The position numbers and the translations under genes were made by a program. 53,987 nucleotides of DNA. Origin: Aeromicrobium sp. GTDB lineage: Bacteria; Actinomycetota; Actinomycetes; Propionibacteriales; Nocardioidaceae. The DNA lies in assembly GCA_025965115.1 (NCBI GenBank), contig JAOPXO010000081.1:1-53987 (forward strand), written 5' to 3'. The notes beneath the pieces are model-generated. The model was not told the DNA's origin and did no database searches. It saw only the letters and a list, made by a program, of their open reading frames with translations. This document shows, one piece after another, positions 1 through 53,987 of the stretch. The number at the start of each line of letters is the position of its first letter. Position 1 is the stretch's first letter.

Positions 1-612
1 AAGCCGCGCTGGCTCAAGTCATTCGCGGGCAACCTGCCCGACCTCACAGCACCAAACCTCGCCGCCCCCGGTGAGGCCAAAGGCCCGACATTCTTCGGGG
101 CGTACTACGAGTGGATGACCACCCCGCCCCCGTCGTGGGAAGACGTGGAGTGGATGCGCACGGAATGGGGCGGCCCGTTCATGCTCAAAGGAGTCTGCCG
201 GGTCGACGACGCGCTACGCGCGGTCGACTGCGGCGTCACCGCGATCTCAGTCTCCAACCACGGCGGCAACAACCTCGACGGAACCCCTGCACCCATCCGC
301 GCGCTGCCGGCCGTGGCTGACGCCGTCGGCGATCAGATCGAGGTGCTGCTCGACGGCGGCATCCGCCGCGGCAGCGACGTCGTCAAGGCCGTCGCCCTCG
401 GCGCCCGCGCAGTCATGATCGGACGTGCATACCTGTGGGGTCTCGCAGCCAACGGACAGCCCGGTGTCGAGAACGTCCTCGACATCCTGCGCAGCGGCAT
501 CGACTCAGCGCTTCTCGGGCTCGGCGTCTCCTCAATCCACGAGCTGACGCCCGGGCACCTCGTCATCGATGACGGATTTGGGCGCACGCTCGGCGCCCCG
601 GCGAAATCATGA
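1..612 (+). CDS. mftD: Pre-mycofactocin synthase MftD, C-terminal part
   Basis: The gene is open from base 1, so its N-terminal half lies outside the window. It belongs to the FMN-dependent alpha-hydroxy-acid dehydrogenase family; MftD oxidises the AHDP intermediate to pre-mycofactocin, the redox-active form of the peptide cofactor. Visible signatures are the FMN/active-site stretch SNHGGNNLDGTPA near base 255 (ordinary lactate oxidases have SNHGGRQLDG, so Asn-Asn points to MftD) and the phosphate-binding DGGIRRGSDVVKA and GRAYLWGL segments. Its stop overlaps the mftE start by 4 nt, and SDR and mftF genes follow, which supports the mycofactocin assignment over a generic lactate dehydrogenase. 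Confidence 0.9.
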   Translation, partial: KPRWLKSFAGNLPDLTAPNLAAPGEAKGPTFFGAYYEWMTTPPPSWEDVEWMRTEWGGPFMLKGVCRVDDALRAVDCGVTAISVSNHGGNNLDGTPAPIRALPAVADAVGDQIEVLLDGGIRRGSDVVKAVALGARAVMIGRAYLWGLAANGQPGVENVLDILRSGIDSALLGLGVSSIHELTPGHLVIDDGFGRTLGAPAKS

Positions 613-1328
613 CCGCGCTCTCCGAACACACCTGGCCCGAGCTGGCCGGGCGTCCGCTCGTGCTCGTCCCAGTTGGCTCAATCGAGCAGCACGGTCCTCA
701 CCTCCCGCTCGACACAGACACAACGATCGCCGTCGCCGTGTCCGAGGCAATCGCCCGCGAGCTCGATAGTGACGTGCTCGTCGCACCACCGCTCAGCTAC
801 GGCTCAAGCGGTGAGCACCAGAGCTTCGCCGGCACCAGCTCGATCGGCACGGATGCCCTGCGCCTTGTGGTGGTAGAACTCGTCCGATCCATGAGCACGT
901 GGGCCGACCGGCTGGTGTTCGTCAACGGCCACGGCGGCAATGTGGCGGCGCTGTCGAAGGCAGTGTTCCAGCTGATCGCAGAGCAGCACGTGGTCGGCTG
1001 GGTACCTTGCGCAACCGAGGATGTCGACTTGCACGCTGGCATCACCGAAACCTCGCTGATGCTGCACCTGCGCCCCGGGTCGGTGCGGCTCGATCGTGCA
1101 GAGGCAGGGGAGACGCGCACACTCACTGAGATCCTGCCACTGTTGATGGCCGGCGGGGTCGGCGCAGTCTCGCCCAACGGCGTACTGGGCGACCCGACTG
1201 GGGCCACGGCAGCCATCGGAGAACAGGTGCTGGCCACCATGACCGCCGACGCGGTGCGCCGCATACGCGACGGCTCTCCTGACGCCCGAGGCATGCTCCT
1301 CAGGTCGTCGATTGGCGCTCGCCGATGA
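609..1328 (+). CDS. mftE: Mycofactocin precursor peptide peptidase MftE
   Basis: Creatininase-family metal-dependent amidohydrolase of 239 aa. In mycofactocin synthesis MftE cuts the modified C-terminal Val-Tyr-derived unit away from the MftA leader, giving AHDP for MftD. The creatininase metal-binding motif GSIEQHGPHLPLDTDT lies near residues 23-38, NGHGGN near residue 107, and a Glu in the TEDVDLHAG region can complete the site. The ATG overlaps the mftD stop (ATGA) and the stop overlaps the next ATG, so it is translationally coupled within one operon. Creatininase itself is the alternative name, but the operon context decides. Confidence 0.9.
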   Translation: MTALSEHTWPELAGRPLVLVPVGSIEQHGPHLPLDTDTTIAVAVSEAIARELDSDVLVAPPLSYGSSGEHQSFAGTSSIGTDALRLVVVELVRSMSTWADRLVFVNGHGGNVAALSKAVFQLIAEQHVVGWVPCATEDVDLHAGITETSLMLHLRPGSVRLDRAEAGETRTLTEILPLLMAGGVGAVSPNGVLGDPTGATAAIGEQVLATMTADAVRRIRDGSPDARGMLLRSSIGARR

Positions 1329-2122
1329 ACCGCGTTGCGTTGGTGACCGGCGCCGCCCGAGGTATCGGTGCCGCGACCGTACGAACGCTGGTCAACGACG
1401 GCTACCGGGTCGTTGCGGTCGATTCGTGTGACGGTGATGGCCCGAACCGCCCTGATGGCATCGCCTATGCGCTGGGCACCCGCGACGAACTCGATCAGGT
1501 CGCAGCCGAGTTCCCCGACCAAGTGCTGGCACGGGTGGCCGACGTCCGGGATCGCGCAGCACTGGCTGCTGCTGCCGCCGATGCGGTCCATAACTTCGGG
1601 TCATTGGATGCCGTCGTGGCGGCCGCCGCGGTGATCGCAGGAGGTCTGCCATTGTGGGAGACTCCCGATTCGCACCTCGACTCACAATGGGACGTCGACG
1701 TCCGCGGAGTGTGGAACACCGCAGCCGTCACCATCCCGCTCATGCTGACCGGTCCTGATCCGTCGACTGGGCGCTTTGTCGCCGTCGCATCAGCCGCCGG
1801 TTCGCACGGACTATTCCGCCTCGCTGCATACAACGCTTCAAAGCACGCTGTCATCGGATTGGTGAAAGGACTGTCTGCCGATCTGGTTGGGACCGGCGTC
1901 ACCGCTTGTGCGGTATCCCCCGGCTCGACCCGCACCAGGATGCTCGATGCCACCGCCGCTCTGTACGACCTCTCCGATGTCGAAGAGTTCGCCTCGTCAC
2001 AGGGCGTACGGCGGCTGTTGGAGCCGTCGGAGATCGCCGCCACGATCGCGTTCTGTTGCTCGGTCCAGGGTGCGACAGTAAACGGGTCCGTTGTTGCGGC
2101 CGATGGTGGATTCGGTCAGTGA
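1325..2122 (+). CDS. Mycofactocin-coupled SDR family oxidoreductase
   Basis: Short-chain dehydrogenase/reductase of 265 aa. The Rossmann glycine motif TGAARGIG lies at residues 8-15, the catalytic Ser in VASAAGS, and Tyr-x3-Lys as YNASK, followed by the PGSTRTRM cofactor loop. The region after the first Rossmann strand is longer than in classical SDRs (an insert near residues 35-60), as in the mycofactocin-dependent subfamilies that hold NAD non-exchangeably and use mycofactocin as external electron acceptor. It lies between mftE and mftF, overlapping both by 4 nt. The alcohol substrate cannot be read from the sequence. Confidence 0.85.
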   Translation: MNRVALVTGAARGIGAATVRTLVNDGYRVVAVDSCDGDGPNRPDGIAYALGTRDELDQVAAEFPDQVLARVADVRDRAALAAAAADAVHNFGSLDAVVAAAAVIAGGLPLWETPDSHLDSQWDVDVRGVWNTAAVTIPLMLTGPDPSTGRFVAVASAAGSHGLFRLAAYNASKHAVIGLVKGLSADLVGTGVTACAVSPGSTRTRMLDATAALYDLSDVEEFASSQGVRRLLEPSEIAATIAFCCSVQGATVNGSVVAADGGFGQ

Positions 2123-3516
2123 CGCTGCCTGCGAGATTTGCCATCCGCCTGGCGTCAGGGACGCGGGTGCGCGACCACGGTCGCACGCTCATCGGCGGTG
2201 CACCTCTCCGCGTCAACCACCTCAGCGCTCACGCGCGACACCTGTTGCGTGACGGAACGCTAGTTGTCGCCGACACCACAACCGGCCGGCTCGCTGAACA
2301 GCTCCTCGCATCCGGCATGGCCGAGCCCGTCACCGCCCTGCTCGAACCGGTGCCCCTCGACCAGGTGACCTGCGTCGTTCCGGTGCGGGACCGTCCGGCT
2401 GGCTTGGATCGCCTCTTGCCGAGCCTCGACGGGCCAATGCGGGTCATCGTGGTCGACGACGCCTCGATCCACCCGGAGCGAATCGCCCGTGCAGCCGCGC
2501 GTCATGGCGCCGGTTTCATTCCACTGCACCGCAACGTCGGCCCGGCGGGCGCCCGTAACGCCGGCCTGCGTGAGGTCACCACGCCCTACGTCGCGTTCAT
2601 CGACTCCGATGTCGTCATCGACTCCGACGCGGTAGGTCGACTGCTTAGGCACCTGCGCGATCCCAAGGTTGCGATTGCCGCGCCACGCATCCTGGCGCTC
2701 GACAGCGACAAGTCGTGGATCGGCCGGTACGAAGCTGCCCGCTCCTCGCTCGACCTCGGCCCGGATTCGGCCCTCGTGCGGCCACACTCGACAACCGCGT
2801 GGGTGCCGTCGGCCGTCTTTGTCGCCCGCGTCGAGGCACTTGGCAATGGCTTCGACGCCTCGATGACAGTGGGAGAGGACGTCGACTTGGTCTGGCGCCT
2901 CGATGCTGAAGGCTGGCGAGTCCGATTTGACGCCGACGTCGTGGCCCGGCACGAGCATCGAACCGCTGCGAGTACCTGGTTGCGCCGCAAAGCCTTCTAC
3001 GGCTCCGGTGCCACACCGCTCGCCGCTCGACACGGAGCCAAGGTGTCACCCGCCGTACTGACCCCCATCGGTGCTGCAACGGCGATCGCCGTCTTGGCGC
3101 AACGGCGATGGTCATTGCCGGTCATCGCATCGCTGTCCGGCGTCATGGCGTGGCGCCTGTCCAGGACCCTCAGCAGCAGCGACCGGCCAGGGCGTACCGC
3201 AAGCGAGCTCACGCTACTCGGGGTTTCAGCCAATCTCGCACAGGTCATGCACCTCCTGCTCCGCCACTGGTGGCCGGCAGCAGCCGTTGGCGCGTTGTTC
3301 TCGCGACGCATTCGACAGGCGCTCGTTGTAGCCGCAGCGGCCGACACGCTGATCGAGCGACAGAGGCTTGACGCCGACCTCGACCCTGTCCGCTTCGCCA
3401 TCGCACTTCGCCTTGACGACCTCGCCTACGGCGCAGGACTCTGGGCTGGAGTGCTACGTGGACGCTCGATGCGGGCGCTACTGCCGCACATACATTTGAG
3501 TCGCCGCGCGCCCTGA
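2119..3516 (+). CDS. mftF: Mycofactocin glycosyltransferase MftF
   Basis: Family 2 glycosyltransferase of 465 aa that starts at a GTG overlapping the SDR stop (GTGA). MftF adds beta-1,4-glucose units to (pre)mycofactocin. Residues about 85-290 form the GT2 domain: VIVVDDAS near residue 112, the VGPAGARNAGL loop, the metal-binding DSD within FIDSDVVID near residue 160, and the acceptor-side GEDVDLVWRL near residue 253 (ED and a QxxRW-like Trp-Arg). Hydrophobic segments near residues 310-350 and 375-400 suggest membrane association. The N-terminal 80 residues resemble the extra MftF N-terminal segment. It is the last gene of the mycofactocin operon here; a structured non-coding gap follows. Confidence 0.88.
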   Translation: MTLPARFAIRLASGTRVRDHGRTLIGGAPLRVNHLSAHARHLLRDGTLVVADTTTGRLAEQLLASGMAEPVTALLEPVPLDQVTCVVPVRDRPAGLDRLLPSLDGPMRVIVVDDASIHPERIARAAARHGAGFIPLHRNVGPAGARNAGLREVTTPYVAFIDSDVVIDSDAVGRLLRHLRDPKVAIAAPRILALDSDKSWIGRYEAARSSLDLGPDSALVRPHSTTAWVPSAVFVARVEALGNGFDASMTVGEDVDLVWRLDAEGWRVRFDADVVARHEHRTAASTWLRRKAFYGSGATPLAARHGAKVSPAVLTPIGAATAIAVLAQRRWSLPVIASLSGVMAWRLSRTLSSSDRPGRTASELTLLGVSANLAQVMHLLLRHWWPAAAVGALFSRRIRQALVVAAAADTLIERQRLDADLDPVRFAIALRLDDLAYGAGLWAGVLRGRSMRALLPHIHLSRRAP

Positions 3517-3856
3517 CCTGTGCCCGCCAAGGTCCCGAGGCTTGTTCGCGGCGTAGCTCGCCGCCATGGAGCGAATGGAGCCGCTTCGCGGCCCTGTGTT
3601 TGTTGTCTTCTCCCTCCCGGACGCTCCAGTTTCGGCCGCCCGAGGCTACGCGCAATAGCCGCTGCGCGGCGAGCTCCGGTCGCAGAATTTCTCTCGGCGC
3701 TTCGCTTGTTTCCGAGAAAACTTCTGCTCCCTTCGCCCCTTCAGGTTGACACTTCGCCGCTTCATGGCGGCCGGAACAGTCTCTTGCCCGGGAGGGGCGA
3801 AAAATTGTCAGCCGACCTAGGTTGACCGTCACCTCCGGGGCAGGAGGTCACCACTC
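3517..3856. other. 340-bp non-coding gap with clustered hairpins and nested long-range pairing
   Basis: No convincing gene. Four short GC stems occur: 3548-3553/3559-3564, GCCGC/GCGGC at 3580-3592 and again at 3658-3670, and GCCGC/GCGGC at 3756-3771. A bulged stem TTTCTC/GAGAAA lies at 3688-3719. Two nested long helices enclose much of this: CCCTCCCGG (3612-3620) with CCGGGAGGG (3788-3796), and CGGCCGCC (3633-3640) with GGCGGCCG (3766-3773). It could be a structured RNA, an origin or transfer region of the adjacent mobile element, or an island boundary. A strong AGGAGGT ribosome site at 3843-3849 at its right end serves the next gene. Confidence 0.5.
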
Positions 3857-4396
3857 ATGTCACCAACGTCTGATCCAGGACTCCGTGCCAGCCGCGCTGA
3901 TGGTTTCGTTCACGTCCGGCTCACCGGCCCGATCGCGGCCCGTGCCTACTCGTTTGGGAACGCGGTCCGGTTGGGGAATGTCACCCTTGTCGTCGGTGAT
4001 GCGGAGGCAGCGCGCAGTATCGCCCTGCTCGCGTTGTTGTTCCAGGACGCTGCACTGCGATTGGGGCCCACATATGTGGGGCGGCGAGTCGATGACGTTG
4101 CCGCGACGGAGGTCACGGCACTGGTGTCGCTCCATGGTCCCCAGCCGCTCAGTGACTTCAGGCTCACGCCTGCGGGCGCAGTCCACAATTGGTGCGGAGA
4201 GGCTTCGGTCACGTCCGGATCGGTGCGATTCACGTTCAAGGATCGGACGGCGGCCGAGACCGCCGCACGGGTACTGGAGTTGGCCTATGAGGATGCGCGC
4301 CACCACTATGCGGGGCTGTTGGAGTTTGCGGAGTTCAAGGTCGCGCGCGACCGTCACCGGCGGATGAACAAGCGGCGCCGTGGTCTGCCGGTGTGA
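3857..4396 (+). CDS. Hypothetical protein (179 aa)
   Basis: The start is firm: AGGAGGT lies 7 nt before the ATG. I do not recognise the family. The protein is a soluble-looking alpha/beta mix without a signal peptide or membrane segment and has a strongly basic C-terminus (RHRRMNKRRRG). A run of hydrophobic residues at about 50-60 (SIALLALLFQDAAL) looks like a buried helix. It is the first gene after the mycofactocin operon and lies beside a minus-strand ssb and a small HTH gene, so it probably belongs to the mobile element. The basic tail would suit nucleic-acid contact, which is inference only. Confidence 0.65.
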   Translation: MSPTSDPGLRASRADGFVHVRLTGPIAARAYSFGNAVRLGNVTLVVGDAEAARSIALLALLFQDAALRLGPTYVGRRVDDVAATEVTALVSLHGPQPLSDFRLTPAGAVHNWCGEASVTSGSVRFTFKDRTAAETAARVLELAYEDARHHYAGLLEFAEFKVARDRHRRMNKRRRGLPV

Positions 4397-4465
4397 GACG
4401 CGCTCGTCCACAGCGGAGCCGGTGACCGATGAAGTCACCGGCCCCGCTGCTGGATGCTTCGAGTC

Positions 4466-4648
4466 ATGGACGAGGTCGAGCGGATGCTGTGGTTGCTGGA
4501 TGAGTTGTGGGCCGGGGTGCAGATCGACGACGACAACACCACCAGCGGCAAGCCACGATCAGTCGGCCTGATGGCGGGGGAGCGGAGACGCCTGCCGGCG
4601 CCGCTGGCCCGGTCCTGCGCGTATCGATCGCTTGCGGAACGCGGGTAG
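4466..4648 (+). CDS. Possible small hypothetical protein
   Basis: A 60-codon frame starting MDEVERMLWLLDELWAG, an amphipathic acidic helix, with a less convincing remainder. An in-frame ATG lies 12 nt upstream. I see no good ribosome site for either start, and the end overlaps nothing. Kept because the N-terminal helix looks protein-like and the slot between 3857-4396 and the minus-strand HTH gene is otherwise empty; it could equally be a chance frame. Confidence 0.28.
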   Translation: MDEVERMLWLLDELWAGVQIDDDNTTSGKPRSVGLMAGERRRLPAPLARSCAYRSLAERG

Positions 4649-4692
4649 CGCGCGTGCCGTCTTGCCTGGGCCAACGACGATCCATTGGGTTG

Positions 4693-4905
4693 TCATGGAC
4701 GTGGTTCTTGATCGTGGGGCGGGTGTCCGAGGTTGTACAACCATTCACTGATGGCTGCCGGTTCGTAGCGGATGATACGCCGGCCGATGCTCAACCATTC
4801 GGGGCCTTTGTTCTGCCGCCGCCAGAGGGCGAGGTCGTCGGTCGTGACACCGAGGAGGGCGGCCGCCTTGGTCTCTGTGAGGAGTGGTTCGTTGAGGTCA
4901 AACAT
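4693..4905 (-). CDS. Small helix-turn-helix DNA-binding protein (excisionase-like)
   Basis: A 70-aa protein with a MerR/excisionase-type winged HTH: LLTETKAAALLGV (helix-turn start), LALWRRQNKGPEW (recognition helix) and IRYEPAAISEWLY (wing and last helix). This HTH_17-type pattern is usual for excisionases and small regulators of integrative elements. Its ATG overlaps the end of the upstream ssb gene by 8 nt, so the two form one minus-strand operon. In an element with a recombinase remnant the likely role is Xis or control of excision; a plain autoregulator is the alternative. Confidence 0.75.
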   Translation of the reverse strand: MFDLNEPLLTETKAAALLGVTTDDLALWRRQNKGPEWLSIGRRIIRYEPAAISEWLYNLGHPPHDQEPRP

Positions 4906-5290
4906 CGGCGCGGACCTCGTCCCTGGTGGCGGGGATGTTCTTGGTGATGTCGACGGTCGCGAACGTCAGGGAGGCGCCGAGGGCCTCGACGATGACGGTG
5001 TCTCCGGTGCGTTTGGTTTGGGTGGTTGGGTCGGTCCAGGTGCCTGTTTCGATGCGGCCGGTGACGAGGACGGTGGCGCCTTTGGGGAGGGTGGAGATGT
5101 TCTCGGCGAGCCGACGGAAGGCTTTGATCCGGTGGCGGGTGGGTTCGGCGTCGACCCACTGGTCTCCGTCCTTGGTGCGCCGGTTCACCAAGACAACTGC
5201 TTCGGTCACGGGTGTGCCGGTGTGGGTGGTGAAGCTGAGGGTTGGTGTGTCGGTGAGGTTGCCTTCAAAAGTGATGGTGCTGTTCAGCAT
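4898..5290 (-). CDS. ssb: Single-stranded DNA-binding protein (mobile-element type)
   Basis: A 130-aa OB-fold protein. The N-terminus MLNSTITFEGNLTDTPTL follows the bacterial SSB pattern, the central part has RHRIKAFRRLAENISTLPKGATVLVTGR, then VIVEALGASLTFATVDI. It is shorter than chromosomal actinobacterial SSB (usually 150-200 aa) and lacks the Gly-rich linker and acidic DDxPF tip, which is typical of plasmid or AICE copies. The ribosome site AAGGAG lies 8 nt upstream of the ATG. It leads a two-gene operon with the HTH gene. Its promoter region holds a large hairpin (5404-5526), so it may coat single strands formed during replication or transfer of the element. Confidence 0.85.
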   Translation of the reverse strand: MLNSTITFEGNLTDTPTLSFTTHTGTPVTEAVVLVNRRTKDGDQWVDAEPTRHRIKAFRRLAENISTLPKGATVLVTGRIETGTWTDPTTQTKRTGDTVIVEALGASLTFATVDITKNIPATRDEVRADV

Positions 5291-5677
5291 GTTGGGTTCT
5301 CCTTGTCGTGTTGAGCGTCAGCGGCCGGGTGGTTGCTGGGCGTCACGAGAACGCGAGGGACACAAACCGGACTGGATGTGGTTGTGACCGTGGGCCACAA
5401 AAGCCCCTGCTCCCGATAGATGCCGAACATGCGGCGGGACCGGTCGTCAAGGGTCGACGCAGGAGACATCGCTTGCCCTTGACGGCCGGGCTCGCCGTGT
5501 CAAAATGTGAGGCTCGGGAGCAGGGGTTGCCGACCGAAGGTCGGGAAGACATGGGGCGCTGTGCGCTCGGTTGTTGAGCCGAAGGCGAACCGCCAGACCG
5601 GGGGATCCTCGATCCACGGCGTTCGGAACGGTTCCGGTGCGATTCTCGGAGCAAGATATACATTTACCTATGGGTAA
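5291..5677. other. 387-bp gap upstream of ssb
   Basis: No gene supported; overlapping frames on both strands show no family pattern. The gap holds the ssb ribosome site and presumably its promoter near 5291-5340, the nested hairpin at 5404-5526, and an AT-rich palindrome at 5661-5680 at the right end. The truncated recombinase starts directly at that palindrome, so a deletion may have ended here. Confidence 0.5.
5404..5526. repeat. 123-nt nested inverted repeat / hairpin
   Basis: The outer arms are a perfect 13-bp inverted repeat: CCCCTGCTCCCGA at 5404-5416 and its complement at 5514-5526. Inside, CGGCG (5432-5436) pairs with CGCCG (5493-5497), and a 14-bp helix joins 5440-5453 to 5476-5489 (core GTCAAGGG/CCCTTGAC, one G-U if RNA). 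All three helices are nested and collinear, so one strand can fold into a long arm with a 22-nt tip. No target-site duplication is seen. Position beside ssb suits a single-strand or double-strand origin, an oriT arm, or a structured RNA; a MITE-like relic is another option. Confidence 0.75.
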
Positions 5678-5680
5678 ATG
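5661..5680. promoter_or_regulatory. AT-rich 20-bp perfect palindrome, candidate operator
   Basis: Arms CATTTACC and GGTAAATG flank TATG. The second arm contains the ATG of the recombinase fragment. It is an isolated AT-rich block in GC-rich surroundings and has the size of a dimeric repressor site, possibly for the HTH protein of the element. It may also mark the junction where the recombinase gene was truncated. Confidence 0.5.
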
Positions 5681-6007
5681 AGACAGCTTCTCGACACGAC
5701 CACACCCGGCTACGACTTTGATCCGTTGGGATTCGTATTTGCCGCGCCCGGGCCCCTCCATAATCGCTCGAAATGGGAACCGAGCAACAACTCGAGTGCC
5801 ATTCGAGCTCTCCTCGACCGAGCCGGCCTTGACTGGGCGGTTCCACACACCTTCCGGCGCACGGTGGCAACGCTCCTAGACCAAGAAGCCGTCCCGCTGC
5901 CCAGGATCGCCGACCAGCTCGGTCACGGCGACCCGGCCATGACTATGAAGAAATATCTTGGACGTGACCCACGCGGTGACAAGGCGGATATCGCAGGCTA
6001 TCTGTAG
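5678..6007 (+). pseudogene. Tyrosine recombinase/integrase, C-terminal remnant
   Basis: 109 codons match only the C-terminal end of a phage-type integrase: HTFRRTVATLLD (H-x-x-R box), then QLGHGDPAMTMKKYLGRD, with LGH and the nucleophilic Tyr of KKYLGR. The N-terminal arm domain, the core-binding domain and the first catalytic Arg are absent, whereas intact enzymes have about 350-450 aa. I find no continuation upstream in another frame. The element has probably lost its own integration function, or the fragment comes from an older insertion. Confidence 0.8.
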
Positions 6008-6321
6008 CGGAGTGGCGCTATAGAGTTCGTGCCACCAGATCCACAAGGAAACTGTCCTCGTCACCGCCCTGGAGCGATTGGACCGGCTGCCGATCCATCT
6101 TCAATTTGCGACCCTCCGATGCTCGCGCTAATCGCGACTCTCTATCGGGAGTGCCGTACGGACGGGCGAGCGACTCGCCGGGATCGGTTGGCTCGCTTTC
6201 GGATACGTGCCGCCACATCGCGCTATATCCTTCGTGTGTGATTCACTTGCCCTTCCCGCGGAACAATCGCGGGGGCATCGTTCGTTGTATCAGTGGTGTA
6301 ACGAGCTAGGAGGCGCTTACG
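6008..6321. other. 314-bp gap, no gene seen
   Basis: Short frames here have no protein-like character. The only structure I see is a small stem CCCGCG/CGCGGG at 6255-6273 without a T-run. The right end carries the AGGAGG ribosome site (6308-6313) of the next gene and presumably its promoter. Base composition is less GC-rich than in the flanking chromosome. Confidence 0.45.
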
Positions 6322-6795
6322 TTGTCCGCAAGTCATGACCTTCTTGGTCGTAAAGCAAAGGCTGCGACGAAATCTCGCATTGTAACGATATCTGGCGGTG
6401 CGCATGGCAAGTATCCGTCGCGCGGCCAAACGTTCATTAACGCCACCAAACTACTTGGTCATAGTGATTTCTCCTCCACCCTCGACTTGGCGTGGTCATT
6501 GAATCCGGGCTACAGGTACCAGCCGAATGATGACTGGAGGGCCGTCGGGACCGACCTGATCGAAGCCATGGTCGAGGTTGGTCTTTCCAAGCATGACGCG
6601 CGCCTTCTCCTCGTTCGGATCCTCAGTCGGGAGGGCGCGAAAATGCCCGCCCGAAGCCGCCGTGAAATTGCTCGCCTTGTTCGTGAATTGGACGTTCCTC
6701 GTCAGCATCAGAAGCCTGAGGGAAAGTCTCAGAAAGCGGGGAAAGGGAGCGCCGACCCTAGGGTCGAAGTCGTCAAGAAGCTGAGAAAGTCTTGA
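6322..6795 (+). CDS. Hypothetical protein, first gene of a DUF2335 pair
   Basis: 157 aa from a TTG start with AGGAGG 8 nt upstream. No family recognised. The centre (about residues 50-105) reads as helical (GTDLIEAMVEVGLSKHDARL, then REIARLVREL) and the C-terminal 30 residues are highly basic and disordered (KPEGKSQKAGKG), which suggests nucleic-acid or ribosome contact. There is no signal peptide or transmembrane segment. Its stop overlaps the TTG start of the DUF2335 gene by 4 nt, so the two are translationally coupled and probably act together. A toxin-antitoxin or two-part defence module is conceivable but unproven. Confidence 0.7.
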   Translation: MSASHDLLGRKAKAATKSRIVTISGGAHGKYPSRGQTFINATKLLGHSDFSSTLDLAWSLNPGYRYQPNDDWRAVGTDLIEAMVEVGLSKHDARLLLVRILSREGAKMPARSRREIARLVRELDVPRQHQKPEGKSQKAGKGSADPRVEVVKKLRKS

Positions 6796-7328
6796 GCGAG
6801 TCGTCTCCTGAGCCACGAGATGCAGGAGATCCGCATTCCGCGATCCAGTCAAGCGCTGAGGAGCGAAATGCCGAACTTGAACAGATCGAAACGGACCTTG
6901 CGGAGGTTCTAGAGGGCGAACTCCAAGACCTGACCCCCGAGGCGAGGGCGACTCTAGAGCGAATTACGTACAGCCTGACCGAGATGTGGCAAGGACCTCT
7001 CCCAGATCCTGGAACATTGGCAGGGTACAAGGATCTTGGAGACGAGGTCCTCGAGGAAGTTCTCGCTGGGGCTCGCGAGAACCGGCAGCACCGATTCCAC
7101 ATGGATCGATCTCTGGCCAATACCGCACGCTTGTCATTGGTCCTGACGTTCCTATTCTCGATCGCTTGTCTTTGCGCCTCAGTACTACTTGTCGCAAACG
7201 ATCACGAAGTCGTAGGAGCATTGTTCGGAGTTGCAGGTGTGGCCCCAATCGCCAATGCGCTTGTCAGGGGTGGGGGCGACTGGACGGGCAAGCCGAGCGA
7301 TTCGGGCGAATCAACCGACGAGGAGTAG
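6792..7328 (+). CDS. DUF2335 family membrane protein
   Basis: 178 aa. An acidic N-terminal half (residues 1-75) with a predicted coiled helix is followed by the DUF2335 pattern: GPLPDPGTLAGYKDL, a helix ending in ARENRQHRFHMD, then two hydrophobic segments (about residues 118-140 and 143-160) separated by the short NDHEV loop, and an acidic tail. This hairpin of two transmembrane helices after a P-x-P-x-x-L-x-x-Y motif is the family signature. DUF2335 proteins are small predicted membrane proteins often found in phage-like or defence regions; their function is unknown. It starts at a TTG overlapping the previous stop. The SIR2 gene follows after 211 bp. Confidence 0.78.
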   Translation: MSESSPEPRDAGDPHSAIQSSAEERNAELEQIETDLAEVLEGELQDLTPEARATLERITYSLTEMWQGPLPDPGTLAGYKDLGDEVLEEVLAGARENRQHRFHMDRSLANTARLSLVLTFLFSIACLCASVLLVANDHEVVGALFGVAGVAPIANALVRGGGDWTGKPSDSGESTDEE

Positions 7329-7539
7329 TTCAGCGCGCGAGCCTTCGAGTTTGACGCCCACGAAGAGCGCACTCGACTACTGCTCAACTGGCATATATTC
7401 CTCGGCTAAGGTGCCTGCGCGGGGTTTCTCTGAAACAACTATGTGGAGCGTCGACTGTGCGCGAGCATGCGAACGGCCCGCCAAACCGCACTTGCGAGCT
7501 CGATCTGGAAGGATTGTCTCGAATAGATAGAGGTCTGGC

Positions 7540-10500
7540 ATGGCGGCAGAAGATGATCTCCGCTCGGCAATTGCCGGTGGGAACTGTGTAGTAGTTGTTG
7601 GCACGGGCGTGTCGATGGCCATTTCGCAGGACCCTGCTTCGACGTGGCTTGGCTTACTGCAGGCCGGCGTTGAGTTCGCGATCAATCAGACTGGGGCCGA
7701 TCGGGACTGGGCTATCGATGTCCTAGCAACTCTTGACGGACCATCTTCTGCAGACGACTTCCTCAAGGCGGCGGACGAAATCACGGATGCGCTCGGGGGC
7801 AGTTCTGACGCTGAGTTCGCATTGTGGATGCGGCGAACCGCTGGCTACCTCGAGGTACGCGCACCTGCGGTCGGCGAGGCTCTGGCGGGACTGGGATGCC
7901 CGCTCGTCACCACGAACTACGACGATCTCCTTGAGAAGACGACGCAAAGGTCGCACACGACTTGGCTCAATTTCGGCGCTACTCAACTTGTCATCGCCGG
8001 CAGCTCTCCGGAGATCGCTCACCTTCACGGCTATTGGAGTGAGCCGCAATCGATAGTCCTCACGTCGGATCAGTATGCGCTGATGACTGCGGACGAGAAC
8101 GTTGAGCTTCTCAGACGTGCGATGGCGTCGGTGCGGTGCCTCGTGTATGTCGGCTTCGGCGAAGGCCTATCCGACCCGAGTTTCGGGCGTCTGCGTGAAT
8201 GGATGCGGGATCAATTGCCCGATGCCCAACTCTCTCACTACCGATTGTGTCGCCAGGCCGAACTGAGCCAACTGATGCGTGAGCACGTAGGCGAGCGAAT
8301 CTATCCACTCGCCTATGGCGAGGACTATGAGGACTTGGTCCCCTTCCTCGAGTCGTTGAAGCCTGAGACAGCTATCGTCCCGTCCGTCACGCCGAGCGTC
8401 ACTGGCTTGGAGATCCTCGAGGAGCAGGTCCGCGAGAGTGCTGTGCTCGGGGATTACGTTCGCGATTTGGACCACGCGCGAGTCAACGATTTGCTCATAC
8501 CTCCGGTGATACTTCCGGTACCGCACGCTCAGTACATCGCGGCCGCGAAAGAGCAGGATTCCACGAGAATCGAACGCTGCAATCTCGATGACGAGATCCA
8601 CAATTCGCGAGTCCTGCTTGCGGGAGATGAGTACGTAGGAGTCACTAGCGCCTTGCTCTGGCTTAACAGCAAGGCGTGCCTGGCGGATTCGGCCCTCATA
8701 CCTGTGACGGTCGACTTCAAGAAGATCGGAGCTGGCTTTAATCCGCTTCGTAGGGAGATCGTCAAGGCGCTGAAAGCTCAGGGCATGTCGCTGCGCGAAA
8801 ATGATCAGTTGCCCCGAGTCTCGCTGATCCTGGACAACGTTCACGTAAATGACCAGAAGAGACTCGGCCGAGTGATTCTCGAACTCCAGAATGGAATCTG
8901 CGAGCGGCTGTACTTGGGCTGTCGCACCGGTACGGAGGTTGAGCTTCTCAGTCAGCTCAATTCGCCGCCGTCCGATTTCCTGCTGCGTTACATCGGTCGG
9001 CTCAATACTCGAGATGTGACGGCGCTTGCACAGCGTGTGGACTCTGCCAGATCGGCGTCGATCGTGGAGAAGGCTGTCGATGTCGTGCGACTGCATCACC
9101 TTCCCAGGACGCCATTTACCTTCTCGATGATCATTTCGACCCTCTTGCGGGGTGAGTCGCTGCTGTCTGCAGTTTCATCAACGGCTCTACTGGACGCCTA
9201 TCTAGATCAATTGCTGGGTCGCGGGTCTCGCGACGATGACTCTCGATTCGGATTCGATGCATTTGGTCGGTCGCTCGCGCTTGAGCGTCTGGCCGAAAGG
9301 TTCGTCGACAAGGGGGCAGGCTCGATTCCGCAACATGAAGCTGTGGAACTGCTGCAGGAACTTTTCGCGTCTTTGGACTGGCTGGAGAGTCCAATCAAGT
9401 TCATCACAGATTTGCACCAGCGGAAGGTGCTGGTTTTGCGCGGTGGAACGATCACCTTCACGCAGTCGTCCTACCTGCACCTGTTCGCAGCCCGGCGCGC
9501 TCGCTCAGACTCCGCGTTTCGCGGCAAGCTCATCGCGGACCCGCTGTATTACGGACCGATTCTGTCGCACTACGCCGCGCTTGTGCGGACAGATCGCGAC
9601 CTATTGGAGGAACTACAGCATCTTCTAGATGAGGCGCTTGGCGACTCATCGCCCTCGGACGCTCGGATCTTTAAGCCCTACAACGAGGACGGTCAGCTGG
9701 ATCTCACCGACATAGGCACTCTTGAGCGTCAGATCGACAAGGACGCTGAAGAAGCGAGGCGACCGGACGACGAGCAGCAACTGGATGTCCTAGAAGACAG
9801 TGAAGACGAGGATCTCGATCCATTTCCTCTTCAGCCCATCAATGACGCTCCGCCGCTCGTGAAACTCATCAGCACGGTCACCCTGATGTCTAATCTGGTG
9901 CGAGACACCGAGGTCATAGAGGACCAAGAATTTCGCCGTGGCATCTTGGCCAGAGTTATTTGTGCGTGGGCTCGTTTAGTCGCCTCCCTAGAGACGGACC
10001 CAGGTTACGAGTCCGCTGCTAGCGAGTCTGCTCACGCTCTTGCGACCACTCTCGGTATTGCGGAGCGTCATGCGGAGAGATTTGTTCGAGAGGTCAGTGA
10101 CTTCTTTGCGTTGTCTGTCGTGATGGGAGGGATCTCGGCAACGCTCACTTCTCGGAAGTTGGTTCCGACCGTGCTGCGGAATTTCGAGGATGAGGAATTC
10201 GCGGCCGAAGCCGCACTGGCCATAATTGGCCAGTACATTCTGTTCGATGCGGGGGTTGCCGGATGGACTTCTCCGCTCGAGAATCTCCTGAAATTGCATG
10301 CGCAGGTTCGGGGAGTCGACACTATCCTCCGGAGACTTGTCCTTGGGGCGTACATCAACAGCGAGATGCAGCCCGATGACGTCGAAGCTCTGGAGAGATT
10401 TCTTGCTGATCAAACGGTCCTCCACTCGGACGCACGAACTGAGGCCGACCGGTCGAGACTGAAGGGTTCAATCCTCAATAGATTCAGGCGCTTGCGTCTG

Positions 10501-10572
10501 CAGAACCGCGACAAGGCTCCAGGCATGATGTTGGCGGAGCTGGCTTCGGACGTGGATAGCGACGGGGCCTGA
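7540..10572 (+). CDS. SIR2-domain protein with degenerate STAND-like NTPase module, probable anti-phage effector
   Basis: 1010 aa. Residues 1-270 are a SIR2-like domain: GNCVVVVGTGVS at the start, TTNYD with catalytic-type Asn126, HLHG with His163, and YVGFGEGLSDPSF near residue 205. Such domains in bacterial immunity proteins hydrolyse NAD+. Residues about 300-700 resemble a STAND-type NTPase: GDEYVGVTS at 362-370 occupies the Walker A position (G-x4-G-K-T) but has Val368 for Lys, and LILDNVH at 429-435 is a Walker B-like strand. An acidic linker (about 740-780) and a helical C-terminal part, probably the sensor, follow. Size and order match SIR2-STAND or DSR-type defence proteins. It stands alone on the plus strand inside the island. 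NADase activity is inferred. Confidence 0.82.
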   Translation: MAAEDDLRSAIAGGNCVVVVGTGVSMAISQDPASTWLGLLQAGVEFAINQTGADRDWAIDVLATLDGPSSADDFLKAADEITDALGGSSDAEFALWMRRTAGYLEVRAPAVGEALAGLGCPLVTTNYDDLLEKTTQRSHTTWLNFGATQLVIAGSSPEIAHLHGYWSEPQSIVLTSDQYALMTADENVELLRRAMASVRCLVYVGFGEGLSDPSFGRLREWMRDQLPDAQLSHYRLCRQAELSQLMREHVGERIYPLAYGEDYEDLVPFLESLKPETAIVPSVTPSVTGLEILEEQVRESAVLGDYVRDLDHARVNDLLIPPVILPVPHAQYIAAAKEQDSTRIERCNLDDEIHNSRVLLAGDEYVGVTSALLWLNSKACLADSALIPVTVDFKKIGAGFNPLRREIVKALKAQGMSLRENDQLPRVSLILDNVHVNDQKRLGRVILELQNGICERLYLGCRTGTEVELLSQLNSPPSDFLLRYIGRLNTRDVTALAQRVDSARSASIVEKAVDVVRLHHLPRTPFTFSMIISTLLRGESLLSAVSSTALLDAYLDQLLGRGSRDDDSRFGFDAFGRSLALERLAERFVDKGAGSIPQHEAVELLQELFASLDWLESPIKFITDLHQRKVLVLRGGTITFTQSSYLHLFAARRARSDSAFRGKLIADPLYYGPILSHYAALVRTDRDLLEELQHLLDEALGDSSPSDARIFKPYNEDGQLDLTDIGTLERQIDKDAEEARRPDDEQQLDVLEDSEDEDLDPFPLQPINDAPPLVKLISTVTLMSNLVRDTEVIEDQEFRRGILARVICAWARLVASLETDPGYESAASESAHALATTLGIAERHAERFVREVSDFFALSVVMGGISATLTSRKLVPTVLRNFEDEEFAAEAALAIIGQYILFDAGVAGWTSPLENLLKLHAQVRGVDTILRRLVLGAYINSEMQPDDVEALERFLADQTVLHSDARTEADRSRLKGSILNRFRRLRLQNRDKAPGMMLAELASDVDSDGA

Positions 10573-10714
10573 GTCATACCGCCGCGAATGCTTAGAGATC
10601 AGATGAGTGGACCGGAGTCTAGATGTGGATTCCATGCATCGTTCGATGCAACGAACCGGCGAGATTCACCTGGGCCACTCCGAACAGGCACGGCGTCTCG
10701 GACCAATCTGTTGG

Positions 10715-11815
10715 TCACTCGTCGGTCACGAAAGCCTTGCTTGCTCCAGCGTGGTCGACTGTCAGCGGGACGAACCCGTCATGGAAGCCAACGCCTGGGG
10801 GCCGAAGGTTGGCGCTCCCGTCAGGCGGATCAGTGACCGGGAAACGCATACCCGTCACTGAGTGATTCAGCAGTTCATCTGCGGTCGGTCCAAGCCGGAG
10901 CGCGGGATATGGGGCAATGTGCGTGGGTGTCCCGTACCTATCTTGGTGCGCTTTGGCCGCAACGTGAAAGATCGCCCCCAGGGTGGTCGCGATCATCGTT
11001 GTCTCTGCGAGGAGAATGGCTGCGTCTAGACGCAGCCAAGTCAGTTCCAGCCCTTGCTTCGGTGCCACTGAACGTGGGGGGAAAGCTAAGAGTTGAAGTA
11101 GCGGTCGGTCGATGATGTCGACGGTGTCAGGCCCATTGAGGACGGTTGCGCTGATGCGGCCATGAGCGTTGGGACCCTGTTTTGAGAATGAGATGCGCAT
11201 GTCATCGCTCGCTCGTATGGCCATCCCGTGCTTGGCCTTGTTGTTGCCTGCGTTCACGTGCATGTCATCGCGCGTCAGCAGGTAGACGGCGTGCTCAACC
11301 CAGCTCGCCATCACTTCCACCGCGCGTTCCAGGTTTGCGTCCTGCGCTGTGCTCCTCATCTGAGCATCGGGTATGGAAATGAGTGAGAAGAGTGTGTCGT
11401 TCCTCCCGGCAGACAGTGTCGCGCGAAGATTCTTCACAGCCTCAAATGCCGATTGAGGGCCGAGCGCAATCGTCTGCCAGACGCTGCGTTCCTCCGAAAT
11501 GGACCTGGCCCTCAGCACGGCATCTACCAGCCTAACCAAAGTCTCAGCGGCATGGTGGCGAACAGCGAAGGCATCAGCTGCGATGTGCACGCCGCGTATG
11601 TCGACGTGTGCGTCAGATTCCGTGATAGCCAGTACGAGCTTGGCCACGTCATTCGCTAAGCCGATCGACCGGTCAACTGTTTGTTGCTGATCCCAACTGA
11701 GCAAGGACTCGACTCGACTATGGAAGTACCCCGCGATGTCGTTGCCGAAGTACGTGTCGTCCAGGTCCTTAATCTGCTCTGCATTGACGGTTTGCCCGCT
11801 GGGTGGTGGAAACAC
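10715..11815 (-). CDS. Hypothetical protein, partner of the DUF4365 gene
   Basis: About 366 aa. I choose the GTG at 11815 because AGGAG precedes it at good spacing; a TTG 39 nt further upstream has no such site. The protein is mostly helical and soluble. A conserved-looking stretch near the middle (NNKAKHGMAIR) recalls the N-x-x-K-H-G motif seen in some HEPN-like helical proteins, which is a weak hint. The last third has hydrophobic helices (LRLDAAILLAETTMIATTL) without clear membrane topology. It lies 117 bp downstream of the DUF4365 gene on the same strand, so it is probably co-transcribed. Function unknown. Confidence 0.68.
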   Translation of the reverse strand: MFPPPSGQTVNAEQIKDLDDTYFGNDIAGYFHSRVESLLSWDQQQTVDRSIGLANDVAKLVLAITESDAHVDIRGVHIAADAFAVRHHAAETLVRLVDAVLRARSISEERSVWQTIALGPQSAFEAVKNLRATLSAGRNDTLFSLISIPDAQMRSTAQDANLERAVEVMASWVEHAVYLLTRDDMHVNAGNNKAKHGMAIRASDDMRISFSKQGPNAHGRISATVLNGPDTVDIIDRPLLQLLAFPPRSVAPKQGLELTWLRLDAAILLAETTMIATTLGAIFHVAAKAHQDRYGTPTHIAPYPALRLGPTADELLNHSVTGMRFPVTDPPDGSANLRPPGVGFHDGFVPLTVDHAGASKAFVTDE

Positions 11816-11932
11816 AGTGACTCCTGATCGTGAAGGTGCCCAAAGCTCGGGCAACCCGGCTTCGGGTCGCTAGTGTGCACTGATCATGGGCCAGCCCATA
11901 GCAAGCGGTCAACAACCTAGGGGCGAGACTGC

Positions 11933-14710
11933 TCAGTCCTCCTCTAAGAACCGGGACCTGACGAGTGCGGATGGGTGGTTGAGCAGATCGACCGCCAGTA
12001 GTTTGAGCGCCTCGGACGGGAAGACGCTGACCGCCTGTGCCACGCCGTCAGCCATGCAACAGCCGTCATCGAGAGTCATGGCAGTTCGAAGGACCGCGAC
12101 TGCTCGTTCGTCGTCTGCAGGGAAACGGTGTGCATGCTCGACGATGCTAAACGCAGCTTGGCCACGCACCCGCGGGTCGGCGTCAACGACCATCGTGGTC
12201 AGGAAGGGCAGTTTGTGCTCGCCGTTCCAGGAGGCGAGAGTGTTGACGAACCCAAGTGGGTAAGTGTGTCGCAGCCGCAGCAAGAGTGCCTCCACCTCCA
12301 TGTCGGGCAAGGTCTCGGCCGCGATGCGTAGGTGGGCGGTCGCGGCGTCGAACTCGTTTCGCTCAAGCGAGAACCCGAGGTTGGTGCCGGTCAGATTGGG
12401 CGCGAGCTTACGGAGCTTGCGCTGAACGTGTGCGGGGAGATTGGGGAACTGGCGGGCCAGGACATGGATAGTTCTCTGGAGCTGCGTCTCCTCGATGACT
12501 CCGGCTTCGATTGCGTCGGTGACGTCCTTCCAGAGGCGGGTGTTGTTGGTGTTGAGCGCGGCGAGCGTCAGGTCGTGCAGTTGGTCGTTTGCATACACGC
12601 TCACCGCCACCGAGCCGTCCTTGCCTCGAGCGTCGGCAACTATTTGCTTAACGGTGCGTGCAGCACTGCGCCCGAAGGCGATGTAGTCGTCGTGTTCGTC
12701 CGAGCCGACGACCAAGAGTGCCCGGAACGCTGACTCGTTTCCGGACTCGGCCCGGATGCGGAGTTCGGCGACCGCATCGACACTGTCAGGGCCCAGAACC
12801 TCGAGGAGCTCGAGTCCGTAGTGGTCGCTGCGGCCTTTAGCGACCTTGACGAGCTTGGCGGTACGTGCAGTACCGAGATCACCTATAGCGATGCCGCGTG
12901 CGATGCGGACGAGCGCGTTGGCGACGGAGTCAGGGCATTCGGCGAAGGTCTCGATGATGAGATCGGAGCAGGCGCGGTGGGACTTGATGGTGGCTGCGCG
13001 AAGGACTTGACGCAGCGTGCTGTCGACTTCGCTCCATCGGTAGGTCCAGCCTCCGCCGTGAGCGCGGACGTCGCCGTCGGTCCTGAGGATGTCGAGGATC
13101 CGAGTTACGACGTGGTCAGCAGCCTTCGGAGCGAGGAGATCACCTGCTGAGGTGAGCACCGCCATCACCGCCCCCTCTTCTCGTTTCGACCAGGCTCTGA
13201 CCGACAGCATGTTGACGACGGCTATGAGGGCGGTAGTCGGGCCGTCCATCCACATCCTCAGGGCCGCTTCTTTCGCAGCCTTCTTCTCACCGATGAAGAC
13301 CAGGAGGGTGAGTGCGCCACCGAGTTGGAGTGCATCTGTGCTGGTGGTGAAGGCCAGCTCGGCGCTCGTGTGGCAGAGGTGGCGCCACGAACCCCATGAG
13401 CCGGTGAACGCGGCGTTCCAACTAGCTGTTGTCAGCTCGCCTCGGGCGTTGCTGGAAGCGAAGTGCATTGATCCGGCGCCGGCCCACGATTCGAACCGCA
13501 GTTTGAGGTCCTTCTCCAGTGCCCAGCTCACGTCTTGGGCTCGCCACCAGGATCCGGCATTGTCTTGGGCAGTGATGGTCGTCCCGAGGTCCCCGCTCGC
13601 GAACCCGGCGGTCGAGTACAAGACGGCGGCCGCACCCCCACGGATGGCGCTTACGGTCAGGTCCCCTTCGATGGACGTCATCGCGAACAAGGCCTCTCGG
13701 GCTGCTTTCGCGGCCTCCTCCGGCTTGTCGAGTTCGAGCATCAGTGCCGCGAGTTGCGCGCGCATCCAACCCCGGTCAGCAGGCTTGGTATAGCGGCTCG
13801 GCTTGAGCAGGTCGGCGGCCGCCTGTGCCTCGTCGCTGGTGTACGCGATGCAGGCTTGTACGACAAGGCACGCGTCCCGTTCGAATCGGTGACGCGCATC
13901 CTCTGCCAGCTTGGGAAAGCCGGGGCTGGACCCTTCGGTGATGAGATCGCGGAGCGCGGCAACGAACCGCCAACCCCACTCCTTGTGGGTAGCCCAGCCT
14001 GCTGGGTTGGGGCATTCGCCGCCGCTGGCGCGTTGGGCGAACTCTGAGCTGCGGTTCCGCATCACCATGGCGGCCGCTTCCTCCATGGTGAGCTTCTCCG
14101 ATTGGCTATTGGGGTGCGGGGCGACGAGCCGCGGCATCACCAAGGCGTAGCGGAGCCGGTCGGCCGGAGGTAGATCGTTGAGTCGGCCTGCCCATGCGAC
14201 GCCCTCGAGGTCGTACCTGCGCCGAGCAACGGCTACCTTGTTCAGATCCTCAAGGCTGTCTGCGTCGACCCTCTGTGCGGCCGGGACGAAGATCTTGCGC
14301 CCCTTTCCCGTTGCCACGATGACCTTGCCTGTCACTTCGGCCCAGTGGGCGACCTGGTGAGCGGTGTCGACGAGGACAAGCAGGTACGGCAGACCAAACG
14401 AGAGCCAGTGGTCGAAGTGGTAGGTGTCGGACTCGGCGAACCACCAGCCAGGCTCCCCGTTGTGTTTGCTGGCTGGCTTGAGGTATTCGGTCGGACTGCC
14501 CTTCACCTGCATGAAGACCGGCGCGCCGTGGTCATATGCTTTGGCGTTGTTCTCCGGCGCGCTCGTGGATCGGGCGAAGGTGATTAGGTCAGTCCCGATG
14601 TCCTGCCGGAACTTCTCCGGTGGCGCCCAACGGATCAGTTGGAAGATGACTTTCGCCATGTCCTCCGCTATCGCGCCAGTTTCCGAGGTCGGGTGAACCG
14701 GTGTGGTCAT
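11933..14710 (-). CDS. DUF4365 nuclease-like protein with long helical repeat region
   Basis: 925 aa. Residues about 10-170 match the DUF4365 pattern, a PD-(D/E)XK nuclease-like fold: IGTDL with Asp41, then VFMQVKG with Gln68-Val-Lys70 as the E/Q-x-K motif, and WWFAESDTYHFDHW. The remaining 750 residues are helical; the C-terminal 150 read like HEAT-type repeats (DPRVRGQAAFSIVEHA, HPSALVRSRFL). A nuclease head on a large helical sensor is a common layout in restriction-like or defence proteins. The ATG has TGAGGA upstream. The downstream partner gene lies on the same strand. DNA or RNA cleavage and anti-phage action are inferred, not shown. Confidence 0.75.
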   Translation of the reverse strand: MTTPVHPTSETGAIAEDMAKVIFQLIRWAPPEKFRQDIGTDLITFARSTSAPENNAKAYDHGAPVFMQVKGSPTEYLKPASKHNGEPGWWFAESDTYHFDHWLSFGLPYLLVLVDTAHQVAHWAEVTGKVIVATGKGRKIFVPAAQRVDADSLEDLNKVAVARRRYDLEGVAWAGRLNDLPPADRLRYALVMPRLVAPHPNSQSEKLTMEEAAAMVMRNRSSEFAQRASGGECPNPAGWATHKEWGWRFVAALRDLITEGSSPGFPKLAEDARHRFERDACLVVQACIAYTSDEAQAAADLLKPSRYTKPADRGWMRAQLAALMLELDKPEEAAKAAREALFAMTSIEGDLTVSAIRGGAAAVLYSTAGFASGDLGTTITAQDNAGSWWRAQDVSWALEKDLKLRFESWAGAGSMHFASSNARGELTTASWNAAFTGSWGSWRHLCHTSAELAFTTSTDALQLGGALTLLVFIGEKKAAKEAALRMWMDGPTTALIAVVNMLSVRAWSKREEGAVMAVLTSAGDLLAPKAADHVVTRILDILRTDGDVRAHGGGWTYRWSEVDSTLRQVLRAATIKSHRACSDLIIETFAECPDSVANALVRIARGIAIGDLGTARTAKLVKVAKGRSDHYGLELLEVLGPDSVDAVAELRIRAESGNESAFRALLVVGSDEHDDYIAFGRSAARTVKQIVADARGKDGSVAVSVYANDQLHDLTLAALNTNNTRLWKDVTDAIEAGVIEETQLQRTIHVLARQFPNLPAHVQRKLRKLAPNLTGTNLGFSLERNEFDAATAHLRIAAETLPDMEVEALLLRLRHTYPLGFVNTLASWNGEHKLPFLTTMVVDADPRVRGQAAFSIVEHAHRFPADDERAVAVLRTAMTLDDGCCMADGVAQAVSVFPSEALKLLAVDLLNHPSALVRSRFLEED

Positions 14711-14888
14711 ATGCCCATCCTCACAGGGAGAACCTCTACTGTCGGGAGTTTGCTGTCATCCAGGCACTCATTGGTCGCAGGAACCACCGAGGCGTCGGTG
14801 GTGTGACTGGGGCTTCCCTGATTGCCGAGAGGGGCACGCACCCGACGAAGGAGTCACTTTCGTCAGCATGAGTTCGTAGGCTACGGCT

Positions 14889-15149
14889 ATGACCAACATG
14901 AAACGCTTCAATGCTGCCGATGAGGAGATTAAGCCCGGCCTTCGGCAAAGTCATCCGACGAACTTCGAATCGATAAAGTTTGACTACTACGTAGTTCTCG
15001 ATGCAGAGCAGCCGGACCGGTGGCACGGCGAAGTGTTGCTTCGCGGGAGGACCATCATCACCACAGGCCAACACCCGAACGAATTGATTGCGGGTAGGGC
15101 GGCGGAGAGCGCACTGCTCGAACGACTGATTGGAGCGTTGAGCGATTGA
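14889..15149 (+). CDS. Hypothetical small protein (86 aa)
   Basis: Soluble alpha/beta-looking protein with a plausible strand pair (YYVVLDAEQPD, HGEVLLRGRTIITT) and a C-terminal helix (AAESALLERLIGAL). It has no recognised domain, signal or membrane segment. It diverges from the DUF4365 gene and is the last gene before the island end. Amino-acid composition is natural, and the frame is the only good one in this stretch. Confidence 0.5.
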   Translation: MTNMKRFNAADEEIKPGLRQSHPTNFESIKFDYYVVLDAEQPDRWHGEVLLRGRTIITTGQHPNELIAGRAAESALLERLIGALSD

Positions 15150-15287
15150 AGCGAATCGCTGCCAGGCACCCCGTATCACGTAGCCGGGCGCCTCGGAGAG
15201 GTGCTTTCGTCGAGCGGCACACCAAACTCTTTAAGCACCCGTTCGCCGATGGGTTGCCAAGCGGAGTGCTGAGGCTGCGTGCGCCCA

Positions 15288-15311
15288 GTTACACAAGTTG
15301 TTACACAAGTT
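15288..15311 (+). repeat. Tandem direct repeat GTTACACAAGTT x2
   Basis: Two perfect adjacent copies of the 12-mer GTTACACAAGTT. They lie about 140 bp inside the tRNA remnant. Closely spaced short direct repeats near an att core are typical arm-type binding sites of tyrosine recombinases, so these may be integrase arm sites. A chance duplication is the alternative. Confidence 0.6.
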
Positions 15312-15448
15312 GGTCGGGTTTTGTCGGGTGAGAGGGTGATGACGAGGTGCGTGCCGGGATCTCGCACGGCCGGATAATCGTTGTGAAATCAGTCAAAATG
15401 AGTGCTCGTGGGATAGGTCGGGATAGTCGGGGATAACCCATCGTTCAG

Positions 15449-15485
15449 AATGAGGATGTCGCGGGTTCGACTCCTGTCGGGGGCT
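15449..15485 (+). other. tRNA 3'-end remnant, attR-like
   Basis: The sequence reads as the 3' half of a tRNA: anticodon-stem 3' strand TGAGG (15451-15455), a 5-nt variable loop, T stem-loop GCGGG-TTCGACT-CCTGT (15461-15477), acceptor 3' strand CGGGGGC (15478-15484) and a discriminator T. The bases before 15449 do not complete a D-arm or an acceptor 5' strand, so it is not a full gene. Similarity starting in the anticodon loop is where tyrosine recombinases cut. The isoacceptor cannot be read from this part; Thr or Lys are guesses. No intact partner tRNA is in the window. Confidence 0.75.
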
Positions 15486-15580
15486 CTCGGGACGTCGCGT
15501 CTTCCGTGGAGTGTGGTGGGCGATACGCCAGGCGACGATCGCCACCGTGAGGTAGGCGGCGTAGCCGGCCAGCCAGGCTG

Positions 15581-17065
15581 TCAGTCTGCGAGGGCCGGAG
15601 CGGCGGGTGTGGTCGCCGGAGCGGTGGCCGGTGGGGCGACCTTGTTGACGCGGATGAGCGCCAGCGACGCAATGAGCGCCAGCACCGCGACGATGATCGC
15701 CGCCGTGAAGGCATGCTGCTGGCCGGCCACGAAGACATCGGCTCGGCCCGCTGCCGTGCCCGCGCGTTGGCCGATCTCCCCGGCGCGGTTGGCGGTGGCG
15801 TGAGCGAACACGGTGCCGAAGACCGCGAGACCGATGGCACCGCCGACCTGCTGGCCGGTGTTGAGGAGCGCCGAGGCGAGGCCCGTCTCGTGTGGCTCGA
15901 CGCCGTTGACGGCCGTCATGGTCAGCGGCACGAAGCTGCACCCCATACCGACACCGAGCAACAGGATGGATCCTAGGAACGGCCAGTAGCTGCTGCTCGC
16001 GTCGAGATGGGTGAACGAGACCATCGCGGCGATCGCGAAGAGCGGACCGGCGGTGAGGAACGGACGGATGCCGATCGTCGGGATGAGCCGTCGAACCACC
16101 ACGATGGACATGAACATGATCGTCGCCGGCATGGGCAGGAAGCCGACGCCGGTGTGGAACGGGCTCCAGCCGTGCACATTCTGCTGGTACTGCGCCAAGA
16201 AGTAGAACGTCGCGAACATCGCCGCGGCAAGGAACAGCATGATCAGGTACGCGCCGGTGCGGTTGCGGTTGGCGAAGATCCGGAATGGCATGAGCGCATG
16301 GCTCGAGCCCTGCTCGATGACGATGAACGCGACCAGCAGCGCCGCGGCGATGCCGAGGGTCAGCAGGGTCGTCGTGGAGCCCCAGCCGTCGCTGGCAGCC
16401 TTGGTCAGGCCGTAGACCAAGGTCGACATGCCAGCGGTGACCGAGATCGCGCCCGGCAGGTCGAGCTTCGTGCCCGAGCCCTGAGACTCGTTGAGCACGC
16501 GCGGCGCGAGGAAGAGCACGATCGCACCGATCGGGGCATTGATGAACAACGCCCAGCGCCAGCTGGCGTAGTCGGTCAGCACACCGCCGAGCAGCAGTCC
16601 GAGCGCGCCGCCCGACGCGCCCATGGCCGCGAACACGCTGAAGGCGCGAGCACGCGCCGTGGGCTCGGTGAATGTCGTGGCCAGCAGTGCGAGCGCCGTG
16701 GGTGCAGCGATCGCGCCACCGGCGCCCTGCGCGGCGCGGGCAGCGATCAGCATCGCCTCGCTGTTGGCGAACCCGCCGACGAGCGACGCGGACGCGAACA
16801 GTGCGATGCCGATCATGAACATGCGACGGCGACCGAAGAGGTCGCCGGTACGTCCGCCGAAGAGCAGGAGCCCGCCAAACGCGAGCGAGTATGCGGTGAC
16901 GACCCAGGTGAGGTTGTCGGGCGAGAAGTTGAGGTCGCGGTGGATGCTCGGCAGCGCGACATTCACGACGGTGGCATCGAGGATGACCATGAGCTGCGCG
17001 ACACAGATCACGGCCAGGGCGATTCCGCCGTTGCGGGTCGCGTGCGAGGGTGGTGCTTCAGTCAT
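15581..17065 (-). CDS. MFS drug exporter, EmrB/QacA (DHA2) type
   Basis: 494 aa with about 14 hydrophobic segments. Motif A-like loop (FGGRTGDLFGRRRMF, near residue 75) and the motif D1-like start VILDATVVNVALPSI near residue 25 mark the 14-TM drug:H+ antiporter-2 family. The start ATG at 17065 overlaps the upstream TetR stop by 8 nt, so repressor and pump form one minus-strand operon. The substrate is unknown. The C-terminal tail is Ala/Thr/Pro-rich and ends about 100 bp from the tRNA remnant, so this is the first chromosomal gene right of the island. Confidence 0.88.
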   Translation of the reverse strand: MTEAPPSHATRNGGIALAVICVAQLMVILDATVVNVALPSIHRDLNFSPDNLTWVVTAYSLAFGGLLLFGGRTGDLFGRRRMFMIGIALFASASLVGGFANSEAMLIAARAAQGAGGAIAAPTALALLATTFTEPTARARAFSVFAAMGASGGALGLLLGGVLTDYASWRWALFINAPIGAIVLFLAPRVLNESQGSGTKLDLPGAISVTAGMSTLVYGLTKAASDGWGSTTTLLTLGIAAALLVAFIVIEQGSSHALMPFRIFANRNRTGAYLIMLFLAAAMFATFYFLAQYQQNVHGWSPFHTGVGFLPMPATIMFMSIVVVRRLIPTIGIRPFLTAGPLFAIAAMVSFTHLDASSSYWPFLGSILLLGVGMGCSFVPLTMTAVNGVEPHETGLASALLNTGQQVGGAIGLAVFGTVFAHATANRAGEIGQRAGTAAGRADVFVAGQQHAFTAAIIVAVLALIASLALIRVNKVAPPATAPATTPAAPALAD

Positions 17066-17705
17066 GGGGTGTCTCCGCGTCTTTGGTCGAGATGGGTCGT
17101 GGGGGGCGTCCGAGCACCGGGAGCAGCACGCTGCCCACGATCTGCTCGGCATAGCCGCGGCCGGCGGGCTGTCCGGTCATGAGTGCCCGTTGCAGCATGA
17201 GTGACGGCACCAGGCTTGCCGCCATGGCCACGTCGATGTCGGGGCCGAGCTCACCGCGGCCCCGTGCGCGTTCGAGTATGTCGGTCATGCGCGCGATGCG
17301 CGGCTCGGTGAATCGGGTCTTGAATGCCGCGAGCAGCTCGGGCTCGCGCGGGAGGGCAGAGCAGATGCTCACCATCACCTGAAACAGCCGCTGCGAGTGC
17401 GGGCTGCACGATGCGGCGACCACCAGCTCGATATCGCCTTCGAGCGAACCCGTGTCGATGCTGTCGATGGCGGGCTTGAGCGTTGCCATCGCGTCGATGA
17501 CGAGCTCGGCCTTGCTGCTCCATCGGCGATAGACCGTGGCTTTGCCGACGCCCGCCGCGGTGGCGACACCCTCCATCGACAGGCGGTCGTAGCCATCACG
17601 CACGAGGACGTCGATCGCCGCGTCGATGATCGCCTCGTCGCGACTCGGATCGCGGGGGCGGCCCCGAGTGGGTTCGTCGGTGATGACGGTGTCGTTGGAT
17701 TCCAC
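17058..17705 (-). CDS. TetR family repressor of the adjacent MFS exporter
   Basis: 215 aa from GTG 17705; longer frames upstream run through the operator and are unlikely. HTH at about residues 35-60: MEGVATAAGVGKATVYRRWSSKAELV, the usual TetR pattern, preceded by the basic TRGRPRD arm. A C-terminal helical ligand domain follows. It is transcribed with the MFS pump (8-nt overlap) and diverges from an SDR-P450 pair. A strong palindrome (17721-17745) lies 16 bp upstream of its start, so autoregulation and possibly control of the divergent genes are expected. Confidence 0.88.
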   Translation of the reverse strand: MESNDTVITDEPTRGRPRDPSRDEAIIDAAIDVLVRDGYDRLSMEGVATAAGVGKATVYRRWSSKAELVIDAMATLKPAIDSIDTGSLEGDIELVVAASCSPHSQRLFQVMVSICSALPREPELLAAFKTRFTEPRIARMTDILERARGRGELGPDIDVAMAASLVPSLMLQRALMTGQPAGRGYAEQIVGSVLLPVLGRPPRPISTKDAETPHD

Positions 17706-17720
17706 GTCGAACAGCGTAGC

Positions 17721-17745
17721 ACGATACGGAACGGGTTCGTATCGT
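17721..17745. promoter_or_regulatory. Candidate TetR operator between divergent genes
   Basis: Perfect 8-bp arms ACGATACG and CGTATCGT separated by 9 bp. The palindrome is placed just upstream of the TetR start and 60 bp from the SDR gene on the other strand. ACGATACG-type half-sites that overlap a promoter are common for TetR repressors of efflux pumps. Confidence 0.72.
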
Positions 17746-17804
17746 AAAGGTACTGGCCCCGATTTGGTCTGACCTGCATCGGCCCCTCGCACTAGGGTGT
17801 CGCC

Positions 17805-18602
17805 ATGCCTCTTCCAACACCCGGCCCAGACCGTACGGCGTTGGTCACCGGAGCGTCCTCCGGGATCGGCGCGATGATCGCCCGCGACCTGTCGCGGCGT
17901 GGGCACCACGTCACGCTGGTGGCCCGGTCAGCCGACAAGCTCGACGCACTTGCGGAGGAGCTGGCGAATGCGGACGTGATCGCGATGGATCTTGCCGATC
18001 GGGCCGCCCGTGCCTCGTTGCCTGATCTCGTCAGTCAGCGTGGACGAGTCCCCGACATCTTGGTCAACAACGCCGGGCTCTCCACCCTGGGCGCGGTCAG
18101 CAAGTCTGACCCGGCGGCGGAGATGAACATGATCGAGGTCGACGTCGTCGCCGTTGCCGACCTCTGCAGCCGGATCCTTCCGGGCATGGTCCAACGCGGT
18201 CGGGGTGCAGTGCTCAACGTCGCGTCGACGGCGGCATTCCAACCCCTGCCGGGCCAGGCCGGATATGGCGCCGGGAAGGCGTTCGTGCTGTCCTACACCC
18301 AGAGCCTCGCCGGTGAGCTTCGCGGCACCGGCGTCACCGCCACGACGCTCTGCCCCGGACCCGTCCGTACCGGCTTCGGAGAGCGTGCCGGCTTTTCTGA
18401 CGAAGACGCGGAAGCAGCCCTTCCCGCGGTGATGTGGGTGACTGCCGAGGACGTGGCGAAGAGCGCGGTGGACGGTATGGCCAAGGGCCGGCTCGTGGTC
18501 ATCCCGGGCACGGTCAACAGAGTCGCGGCCGCCCTGTCCCAAGTGACACCGCGGTCCCTGCTGTTGCCGATTCTGGCGAAGGGTCATCCAGGGCTTCGCT
18601 GA
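17805..18602 (+). CDS. SDR family NAD(P)-dependent oxidoreductase
   Basis: 265 aa classical SDR: TGASSGIG at residues 17-24, NNAG near residue 88, Ser in VASTAAF, YGAGK as Tyr-x3-Lys, then CPGPVRT. A basic residue after the second strand (VARSADK) suggests NADP. Substrate unknown. Its TGA overlaps the ATG of the following P450-like gene by 1 nt (TGATG), so the two are coupled and probably act on the same compound. It diverges from the TetR/MFS operon across the 17721 palindrome. Confidence 0.88.
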   Translation: MPLPTPGPDRTALVTGASSGIGAMIARDLSRRGHHVTLVARSADKLDALAEELANADVIAMDLADRAARASLPDLVSQRGRVPDILVNNAGLSTLGAVSKSDPAAEMNMIEVDVVAVADLCSRILPGMVQRGRGAVLNVASTAAFQPLPGQAGYGAGKAFVLSYTQSLAGELRGTGVTATTLCPGPVRTGFGERAGFSDEDAEAALPAVMWVTAEDVAKSAVDGMAKGRLVVIPGTVNRVAAALSQVTPRSLLLPILAKGHPGLR

Positions 18603-19891
18603 TGCCGAGGAACCAGATCACCCCGATGCCGCCGGTCGCTGAGGGCATCGGCCTTCCCTGGGACGTGCCGGTCGTCGATGCCGTGGCCGAGCTCGCCGCG
18701 GCACGGGCGTCGTACGGCGACACGTTCGTCGTGGACAGCGGACGAGATCGCTATCTCTTCACGTTCACGCCGACGGGCGTGGAGTCCTTCTATCGACTGC
18801 CGGAGGCCCAGGCCAGCAAGGGCGTTGCCGACTATTTGATGCTGCGACGCAAGCTGCCCGACGAGATCTTCGATGGTCGGCGGACCTTGCCGGGCACCCT
18901 GTTCCGCAAGGGCGATGTGGCGTCGTACCTGGTGAATCTGGAGCTCGCGCTCGACGAAGAGATCCGGGAGCTGGGTGAGGCTGGCAGCGTTGATGTCTTT
19001 GCGCTCACCCGCCGGCTCGGGCACCGCATGGGTCTGTCCTCCTGGGCCGGCCCTGGGGCGGCCAACGGCGAGACGTTCGAGGCCCTTGTCCGCGCCTTCG
19101 ACGCTCTGGATGGTGCCGACTCATTCGTCCACCCCGATGCGATGCAGGCGGTCGCCGACGCGGACTACGCCCACGAACGGATGGCATTGGCGCGGATCGT
19201 CGATCTGCTGAGCGATGCGGCGGGTCAAAGCGAGGGCCAGGTGCTGTTCGACCGGATCATGCTGGCGTGGGCCGATGAACCGGAAGCCGTCAGGCGCACG
19301 GGCGTGGCGCACGATGTCGCGTTGATCCACATCGCCTCGATGTCCAATCTGGCCTCCGCCCTGGGGTGGGCCCTGGTCGACCTCATCGAGAATCCAGCTG
19401 CGCTGGCCCGCGTACGCGCCGGCGACCAGGAGTTCGCCGGCAGATGTGCGCTGGAGTCGGTGCGGTTGGCGCAGCGTTCGATCATGGCGCGCACGGTCCT
19501 GTCGCCAGTGACTCTCGACGACGGAGGGACGACGTACGAGGTAGGACCCGGGACGACGATCGCGACATTGCTGCCGTTGACCAACCGGACGCCAAGTCTC
19601 GGCCACCATACGTGGGATCCGGACCGGTGGAACCGCAGCCGATTCATCGACACCGATGGTCTCGGGAGCCCTGAGCTGGTGACGTCCTTCGGGCACGGGA
19701 AGCACACCTGCCCGGCGCAGCCGTTCTCCATCGCCGCCATGACCATGACGATGACCAAGCTCGTGACCACCTTCGATCTCGCGGCAGGGTGGTCGTCGTA
19801 CCCCGTCCCGGTGCCGGCCCAGATCGGCGGGGTTGCCCGGTCGGACGAGGTCTGCCCGATGGACTATCGGAAGCTCAGCTCACGTACGTGA
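18602..19891 (+). CDS. Cytochrome P450 with atypical I-helix
   Basis: 429 aa. P450 hallmarks: ExxR as ESVRLAQR, WDPDRWNR, and the heme loop SFGHGKHTCPAQPF with the Cys ligand. The I-helix segment reads IHIASMSNLASALGW, so the usual acid-alcohol pair (A/G-G-x-D/E-T) is replaced by Ser and Asn. P450s without that pair often act on peroxides or rearrange substrates rather than activate O2. The start codon overlaps the SDR stop. The 3' end overlaps the convergent CYP125-like gene by 17 nt. I cannot name the CYP family. Confidence 0.82.
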   Translation: MPRNQITPMPPVAEGIGLPWDVPVVDAVAELAAARASYGDTFVVDSGRDRYLFTFTPTGVESFYRLPEAQASKGVADYLMLRRKLPDEIFDGRRTLPGTLFRKGDVASYLVNLELALDEEIRELGEAGSVDVFALTRRLGHRMGLSSWAGPGAANGETFEALVRAFDALDGADSFVHPDAMQAVADADYAHERMALARIVDLLSDAAGQSEGQVLFDRIMLAWADEPEAVRRTGVAHDVALIHIASMSNLASALGWALVDLIENPAALARVRAGDQEFAGRCALESVRLAQRSIMARTVLSPVTLDDGGTTYEVGPGTTIATLLPLTNRTPSLGHHTWDPDRWNRSRFIDTDGLGSPELVTSFGHGKHTCPAQPFSIAAMTMTMTKLVTTFDLAAGWSSYPVPVPAQIGGVARSDEVCPMDYRKLSSRT

Positions 19892-21128
19892 CGGGGAGCT
19901 CCTTGATGCCGTTGAGCCAGCCTGACCGCAGCCGGGCGATCTCACCGGTGCGGTGGATGCCCGGGGTGAGATCGGCGAGTGCGTCGAAGATCAGCTTGAT
20001 CTCGGTCCGGGCGAGGTTGGCGCCGATGCAGTAGTGCGCGCCATGGCCACCGAATGCGAGGTGAGGGTTCGGGTCGCGGCTGATGTCGAAGGTGAACGGG
20101 TCGGCGAAGACGTCCTCGTCGTGATTGGCGCTGGCGTAGAAGAGGGCAACGCGCTGTCCGGCCTTGATGTGTACGCCACTCAGCTCGACGTCTTCGAGTG
20201 CGGTGCGTTGGAACGAGGTCACCGGGGTGGCCCAACGGATCACCTCGTCGACCATGGTGCCCGGCCGCTCGCGGACCCACAGGTCCCATTGGTCCGGGTT
20301 GTCGAAGAACGCGTTCATGCCGTGCGTCGTTGCGTTGCGGGTGGTCTCATTGCCGGCGACTGCCAGGGCGATCACGAAGAATCCGAACTCGTCGTCAGTG
20401 AGACCGCGGCCGCCGTCCTCACCCGATTGCACCAGCTTGGTGACGATGTCGTCGCGGGGATCGGCCTTCCGCGCGGCGGCAAGCCCCATCGAATACATCA
20501 ACACCTCCGCCGCGGCGGCCTCGGGATTGTTGTCTGCCCGTGCCAGATCCGCGTCTTCCGCGCCGGTCATCTGATTGGTCCAGTCGAAGATCTTCTGGCG
20601 ATCCTCCGTGGGGATGCCGAGCATGTCGCCGATGACCTCGAGCGGGAACTGCGAGGCAACCTGATCGACGAAGTTGCCGGATCCGGCCGCGACTGCTTCG
20701 CCCACGATCCGCCGGGCGCGCTCCTCGAGGACTTCCTCCAAGGCGCCGATCGCCCGAGGTGTGAAGCCGCGACTGATGATCTGGCGCAGCTGGGTGTGCT
20801 CGGGAGCATCCTGGTTGATGATGACCACCTGGGTCATTTCCACCGATTCACGCGTTGCCGTCTCGGGAAGGCGGATGATCACACCGTTCTCGCGGCTCGA
20901 GAAGACCTTGGAGTTCTTGGAGACCGTGGCGATGTCGGCGTGCTTGGTCACGGCCCAGTATCCGGTGCCCGAATCCACCGACATGCCGGCGCGCGCCGGT
21001 TCGGTCTGCTCGACCCAATGGATCGGAGATGTCTTCCGCAAGGCGGTGAACTCGTCATGGGGCACGCCGGCAAGGTTCAGGTCGGGGTCGGTGAAGTCAA
21101 AGCCGGTAGGGAGGATGTCGGTGGTCAT
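19875..21128 (-). CDS. Cytochrome P450, CYP125-like steroid C26-hydroxylase
   Basis: 417 aa from ATG 21128. I-helix AVAGNETTRN, ExxR as DEVIRW, heme loop FGGHGAHYCIG. Several stretches agree with my memory of mycobacterial CYP125, such as ISRGFTPRAIG, FDWTNQMTG and DDEFGFFVIALAVAGNE. CYP125 oxidises the terminal methyl of the cholesterol side chain to start its beta-oxidation. No other cholesterol genes surround it, so the true substrate could be another sterol or terpenoid. It diverges from a TetR gene, probably its regulator, and converges on the SDR-P450 pair. Confidence 0.82.
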   Translation of the reverse strand: MTTDILPTGFDFTDPDLNLAGVPHDEFTALRKTSPIHWVEQTEPARAGMSVDSGTGYWAVTKHADIATVSKNSKVFSSRENGVIIRLPETATRESVEMTQVVIINQDAPEHTQLRQIISRGFTPRAIGALEEVLEERARRIVGEAVAAGSGNFVDQVASQFPLEVIGDMLGIPTEDRQKIFDWTNQMTGAEDADLARADNNPEAAAAEVLMYSMGLAAARKADPRDDIVTKLVQSGEDGGRGLTDDEFGFFVIALAVAGNETTRNATTHGMNAFFDNPDQWDLWVRERPGTMVDEVIRWATPVTSFQRTALEDVELSGVHIKAGQRVALFYASANHDEDVFADPFTFDISRDPNPHLAFGGHGAHYCIGANLARTEIKLIFDALADLTPGIHRTGEIARLRSGWLNGIKELPVTYVS

Positions 21129-21171
21129 GGTGCTCCTCATTGAGCGCTTGTCACGTCTGGTGGCGGGTGAG

Positions 21172-21217
21172 CATACAAAAATGGAAGACTGGATGAACAC
21201 AAACACGAAAGTGTATG
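21172..21217. promoter_or_regulatory. Candidate operator between CYP125-like and TetR genes
   Basis: In the 117-bp divergent gap, CATACA (21172-21177) is mirrored by TGTATG (21212-21217), and ACAC-GAAA-GTGT forms a small palindrome at 21203-21214. Either could be the binding site of the TetR protein that starts at 21246. The arms are short. Confidence 0.35.
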
Positions 21218-21245
21218 GTCGTCAAGTGAGACGAGGAGACGGTCG

Positions 21246-21863
21246 ATGAGATCGCACGGTTGGGGCGGACAGCCGCCGGCTGATGCCGACGAGGCGCGCA
21301 GCCGCATCCTGAGCGCAACTCGTGCCCGTCTGACCGCCGCCGGAACGACGAGCACATCGGACATCGCCGAGCTCCTCGGCGTCACCCGACAAACCGTCTA
21401 CCGCTACTTCCCGACAACCGAGGACCTCCTCAACGCGGCCGCGATGGACGCCGTGGTCGAGCTCCAGGAGCAGCTCGTCCAGCACGTGGTGGCCCATCTT
21501 GCTGATGGCTCGAACGATGCGTCCGCCGCCGTGGTCGAAGTCGTGGCCTACGTGTACGAGCACCTGCGGGACGACCCGGTCATGAACAGGCTGATCGCCC
21601 CCGGGCGGATCAGCAGCACGGTCGCAGGCCTCACGGCCCCGTCCTCGATCGCGCTCGGCCGCAAGCTGCTCGCCGGCTTCGGCATCGACTGGGCCGATGT
21701 CGGCCTGACCGAGGACGAACAGCTCGAACTGGTCGAGCACCTGCTGCGTATGTTGCAGTCATTCGTGCTCGACCCCGGCGTTCCGGCTCGTACGGGCGAG
21801 GAGCTGCGCGCCTACCTGCGGCGTTGGGTGGCACCGGCACTGCGGAACCCGCCAGCCCGCTGA
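21246..21863 (+). CDS. TetR family transcriptional regulator
   Basis: 205 aa. HTH near residues 35-60: TSDIAELLGVTRQTVYRYFPTTEDLL. The C-terminal domain is Ala/Val-rich and helical, of the size of small-ligand TetR proteins. It diverges from the CYP125-like gene across a short intergenic region with inverted repeats, so it probably controls that P450. The ligand is unknown. Confidence 0.85.
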   Translation: MRSHGWGGQPPADADEARSRILSATRARLTAAGTTSTSDIAELLGVTRQTVYRYFPTTEDLLNAAAMDAVVELQEQLVQHVVAHLADGSNDASAAVVEVVAYVYEHLRDDPVMNRLIAPGRISSTVAGLTAPSSIALGRKLLAGFGIDWADVGLTEDEQLELVEHLLRMLQSFVLDPGVPARTGEELRAYLRRWVAPALRNPPAR

Positions 21864-21872
21864 CTCCCCGGC

Positions 21873-22412
21873 TCAGTCGTCGAGCAGTCCCTCGGACCGC
21901 GCCGCTCTGACAATTGCGCGCACATTCGTGATCCTCCCGCAGTTCTTGTCGATCTGATCATTGCGCTCGGTGGCGAACTTCAGGCCGAGCTCGTCGCGCT
22001 TCGTGTCTGACACGTCGTCGCGGGCGGGGTTGAGGATCGTGAGCTCCTCCTCGGTCAGGTGATGGTTGACCAGCCTGGCAAGCTCCTCGAGCGCATCGTC
22101 GAACTTCTGCGTCTCGGTGCCGGCGCACTCCAGCAGCGCGAGCAAGGCCTCATTGCCCTCGGCGTGCTCCTCTTCGCCGTGCTCGGCCTCGTGCTCACCG
22201 ACTGCGTGCTGCCGCCGAAGTGCCGGATAGACGTGCTTCTCCTCGGCCTCGGCATGCGCAACGTGGAGGGTTGAGAACGCTGCTCGTACGCTCTCGCGGT
22301 CCGACGATGAGTCGCGCAGCTGGCGGAGCAGGTCCTCCATCCGGCGATGATCAGCGAGGATCAGGTCGATGACGTCGCCTGATTGGGGCCGGCCGAGATC
22401 GATCGTGGTCAT
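21873..22412 (-). CDS. Hemerythrin HHE-domain protein
   Basis: 179 aa. The HHE cation-binding pattern is visible: DLILADHRRMEDLL near residues 15-28, HVAHAEAEEKHVYPAL near residues 49-65, and NHHLTEEELTIL near residues 115-128, giving His/Glu ligands for a di-iron site. A Glu/His-rich linker (HAVGEHEAEHGEEEHAEG) lies between helices. In actinobacteria such proteins bind O2, NO or iron and are linked to stress responses. It is a single gene, tail-to-tail with the TetR gene. Confidence 0.85.
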   Translation of the reverse strand: MTTIDLGRPQSGDVIDLILADHRRMEDLLRQLRDSSSDRESVRAAFSTLHVAHAEAEEKHVYPALRRQHAVGEHEAEHGEEEHAEGNEALLALLECAGTETQKFDDALEELARLVNHHLTEEELTILNPARDDVSDTKRDELGLKFATERNDQIDKNCGRITNVRAIVRAARSEGLLDD

Positions 22413-22450
22413 GGGAAGCGACTACCCGGATCCGGGCCACCCAAACCAGC

Positions 22451-23587
22451 TCAGTCCTCGTCGAGTATCTCGGCGGCCTCGGAGTCGACCTCGGGTGCAT
22501 TCCACGCGACGGAGTCGTCGATCTGTTCATTGAGATAGCGCAGCAGCTCGGCAACCGACGCGGCGACCGGCACGGCCAAGAACGCACCGGTGATGCCGAA
22601 CAAGGTGCCGCCCCCGGCCACGCTGAGCAGGACGACCGCTGGGTGGAGGTTCATGTTCTTGCCCTGCAGCATCGGCGAGAGCACATTGCCCTCGAGCTGC
22701 TGCACCGCCACGACGATGATCAGCGCGATCAGGGCGTCCTTGGGGTTGTTGGTCACCAACGTCACGAGCACTGCGAGGGCGCCACTGACGAAGGCACCGA
22801 TGATCGGGATATACGCACCGAAGAACGTCACGACACCCAGCGGGACGGCCAGTGGCGAGCCCAGGATCGCCAACCCTCCGCCGATGATGACCGCATCGAT
22901 CATGGCGACGAGGGTCTGGGTGCGGATGAAGCCGCCGAGCGTGCTCCACATACGACCGAGCACCTCCACGATGTGGTCACCGGCACGTTGGCCGCTGATC
23001 GTCTTGACCCACGGGAGGAACTTGTGGCCATCCTTGACGAAGAAGAACGACAGCATCAGCACGAGAACGAGGTTGACGATCGCCGACGTGGCGGCACCGA
23101 TCGTGGAGAAGACGCCGGAGCTGATCGACGAGGCACTCTCCTGGATCTTGTCCTGGACGGCAGAGATCGCGCTGGTGATCTGACCGTCGGAAAGATTGAG
23201 GGGCTCACCGGTGAGCCAGTCCCTGACCTTCTGGAGACCATCGGACGCGCCCGACGCGACCTCGTTGGCCTGCCCGGCGACCTGCGGGGTGAGGATCGCG
23301 ATGATGCCGACGATCGCCCCGATGAAACCGAGCACGATCACGGCGGCGGCGATACCGGCTGGCCAACCCTTCGAGCGGAGCCAGGCCGCGGGCGGTCCGA
23401 GCACCGTGGTCACGATGAGAGCCAGCGAGACAGGGAAGATGACGACCCAGACGTGGCCGATGCCCCACCCGATGGCCCATGCGGCGGCAGCGATGACGAT
23501 GATGCGCAGACCCCAGCGCTGCATGGTGCCGAATGCCTCGTCGATCACGACACCCCGGTCACGTACCTGATTCTTCTTGTCGTTCAC
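22451..23587 (-). CDS. AI-2E family (PerM-like) transporter
   Basis: 378 aa with about eight hydrophobic segments arranged 3 + amphipathic domain + 5, as in the AI-2E/PerM family. Recognisable parts are FFFVKDGHKFLPWV, then VPLGVVTFFGAYIPIIGAFVSG and NVLSPMLQGKNMNLHPAVVLLSVAGGG near the C-terminus. An acidic cytoplasmic tail ends the protein. Family members export autoinducer-2 or move ions; in actinobacteria the substrate is unknown. It is a single minus-strand gene between hemerythrin and ung. Confidence 0.85.
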   Translation of the reverse strand: MNDKKNQVRDRGVVIDEAFGTMQRWGLRIIVIAAAAWAIGWGIGHVWVVIFPVSLALIVTTVLGPPAAWLRSKGWPAGIAAAVIVLGFIGAIVGIIAILTPQVAGQANEVASGASDGLQKVRDWLTGEPLNLSDGQITSAISAVQDKIQESASSISSGVFSTIGAATSAIVNLVLVLMLSFFFVKDGHKFLPWVKTISGQRAGDHIVEVLGRMWSTLGGFIRTQTLVAMIDAVIIGGGLAILGSPLAVPLGVVTFFGAYIPIIGAFVSGALAVLVTLVTNNPKDALIALIIVVAVQQLEGNVLSPMLQGKNMNLHPAVVLLSVAGGGTLFGITGAFLAVPVAASVAELLRYLNEQIDDSVAWNAPEVDSEAAEILDED

Positions 23588-23674
23588 GCCTCCACCCCCG
23601 CTGAAGAGGCACGGTCCGGAGGTTCCGGCGTGATGGCTGTCTCGTGGTTCATTCGCTGGCGCTCGTTCACGCGC

Positions 23675-24358
23675 TCAGCCTAACGGTGCAAGCTGCCACT
23701 GGACCGGTTCGGCGCCCTGAGCCACGAGCAGCTCGTTGGCTCGGCTGAACGGACGCGACCCGAAGAATCCGCGAGACGCCGACAGCGGGCTGGGGTGCGC
23801 CGACTCGATCGTCGGGGTCCGCCCGAGCATTGGCTTGAGGCCCTGCGCGTCGCGTCCCCACAGGATCGCGACGAGCGGGGCATCGCGGGCGACCAGCGCG
23901 CGGATCGCCTGTTCGGTCACCGCCTCCCAGCCCTTGGCGCGGTGACTCGCGGGAGCGCCGGGTCGTACGGTCAGCACTCGGTTGAGCAGGAGTACGCCCT
24001 GCCGCGCCCACGGAGTGAGGTCTCCCGACGGTGCGGGGGCAATGCCGAGATCGGTCTGCAGCTCGGCATAGATGTTGGTGAGGCTGCGCGGCAACGGGCG
24101 TACGTCCGGGGCGACCGAGAACGACAGGCCCATCGGATGGCCGGGTGTCGGGTAGGGATCCTGGCCGGTGACGAGCACCTTGACTCCCGACATGGGCTCG
24201 GCGAAGGCACGCAGGATGTGGTCGCCGGCGGGGAGGTAGGAGTGCCCGGCTGCGATCTCCTCGCGCAGGAAGCGGCCCATCGCCTCGATGTTGGCGTCGA
24301 CGGGCTCGAGGGCTTCGGCCCAGTCGGACGCCATGAGCTCCGAGAGTGGGCGGGTCAT
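23675..24358 (-). CDS. ung: Uracil-DNA glycosylase, family 1
   Basis: 227 aa from ATG 24358, the normal Ung size. It removes uracil from DNA for base-excision repair. Catalytic motif [18 protein letters not shown] (general-base Asp in GQDPY), LLLNRVLTV for strand and uracil recognition, and the HPSPLS minor-groove loop. The ATG overlaps the stop of the upstream MFS gene by 4 nt. Confidence 0.95.
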
Positions 24359-25494
24359 ACGGCTGGCCTCAGAGCTCGTGGCGCGAGCAGACCGGCGATG
24401 ACGCAACCGACGATCGGCACCGCGAAAGCTGTGGTCAACGGAACCCAGTGGGTGAGGATGCCGATGATGGCCGGACCGGCGAGCAGCCCGAGATAGCCCG
24501 TGCCGGTGACCCGGGCGAGATAGGTGCCCGACACCGCCGGATCGATGTTGCCGGCGGCGCTGAAGAACTGGGGTACGCAGCCGGCGAGCCCGATGCCGAA
24601 CACACCCCACGCGACGATCGCCGTCGGGGGATTGGGCGCGAGCGCCGCGCCGAGCAGGCCGACGGCCCCGACGATCGCGGCCCGCTGGACGTACGCCGCC
24701 GCGCCGATGCGGTGGACGACACGATCGGCGAGCAATCGGACCAGGGTCATCATCACCGAGAAGGAGCCGAACGCATAGGCGGCGACCGCCTTGCTGGCGT
24801 GCAGCGAGTCGTGCAGGTGGACGGTGCTCCAGTCATAGGCGACGCCTTCGGACAGCAGGAGCACGAACGCGAGCGCGGCCAGGATCACGACCCGGGTCGT
24901 CCACGGCGCACGTGCCTTCGACTTCTCAGTCGGAGCCGCGATCGTCGAGCGGAGCAGGCCGGGACGAGCCGCGAGAGCCAGCGCGATGCCGGCAACACCT
25001 GCCCCGCCGAGGGCCACGCGTACGTCAACGTCGAGGGCGATGAGCGCTCCGCCGACGAGCGAGGCGAGCAGCCCACCGAGCGAGAAGAACGCATGGAACG
25101 CGCTGATGATCGGTCGGCCGTATGCCCGCTCGACCTCGACGGCCTGGGCGTTCTGGGCCACGTCGATGACGCCGTTTGAGATGCCCAGCAGGCCGAGGGC
25201 GACCGCGAGCCCGGTGACGTTCGTCGCGAGCGCCGGCCCGATCAGCGAGAGGCTCAGCACGAGCCCGGCGGCGACCGTGACGGCTCGACTACCGAGCCGG
25301 TCGATCACCCGCCCACCGACCTGCATACCGAGCAGCGCGGTGCCCCCCATCAGCAGCAGAAGATAGCCCAGTGTGACGGTGCTGGCGTCGGTGCGATCGA
25401 GGATCTCGGGGATGTGGACGACCCACATACCGAGCAGGAAGCCGTTGAGCGCGAAGAACGCGAACGTCGAGATTCGGGCGCGGGTCAACGGCAT
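24355..25494 (-). CDS. MFS transporter (12 TM)
   Basis: 379 aa, about 12 hydrophobic segments, with an MFS motif A-like loop [11 protein letters not shown] near residue 60. The short length and the [16 protein letters not shown] segment recall the fucose-permease/YbjJ-like MFS group. It is translationally coupled to ung (4-nt overlap), which probably reflects compaction rather than shared function. It diverges from another MFS gene. Substrate unknown. Confidence 0.82.
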
Positions 25495-25532
25495 GAGTCG
25501 ACCCTATCGACGGTGGATAGACTGCCCGGGCT

Positions 25533-26744
25533 GTGTCAGCAATTGCCTCCTACCGCGCACTGTTGCGGATCGTTGGGCCCGCCTACATCGTCGTAGCCTT
25601 CCTCGGGCGGATTCCGCTTGCCATGAGCCAGCTCGGTGTCCTGGTGCTGGTCAGCACGTCGACCGGTCGGTATGGATTGGGTGGCGCAGCGGCCGGCATC
25701 CTGGCTGTCGCCAACGCCGTCGGATCACCGCTCGCCGGAGCACTTGCTGACCGCATCGGGCAGCGTCCCGTCGTGCTGGTGCAGTCGCTCGTCGGCGCAG
25801 TCGGGCTGGCCGGAATCGTGCTCGTGGTCCATCTGGATTCGCCGACGGTGCTGATCTTTGCGGCGGCGGCAATCGCGGGGTTCGCGATGCCTCAGGTCGG
25901 TCCACTCGCCCGGGTGCGCTGGCGTCCCATCACCCAGGACGAAGGCGACCAGCGCCGTCTTGTCGACGCGGCCTTCTCATACGAGGGTGCGGCCGACGAG
26001 GCGTCATTCGTCCTCGGGCCGGCAACGATCGGCGTGCTCGCGCTGCTGGCTGAGCCGGCTGGAGCGTTGCTGGCCGCCGCAGTGTTGCTGGCCGTGTTCG
26101 GCTCGTGGTTCGCGATCCACCCGACCGCGGCCCTGGCGAAGAGCTCGACCACCGGCGGAGTCGGCTCCGGTGCGCTGTGGACGGTCGTGTTCGCCGTCCT
26201 CGTGTTCGCCCAGTTCTGCATCGGCATGGTGTTCGGCAGCGTGCAGACCGGCACCACGGTGCTCGCCACGGCGGCGGGTCATGCGGGCGTTGCCGGCTTG
26301 ATCCACGCGACCCTCGGCATTGGCAGTGTCACCGCCGGCCTGGCGATCACAGCGCTGCCCGAGCGCATCCTGTATGCGACCCGGATGCTGGTTGCCGCCC
26401 TCGGCCTTCTGGTGCTCTCATCGCCGTTGCTGCTCGTCGACACCGTGCCGGAGTTGGTCGGAGTCATCGCGTTGTTGGGCTTCGCGGTCGCGCCGTACAT
26501 GATCAGCAATTTCGCCCTCGCCGGAATCCTGGTGCCGCTGCACCGGGTCGGCACGGCGATGACGCTGCTGGCCGGCGCCACCGGAGTCGGGTATGCCGCT
26601 GGCGCCTCGATTGCCGGGCGGCTCGCCGACGACCACGGGCATACGGCCGCATTTGCCGTCACCGTGTCGGCGGCAGGGCTTGCGGTGCTGCTGGCACTCA
26701 CCGCCAACAAGTCGCTGCGCGAAGCTCGACCTGTGTCGGCGTAG
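25533..26744 (+). CDS. MFS transporter
   Basis: 403 aa from a GTG start. Twelve hydrophobic segments; motif A as GALADRIGQRPVV near residue 70, mirrored in the second half by AGRLADDHG. Ala/Leu/Val-rich, without extra domains. It diverges from the MFS gene at 24355 with only 38 bp between starts, so the promoters overlap. Substrate unknown. Confidence 0.82.
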   Translation: MSAIASYRALLRIVGPAYIVVAFLGRIPLAMSQLGVLVLVSTSTGRYGLGGAAAGILAVANAVGSPLAGALADRIGQRPVVLVQSLVGAVGLAGIVLVVHLDSPTVLIFAAAAIAGFAMPQVGPLARVRWRPITQDEGDQRRLVDAAFSYEGAADEASFVLGPATIGVLALLAEPAGALLAAAVLLAVFGSWFAIHPTAALAKSSTTGGVGSGALWTVVFAVLVFAQFCIGMVFGSVQTGTTVLATAAGHAGVAGLIHATLGIGSVTAGLAITALPERILYATRMLVAALGLLVLSSPLLLVDTVPELVGVIALLGFAVAPYMISNFALAGILVPLHRVGTAMTLLAGATGVGYAAGASIAGRLADDHGHTAAFAVTVSAAGLAVLLALTANKSLREARPVSA

Positions 26745-26785
26745 CCGGACGAATTTGTGTCGCCGTCGAGCGATAGCGTGCCGAA

Positions 26786-27766
26786 ATGGCGATCGAACCG
26801 CGACTTCTCGACTGGATGCTCGACTCCGATCCGACCCTGCGCTGGCAGGTCGAGCGCGACTTGGCCGGCGCCCCGCCCGAGGTCTGGGGTGCGACCCGTG
26901 CCCGCATTGCCACCGAGGGATTCGGGGCACAGCTCCTTGCGGTGCAGGACGCCGATGGTCAGTGGGCCGGTGGTGCCTACTTCCCGGGTGACTTCGACTT
27001 CGAGGGACCCGAGGGCGCTCCCGAGGCGGGGCAGCCGTGGACCGCAACGACGTGGACGCTCAACACGCTTCGAGACTGGGGCCTCGACGCCGCCGCGCTC
27101 GCCGGCACAGCCGAAAAGCTCGATGCCAACGCCCGGTGGGAGTACGAAAACCTGCCCTACTGGGGCGGCGAGACCGACTGCTGCATCAACGCCTTCACCC
27201 TGGCCAATGGAGCCTGGCTCGGGGCAGACGTGTCGAGCCTCCCGCAGTGGTTCATCGACCACCGCATGGTCGACGGCGGCTGGAACTGTGAATGGGTCGA
27301 GGGCTCGACCCGGTCGTCATTCCATTCCACGCTCAACTCACTGAAGGGCATCCTCTACTACGAGTCCGTGACCGGCGGCAGCGATGACCTGCGGGCCGCG
27401 CGCCATGGCGGCGAGGAGTACCTCCTCGAGCGTCGGTTGCTCCGCAGGCTGTCGACAGAGGAGCCGATCGGTGCCTGGGCGACACATTTCGCCTACCCGT
27501 TCCGCTGGATCCACAGTGCGCTCAACGCTGCGGACTATTTCCGATCGGCGTCACTGCTCGAGGGCCGCGCGCCCGATCCGCGGATGGCCGAAGCCATCGA
27601 GGTGATCCGCGCCGCCCGGCAGCCCGATGGCACCTGGACGCAAGAGCGCCGCCATCCCGGCCGGGCGTGGTTCGAGATCGACGTGCCGGTCGGCAAGCCG
27701 TCTCCGTGGGTGACGTTCTACGCCATCCGCGTGCTCGACTGGTGGGATGCTGCTCAGCCCGCCTAG
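26786..27766 (+). CDS. Cyclase/prenyltransferase-fold (alpha-toroid) protein
   Basis: 326 aa. Repeated Gly/Trp-rich motifs of squalene-cyclase-type alpha-alpha barrels are seen: VQDADGQWAGGAYF near residue 53, VDGGWNCEWVEG near residue 162 and RQPDGTWTQERRHPGRAW near residue 277. The DxDD protonation motif of class II cyclases is absent, so it is probably not a terpene cyclase; it may bind or modify another substrate. Comparable stand-alone proteins in actinobacteria are annotated hypothetical. It converges on ald with stops sharing CTAG. Confidence 0.72.
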   Translation: MAIEPRLLDWMLDSDPTLRWQVERDLAGAPPEVWGATRARIATEGFGAQLLAVQDADGQWAGGAYFPGDFDFEGPEGAPEAGQPWTATTWTLNTLRDWGLDAAALAGTAEKLDANARWEYENLPYWGGETDCCINAFTLANGAWLGADVSSLPQWFIDHRMVDGGWNCEWVEGSTRSSFHSTLNSLKGILYYESVTGGSDDLRAARHGGEEYLLERRLLRRLSTEEPIGAWATHFAYPFRWIHSALNAADYFRSASLLEGRAPDPRMAEAIEVIRAARQPDGTWTQERRHPGRAWFEIDVPVGKPSPWVTFYAIRVLDWWDAAQPA

Positions 27767-28872
27767 AGCGCGCCGAGCGGGGTGACCTCGAGGCCGAGCG
27801 CCTCGCCGACGGGCCCGTTGACGAGCTTGCCCTCGTGAGTGCTGAGCCCACCGGCGAGCGCGGCGTCATCGGTGACGGCCTGCTTCCAACCCTTGTCGGC
27901 CAGGGCCACGACATACGGCAGCGTGACGTTGGTCAGCGCGTACGTCGAGGTGTGCGGCACTGCGCCGGGCATGTTGGCCACGCAGTAGAAGATCGAGTTG
28001 TGCACCATGAACGTCGGGTCGTCGTGAGTCGTGGCGTGTGAGCTCTCGAAGCAGCCGCCCTGGTCGATCGCGATGTCGACGAGCACCGAGCCGGGACGCA
28101 TCTGTGCAACGAGGTCGTCGCTGACCAGTGTCGGAGCCTTGGCACCCGGCACGAGGACGGCGCCAACGACGAGGTCGGCCTCGCGTACTGCCTTCTCGAT
28201 CGCGAAGGCGTTGGAGGCGATCGTGGTGATCGCACCGTTGAACTGTGCGTCGATCTGACGTAGGCGCGGCACGTTGAGGTCGAGGATCTGGACCTTGGCG
28301 CCCATGCCGGCGGCAACCCGTGCCGCGTGGACGCCGGACACGCCGCCGCCGATCACGACGACATCGGCGGGATGGACACCGGGCACGCCACCAGGCAGCA
28401 CGCCACGGCCACCCACAGAGCGCATCAGGTGATAGAAGCCGACCTGCGGGGCGAGCTTGCCGGCGACCTCGGACATCGGGGCGAGCAACGGCAGTGAACC
28501 ATCAGCGAGCTGGACCGTCTCGTACGCGATCGAGGTCGTGCCCGACGAGAGCAGCGCCTCGGTGCATTCGCGGCCGGCGGCGAGGTGGAGGTAGGTGAAC
28601 AGGGTCTGGCCACGGCGCATGCGGCCGTACTCCTCGGCGATCGGCTCCTTGACCTTGAGCACGAGCTCGGCGGTCTGCCACACCTCATCTGCGGTGTCGA
28701 GGATCTTGGCGCCAGCGGCGACGAACTCGTCATCGGTGATCGAGGACCCGAGGCCCGCATCGTGCTCGACGAAGACGTCATGGCCGCGACGGGTCAGTTC
28801 GTGGACTCCGGCCGGTGTGATGGCGACGCGGTACTCGCGGTTCTTGATCTCGCGGGGGATGCCGACCAGCAT
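27763..28872 (-). CDS. ald: Alanine dehydrogenase
   Basis: 369 aa from ATG 28872. It converts L-alanine to pyruvate and ammonia with NAD+, and the reverse. [23 protein letters not shown] is the standard N-terminus. The catalytic Lys lies in [13 protein letters not shown] near residue 75, His in TYLHLAA near residue 95, and the Rossmann motif [13 protein letters not shown] near residue 175. It diverges from an Lrp/AsnC regulator, as ald and aldR do in mycobacteria, so alanine-responsive control is likely. Confidence 0.95.
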
Positions 28873-29005
28873 GAGGACTCCTAAAGGCGGTTTGGTGCCT
28901 CCATCGTGAAGGAAGTGCGGATTCATACGCAAGTCTACGAAGAAGATTCGCTAGAGTGGTCGGTACGCGGCGAATTCCGCGGAACCACAGCAGCAAGGAT
29001 GGCCC

Positions 29006-29473
29006 GTGCCGAAGGATGTTCGAGAGCTCGATGACGTCGATCTGCGCATCGTCGCGGCCCTGCGCAGCGAGGGCCGACTGGCCAACAATGCGCTGGCCGA
29101 CAAGGTCGGTATTGCCGCTTCCACCTGCCTGGTCAGGCTCCGCAGTCTGCTGGACCGCGGAGTCATCGCGGGCTTTCACGCCGAGGTCGATCCCAGCTGG
29201 ATCGGCCGCCCCATCCAGGCCATGATCGCGGTGCGCCTTCGTGCGGATGCTCGAGGCGCGATCAATGACTTCTCCGACCGGTTGGCCGCGATGCCCGAAG
29301 TGCTCAACGTCTACTTCCTGGCCGGTGCCGATGACTTCCATGTGCACGTCGCGGCCCAGGACTCAGAGGATCTCCGGGCGTTCGTGGTTGACCAGTTGAG
29401 TGCCGCTCCCGAGGTCGCGCTGACCGAGACCAACCTGATCTTCCAGCACAAACGCGGCTATCTCGCCGACTGA
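29006..29473 (+). CDS. aldR: Lrp/AsnC family regulator, AldR-like
   Basis: 155 aa from GTG 29006 with AAGGA upstream. An N-terminal HTH (ELDDVDLRIVAALRSEGRLANNALADKVGIAASTCLVRLRSL) is followed by the RAM effector domain (MIAVRLRADARG, VYFLAGADDFHVHVA). The 133-bp gap to the divergent ald gene contains both promoters. In mycobacteria the AldR homologue activates or represses ald according to alanine level; the same role here is inferred from position. Confidence 0.85.
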   Translation: MPKDVRELDDVDLRIVAALRSEGRLANNALADKVGIAASTCLVRLRSLLDRGVIAGFHAEVDPSWIGRPIQAMIAVRLRADARGAINDFSDRLAAMPEVLNVYFLAGADDFHVHVAAQDSEDLRAFVVDQLSAAPEVALTETNLIFQHKRGYLAD

Positions 29474-29492
29474 CCGGCCTTAGTCTGTCCCG

Positions 29493-30239
29493 ATGATCAC
29501 GATCTTGTTGCCGTCGGGTGGCTTCGACCCCAGCGAGTGCGCCGTGCCTTGGCGGGCCGTCGTGCGAGCCGGATATGACGTGCAGTTCGCCACGCCCGAC
29601 GGGTCCGTCTCGGCGGCCGATCGCCGACTGACCGATGACGGATTCTCGGTGCTCAATCCGGTGTTGATGACCAAACCCAACGGCCTCGCCGCCTACGCCG
29701 AGATGATTTCCAGCGACGCGTTTCAATCGCCTTCGTCCCACGGCGAGATCCAACTCTCCGAGGGTGACTCTCTTCTCATACCGGGAGGCCACGAGAAGGG
29801 CGTCCGCACCCTCATGGAGTCGGAGGCCGCCCAGGCCGTCGCGGTCGATGCCTTCACGCGTGGGTTGCCGGTCGGTGCGGTGTGCCATGGCGTGCTGCTG
29901 CTCGCGCGATCGATCGATCCCGCGACCGGACTGTCGGTGCTGCATGGCCGCCGTACGACGGCACTGACGAGGCGGCTCGAGCTGAGCGGGTGGTGGCTGA
30001 CCCGGGCCAGGCTCGGCGACTACTACCGGACGTACGACACGACGGTCGAGGAGGAAGTCGTGGCCGCCCTTGCCTCACCGGGCGACTTCGACGCCGGACC
30101 CACGCTGTCGCGCCGCGACTCCGCCGAGCATCCGGAACGCGGATTCACCGTCCGCGACGGTCGCTATCTCTCGGCACGCTGGCCCGGCGATGTCTACAAG
30201 TTCGCGACGGAGTTCGTTCAGCTGGTCGCGGCCGACTGA
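29493..30239 (+). CDS. DJ-1/PfpI family protein
   Basis: 248 aa. Alpha/beta class I glutamine-amidotransferase-like fold: ITILLPSGGFDPSE at the N-terminus, LLIPGGHEKG near residue 90 and the nucleophile elbow GAVCHGVLLLA with Cys131 followed by His. The C-terminal 60 residues are longer than in DJ-1 itself. Members act as deglycases, chaperones or hydratases; no specific reaction can be assigned. It follows the AldR gene by 19 bp and its end overlaps the convergent GNAT gene by 22 nt. Confidence 0.8.
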   Translation: MITILLPSGGFDPSECAVPWRAVVRAGYDVQFATPDGSVSAADRRLTDDGFSVLNPVLMTKPNGLAAYAEMISSDAFQSPSSHGEIQLSEGDSLLIPGGHEKGVRTLMESEAAQAVAVDAFTRGLPVGAVCHGVLLLARSIDPATGLSVLHGRRTTALTRRLELSGWWLTRARLGDYYRTYDTTVEEEVVAALASPGDFDAGPTLSRRDSAEHPERGFTVRDGRYLSARWPGDVYKFATEFVQLVAAD

Positions 30240-30829
30240 GCGGGTCCGCTGGCCAGCCGGGCCTCGAGCGCGTCTCGCGCGGCCGGCCACTCGTCATCGG
30301 TCATCGAGAACAGCACGGTGTCGCGCCACGATCCATCGCGCCGGATCCGGTGCTTGCGCAGCACTCCCTCGCGTACGCCACCGATGCGCCCGACCGCAGC
30401 CTGGGAGCGCTCGTTGAAGATGTCGACGTGCCACACCACGCGCGCACAGCCGAGCACGTCGAATGCGCGACGAAGCAGCAGCAGCTTGGCCTCGGTGTTG
30501 ACGCCGGTACGCCAGAAGCGCCGACCGAGCCAGGTCGAGCCGATCGCGACGGTGCGCAGGGCGGGGTCGATGTCATAGAACGTGGTCAGTCCCGCGACCT
30601 CGCCACTGGCCTGATCGATCTGCGCCCAGGTGATCGTGCCGGGACGGTTGAGGTAGAGGTCGATCAATGCCTTGGCCTCGGCCAAGGACGTCGGCCGGGC
30701 AAATGCCTGCCAGGTGAAGACTTCATCGTCATCCGAGGCGCCGAGCACGCCCTCGGCGTGATCCGGCCGGAGCTGCACGAGCCGTACGTGCTGTCCGACG
30801 AGGTCGGGGGTCTCATAGAAGTCAGGCAT
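30218..30829 (-). CDS. GNAT family N-acetyltransferase (RimJ/RimL-like)
   Basis: 203 aa from ATG 30829. The acetyl-CoA-binding core is of the RimJ/L subgroup: VAIGSTWLGRRFWRTGVNTEAKLLLLRRAF near residues 105-134 (Q/RxxGxG/A-like loop), then NERSQAAVGRIGGVREGVLRKH, a family signature. It typically acetylates protein N-termini or small amines; substrate unknown. The ATG lies 2 nt after the otsA stop, so it is co-transcribed with otsA. Confidence 0.85.
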   Translation of the reverse strand: MPDFYETPDLVGQHVRLVQLRPDHAEGVLGASDDDEVFTWQAFARPTSLAEAKALIDLYLNRPGTITWAQIDQASGEVAGLTTFYDIDPALRTVAIGSTWLGRRFWRTGVNTEAKLLLLRRAFDVLGCARVVWHVDIFNERSQAAVGRIGGVREGVLRKHRIRRDGSWRDTVLFSMTDDEWPAARDALEARLASGPAQSAATS

Positions 30830-30831
30830 GC

Positions 30832-32259
30832 TCAGACGGGGCGAGGGTTCTTGTCGTGCGGATCGCGTACGGCGTCGAGCTCGCGCAGGAAGTTGCCGGC
30901 CCACAGTTCGATGTTGTTCTCCATGACCTGGCGGCGCATCGCCTTCATGCGGCGGGCGTTCTCGCGTGGGCTCGCATTGATCGCCGCCAGCAACATCTGC
31001 TTCATGCCGTTGATGTCGTGCGGATTGACCTGATAGGCCGACTTGAGCTCCGACGCGGCGCCGGCGAACTCGCTCAGCACCAAGGCTCCGCGCTCGTCGA
31101 AGCGACATGCGACGTACTCCTTGGCGACCAGATTCATGCCGTCGCGCAGCGGTGTCACGACCATGACGTCCGCGGCCCGATACAGCGCTGCCATCTCCTC
31201 GCGCGGATAGGACGCGTGCAGATAGGTGACGGGCTGCTGGCCGATCCGGCCGACATCGCCGTTGATGCGACCGACCAGGCGGTTGATGTCGTCGCGCAGG
31301 ATCTTGTACTGGTTGACTCGCTCGCGAGACGGCGTGGCGACCTGGACGAAGACGGCATCGTCGACATCCAGCGCACCCTCGGTGATGAGCTCGCCAAAGG
31401 CACGGAGCCGCTGGCGCAGCCCCTTGGTGTAGTCGAGCCGGTCGATGCCGAGCAGCAACGTCTTGGGATTTCCGAGGCTCTCGCGGATCTCGGCCGCACG
31501 AGCCAGGACGGCCGGGGTGCGGGCGAGCTCTTCGAAGCCCGCCGCGTCGATCGAGATCGGGTACGCCTTGGCGAGCACCGTGCGGCCGTCGGGCAGATAG
31601 ACCGTGTCGCGATGCGTCTTGTGGCCAACGCGCTGACGAACCAGCCGGATGAAGTTCTGGGCGGCGCCGGGCATCTGGAAGCCGACCAGGTCGGCACCGA
31701 GCAATCCCTCCAGGATCTGGCGGCGCCATGGCAGCTGCTGGAACAGCTCGGTTGGCGGGAACGGGATGTGCAGGAAGAAGCCGATCTTGAGATCGGGGCG
31801 CATCTCTCGCAGCATCGCCGGGACGAGCTGGAGCTGATAGTCCTGCACCCACACGGTGCCGTTCTTCTTGGCCACCTTGGCCGCGCGTTCGGCGAATCGC
31901 CGGTTGACCTTGACGTATGAGTCCCACCACTCGCGGTGGAACTCCGGAGGGGCGACGACATCGTGATAGAGCGGCCACAATGTCGCGTTGGAGAACCCCT
32001 CGTAGTACTCCTCGACCTCGTCGTCGGACAGCGGCACCGGGATGAGATTCATACCCTCATAGGAGAAGGGGGCGAGCTTCTCATTGGCGGCGCCGTGCCA
32101 GCCGATCCACGCGCCGCCATTGCGGCGGATGACGGGTTCGAGCGCGGTGACGAGACCGCCGGGCGACTTGCGCCACATCGTCTCGCCGTCGGGACCGACG
32201 ATGCGGTCGACAGGGAGTCGGTTGGCGATCACCACGAATTCTGCGAGGCCGGACGCCAT
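30832..32259 (-). CDS. otsA: Alpha,alpha-trehalose-phosphate synthase
   Basis: 475 aa. A GT20 enzyme that joins UDP- or ADP-glucose with glucose-6-phosphate. VIANRLPV at the N-terminus, GGLVTAL (phosphate loop), [32 protein letters not shown] with the Arg-Lys pair, and [15 protein letters not shown] are all present in the right order, so the enzyme looks complete. otsB lies nearby on the opposite strand at 34192, so both trehalose steps are encoded here although not in one operon. Confidence 0.96.
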
Positions 32260-32300
32260 ACGTGCACCCTATCGGTCAGCGGGCACTCGCGCCGCTGGGC

Positions 32301-33293
32301 TCAGCGCGGGGCGACCCCGAGCTGGCTGAGGATCTCGGTCATCTGCTTCATGATCGACACGGTCTCGTCGAGAGGGAGCAGCGCAGACTCGGTCTTGCCG
32401 GCCCGCAGGCAGTCGGCCACCTCGCTGATCTCGTGTGAGTAGCCCCTGCCTGTCACGGGCTCGCTGATCGTGTCGAGCTGCTCGTCGTGCCAGTGGGTGA
32501 ACTCCGTGGGGTGGTGGAAGCGCGGCGGCACCTCGATGAGTCCCGCGTCGCCGGCGATCGAGGCGCGGTTGTCGCTGTGGGCGATCTGGGTCCAGGCGAT
32601 GCTGGCGATGGCGCCGTTGGCGTACGTCAGGGTGGCACCGGCGTTGACGTCGATGCCCTGGTCAGAAAGTGTCCCGGCAGCCGTGATCGCGACCGGCTCG
32701 CCGAGGATCAGGTGCGCGAATGTCAGCGGATAGATGCCGACGTCGAGCAGGGCACTGGCTCCGAGAGCTGGGTCCCACAACCGAGCGTTGGCCGGGCCGA
32801 CGAATCCCAGCTCGGCGCGGACCTGGCGGATCTGGCCCAGTTTGCCGTCGGCCGCAAGCTCCTTTGCTCGGCGGATGTTGGGATTGGTGCGCATCCACAT
32901 CGCCTCGGCGAAGAACAGTCCGCGCTTGCGGGCCTCGTCGACGAGTGTCTGTGTGTCGGCGAGGTTCATCGTCAGCGCCTTCTCGCACAGCACCGCCTTG
33001 CCAGCGTCGAAGCACAGCATGACGTCCTCGAGATGTCGGCTGTGCGGGGTGGCGACATAAATGACGTCGACGTCGGGGTCAGCAACCAGCTCTTCGTACG
33101 ATCCGTGGGTGCGGGTTGCTGTGGTGCCAAATCGCTGGGCGAAATCGGTGGCCGCATCGATCCGTCGCGATCCGACCGCTGCGAGCTCGCTGCCCTCCAC
33201 AAGAGCCAGGTCGTCGGCGAAGCTCTCCGCGATGTGGCCGGTGGCGAGGATTCCCCAGCGTATGGGGGAGACATTCGTCGAATCTGAGCTCAT
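32301..33293 (-). CDS. Gfo/Idh/MocA family oxidoreductase
   Basis: 330 aa from ATG 33293. N-terminal Rossmann part IRWGILATGHIAESFADDL, then VDVIYVATPHSRH and CEKALTMN with the catalytic Lys. The C-terminal alpha/beta domain includes DVGIYPLTFAHL, where the dehydrogenase His is replaced by Tyr, as in some dihydrodiol-dehydrogenase-like members. It probably acts on a sugar or polyol with NADP. It diverges from the DUF3263 gene across a set of repeated half-sites. Confidence 0.85.
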   Translation of the reverse strand: MSSDSTNVSPIRWGILATGHIAESFADDLALVEGSELAAVGSRRIDAATDFAQRFGTTATRTHGSYEELVADPDVDVIYVATPHSRHLEDVMLCFDAGKAVLCEKALTMNLADTQTLVDEARKRGLFFAEAMWMRTNPNIRRAKELAADGKLGQIRQVRAELGFVGPANARLWDPALGASALLDVGIYPLTFAHLILGEPVAITAAGTLSDQGIDVNAGATLTYANGAIASIAWTQIAHSDNRASIAGDAGLIEVPPRFHHPTEFTHWHDEQLDTISEPVTGRGYSHEISEVADCLRAGKTESALLPLDETVSIMKQMTEILSQLGVAPR

Positions 33294-33321
33294 GACACCC
33301 ACCCTGCCATTGTCCCAAGCA

Positions 33322-33360
33322 AATGACATCGGTGTCATTCGTGGCCTAACATGTATGACA
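33322..33360. promoter_or_regulatory. Cluster of ATGACA half-sites, candidate operator
   Basis: A perfect 7-bp inverted repeat AATGACA-TCGG-TGTCATT at 33322-33339 is followed by a third copy ATGACA at 33355-33360. All lie in the 57-bp gap between the divergent oxidoreductase and DUF3263 starts, so a bound protein would cover both promoters. Confidence 0.5.
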
Positions 33361-33656
33361 TGAGCGCTGTGGAGCATTCCAACCCCGCGAGCGCGGCCGC
33401 GGCCGAGTCCTTGTCGGAGCGTGACCGCGAGATCCTGGCGCTCGAACGGCTCTGGTGGCAATACGCCGGCGCCAAGGAGCAGGCCATCCGCGAGAAGTTC
33501 GACATGTCCGCGACGCGCTACTACCAGGTGCTCAACGCCCTGATCGACCGCGAAGACGCGCTCGCCTTCGACCCCCTGCTCGTCAAGCGCTTGCGCCGAC
33601 TTCGTGCCGGGCGACAGCGAAGCCGTTCCGCCAGGCGCCTGGGCATCGATCTCTGA
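33351..33656 (+). CDS. DUF3263 family protein
   Basis: 101 aa. The core SERDREILALERLWWQYAGAKEQAIREKF, then MSATRYYQVLNALIDREDAL and VKRLRRLRAGRQRSR is the conserved actinobacterial DUF3263 domain, a probable HTH DNA-binding protein of unknown role. ATG codons at 33351 and 33360 are both possible; neither has a clear ribosome site, so a leaderless message is likely. It is followed 11 bp later by the LytR_C-type gene, an arrangement I associate with mycobacteria and relatives. Confidence 0.85.
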   Translation: MYDMSAVEHSNPASAAAAESLSERDREILALERLWWQYAGAKEQAIREKFDMSATRYYQVLNALIDREDALAFDPLLVKRLRRLRAGRQRSRSARRLGIDL

Positions 33657-33667
33657 CGGAGCGTGTC

Positions 33668-34195
33668 GTGGAGCACCGCAAGACTCCCAGTCGCAATGTG
33701 TTCGTCCCGCCGAGCTGGCTCGTCGTCTTCACCGCGCTGGCCTGTGCCGTCGCGGCCGCCGGCATTGGCTGGCTGATCGTCGACGGCACCGGTGGCGGCG
33801 GCACACCAGCCGCCTCGCCGACGCACACCGCGACGACACCAGCACCGACGAAGACGACAGCAACTCCGACTCCCACCCCGACGCCGACTCCCACCCCGAC
33901 ACCCACGCCGACGCCGACGGTCAGTCGCACCGGCATCGAGGTGTCGGTGCTCAACAACACCGGCACCCCTGGCGCGGCGGGCGCGTTTTCGACCAAGGTC
34001 AAGACCGCCGGCTGGACAGTCGGTGGCGTCGGCAACTGGCGCGGCTCGGTGCCCGAGGACACCGTCTACTACCCGCCGGGCCACGAGGCGGAGGCCAAGC
34101 AGCTCGGCCAGGACGTCGGCATCAGCCGTGTCCTGCCTCGGGTCGACCCGATGCGGACCGACCGGCTGACGATCATCCTCGCCGGCCCGCAATGA
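33668..34195 (+). CDS. LytR C-terminal-domain membrane protein with Thr-Pro linker
   Basis: 175 aa from GTG 33668. One transmembrane segment (WLVVFTALACAVAAAGIGWLIV, about residues 17-38) is followed by a Thr/Pro/Ala-rich linker with about ten TP repeats (residues 45-82) and a LytR_C/CpsA-type extracellular domain (IEVSVLNNTGTPGAAGAFSTKV). The domain occurs alone or behind LytR-CpsA-Psr wall-polymer ligases, so a cell-envelope role is likely. The linker would span the wall. Its stop overlaps the otsB start (ATGA). Confidence 0.82.
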   Translation: MEHRKTPSRNVFVPPSWLVVFTALACAVAAAGIGWLIVDGTGGGGTPAASPTHTATTPAPTKTTATPTPTPTPTPTPTPTPTPTVSRTGIEVSVLNNTGTPGAAGAFSTKVKTAGWTVGGVGNWRGSVPEDTVYYPPGHEAEAKQLGQDVGISRVLPRVDPMRTDRLTIILAGPQ

Positions 34196-34995
34196 TTGGG
34201 CGTATGCCCTCGTCCTTCCGTGCCGCCGTGGTCGCCGATCCGGCCGGCACCTTGCTGGCGCTCGACTTCGACGGCACCCTCGCCCATATCGTCGACGACC
34301 CGACCGAGGCCTACGCCCAAGAGCGTGGGCTCGCTGCGCTCGGACGACTTGGAGCTGTCCTCGGACAGATCGCAATCGTCACCGGTCGGCCGGTCCGCCA
34401 GGCGCTCGAGCTCGGTGGCTTCGTCGGACGTCCGGGATTCGAGAACCTGATCATCTACGGGCAGTACGGCGCCGAGCGCTGGCACGCCGATTCCGGCGAT
34501 GTCGGCGACTCCGACCGGCCCGAAGCGATCGTCCGGCTGGCCGAGCTGTTGCCGACCTGGCTGGCCGAGCACGGGGCAGATCACGTACGCCTCGAGGACA
34601 AGGGGTTGGCGCTCGCGATCCACACCCGCGGCATCGATCCGGGCCTGCTCGAGACCTTGGCGCCACCTCTGCGCGAGCTGGCCGCCGAGCTCGGGCTGGC
34701 AGTCGAGCCCGGCCGTCAGGTCATCGAGCTGCGGGCCGCCGGCATGGACAAGGGGCAGGCGATGCGGGAGTTGGTCGCCGAGACAGGTGCCCGCCAGGTC
34801 ATCTTCGCCGGTGACGACCTCGGCGACCTGCCGGCCTTCGACGCGGTCGACGAGCTGCGGAGCACCGGCGTCGCCGGACTGTTGATCTGCTCGGCGTCGA
34901 CCGAGCAGGATGCGTTGGTCGCGCGCGCCGATCTGGTGCTCGACGGCCCCGATGAGGTTGCCACCTGGCTGGAAAACCTGGCCGATGAGTTCTGA
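34192..34995 (+). CDS. otsB: Trehalose-6-phosphate phosphatase
   Basis: 267 aa; an ATG at 34204 is an alternative start. HAD-superfamily phosphatase: nucleophile motif ALDFDGTLAHI near residue 23, motif II in IVTGRPVRQ, Lys in DKGQAMRELV and motif IV in FAGDDLGDLPAF. It releases phosphate from the OtsA product. It is translationally coupled to the LytR_C gene and overlaps the next gene by 11 nt. The pathway partner otsA lies 2 kb away on the other strand. Confidence 0.93.
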   Translation: MIGRMPSSFRAAVVADPAGTLLALDFDGTLAHIVDDPTEAYAQERGLAALGRLGAVLGQIAIVTGRPVRQALELGGFVGRPGFENLIIYGQYGAERWHADSGDVGDSDRPEAIVRLAELLPTWLAEHGADHVRLEDKGLALAIHTRGIDPGLLETLAPPLRELAAELGLAVEPGRQVIELRAAGMDKGQAMRELVAETGARQVIFAGDDLGDLPAFDAVDELRSTGVAGLLICSASTEQDALVARADLVLDGPDEVATWLENLADEF

Positions 34996-35431
34996 GCTGT
35001 TGCCGCAGACGTCTTGGACCCGTGTGCGCACGGTCGTCAACTGGATCAACCTCAGCACGCTGCTGGGCCTTGCCATCGCCACGATCGGTGGTGCCACGAT
35101 CACCCGTCGGGGCCGCGGCACGTACCTCGCAACCGGCTACCGCTTCAACTTCCCGGTCGCCAGCGCGTTCACGATCGGCAGCGTGATCGACACCAAGCAC
35201 GACCTCGCCTACCTGCAGGCGCGCCCACTCCTACTGACGCACGAGGACCGGCACTGCACGCAGTACGCCGTCTGCGTCGGTGTCGTGATGCTGCCGCTCT
35301 ATTTCCTGTGTGTCGGCATCTCGTACGCGCTGGCCGGCGACCACTCCTCGTACAACCCGTTCGAGCGGCTCGCCAATCTCTCGGACGGCGGCTACCCACC
35401 GCCGACTAACCGTTTCGCCCGCAAGCCCTGA
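34985..35431 (+). CDS. Hypothetical membrane protein with HEDRH motif
   Basis: 148 aa. Helices near residues 20-38 and 94-115 could be membrane segments. Between them lies LLTHEDRHCTQYAV, with His86-Glu-x-x-His90 as in zinc metalloproteases, and a Glu in NPFERLANL near residue 128 could be a third ligand. Similar small actinobacterial proteins are unannotated. It overlaps otsB by 11 nt but need not share its function. Proteolytic activity is only suggested by the motif. Confidence 0.68.
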   Translation: MSSELLPQTSWTRVRTVVNWINLSTLLGLAIATIGGATITRRGRGTYLATGYRFNFPVASAFTIGSVIDTKHDLAYLQARPLLLTHEDRHCTQYAVCVGVVMLPLYFLCVGISYALAGDHSSYNPFERLANLSDGGYPPPTNRFARKP

Positions 35432-35526
35432 GGCGCCGACGGGACCGGTCCGGATGCTGGCCACATACCGTCCAGCATGCGGACCGAGTGGACACATCGT
35501 GAGACGCGACCGTACGCTGAACCTAC

Positions 35527-35633
35527 TCATCACGAGGGGTAGAGGGACACGGCCCTATGACACCCCAGCAACCAGTCCGACCAGACCAGGTGCTCAATCC
35601 GTCCCGGTCGACAGTCGATCCGGGAAAGATGAA
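35527..35633 (+). promoter_or_regulatory. SAM-I (S-box) riboswitch
   Basis: P1 is formed by CTCATC at 35527-35532 and GATGA at 35629-35633. Between them the conserved blocks appear in order: GAGGG...AGAGGGAC, GGCCCTATGA, CACCCCAGCAACC, GGTGCTCAATCC and GGGAAAGATGA. This is the SAM-I consensus. The ribosome site (AAAGGGA) directly follows the 3' strand of P1, 7 nt before the ATG, which suggests translational control: SAM binding stabilises P1 and lowers expression. Such switches normally govern methionine, cysteine and SAM genes. Confidence 0.93.
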
Positions 35634-35639
35634 AGGGAA

Positions 35640-36920
35640 ATGTCTGTGAGTCCCACCGCCACCTCGGACGCCATCAAGACCACGGCTCGCGAGGGCGCCT
35701 TCGGCAATGCTGTCGAGCTGGCCTGCCGCGAATGTGGCGCCACCCAGGCCCTCGGCCCGCACTACGTGTGTACGGAGTGCTTCGGTCCGCTGGAGATCGC
35801 GTACGACTTCCCGGCGATCACCCGTGAGCAGATCGAGGCCGGCCCCGCCAACATCTGGCGCTACAAGGCCCTCCTCCCAGTGCCGGACGACATCGAGCAG
35901 AGCCCCAATCTCGAGCCCGGCTACACCCGCCTCCTGCGCGCCGACAACCTCGCCGCCGAGCTCGGCCTGACGAAGCTCTGGGTCAAGGACGACAGCACCA
36001 ACCCCACCAACTCGTTCAAGGACCGCGTCGTCGCGTGCGCCCTGAGCGCCGCCCGCGAGTTCGGGAGCAAGGTGTTCGCCTGCCCCTCGACCGGCAACCT
36101 CGCCAACGCGGTCGCCGCCGCCGGAGCCCGCGCCGGCATCCGGACCGTCGTGTTCATCCCCAGCAACCTCGAGACACCGAAGCAGATCAACTCGGCGGTC
36201 TACACCGAGAACCTCGTCGCGGTCGACGGCAACTACGACGACGTCAACAAGCTCGCCAGTGAGATCGCCGGTGAGGAGGATGGCTGGGCATTCGTGAATG
36301 TCAACGTCCGCCCGTTCTACGCCGAGGGCTCAAAGACTCTCGGCTATGAGATCGCCGAACAGCTCGGCTGGCGGTTGCCCGACCAGATCGTCATCCCCGT
36401 GGCCTCCGGCTCGCAGCTGACCAAGGTGCACAAGGCCTTCCAGGAACTGGTGAAGCTCGGGCTCGTCGAGGACAAGCCCTACAAGGTGTTCGGTGCCCAG
36501 GCGACCGGCTGCTCGCCGGTGTCCGAGGCATTCCGTGAGGGCTGGGACGCCGTACGCCCGGTCAAGCCCGACACGATCGCCAAGTCGCTGGCAATCGGCA
36601 ACCCCGCTGACGGGGTGTACGTCCTCGATATCTGCCGTGAGACCGGTGGCGCCGTGGCCGACGTCTCCGACGATGAGGTCCGTGACGCGATCGTGCTCCT
36701 CGCGCGCACCGAGGGAATCTTCACCGAGACTGCGGGCGGCACCACGATCGGCGTGCTCAAGAAGCTCGTCGAGACCGGTCAGCTCGACCCCGAGCTCGAG
36801 ACCGTCGTCATCAACACCGGTCACGGGCTCAAGACCCTCGACGCGGTGTCGAAGCTCGTCGGTCCAGCCGCCACCATCGCCCCGACGTACGCGGCCTTTG
36901 TCGCCGCCGGTATCGCCTGA
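35640..36920 (+). CDS. thrC: Threonine synthase-like PLP enzyme under SAM riboswitch (possible homocysteine synthase)
   Basis: 426 aa. A four-Cys zinc-ribbon-like knuckle at residues 29, 32, 44 and 47 is followed by a type II PLP fold: NPTNSFKDR with Schiff-base Lys127, PSTGNLANAVAA (phosphate/carboxylate loop) and GSQLTKVHKAF. Threonine synthase acts on O-phosphohomoserine. Two facts argue for another product here: a SAM-I riboswitch precedes it, and a sulfur-carrier gene follows 39 bp later. Homocysteine formation from O-phosphohomoserine and carrier thiocarboxylate would fit both. I recall a Streptomyces route of this kind but have not checked it. The classical hom-thrC-thrB locus is not in the window. 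Confidence 0.88.
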   Translation: MSVSPTATSDAIKTTAREGAFGNAVELACRECGATQALGPHYVCTECFGPLEIAYDFPAITREQIEAGPANIWRYKALLPVPDDIEQSPNLEPGYTRLLRADNLAAELGLTKLWVKDDSTNPTNSFKDRVVACALSAAREFGSKVFACPSTGNLANAVAAAGARAGIRTVVFIPSNLETPKQINSAVYTENLVAVDGNYDDVNKLASEIAGEEDGWAFVNVNVRPFYAEGSKTLGYEIAEQLGWRLPDQIVIPVASGSQLTKVHKAFQELVKLGLVEDKPYKVFGAQATGCSPVSEAFREGWDAVRPVKPDTIAKSLAIGNPADGVYVLDICRETGGAVADVSDDEVRDAIVLLARTEGIFTETAGGTTIGVLKKLVETGQLDPELETVVINTGHGLKTLDAVSKLVGPAATIAPTYAAFVAAGIA

Positions 36921-36959
36921 GCATCTAGCGCCTGAGTCACTGAGAAGCCAAGGAGCAGA

Positions 36960-37238
36960 GTGAGCATCAACGTCCGAATCCCCACGATCCTGCGCACCTA
37001 CACGCAGGACCAGTCCCAGGTCACTGCCGAGGGAGCCACGCTGACCGAGGTGCTCGACTCGCTGGAGACGAACTTCCCCGGCATCAAGGCGCGGGTCGTC
37101 GACGAGCAGGGTGCCCTGCGCCGCTTCGTCAACATCTATGTCGCCGAGGAGGATGTCCGGTTCGCCAGCGGCCTCGACACCCCGACCCCCGACGGCACCC
37201 AGGTTTCGATAATTCCGGCCGTCGCCGGAGGTTGCTGA
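36960..37238 (+). CDS. MoaD/ThiS/CysO-like sulfur carrier protein ending Gly-Gly-Cys
   Basis: 92 aa from GTG 36960 with AAGGAG upstream. Beta-grasp ubiquitin-like protein close to mycobacterial Cys[10 protein letters not shown] at the start, [13 protein letters not shown] in the middle and a C-terminus PAVAGGC. Carriers of this family end in Gly-Gly, which is adenylated and turned into a thiocarboxylate. Here one further residue, Cys92, is encoded, so the gene product has the same sequence as the CysO-cysteine adduct and would need a Mec-type metallohydrolase to expose Gly-Gly. It is co-transcribed with the riboswitch-controlled PLP enzyme. Confidence 0.88.
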
Positions 37239-37339
37239 CCAACGCCCAGCCGTGGCCTGCGGTGGCAGCGCCGTATACGCTCTGTTCATACAGGGGCCTC
37301 GGCAGATGGGTCTTTGCAGGAACAGGTGGGAGTGGCGGC

Positions 37340-37540
37340 ATGGTGCAAGGCACCGTCAAGTGGTTCAACGCTGACAAGGGTTATGGCTTCATCGAGATCG
37401 AAGGCCAGGACGATGTCTTCGTCCACTGGTCCAAGATCGCGTCCGACGGCTACAAGACTCTCGAGGACGGCCAGAAGGTCGAGTTCGAAGTGGTTGATGG
37501 TCCGAAGGGCCGAGAAGCCCACGAAGTCATCGGGCAGTAG
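37340..37540 (+). CDS. Cold-shock protein (CspA family)
   Basis: 66 aa, full length. OB-fold single-strand RNA/DNA binder: [15 protein letters not shown] (RNP1) and DVFVHWSKI (RNP2). The 101-nt leader suggests its own promoter. From memory the order threonine-synthase-like, MoaD-like, cold-shock, groEL2 also occurs in Streptomyces, so this neighbourhood looks ancestral. A strong terminator follows. Confidence 0.94.
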
Positions 37541-37549
37541 GCCCGCGAA

Positions 37550-37583
37550 GTAGCCCGGTTCCTCGCGGAGCCGGGCTACTTTT
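37550..37583 (+). terminator. Rho-independent terminator after the cold-shock gene
   Basis: GTAGCCCGG (37550-37558) pairs with CCGGGCTAC (37571-37579) around a 12-nt loop and is followed by TTTT. It ends the thrC-like/carrier/csp region before the membrane operon. Confidence 0.92.
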
Positions 37584-37628
37584 GTGTGCGGAGCGTGTAT
37601 CGGCTGGTCCACCGTGGCGCGGGTCACC

Positions 37629-37653
37629 TATGTGACACTTGCAATGTCACATA
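37629..37653. promoter_or_regulatory. Perfect 9-bp inverted repeat, candidate operator
   Basis: Arms TATGTGACA and TGTCACATA flank a 7-bp spacer. It lies 20 bp before the ATG of the four-gene membrane operon, so a bound dimer would block the promoter or ribosome site. The spacing differs from CRP/FNR sites (TGTGA-N6-TCACA). No regulator gene is adjacent. Confidence 0.68.
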
Positions 37654-37673
37654 CCCATTGGCATACTCCCAGT

Positions 37674-39533
37674 ATGTCCCTTCCAGACTCCCTTTTCAGC
37701 GCATCCCCGCCCGTGACCGCTCCGGCGGGTGGTGCCGCTCTTGGCCAGGTCATCGGCCTGTCCATCACCGCCATGATCGTCACGGTGGTGCTGATGTACA
37801 TCGGTTGGCAGCACCGTACGCACCGGATCGAATGGTTCGATCGTCTTGGCAAGCGGCTCGGCTCTCGCACCGGCGACCCGGGCTGGGTGACGATCCCGGT
37901 GCTGTTCGTCGGCAGCTCGTTGATCGTTGCGCTGCTCGGCTTCATGTGGGATGTCAGCCTGCACGCCGGGCGTGGCCGCGACGCCGGCCCACTCGCCAAC
38001 CCTGCGCACTACCTGATCCTCTACGGGCTCTTTGCCCTGTTCGTCGCCGGTATGTCGGCGGTCGTCTACCCCCGCGACGGTGAGAAGCCGGGCATCGCCT
38101 CGGTCCGCATCACCCGCCAGTGGTTCGCCCCGGTCAGCGGCATCTTCATCGCGGGCTGTGGCCTGTACGCGCTGATCGGCTTCCCGCTGGACGACGTCTG
38201 GCATCGGATCTTCGGCCAGGACGTCACGCTCTGGGGTCCCACCCACCTGATGCTGATCGGCGGCGCCGGCCTGTCCACGGCCGGCATCATCCTGCTCAAC
38301 CGTGAGGCTGAGTTCTCCACGCGCCAGAAGGGTCTCGAGGTCCCGGGCTGGTTGCGTACCGCGACCCTGTCGATCGGCCTCGGCGCCATGTTGATCGGCC
38401 TTTCGGTGTTCCAGGGCGAGTTCGACTTCGGTATCGCGCAGTTCCGGATGGTCCTGCAGCCGTTGCTGATCGTGGCTGCTGCCGGCATCCCGCTGATCGC
38501 CGCGCGGCTGTATGTCGGCCCCGGTGCGGCCATCGCCGCTGCCGTGTTCTTCCTGCTGATGCGCGGCATCATCTCGTTCATCGTCACCGATGTGATGGGC
38601 GAGGCTCATCACGTCTTCCCGCTCTATCTCGGCAGTGCCGTCCTGGTCGAGCTGCTGGCCTTCGCGCCGCTCCGCGGGAGGCGGGTCGTCGACAGCCCAC
38701 TGTGGTTCGGTGCGCTTGGCGGCCTGCTGATCGGGACCGTCGGTCTCGTCATCGAGCAGCTCTGGATCGGTCGGGTGTTCCAGTTCCCCTGGACCCAGGA
38801 CATGTGGGCCGAAGGCCTCGCGATGGCGATCCCCGTCGCAATCGCCTCGGGTCTGTGCGGCTCGTTGTTCGCCCTGGGCCTGCAGGGCAAGCTCCCGGCC
38901 CGCAACATCTGCCGGACGATCGTCGTTGCCTCGGTCGTGATCATCGCGGTCGCGGTCGGCAACGGCCTGCACGCGACCGTCCCCAAGGGCGCATCGGCAT
39001 CATTTGCGCTCACCCAGGTCGGCACGCCCGCCTTCCCCGAGGTCACCGCCAAGGTCACAGTCTCTCCGGCGAATCTGATCGACAAGCACCCCACCTGGGT
39101 GCAGATCACCGCCTGGCAGGGTGGCGGCCCCGGCGTCGTCACCGATCGTCTGCATCGAACCAGTCAGAACACCTGGGAGTCGACCAAGGCCATGCCGATC
39201 GACGGCAACTGGAAGACGCTGCTGCGCGTACAGGACGGACGTATGTTGACTGCCGTCCCGATCTACCTGCCGGCCGATGCGCCACTCAAGGTCCCGGAAG
39301 TCCCGGCATCCGCAAGCTTCACCCGCGCGTTCGGACCGGAAAGTGTGATCCTCCAGCGTGAGCGCAAGACCGACACACCCGGGTGGCTGTGGGGTGCCGC
39401 CAACATGGTGGTGCTGCTGTGCAGCCTCGCGATCATCCTCGGGATCTCGGTCGCGGTCACCCGCGTCGGCCGACGGATCGAAGAGCACGAAGCCGACCTG
39501 ACGAAGGACCGAACACCTACCCTGACGTCATGA
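37674..39533 (+). CDS. Polytopic membrane protein with C-terminal FixH/YtkA-like domain
   Basis: 619 aa from ATG 37674; further upstream in-frame starts would run through the operator. About eleven hydrophobic segments fill residues 20-435; His residues occur in several (MWDVSLHAG, GPTHLMLIG, MGEAHHVF), which could bind metal or heme. Residues about 445-570 form an extracytoplasmic beta-sandwich with ITAWQGGGPGVVTDRL, GNWKTLLRVQDG and AVPIYLPAD, like FixH/YtkA domains of copper or oxidase assembly. One last TM helix and a charged tail follow. The stop overlaps the next ATG. Function unknown; a role in copper handling or respiration is inferred. Confidence 0.72.
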   Translation: MSLPDSLFSASPPVTAPAGGAALGQVIGLSITAMIVTVVLMYIGWQHRTHRIEWFDRLGKRLGSRTGDPGWVTIPVLFVGSSLIVALLGFMWDVSLHAGRGRDAGPLANPAHYLILYGLFALFVAGMSAVVYPRDGEKPGIASVRITRQWFAPVSGIFIAGCGLYALIGFPLDDVWHRIFGQDVTLWGPTHLMLIGGAGLSTAGIILLNREAEFSTRQKGLEVPGWLRTATLSIGLGAMLIGLSVFQGEFDFGIAQFRMVLQPLLIVAAAGIPLIAARLYVGPGAAIAAAVFFLLMRGIISFIVTDVMGEAHHVFPLYLGSAVLVELLAFAPLRGRRVVDSPLWFGALGGLLIGTVGLVIEQLWIGRVFQFPWTQDMWAEGLAMAIPVAIASGLCGSLFALGLQGKLPARNICRTIVVASVVIIAVAVGNGLHATVPKGASASFALTQVGTPAFPEVTAKVTVSPANLIDKHPTWVQITAWQGGGPGVVTDRLHRTSQNTWESTKAMPIDGNWKTLLRVQDGRMLTAVPIYLPADAPLKVPEVPASASFTRAFGPESVILQRERKTDTPGWLWGAANMVVLLCSLAIILGISVAVTRVGRRIEEHEADLTKDRTPTLTS

Positions 39534-39721
39534 CTCCAGCCGGGGACCAGTTGCTGGCCCACCACGCCCTGCTGCTGGCCATCCCGGCCGTCGTGCCGGC
39601 GGTGGTGGTGGTCGCCGTGGTGCTCTACATCGCCCGCAAGGACCGCATGGATGAACGCAGCGAGCGCGAGCTGATCGAGCGCGCGTTCGAACCCGAACCC
39701 ACCGAACGAGGAGACGAATGA
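39530..39721 (+). CDS. Small single-span membrane protein (63 aa)
   Basis: One hydrophobic helix (LLAIPAVVPAVVVVAVVLYIARKD, residues 14-37) followed by a charged cytoplasmic tail (ERSERELIERAF). ATGA overlaps couple it to the genes on both sides, which supports expression despite its size. Probably a small subunit of the complex formed by its neighbours. Confidence 0.72.
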   Translation: MTPAGDQLLAHHALLLAIPAVVPAVVVVAVVLYIARKDRMDERSERELIERAFEPEPTERGDE

Positions 39722-40083
39722 AGAAGATTGCTGCCGTTGTGTTCGGCTGCGCCCTCCTGCTGGCCGGTTGTGGCGGGTCGGGAGGATCTGACCCCAAGGT
39801 CGTCGCCGGTGGTCAGGCAGTCACCGTGAACATCGTGATCAAGGACGGCAAGGTGACCCCCCAGGGCGAGCGGGTCAACGTCAAAGTTGGCGAGACGATC
39901 AAGCTGCACGTCACCAGCGACGCCGACGAAGAGGTGCACGTGCATTCCGAGCCGGAGCACGAGTACGAGCTGTCGCCGGGTGACGACAAGACGTACTCCT
40001 TCAGCATCAAGGTGCCTGGTCAGGTTGCCGTCGAGGCGCATCACCTCGACGTGACGATCGCGCAGCTCGTCGTACGTCCGTGA
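39718..40083 (+). CDS. Cupredoxin-like lipoprotein
   Basis: 121 aa. A type II signal peptide with lipobox LLAGCGG (Cys at about residue 19) anchors it outside the membrane. The mature part is a beta-sandwich: VNIVIKDGKVTPQGERVNVKVGETI, then DADEEVHVHSEPEHEYELSPG and the FSIKVPGQVAVEAHHLDVTIAQLVV end, as in EfeO/cupredoxin-like domains. The His-rich HVHSEPEH and AHH stretches could bind copper, although the classical Cys ligand is missing. It is coupled on both sides by 4-nt overlaps. Confidence 0.8.
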   Translation: MKKIAAVVFGCALLLAGCGGSGGSDPKVVAGGQAVTVNIVIKDGKVTPQGERVNVKVGETIKLHVTSDADEEVHVHSEPEHEYELSPGDDKTYSFSIKVPGQVAVEAHHLDVTIAQLVVRP

Positions 40084-41375
40084 GCTTGTCGCTCGTGCTC
40101 GGGCACGGTTTGCAGACGCATGGCCTCGGCGGATCGACCGATCTGCCGATCCCATTCCTGTACGCCATGGTGGGCGCGTCGTGGGCGCTGACGATCTCGT
40201 TCGGGGTCCTGGCCCTGGCGTGGAAGGAGCCGCAGTTCTCCGGCTCCTCGGCGGTTGAGTTCGTCGAAGTCGGCGCACCTCCACCGCGACGTCCCTGGCT
40301 GGCCGTCGTCGGCCTGCTGGTGGCGATGTGGTTCCTGGGCGCGCTGTTCTTCGGCAAGTCCGACACCACCAACGGTGGACTCGGTGGGTTCTACATCTTC
40401 GTGTGGGTCGGCCTTGTGCCGTTGGCGCTGCTCGCCGGGCATGTCTGGCGCGACCTGTCACCGTGGCGCACGATCCAGGCGCTGATCGGCCGGCTGATCC
40501 GGCGGCCCGATGGCTTCGCGACCTATCCCGCGCGGCTGGGCTACTGGCCGGCAGCGGCCGGACTGTTCGCCTTCGCCTGGCTCGAGCTGGCCTCACCAGA
40601 TCCCGGAGACATCCACGCGGTGCGCCTGTGGATCGTGGTCTACATCTGCGTGATGCTGCTCGGCGGCGTGGTGTTCGGACCACGGTGGTTCGACCGCGCC
40701 GATCCGTTCGATGTCTACAGCGCCATCGTTGGCAAGTTGTCGCCGTTCGTCCGCAACGGCCGCTGGGTCCTGCACAATCCGCTGCGCACACTGCCCACGT
40801 TGCCGGTCGAGGTCGGCATCGTCGCGGTGCTGGCGACCCTGCTCGGCTCGACGGCGTACGACAGCTTCTCGGCCTCGCAGTTCTGGCAAAGCAAGACCCT
40901 GTCGGGGGTGCAGCACACCCTGACGTTGCTGGCGTTCTGCGTCGTCGTCGGCGCGTTGTTCACCCTCGCAGCGAGCGCGACCGGGGGAGTCACTCGCGCC
41001 GAACGCCGGGCGCTGCCAGGACTGCTCGCGCACTCGCTGGCGCCGATCGTCGTGGGCTACATCTTCGCCCATTACGTGACGTACTTCCTGGAGAAGGGGC
41101 AGTCGACGTTCATCGCCCTGCTCGATCCGCTCGGTCGGGGGTGGCACCCGCTGGGCGATCCGGCGACCGCGTACTTCCTGTCTGAGCACACCACCGTGCT
41201 GGCCGCGCTGAAGGTCACCTTCGTCGTCACGGGCCATGTGTTCGCGGTCATCGCCGCTCACGACCGCGCACTCGCCGTACTGCCTCGCGCGCACCGGCTG
41301 TCCGGCCAGCTGGCGATGCTCCTGCTGATGGTCGCGTACACCTTCACCGGGCTGTTCCTCCTTTTCTCGGTCTGA
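40080..41375 (+). CDS. Polytopic membrane protein, last gene of the cupredoxin operon
   Basis: 431 aa from a GTG overlapping the lipoprotein stop (GTGA). About ten hydrophobic segments. The starting HGLQTHGLGGSTDLPIPF stretch with two His and later GYIFAHYVTYF, FLSEHTTVL and GHVFAVIAAHDRAL place His residues near membrane faces, as in heme or copper proteins. No named family recognised. It is probably the main partner of the 619-aa protein and the lipoprotein. Confidence 0.74.
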   Translation: MSLSLVLGHGLQTHGLGGSTDLPIPFLYAMVGASWALTISFGVLALAWKEPQFSGSSAVEFVEVGAPPPRRPWLAVVGLLVAMWFLGALFFGKSDTTNGGLGGFYIFVWVGLVPLALLAGHVWRDLSPWRTIQALIGRLIRRPDGFATYPARLGYWPAAAGLFAFAWLELASPDPGDIHAVRLWIVVYICVMLLGGVVFGPRWFDRADPFDVYSAIVGKLSPFVRNGRWVLHNPLRTLPTLPVEVGIVAVLATLLGSTAYDSFSASQFWQSKTLSGVQHTLTLLAFCVVVGALFTLAASATGGVTRAERRALPGLLAHSLAPIVVGYIFAHYVTYFLEKGQSTFIALLDPLGRGWHPLGDPATAYFLSEHTTVLAALKVTFVVTGHVFAVIAAHDRALAVLPRAHRLSGQLAMLLLMVAYTFTGLFLLFSV

Positions 41376-41396
41376 CCCCAGCGCTAGCGTCGACAC

Positions 41397-41969
41397 ATGG
41401 CGACGATCTACAACACCGCGACGACCCTCGACGGCTTCCTGGCGACGACCGACAACTCGCTCGAGTGGCTCTTCGCGGTCCCGGGCTCCGACGAGGCGGA
41501 GTCGGGCGTTGTCGATTTCCTGGCCGGCGTCGGCGCCATGGCGATGGGCTCCACGACCTACGAATGGGTGGTCGAGCACGAGTCGCTCGTCGAGCATCCC
41601 GAGCACTGGACTGCGTGGTACGCCGACCGGCCGACCTGGGTCTTCACGCACCGCGAGTTGCCCGTCGTCGACGGTGTCGACATCCGGTTCACCCAGGCGC
41701 CTGTCGGCGAGGTGCACGCCGAGATGGTTGCGGCCGCCGGCAGCAAGGACATCTGGCTGATGGGCGGCGGCGACCTCGTCGGCCAGTTCGTCGATGCCGG
41801 ACTCGTCGACCGGATCACCGCGACAATCGCTCCCGTCACGCTGGGCAAGGGCGCGCCATTGCTGCCGCGCGAGATCCTGGCGGACCGCCTCAGCCTGCTG
41901 TCGGTCGAGCAACGCGGCCAGTTCGCCGAGCTGACCTATGCGGTCGGGCCACCGCATCCGGCGACCTGA
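41397..41969 (+). CDS. Dihydrofolate reductase/RibD C-terminal family protein
   Basis: 190 aa. YNTATTLDGFLA at the N-terminus, AMAMGSTTYEWV near residue 48, IWLMGGGDLVGQFVDAGLVDRI near residue 118 and APVTLGKGAPLL near residue 142 follow the RibD_C pattern (NADPH-dependent reductases related to the riboflavin enzyme). Many stand-alone copies in actinobacteria have unknown substrates. It follows the membrane operon by 21 bp and precedes the CIRCE site. Confidence 0.85.
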   Translation: MATIYNTATTLDGFLATTDNSLEWLFAVPGSDEAESGVVDFLAGVGAMAMGSTTYEWVVEHESLVEHPEHWTAWYADRPTWVFTHRELPVVDGVDIRFTQAPVGEVHAEMVAAAGSKDIWLMGGGDLVGQFVDAGLVDRITATIAPVTLGKGAPLLPREILADRLSLLSVEQRGQFAELTYAVGPPHPAT

Positions 41970-41983
41970 TTGCGTGACATTGA

Positions 41984-42010
41984 TTAGCACTCGTATGATG
42001 AGAGTGCTAA
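41984..42010. promoter_or_regulatory. CIRCE element (HrcA operator) of groEL
   Basis: TTAGCACTC at 41984-41992, a 9-bp spacer, and GAGTGCTAA at 42002-42010 match the CIRCE consensus exactly. HrcA binding here represses groEL until heat stress. It lies 139 bp before the ATG, so the message has a long leader. Confidence 0.97.
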
Positions 42011-42047
42011 GACAGCATTTGTTAAAAACCAACGATCAGACCGATGA

Positions 42048-43781
<1,734 letters not shown>

Positions 43782-43799
43782 TCCACACGCACCACCAAA

Positions 43800-43828
43800 G
43801 GCCCCGGACCGCATGGTTCGGGGCCCTT
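43800..43828 (+). terminator. Terminator after groEL
   Basis: GGCCCCG at 43800-43806 pairs with CGGGGCC at 43819-43825, with further inner pairs ACC/GGT, followed by CTT. The U-run is weak, but position 20 bp after the groEL stop fits. Confidence 0.75.
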
Positions 43829-43867
43829 GTCATGTGCGGGGGACCCGCTTTCTGCCATGATGCGGCG

Positions 43868-44593
43868 GTGAAGGTGACACGTGGCGCGGTGATGACCGCC
43901 ACTCATCGGGACCGCCTCCGTGCGTCCGGTGTCGAAGCTGCGTCGCTTGACGCGACGACCTGGCGGGCCGCGAAGAAGCCGTTCCCCGGCTGGTGGCACG
44001 ACGATGGCAACGCGCTCTATCTCGCGGAGGGGGCATTCCTCCCCGACAAGACGATCCAGCTGCTGACGACCTACCCGGTGCACGACGTCCTGATCGCGAT
44101 CGGTTCGCCGATGCGTTGGCTGCACTCCCTGTCGATAGGCGGCGACAGCGCCACGGTCTTCATCGACCAGGACTGCTCGATGACCGCTGGTGACCTCTAC
44201 TGCGGCGATCAGTCGTCGATCGTGCTCCATGGCCCCGTCATCGCGACGCGCAGTGCGATCGTCGATGCGCGCAATGGCGGCAGCATCGTGGCGGACGCGG
44301 ACCAGCTGTGGGCCGCCAATGTCTACATCGCGACTGACGACATGCACCGGCTGGAGGACCGCACGACAGGTGAGCGGCTCAATCCCTACGGAGCACACAT
44401 CCGGATCGGTCGCCACGTATGGCTGGGCCGCGATGCCGTCGTCACCGGGCATTCCAACGTCGGCGACGGCGCGGTGGTCGGACACGGCGCCTTGGTCCGT
44501 GGTCAGAAGGTCCCGGCGCACACCGCAGTGGCAGGCGTGCCGGCAAGGGTCGTCCGCGAGAACATCGCCTGGACGGATGACGACACGCCCTGA
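43868..44593 (+). CDS. Left-handed beta-helix (hexapeptide) acyltransferase-like protein
   Basis: 241 aa from GTG 43868; an in-frame ATG at 43832 lies next to the groEL terminator and one at 43892 is also possible. The C-terminal half has hexapeptide-repeat character (IRIGRHVWLGRDAVVTGHSNVGDGAVVGHGALVRG) and the GVPARVVRENI end typical of LbH acetyltransferases such as WbbJ-like proteins. The N-terminal 90 residues are not recognised. A role in capsule or cell-wall sugar acylation is possible. Confidence 0.72.
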   Translation: MKVTRGAVMTATHRDRLRASGVEAASLDATTWRAAKKPFPGWWHDDGNALYLAEGAFLPDKTIQLLTTYPVHDVLIAIGSPMRWLHSLSIGGDSATVFIDQDCSMTAGDLYCGDQSSIVLHGPVIATRSAIVDARNGGSIVADADQLWAANVYIATDDMHRLEDRTTGERLNPYGAHIRIGRHVWLGRDAVVTGHSNVGDGAVVGHGALVRGQKVPAHTAVAGVPARVVRENIAWTDDDTP

Positions 44594-44596
44594 CGG

Positions 44597-45442
44597 TCAG
44601 GGCGCGCCGATGTGCGTACGCACGTCCAACAGCTCCGGGAAGAACGTCAGCTCCAGGGCTTTCTGCAGGAAGGTGACGCCAGACGATCCGCCGGTGCCAC
44701 GCTTGAAACCGATGATGCGCGCCACGGTCTTGAGGTGTCGGAAGCGCCACAGCTGGAAGCTGCCCTCGACGTCGACGAGCTCTTCGCACATCTCGTACGC
44801 ATCCCAGTAGGTGTCGGGATCGGCGTAGATCCGCCGCAGCACCTCGATGACCCCATCGTTGGCGACGTACGGCTGGGTGACATCGCGCTCCAGCACCTCG
44901 ACCGGGATGTCGTGCCCGCGCCGGGCCAGGAAGCGGAGGAACTCGTCATACAGGCTCGGTGCCTCGAGATCGGCGAGCAGCGCGTCGTGCAGAAGGGGAT
45001 CGTGATCGAAGACCTTGATCATCTGCGGATTCTTGTTGCCGAGCAGGAACTCGACGGTGCGGTACTGCGGTGACTGGAATCCCGATGCCTTGCCGAGCGA
45101 GTCGCGGAACTGGACGTACTCGACCGGGGTCAGGGTCTCCAGCACGGCCCACTGCTCGAACATCTGTCGCTGGATCGCCTTGACCCGGGCCAGCCGCTTG
45201 AGGGCCGGCGAGATGTCATCGGCCGCGATCAGTGCCATCGCCGACCGGAGCTCGTGGATCAGTTGCTTGAGCCACAGCTCGGTGACCTGGTGCTGGATGA
45301 TGAACAGCATCTCGTCGTGGTGGTCGGAGACCGGTTGCTGGGCCGACAACAACTCCGGCAGGTGGAGATAGCTCGCATACGTCATCTCGCCGCGCAGGTC
45401 GGTCGCGACCCCGTCCTCGATCGGCCGAAAACCTTCGTTCAT
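44597..45442 (-). CDS. kynA: Tryptophan 2,3-dioxygenase
   Basis: 281 aa. The heme enzyme opens the tryptophan indole ring to N-formylkynurenine. [15 protein letters not shown] near residues 21-35, then [22 protein letters not shown] with the substrate-binding Phe/His region, [17 protein letters not shown], and the heme-ligand region [17 protein letters not shown] with [12 protein letters not shown] follow the TDO2 family throughout. No kynureninase or formamidase is adjacent. A hairpin in the leader hides the ribosome site. Confidence 0.95.
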
Positions 45443-45448
45443 GCCGCT

Positions 45449-45478
45449 GCCTCCGTGACAAACCCAGGATACGGAGGC
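45449..45478 (-). promoter_or_regulatory. Hairpin covering the kynA ribosome-binding site
   Basis: On the kynA message GCCTCCGT is followed 14 nt later by ACGGAGGC, a perfect 8-bp stem. The 3' arm contains the GGAGG Shine-Dalgarno sequence, 6 nt before the ATG at 45442. Folding would mask the ribosome site, so translation could depend on temperature, a bound factor or transcription from a start inside the stem. Confidence 0.65.
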
Positions 45479-45550
45479 GCCGGCATGATCCCTGCGCTGA
45501 TGATTCGCTCGCTGCGCTCGTTCATGCCCTCACGGTATGCCGTCGGGTGT

Positions 45551-46153
45551 TCAGGCGGTGAGCAGCCGCAGCGCCGGGCGTACGAACGCCATGATGCGCT
45601 CGGGGGTGTATGCCTCGGGGTCGGCGATCAGCAGCCGACCCAGCTGCTCGGCCGTGGCGACGACGCCGTTGGCGGCCAGGTCGAGATCGAGCTCGCGGTC
45701 GCCGAAGATCTCGCCGAGCAGGGCTCGCGCCTGGGCGAGCACGAAGGCCCGGCCCTCGTTGACATGCTCGCGCACGACAGGCGGCGTGCCGTCAGCCGGC
45801 AGCAGCATGAGTCGCCAGGTCGCGGGATCCTCGCGCACGGCGGTGGCCAGGCGATGCGCCCAGGCCAACATCGCCTCGGTCGGATCGGCGTCGGTCGACC
45901 TCGGCGGCATCGCCTCAGCCAGCATCTGCATGGCCCGTGACTCCTGGCGCTCCAGCAGTGCGGTCAGGAGCGCACCGCGGTCCGGGTAGGCGTTGTAGAC
46001 GACCGGCTTGGCGATGTCGACGCGTCGCGCGATGGCCTCCATCGTGGTGGCCGCGTAGCCGTCCTCGACGATCAGCTCGAGCGCCGCGTCGAGCACCTGC
46101 TCGCGCCGCACCTCGATGCTGAGTCGGGGCTGACGAGCACGCGCAGCAGGCAT
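45551..46153 (-). CDS. TetR family regulator
   Basis: 200 aa from ATG 46153. HTH near residues 32-57: TTMEAIARRVDIAKPVVYNAYPDRGALL. The start overlaps the stop of the upstream MpaB gene by 1 nt (TGATG), so regulator and oxygenase are made from one message. It probably controls that operon together with, or instead of, the second TetR gene upstream at 47216. Confidence 0.87.
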   Translation of the reverse strand: MPAARARQPRLSIEVRREQVLDAALELIVEDGYAATTMEAIARRVDIAKPVVYNAYPDRGALLTALLERQESRAMQMLAEAMPPRSTDADPTEAMLAWAHRLATAVREDPATWRLMLLPADGTPPVVREHVNEGRAFVLAQARALLGEIFGDRELDLDLAANGVVATAEQLGRLLIADPEAYTPERIMAFVRPALRLLTA

Positions 46154-47157
46154 CAGGCACCCACCGGGACCGGCTCCTGGGCGGCTGCACGAGCAAGCTC
46201 GGCCGGTGAGGCGAGCCGGCCGTATGTCGCACGCGCCTCCGACGGCGTGACGACCACCGGATTGAGCGGCACCTCGCCGGTCAGCGCTGGTGCGACCACG
46301 GCGAGCGTGGCCGATGAGATCAGCTTGAGCACCCGCAGCTTGATCGGCAGCGGAGTGGCGAGACGAGCAGAGATCTTGACCAGTGGAGTGACGACGAGCC
46401 GCGCGAGCCACGACTGTTGGAATCCGCTCATGTTGCGCATCCAGCGCGGGAAAGTCGAGATTGTCGCCGAGCGCATGATCTTGCCGATCGCGAACGTGAA
46501 CGGCCGAAGCACCAGCGCCCGGGGCTGCACCAGGATCGCCGCATCAAGCAGGTGATCCATCATCGACTGGGTCTCCGTGGTGACGCACAGCTTCGGACGT
46601 ACCTCATCGAAATACGCTCGGATGCCTTCGCGTGTGCGCGGCACCATGGCCGGATCGAAGGTCTGCAGCTCGGCGGCGATCGCGCACTCCGCCCAGTACT
46701 GGTTCTCGTCCTCCTCCGACAGTCGTCCGGGACCGAACGTCTCGTAGACGTACAGGATCGAGTGCCAGGCGGTGAGGTGGATCCACAGCTGGGTGATCGG
46801 ATCATTGGCGCTGTACGGGCGACCGCTCACCGGCTCGATGCCGGTGGCCTTGGCGTGCACACGCACGAGGATCTCGGACGCCTCGATCGCCGCGCGACTG
46901 TCGCCGAGCGCCATTGTGGCGAAGTAGACGATCGTGTTGTCGTAGCGAGCCGCCGGCGCATAGCGGACCTTGTCAGTGTCGGCGACCGCCGCAAGTAGGA
47001 ACGGGTCCAGCTCCTCGATGACCACCGAGCGCTGGAAGCCGACCGTCAGCGAGGTGGGGTAGCCCCACAGGCGCCAGGTGACCGAACCGGGTCCGAAGAA
47101 GCCATGGTCCTCACGCGGACGGGGCTTGGCCTTGCGGGCGGGGCGGGACGACGTCAT
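46153..47157 (-). CDS. Oxygenase MpaB family protein (DUF2236)
   Basis: 334 aa. The DUF2236/MpaB heme-protein pattern: FGPGSVTWRLWGYPTSLTVGFQRSVVIEELDP, ARYDNTIVYFATMALGD, RVHAKATGIEP, and WIHLTAWHSILYVYETFG with His residues for heme binding. Homologues include latex-clearing rubber oxygenase and fungal MpaB, which cleave carbon-carbon double bonds. The substrate here is unknown. A TetR gene follows with a 1-nt overlap and another lies just upstream, with a palindrome in the gap. Confidence 0.86.
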   Translation of the reverse strand: MTSSRPARKAKPRPREDHGFFGPGSVTWRLWGYPTSLTVGFQRSVVIEELDPFLLAAVADTDKVRYAPAARYDNTIVYFATMALGDSRAAIEASEILVRVHAKATGIEPVSGRPYSANDPITQLWIHLTAWHSILYVYETFGPGRLSEEDENQYWAECAIAAELQTFDPAMVPRTREGIRAYFDEVRPKLCVTTETQSMMDHLLDAAILVQPRALVLRPFTFAIGKIMRSATISTFPRWMRNMSGFQQSWLARLVVTPLVKISARLATPLPIKLRVLKLISSATLAVVAPALTGEVPLNPVVVTPSEARATYGRLASPAELARAAAQEPVPVGA

Positions 47158-47182
47158 GGATCCTCCTGGGGTCGAGGATGGT

Positions 47183-47194
47183 TACGCTAGCGTA
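47183..47194. promoter_or_regulatory. Perfect palindrome TACGCTAGCGTA upstream of MpaB
   Basis: The 12-bp palindrome at 47183-47194 is followed by the AT-rich TATATACGG and lies 26 bp from the MpaB start. It has the form of a TetR operator overlapping a promoter. Either flanking TetR protein could bind it. Confidence 0.6.
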
Positions 47195-47215
47195 TATACG
47201 GCAGAGTAGGAAGGG

Positions 47216-47890
47216 CTAGCCGGCAAGGAGCGTCACGGCCAGCGCGGTCAGCGCAGATTCGAGCTCGACGTGCGACTCGCGTTCGGAGCGTTGCGCCCAG
47301 TCGTAGACGATCGCGTTGATCGCCCCGACCAGAGCCAACCCGGCGAACCGGAAGTCACGATCGGTCGCTTCACCGCGAGCGACGGCTGCCGTGCCCTCGC
47401 CGACGATCATCCCGATCACGCCCTCGCGAAAGCTGAGCCGGCGCTCCTCGACCTTGCTGCTGACGCCGACCGCCTCGACGAAGGTGATGCGGGCAACGTG
47501 GAGATCCTCGACCATCGGCCCGACGTAGGCGACCAGGGCCGCGGCGATGCGGTCGGCCAGTGGCTCGCCGGTCGTCAGCTCGAGGGCCTGAGATGCTGCC
47601 GTGAACGACTGGGCCGTGAGGTGGTCATAGAGGTCGAGGAATGCGCCCTCCTTGTTGTCGTACAACTGGTAGAAGTGCCGTGTCGAGACCTTGGCCTCGG
47701 CGCAGAGCTTCTCCACCGATGTGGCGGCATATCCGAGCGTGCCAATCAGCTCGCGGCTGGCGGCGCGCAGGCGCAAGCGTCTGGAGTCATCACGCTGCTC
47801 GGGGGACTGCCCGGAGTAGACGCGATCGCGGGTCTCGGTCACGGTGGCCTTCCGGTCGAATGGATCGTTGTCATCGTAGGGGCGACCCAT
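47216..47890 (-). CDS. TetR family regulator
   Basis: 224 aa. HTH near residues 54-80: SVEKLCAEAKVSTRHFYQLYDNKEGAF. The C-terminal domain resembles the group of TetR proteins with a conserved KVEERR-like helix. It lies upstream of MpaB on the same strand and diverges from the FadD-like gene with 59 bp between starts, so it may regulate both directions. Confidence 0.86.
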   Translation of the reverse strand: MGRPYDDNDPFDRKATVTETRDRVYSGQSPEQRDDSRRLRLRAASRELIGTLGYAATSVEKLCAEAKVSTRHFYQLYDNKEGAFLDLYDHLTAQSFTAASQALELTTGEPLADRIAAALVAYVGPMVEDLHVARITFVEAVGVSSKVEERRLSFREGVIGMIVGEGTAAVARGEATDRDFRFAGLALVGAINAIVYDWAQRSERESHVELESALTALAVTLLAG

Positions 47891-47949
47891 TACTGTCTCG
47901 TGTCAGTATGTGAAATGTAGCGTTTTCAGTTAACCAGAAGGCTGGCGCG

Positions 47950-49566
47950 ATGGTGGGAAACACGGTGTTGGGCAACGCGATGCACAGCCTCGGCGTGATG
48001 CGACGGGCCGGCCTCATCGATCTCGCCCATCCCGTGCGGACGGCATTCTCGTCGCACGCGATGCGCGGGCTCGGACCGATCGCCGGTGCTGCGCACATGT
48101 CGGCCCGTCGCCGCGGTGACGACGTCGCGCTGATCGATGAGCTCGGATCGCTGACCTATCGCGAACTCGACGAGCGCACCAATGCGATCGTCCGCGGCTG
48201 GGCTGCTCACGGCGTCACGGCCGGAGACGTTGTCGGGGTGCTGTGCCGCGATCACCGTGGTGTCGTCGACGCGATGGTCGCCTCCGGCAAGGCCGGGACC
48301 CGCCTCGTACTGCTCAACACCGGATTCGCGAAGCCGCAGCTCGCTGACGTTGCCGAGCGGGAGGGCATACGCGCGTTGGTGCTCGACGAGGAGTTCCTTG
48401 GGCTGCTGAGCGCCGTCGATCCACTGATCCCGCGATTCCTGGCGTGGCACGACAACCCCTCACCCGAGTTCCCGACCCTCGACTCATTCGTCGAGAAGTA
48501 CGAATCGACAGACCTGCCGGCGCCGCCGTCGCAGGGCGGACTCGTCCTGTTGACCGGTGGCACGACGGGTACGCCCAAGGGCGCACCGCGCCAGGTCAGC
48601 TCGCCTCTGGCCGCTGCACAGTTCCTCGAACGCATCCCGCAGCGCCGCGGCGACATCGTGCACATTGCCGCGCCGACGTTCCACGGCACCGGGCTGTCGC
48701 AGCTGATCATGGCGCTCGCGCTCGGATCAACTGTCGTGGTGCAGCGGCGGTTCGACGCGCTGACGACGCTTAAGGCGCTGGCCGACAATCGGGCGACCGT
48801 CGCGGTGATGGTGCCGACCATGCTGCAACGCATTCTGGCGCTCGGACCTGACGTGCTGGCTGCCCATGACACCAGCTCGCTGCGGATTCTCCTGTGCGCC
48901 GGAGCTGCCCTACCGGCCGATCTGGGCAACCGCGCCACAGAGGCATTCGGACCGGTCATCCACAACTTCTACGGATGCACCGAGGTCGCGGTCGCGTCGG
49001 TGGCGCTGCCCGAGGACTGGCTCGCCGCCCCCGGCACGGTCGGCAGGGCGCCGCGTGGGGTGACCCTCAAGCTGTTCGACGCCGAGGACAAGGTCGTCAC
49101 GACCCCACACGTCTCGGGGCGCATCTTCGTCAACAACGGGCTGACCTTCGAGGGCTATTCGGGCGGCGGGACCAAGCCGATGATTGGCAAGCTCATGAGC
49201 ACCGGCGACACGGGCCACTGGGACGACGGTGGGCGACTGTTCATCGACGGCCGCGACGACGACATGATCGTGTCTGGTGGTGAGAACGTCTTCCCGGCCG
49301 AGATCGAGAACCTCGTGGAGGGTATGCCCGAGGTTGCCGATGTAGCGACGCTGCCGGTCGACGATGCCGACTTCGGCACGCGGCTCACGATGTTCGTGGT
49401 GCTCGAGCCCGGGGCCTCACTCGACGCCGATGACATCACCGCGCACATCAGGTCCAATCTCGCGCGGTTCAAGGTGCCCCGCGAGATCGTGTTCCTCGAC
49501 GCGATCCCCTACACCGCGACCGGCAAGGTGGCCCGCCGCGAGCTCGCCCATCACCTCACGGCCTAG
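47950..49566 (+). CDS. Acyl-CoA synthetase (FadD-like AMP-binding ligase)
   Basis: 538 aa. An ANL-superfamily enzyme that activates a carboxylic acid as acyl-AMP and then acyl-CoA. Motifs: LLTGGTTGTPKG (P-loop, near residue 200), YGCTE near residue 342, TGDTGHWDDGGRLFIDGR (hinge Asp/Arg near residue 425), SGGENVFPAEIE, and C-terminal TATGKVARREL with the catalytic Lys. The N-terminal part has a short amphipathic lead. Beside MpaB and two TetR genes it may belong to a lipid or terpenoid degradation module. Its end overlaps the convergent TPR gene by 11 nt. Confidence 0.92.
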   Translation: MVGNTVLGNAMHSLGVMRRAGLIDLAHPVRTAFSSHAMRGLGPIAGAAHMSARRRGDDVALIDELGSLTYRELDERTNAIVRGWAAHGVTAGDVVGVLCRDHRGVVDAMVASGKAGTRLVLLNTGFAKPQLADVAEREGIRALVLDEEFLGLLSAVDPLIPRFLAWHDNPSPEFPTLDSFVEKYESTDLPAPPSQGGLVLLTGGTTGTPKGAPRQVSSPLAAAQFLERIPQRRGDIVHIAAPTFHGTGLSQLIMALALGSTVVVQRRFDALTTLKALADNRATVAVMVPTMLQRILALGPDVLAAHDTSSLRILLCAGAALPADLGNRATEAFGPVIHNFYGCTEVAVASVALPEDWLAAPGTVGRAPRGVTLKLFDAEDKVVTTPHVSGRIFVNNGLTFEGYSGGGTKPMIGKLMSTGDTGHWDDGGRLFIDGRDDDMIVSGGENVFPAEIENLVEGMPEVADVATLPVDDADFGTRLTMFVVLEPGASLDADDITAHIRSNLARFKVPREIVFLDAIPYTATGKVARRELAHHLTA

Positions 49567-50260
49567 GGCCCAGCGCCTCGAGCTCCTCCTCGACGTACTC
49601 ATCTGGCGGATCGGTGTCGTGCAGCTCCTGCTGGATTGCGCGGGCCTCGTCGAGCCGGCCGAGCGACCGAAGGCAGCGGGCGACCGACCAACGGGCGATG
49701 TGGATCTGCTCGGCGCTGCCGTACGCGCGGCTGGCGTCGAGGGCGAGCTCGAACTCGGCCAGCGCCGGCTCGAGCTGATCGGTGTCGTGCAGGTGCCAGC
49801 CGAGATTGTTGTGGAGCGCGATCGACCAACGACGGGTGCGTGGATCGGCTGCCGAGTCGGCGATCTCGATCGCGGCCACCGTGTGGGCCTCGGCGCTCGT
49901 CGGATCGGCCATCGCGAGCATGTGCAGGGCGTCGACCTGAAGGAATGTCAGGCCGGCCTCTCCGGCGGTCGCGGCCGCGAGCTGGAACAGCGGCACGGAG
50001 GTGTCTGCGTCACCGGCCGACCGATGCAGTCGCCCTCGCTCCAGCGCCACCCGCGTGCGTACGACAGCGCTGTCGGACTCGACCGCGTCGAGCAGTGCAT
50101 GCCCGTCGTCGAAGCGATCCTGCAGACCCATCGCCCGAGCGGCCTGGGTCATCAGCTCATCGCGATCGGGGCTCGATTCGGCGGTGGTTCTGAACCGCGC
50201 CGCGCTCTCAGCGGGTGCGCCGAAGTCCCACAACGCGTCCAAGGTTTCCTGGTCGATCAT
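49556..50260 (-). CDS. Tetratricopeptide-repeat-like protein
   Basis: 234 aa from ATG 50260. Helical repeat pairs of TPR type are seen from about residue 75 on: AVVRTRVALERGRLHRSAGD, LTFLQVDALHMLAMAD, RWSIALHNNLGWHLHDTDQLEPALAEFELAL and IARWSVARCLRSLGRLDEARAIQQEL. It has no signal or membrane segment, so it is a cytoplasmic scaffold. It is oriented head-to-head with the ABC transporter gene. Partner unknown. Confidence 0.78.
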   Translation of the reverse strand: MIDQETLDALWDFGAPAESAARFRTTAESSPDRDELMTQAARAMGLQDRFDDGHALLDAVESDSAVVRTRVALERGRLHRSAGDADTSVPLFQLAAATAGEAGLTFLQVDALHMLAMADPTSAEAHTVAAIEIADSAADPRTRRWSIALHNNLGWHLHDTDQLEPALAEFELALDASRAYGSAEQIHIARWSVARCLRSLGRLDEARAIQQELHDTDPPDEYVEEELEALGPRP

Positions 50261-50303
50261 GCGCACATTCTGCCCGCTCCACGCCACATGGCAGGGTTAT
50301 GGC

Positions 50304-51230
50304 ATGGCGCTGATCGAGGCACACGCATTGGGCAAGTCCTACGGCGCCAATCGTGCGGTCGATGAGCTGTCATTCGTGGTCCACCCCGGCAGCGTCACGG
50401 GGTTCCTCGGTCCCAACGGATCGGGCAAGTCCACGACGATGCGCCTCATGCTGGGTCTGGATCGGGGCGACGGGCGTACGACCTTCGACGGGAAGGCGTT
50501 CTCCGAGCTCGAGCACCCCATGCGGCATGTCGGCACGCTCCTCGAGGCCAAGCCATTCCACCCGACCCGCAAGGCCCGCAATCACCTGCGGATGCTGGCC
50601 GCCGCCAACCGCATCCCGACGAGTCGGGTCGACGAGGTCATCGAGCTCGTCGGCCTGGCCAGCGTCAGCGACGGCAAGCCGCGCAAGTTCAGCCTCGGAA
50701 TGGGTCAGCGGCTCGGCATCGCCGCGGCACTGCTCGGCGATCCCGACACCCTGATCCTCGACGAGCCGAGCAATGGCCTCGACCCGCAAGGCATCACCTG
50801 GCTGCGCAATCTGCTCAAGCACCTGGCCGGCGAGGGACGGTCCGTGTTCGTGTCCAGCCACCTGCTCCAGGAGATGGCGGTGCTCGCCGACCAGCTCGTG
50901 GTGATCGGCCGCGGGAAGATGTTGGCCAATGGCGCGGTCGACGACTTCATCTCCCACAGCAGCCTCGGCGCGGTCGAGGTGCGCAGCCCCGACGCCAATC
51001 TGCTCGGCCCGGCCCTCGACGCGCTGGGCGCGACCGTCACGCATGACGAGGCGACGCTGATCGTACGAGGGGTCACGGCCGAGCAGATCGGTGATGCCGC
51101 GCATGACGCCGGCGCGCGCGTGCACCAGCTCGTGACCCGCGCGGCGACCCTCGAAGAGGCATTCCTCGAGGCCACCGGGTTGTCCGAGGAGTTCCGTGGC
51201 TCGGGTGTCGACGAGGGCGGCCACGCATGA
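50304..51230 (+). CDS. ABC transporter ATP-binding protein (DrrA-like exporter)
   Basis: 308 aa. Walker A GPNGSGKST near residue 37, signature SLGMGQRLGIA near residue 131, Walker B LILDEPSNGLDP near residue 149 and the H-loop SSHLLQEM. The C-terminal 80 residues are the DrrA/NatA-type extension with the ATLEEAFLEATG end. It overlaps the permease start by 4 nt, forming a two-gene exporter. Confidence 0.92.
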   Translation: MALIEAHALGKSYGANRAVDELSFVVHPGSVTGFLGPNGSGKSTTMRLMLGLDRGDGRTTFDGKAFSELEHPMRHVGTLLEAKPFHPTRKARNHLRMLAAANRIPTSRVDEVIELVGLASVSDGKPRKFSLGMGQRLGIAAALLGDPDTLILDEPSNGLDPQGITWLRNLLKHLAGEGRSVFVSSHLLQEMAVLADQLVVIGRGKMLANGAVDDFISHSSLGAVEVRSPDANLLGPALDALGATVTHDEATLIVRGVTAEQIGDAAHDAGARVHQLVTRAATLEEAFLEATGLSEEFRGSGVDEGGHA

Positions 51231-52045
51231 TCGACGCCCTGCGCTATGAGTACATCCGCCTGCGCACGATCCGCTCGACCTACTGGCTGATCGGCCTGGC
51301 GATGTCGTTCCAGCTGGTCATGAGCCTGATCATCGCCTGGCGGATGTCGGTCTCGACGCACCCGCCGAAGGGCAATGACGCCTTCGACATCCTGGCCACG
51401 ATCGGCGCTTCGACGGGCTTCGCGCCGCTGTTCATCGCGTACATCATCGGCTTGCTCGGCGTGTTCTCGACCGGCCACGAATACCGCCACGGCATGATTC
51501 GGGCGACTCTCACGGCGCTGCCCAACCGCAGCACCGTCTTCGTCGCCAAGGTCGTCTCGACCGCGCTGATCGCCGGACTTGCAGCACTCGCCTGCATCGC
51601 AATCGCCCTGGCCAGCGCCCTCGTGTTCGACCTGAACATGCCGTCGACCGACGAGCTGGTCAACCTCACGATCGGCACGGTGACATTTACGACGCTGTTC
51701 GCGCTGTCGGGCCTGGCGTATGCGGCGATCACCCGCAATCAGACCGCCGCGGTGGCCCTGTTGATGTTGGTGCCGACCGTGGTCGAGCAGATCATCCGCG
51801 CGATCGTCCTGGCGATCAAGACGTCCTCGGACGATCCGCAAGGCACGACGGGGATCGTCAAGATCCTGAGATTCCTGCCCTATGACGCCGGCGGCAAGAT
51901 GTACACCCGCGCGACGCTCGATGACCTGTTGTCATTCCTGGGCTACATACCGTTCGGACCGCTGGGCGGCGGAATCGTCATGGGGGTCTTCGTGAGCGCC
52001 CTGTTGGCCATCTCGTACGTGCTCTTCATCCGTCGCGACGCCTAG
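51227..52045 (+). CDS. ABC transporter permease (ABC-2 type)
   Basis: 272 aa with six hydrophobic segments. The first follows a short cytoplasmic start (DALRYEYIRLRTIRSTYW) typical of ABC-2 permeases. The loop STGHEYRHGMIRATLTALPNRSTVFVAK before the third helix is the coupling-helix signature. With the ATPase it forms a small exporter of unknown substrate. No regulator is attached. Confidence 0.87.
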   Translation: MIDALRYEYIRLRTIRSTYWLIGLAMSFQLVMSLIIAWRMSVSTHPPKGNDAFDILATIGASTGFAPLFIAYIIGLLGVFSTGHEYRHGMIRATLTALPNRSTVFVAKVVSTALIAGLAALACIAIALASALVFDLNMPSTDELVNLTIGTVTFTTLFALSGLAYAAITRNQTAAVALLMLVPTVVEQIIRAIVLAIKTSSDDPQGTTGIVKILRFLPYDAGGKMYTRATLDDLLSFLGYIPFGPLGGGIVMGVFVSALLAISYVLFIRRDA

Positions 52046-52095
52046 GGCCACATCGCCGGGCGTGACTGTCATCACACCCAGCGTAGACTCCGAAA

Positions 52096-53382
52096 ATGGC
52101 GCGCAGCAACGATCTCGCGATGCCGCCAGGTGCAGATCCGGCTTCGCTCTCGAGATATCTCAACGAGGCTCACGATGAATTCGTGAGCACCGGCCACGCA
52201 GACCCCGCACTGCGTCAGCTGGTGCTCGACTCGTGGCAGCGCAGCGTTGACGGCGGGCTCGATCCGGAGCAGGCAATGGCCGCCATCCGGCTCGATGATG
52301 CCGCCCTCGCCGAGATCCGCGACACCCACCCGCTGGCCGCCGGGATGCCGGTCATCCGGCGGCTTCTCGTCGAGAGCGCCGCCGACTCGGGGTTGCTCGT
52401 CGCGGTGAGCGATGCCGCCGGACAGCTCCTCTGGGTCGAGGGATCGGCATCGCTGCGGGCACGCGCCGAAGACATGCACTTCGTCCCCGGGGCCGACTGG
52501 AGCGAAGTCAGTGCGGGCACCAATGCGCCAGGCACCGCGCTCGCCCTCGACCGGCCCGTGCAAATCTTCGGGCCCGAGCATCTGGCCAGGCAGGTGACGC
52601 CGTGGAGCTGCTCCGCGGCGCCGATCCACGATCCCGACACCGGCGCGGTGCTCGGCGTACTCGACCTCACCGGAGGTGCCGAGGTAGCCACACCCCAGAG
52701 CCTGACCCTCGTCCGAGCGACGGTCGCAGCGGTCGAGGCCGAGCTCCGCATCGAGCGGCTCAGCCCGACCAGGTCGGCATCGGTCGTGTCGAGCGGGTGG
52801 TCCTTGCCGGGACTCGATGTGCTGGGCGGTCATGGTGCGGTGCTCCGGCACGGTTCGACCACCACGCGGCTCAGCATCCGGCACAGTGAGCTGTTGCTCC
52901 TGCTTTCGGAGTCACCGGACGGTCTGACGACCGCCGAGCTCGGGGTCGCCCTGAGCGACGACGAGCAGGCGCAGGTCACGATCCGCGCCGAGCTCTCCCG
53001 GCTGCGGTCCGTGCTCGGGCCTCTCGAGCTGACATCGCGCCCCTATCGGATCAGGAATGCCATTGACACCGATATCGCGCGGGTGCGCGATGACCTGTCC
53101 GCGGGTCACCTCCGGCGCGCCGTGGCGACCTATCGCGGCCCGATCCTGCCGACATCGACCGCACCGGCAATCGAGCGGCTGCGCAATGAGCTGCACATGT
53201 ATGTGCGGTCGTGCCTGCTGGCCAGCGACAATGCCGACGCGCTGCTGTCATTTGCCGACACGGATCACGGCCGAGATGACTTCGAGATCTGGCAGCGCAC
53301 CCTGGCTGTCTTGCCGCCCACATCGCCTCGCCATGCCCAGGTTGCCGCTCACCTCGCGCAGCTGGACGACGACCTCGGCTGA
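52096..53382 (+). CDS. GAF-domain transcriptional regulator (AcoR-like, sigma-54-independent)
   Basis: 428 aa. The N-terminal part matches acetoin/aldehyde regulators: [17 protein letters not shown] near residue 47, a GAF domain with [17 protein letters not shown] and the [32 protein letters not shown] signature (about residues 95-170), and [19 protein letters not shown]. There is no AAA+ domain; the C-terminal half instead has a winged-helix-like part ([24 protein letters not shown]). It precedes an aldehyde dehydrogenase by 61 bp and probably activates it when the aldehyde or alcohol is present. Confidence 0.86.
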
Positions 53383-53443
53383 GCAACCTTTCTGCAACGG
53401 GTGCGTGACTAGCGTCACAATTCCCGACACAGAAGGAGCACCC

Positions 53444-53987
53444 ATGACTGTCTACGCCCAGCCGGGAACCGTAGGAAGCGTCGTTTCCTACAAGCCCCGC
53501 TATGACAACTGGATCGGTGGCGAGTACGTCGCCCCGGTCAAGGGCCAATACTTCGAGAACCCCTCGCCGGTGAACGGCAAGGTCTTCTGCGAGGTGGCCC
53601 GTGGCACCGCCGAGGACATCGAGCTGGCTCTGGATGCCGCCCATGCGGCCGCACCGGCCTGGGGCAAGACGTCCGTGACTGAGCGCGCCAACATGCTCAA
53701 CCAGATCGCCGACCGCATCGAGCAGAATCTCGAGATGCTCGCCGTCGGCGAGACCTGGGACAACGGCAAGCCGATACGTGAATGCATGGCCGCCGACCTG
53801 CCGCTGGTCGTCGACCACTTCCGCTACTTCGCCGGTGCCATCCGCGCCCAGGAGGGGTCGCTCTCACAGCTCGACGAGAACACCGTGGCGTACCACTTCC
53901 AGGAGCCGCTCGGCGTTGTCGGGCAGATCATCCCGTGGAACTTCCCGCTGCTGATGGCGACGTGGAAGCTCGCTCCAGCGCTCGCCG
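53444..53987 (+). CDS. Aldehyde dehydrogenase, N-terminal part
   Basis: Runs off the right edge; 181 codons are visible. GAAGGAG lies before the [30 protein letters not shown], then [10 protein letters not shown] and [25 protein letters not shown] (NAD-binding Asn and Lys region) identify the acetaldehyde/ExaC-type group of class I ALDH. The catalytic Cys and Glu lie outside the window. The upstream GAF regulator gene suggests induction by alcohol or aldehyde. Confidence 0.92.

Follow-up and report, generated by a model that had tools for sequence, protein, structure and literature searches.

A probable MetM/MetO locus under a SAM-I riboswitch in Aeromicrobium, with a cysteine-tailed sulfur carrier

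Why should a SAM-I riboswitch stand ahead of a gene that resembles threonine synthase, with a sulfur carrier gene behind it? This question is raised by a locus in the window, the 53,987-nucleotide stretch of Aeromicrobium sp. DNA analyzed here. The first-pass annotation of this DNA proposed that the enzyme makes homocysteine from O-phosphohomoserine and the sulfur of the carrier, with SAM control acting as feedback, and pointed to reports of such a route in Streptomyces. Such a route has been described. MetM of Streptomyces is a homocysteine synthase that acts on O-phosphohomoserine (Hasebe et al. 2024, doi 10.1128/aem.01247-24, as cited in the available text of PMC12172450). That text also mentions metO, a gene of S. 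albulus for a putative sulfur carrier, and places a SAM riboswitch upstream of metM. Replacement of the phosphate by the sulfur of the carrier is reported for Streptomyces.

The locus is very probably a MetM/MetO module of the methionine branch that is subject to feedback by SAM; in it, Mec would trim the carrier and MetM would make homocysteine. The pathway proposed at first pass is thus supported by its match to the MetM/MetO pathway. This kind of system is already described, in Streptomyces. The tail pattern of MetO and the loci in which MetO is missing are additions, which were not found in the literature searched (most subscription journals lie outside it).

Riboswitch, gene order and start of translation

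The riboswitch, metM and metO are encoded in this order on the forward strand (Table 1), and metO lies directly downstream of metM, 39 nt after its stop codon. A covariance-model scan (cmscan) confirmed the SAM-I riboswitch. RF00162 matched over model positions 1-108 of 108 with 70.8 bits, against a gathering threshold of 44.4 (E 1.3e-14), and is the single Rfam family to reach its gathering threshold in the whole window. The reading of the downstream genes as a threonine-synthase-like enzyme (PF00291, TIGR00260) and a sulfur carrier (PF02597) was likewise borne out. Upstream of the locus lie genes for a trehalose-phosphate synthase (GT20; 30832-32259, reverse strand) and, on the strand opposite to it, a trehalose-phosphatase (34192-34995, forward strand). 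A cold-shock protein gene (37340-37540) follows about 100 nt downstream of metO. Comparison with named relatives puts the window close to Aeromicrobium, the best match being an Aeromicrobium MAG at 92% identity.

The riboswitch is a constant companion of metM. An Rfam riboswitch match was found in all 20 related loci given to the search, which were drawn from the 109 MetM loci other than the window's own. Our own covariance model, built from 18 aptamers, matched 100 of 100 sources (the window and L008-L106) and 49 of 55 further sources. Sorted by gene content, it matched 149/149 MetM loci and 0/6 other loci; some of the 149 represent one genome twice, 18 served to train the model, and 39 are class-level loci picked via their MetO. 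The six unmatched loci (L005, L001, L147, L153, L154 and L225) all lack metM. Two of them, L153 and L154, are metX regions, and no such aptamer was present in either. The genome searched comprises 3.03 Mb in 293 contigs and is 88% complete; a second SAM-I riboswitch was not found in it.

The anatomy of the leader suggests how control would be exerted. CTCATC and GATGA are invariant in 18/18 aligned aptamers. A leader pattern, which itself demanded GATGA, caught 131 of the 149 loci (127 unique leaders) and missed 18. CTCATC stands at the 5' end of 126/127 unique leaders, and the 3' strand of P1 reads GATGAG in 111/127. By the lax criterion of four or more bases of AAAGGAGGTGA, all 127 leaders contain a Shine-Dalgarno-like motif. 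Counted from the first base of the P1 3' strand, it starts 3-10 nt downstream in 126/127 and 11 nt downstream in one. Since a T run of four or more bases within 25 nt from GATGA on occurs in just 1/127 leaders, very little space is left for a terminator. No terminator-like site was found in 35380-37640, and the start of metM lies 11 nt after the aptamer; terminator-based control was rejected on these grounds. A promoter scan at the locus found nothing, which says little for an actinobacterium. Because the aptamer abuts the ribosome-binding site, control is probably translational, and we infer from this anatomy that formation of P1 governs translation of metM.

The genes and the riboswitch were read correctly at first pass; the enzyme start is corrected here. 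In 20 relatives, the first in-frame start codon past the aptamer follows it at a distance of 7 to 19 nt (11-16 nt in 18/20); in-frame ATG codons inside the aptamer of some relatives were passed over when placing starts. Three close relatives (L008, L037 and L038) have a GTG at +11, the same as the window. On the basis of this spacing, metM most likely starts at GTG 35646, with AAAGGG 8 nt upstream, and ATG 35640 is less likely.

Table 1. Coordinates of the riboswitch, gene and motif features of the locus
Feature	Position	Strand	Remarks
SAM-I (S-box) riboswitch aptamer	35524..35635	+	RF00162, full model
P1 helix, 5' strand CTCATC	35526..35531	+	register from Rfam match
P1 helix, 3' strand GATGAA	35628..35633	+	runs into ribosome-binding site
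Probable Shine-Dalgarno AAAGGG	35632..35637	+	overlaps end of P1
metM	35646..36920	+	424 aa from GTG start; threonine-synthase paralogue, probable homocysteine synthase
Zinc-ribbon-like CxxC...CxxC of MetM N-terminus (C27, C30, C42, C45)	35724..35780	+	motif pattern
PLP lysine K125 in NPTNSFKDRVV	36018..36020	+	assigned by alignment to threonine synthases
metO	36960..37238	+	92-aa sulfur carrier protein ending in AVAGGC
Extra cysteine codon TGC after GG motif of metO	37233..37235	+	sequence, tail survey

MetM, threonine synthase and the acyl-homoserine route

MetM is a PLP fold-type II enzyme that passes the threonine synthase model TIGR00260 with 263.4 bits (cut-off 167.1). NCBIfam PRK08197 was rejected as a family name, since its score of 292 falls under its cut-off of 303. 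The solved sequences nearest to MetM are threonine synthases, as are the solved structures closest to its predicted fold (mean pLDDT 80, 21 rows), a model used for fold identity alone.

The site motifs set MetM apart. The window MetM carries NPTNSFKDRVV, NVNVRPFYAEGSKT, PVASGSQ and ETAGG. The ThrC of the same genome carries NPTGSFKDRGM, N-SVNPMRLQGQKT (the GQKT motif), PVGNAGN and EPASA. In this ThrC and two others of the order, the motifs take the form NPTGSFKDRGM, N-S-V/I-N-P-x-R-x-x-GQKT, PVGNAGN and EPASA, and these are absent from MetM. The lysine K125 is invariant in 21 MetM rows and aligns with NPTGSFKDRGM of ThrC. Both NPT[NH]SFKDRVV and NVN[VL]RPxx[AS]EGSKT are present in 110/110 MetM rows, CPSTGNLANAV and ETAGG in 108/110 each, and P[VIL]ASGSQLT in 107/110. 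The 39 class-level loci are slightly more variable at the second motif, which L209 fails to match. The N-terminal CxxC...CxxC occurs in 109/110 MetM rows, and its columns are nearly invariant in 21 rows. This motif set provides a simple means to re-annotate genes that still score as 'threonine synthase'.

Overall identity and phylogeny agree with the motifs. The window MetM shares 64.0-68.5% identity with five MetM from group f22/g38 and 34.2% with the ThrC of its own genome. A phylogeny against the hom-thrB-linked ThrC had been suggested at first pass; in a tree of 30 MetM and four ThrC-like rows, the two sets separate in one step (SH-aLRT 91). One ThrC-like row, L149, sits on a very long branch and does not carry the ThrC motifs, so that the comparison is of three canonical ThrC rows with 30 MetM rows. 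By motif and phylogeny, the window MetM is distinct from the canonical threonine synthase of its genome.

Other genes of the pathway are found elsewhere in the genome. A hom-thrC-thrB operon, its ThrC motifs intact, lies on another contig, and the worry that the locus might hold the only threonine synthase of the organism is thereby removed. The operon mec-cysO-cysM is also on another contig, and the ThiF-family E1 search gave one clear match plus two weak ones below the cut-off.

Family membership is no guarantee of homocysteine synthesis. According to the available text of PMC12172450, a cyanobacterial homologue that shares 51.6% identity with the MetM of S. albulus converts O-phosphohomoserine into threonine and also degrades threonine (deaminase activity). 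Beyond this, that text gives just a peak of unassigned identity close to methionine, and its authors do not see the full function of MetM inside the cell.

The alternatives to MetM were surveyed across the order, in 147 genomes. A score of 640 bits or more was required for MetM. MetX was counted above 300 bits because the curated cut-off of TIGR01392 was reached in 0/7 of the control genomes that gave a signal; weaker MetX hits, of 170.5 bits and below, were dropped. MetM is present in 102/147 genomes and MetX in 86/147: 57 genomes have MetM without MetX, 45 have both, 41 have MetX without MetM and four have neither. The two genes are anticorrelated (Fisher p 2.6e-8, genomes not independent), in a contrast that leans on one family, f2, the source of 40 of the 41 genomes with MetX alone. 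MetA (PF04204) was found in 0/147 genomes of the order, with control genomes positive in 6/14, so that MetM stands without both MetX and MetA in 57/147 genomes. PF01053 enzymes (MetB/MetY types) occur in 144/147 genomes and therefore do not discriminate. Among the four genomes with neither MetM nor MetX, three also lack a PF01053 match and one is split into about 590 contigs. The recently described homocysteine route is thus supported in another order, where many MetM genomes (57/102) do without the acylhomoserine route.

This is not the situation in the organism at hand. All 14 genomes of its genus have both MetM and MetX, which rules out that the acyl-homoserine route has been fully replaced there; the MetX gene of the window organism itself runs off the end of contig C102. 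In this genus, the MetM route is an addition and not a replacement, and MetM need not be the sole or an essential route.

The MetO carrier and its C-terminal tail

MetO is a ThiS-family protein (PF02597, E 1.9e-15). It is 58% identical over 91 residues to the CysO of the same genome, but follows metM and lies outside mec-cysO-cysM. Among 110 loci (L008-L116 plus that of the window), metO is directly downstream of metM in 97, or in 97 of the 108 assessable ones, two misses being due to a contig end.

One feature can be added to the first-pass annotation: the carrier ends in AVAGGC, not in GG. As translated, MetO extends one residue past the usual GG. The extra cysteine probably must be removed before the GG end can be thiocarboxylated. 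We compared carrier ends in 31 genomes (the organism's own, 29 others with MetM and one without it). Residues after GG occur in 18/30 MetO, 14 of them a single Cys, and in 19/31 CysO; none occur in 35 ThiS/MoaD. A JAMM motif lies near 29/29 CysO loci and a cysM motif near 27/29. The presence of tails on MetO and CysO, and not on ThiS/MoaD, suggests that both are matured by the JAMM peptidase Mec. Two published observations bear on this. In the accessible text of PMC3227635, the linkage that Mec hydrolyses is GG-Cys. In that of PMC1779556, JAB peptidases are absent near thiamine and molybdenum-cofactor genes and present with cysteine synthase.

The tails of the two carriers differ in kind. All unique carrier sequences were gathered and sorted into MetO and CysO by C-terminal motif. 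Tails are present on 47/132 unique MetO (39 of them single Cys) and on 25/43 unique CysO (four single Cys), a difference in single-Cys share with a Fisher p of 3.6e-8, rows not independent. Of the 72 tails, 70 begin with Ala, Ser or Cys. The 39 class-level MetO comprise 15 GGC and 24 GG ends and no other tail type, and the MetO of the five f22/g38 loci are divided between GGC (three) and GG (two). Some relatives (L133, L174, L134 and L137) have longer CysO tails, in which 8 to 16 residues follow GG; this is beyond one stray codon. A genome of the same family (G017; loci L153 and L118) has MetX and no MetM, and its CysO has the tail SH; CysO tails are thus independent of MetM. No direct text on the C-terminal tails of CysO or MetO was found in the literature searched, most subscription journals being outside it.

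At the DNA level, GG-only MetO genes mostly end in GGCTGA and Cys-tailed ones mostly in GGCTGCTGA, which is one GCT duplication away. At least 21 changes between the Cys and no-tail states are required on one MetM tree (136 rows). Untailed CysO genes also mostly end in GGCTGA (12/18). The duplication explains an easy origin of the Cys tail and leaves the difference between MetO and CysO unexplained.

In 11 loci, metM and its riboswitch have no metO beside them; four are from Nocardioides and seven from Pseudonocardiaceae. The nearest carrier found in all 11 genomes is the CysO of mec-cysO-cysM, and four also have a more distant carrier. MetX is present in seven of the 11, including one (G331) in which it lies in three adjacent pieces and was scored as present; the other four gave no match, hits of 161.8 bits and below having been dropped except in G331. 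In these relatives, MetM may use CysO-thiocarboxylate or sulfide. The distant carrier of Lentzea (L251-L253) is 44-47% identical to MetO and ends in LPSVAGG; no metM, cysM or mec motifs were seen in the stretch fetched around it.

Three other explanations of these data deserve weighing. MetM could be a second threonine synthase, an isozyme whose SAM control tunes the flux from O-phosphohomoserine between threonine and methionine, while the carrier serves something else. Its TIGR00260 match (263 bits), its closest solved sequences and folds and the in vitro threonine synthase activity of the cyanobacterial homologue (PMC12172450, available text) are all compatible with this. The genome nevertheless has a complete hom-thrC-thrB operon whose motifs are canonical, the riboswitch predicted at 149/149 MetM loci is for SAM and not for threonine, the metM-metO pair is retained at nearly all assessable loci, and MetM stands in 57/147 genomes that have neither MetX nor MetA. 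An isozyme is accordingly very improbable. Homocysteine synthesis by MetM with MetO as an optional donor, with free sulfide or CysO-thiocarboxylate serving no less well than MetO-thiocarboxylate, is a more serious contender. It draws on the 11 loci with CysO as the nearest carrier, four of them in genomes without a MetX match. The same genomes also weaken it, since four have another carrier, seven have MetX, and all may have another sulfur donor or homocysteine route; the joint occurrence of metM and metO in 97/108 loci also argues against it. We consider it possible, though on balance unlikely.

The cysteine tail, for its part, could be a neutral coding accident, a GCT slippage from GGCTGA to GGCTGCTGA in a protein that works untrimmed or is trimmed non-specifically. 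The two gene ends are one duplication apart, and the tail state needs 21 changes or more on the MetM tree. Untailed CysO genes mostly share the GGCTGA end, yet a single Cys makes up 4/25 CysO and 39/47 MetO tails (rows not independent). The tail-free ThiS/MoaD of the 31 genomes (0/35) and the near restriction of the first tail residue to Ala, Ser or Cys also speak against an accident, which we regard as a minority possibility. The preferred reading remains a MetM/MetO module whose carrier Mec would trim.

Proposed pathway and comparison with known systems

In the proposed pathway, Mec, the JAMM peptidase of the mec-cysO-cysM operon, would cut the encoded C-terminal Cys off pro-MetO and expose GG. 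By analogy with CysO, a MoeZ-like E1 would then adenylate and thiocarboxylate the GG end. Homology and motifs suggest that MetM would bind O-phosphohomoserine, supplied by Hom and ThrB, and swap its phosphate for the sulfur of the carrier. As in the CysO cycle, Mec would probably free the product, here homocysteine from a MetO-homocysteine amide, and the homocysteine would then be methylated to methionine. At high SAM, the aptamer would close P1 and block the Shine-Dalgarno of metM, preventing translation. Threonine would be made apart, by ThrC of hom-thrC-thrB, and the genus also keeps a homologue of MetX, which belongs to the classical route.

The tail pattern raises a testable question: does Mec, the peptidase of the cysteine pathway, also serve methionine synthesis? 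A tentative answer, which we hold less likely to be right than wrong, is that the GG-Cys end of pro-MetO mimics the GG-Cys adduct cleaved by Mec in the CysO cycle, so that one peptidase serves both branches, and that MetM without MetO draws its sulfur from CysO. If so, Mec would mature MetO, free homocysteine from it and complete cysteine synthesis. Methionine synthesis would wait until Mec is free, giving a built-in order of cysteine before methionine. MetO-less relatives would then show the cysteine and methionine branches sharing one carrier system.

The nearest known system is MetM/MetO of Streptomyces. The work of Hasebe and colleagues is said to have found that MetO acts as a thiocarboxylated sulfur donor. 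As far as PMC12172450 describes that system, a threonine-synthase-like enzyme, a carrier gene, an upstream SAM riboswitch and, by prediction for the present locus, O-phosphohomoserine as substrate are common to both. The present locus differs in belonging to another order, in a genus that also has MetX, and in the Cys that follows GG in its MetO.

The CysM/CysO/Mec system of mycobacteria offers the mechanistic parallel, in that a PLP enzyme there combines an O-phospho amino acid with the thiocarboxylate of a carrier (PMC3227635, in the text available). The locus described here would share this combination. It differs from that system in its four-carbon substrate, in a threonine-synthase rather than cysteine-synthase scaffold, in its SAM riboswitch and in having a carrier of its own, with no mec gene beside metM-metO.

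Carriers encoded with residues beyond GG form a further point of likeness. In HcyS/HcyD/MetY of Wolinella succinogenes and in QbsE/QbsD, the carrier has residues past GG and is trimmed by a JAMM peptidase before thiocarboxylation. HcyS/HcyD/MetY employs an acylhomoserine sulfhydrylase in place of a threonine-synthase paralogue. Canonical ThrC, finally, shares with MetM its fold, the region of the PLP lysine motif and the probable substrate O-phosphohomoserine; MetM differs from it in the N-terminal zinc-ribbon-like region, the changed site motifs, the separate branch and the predicted control by SAM.
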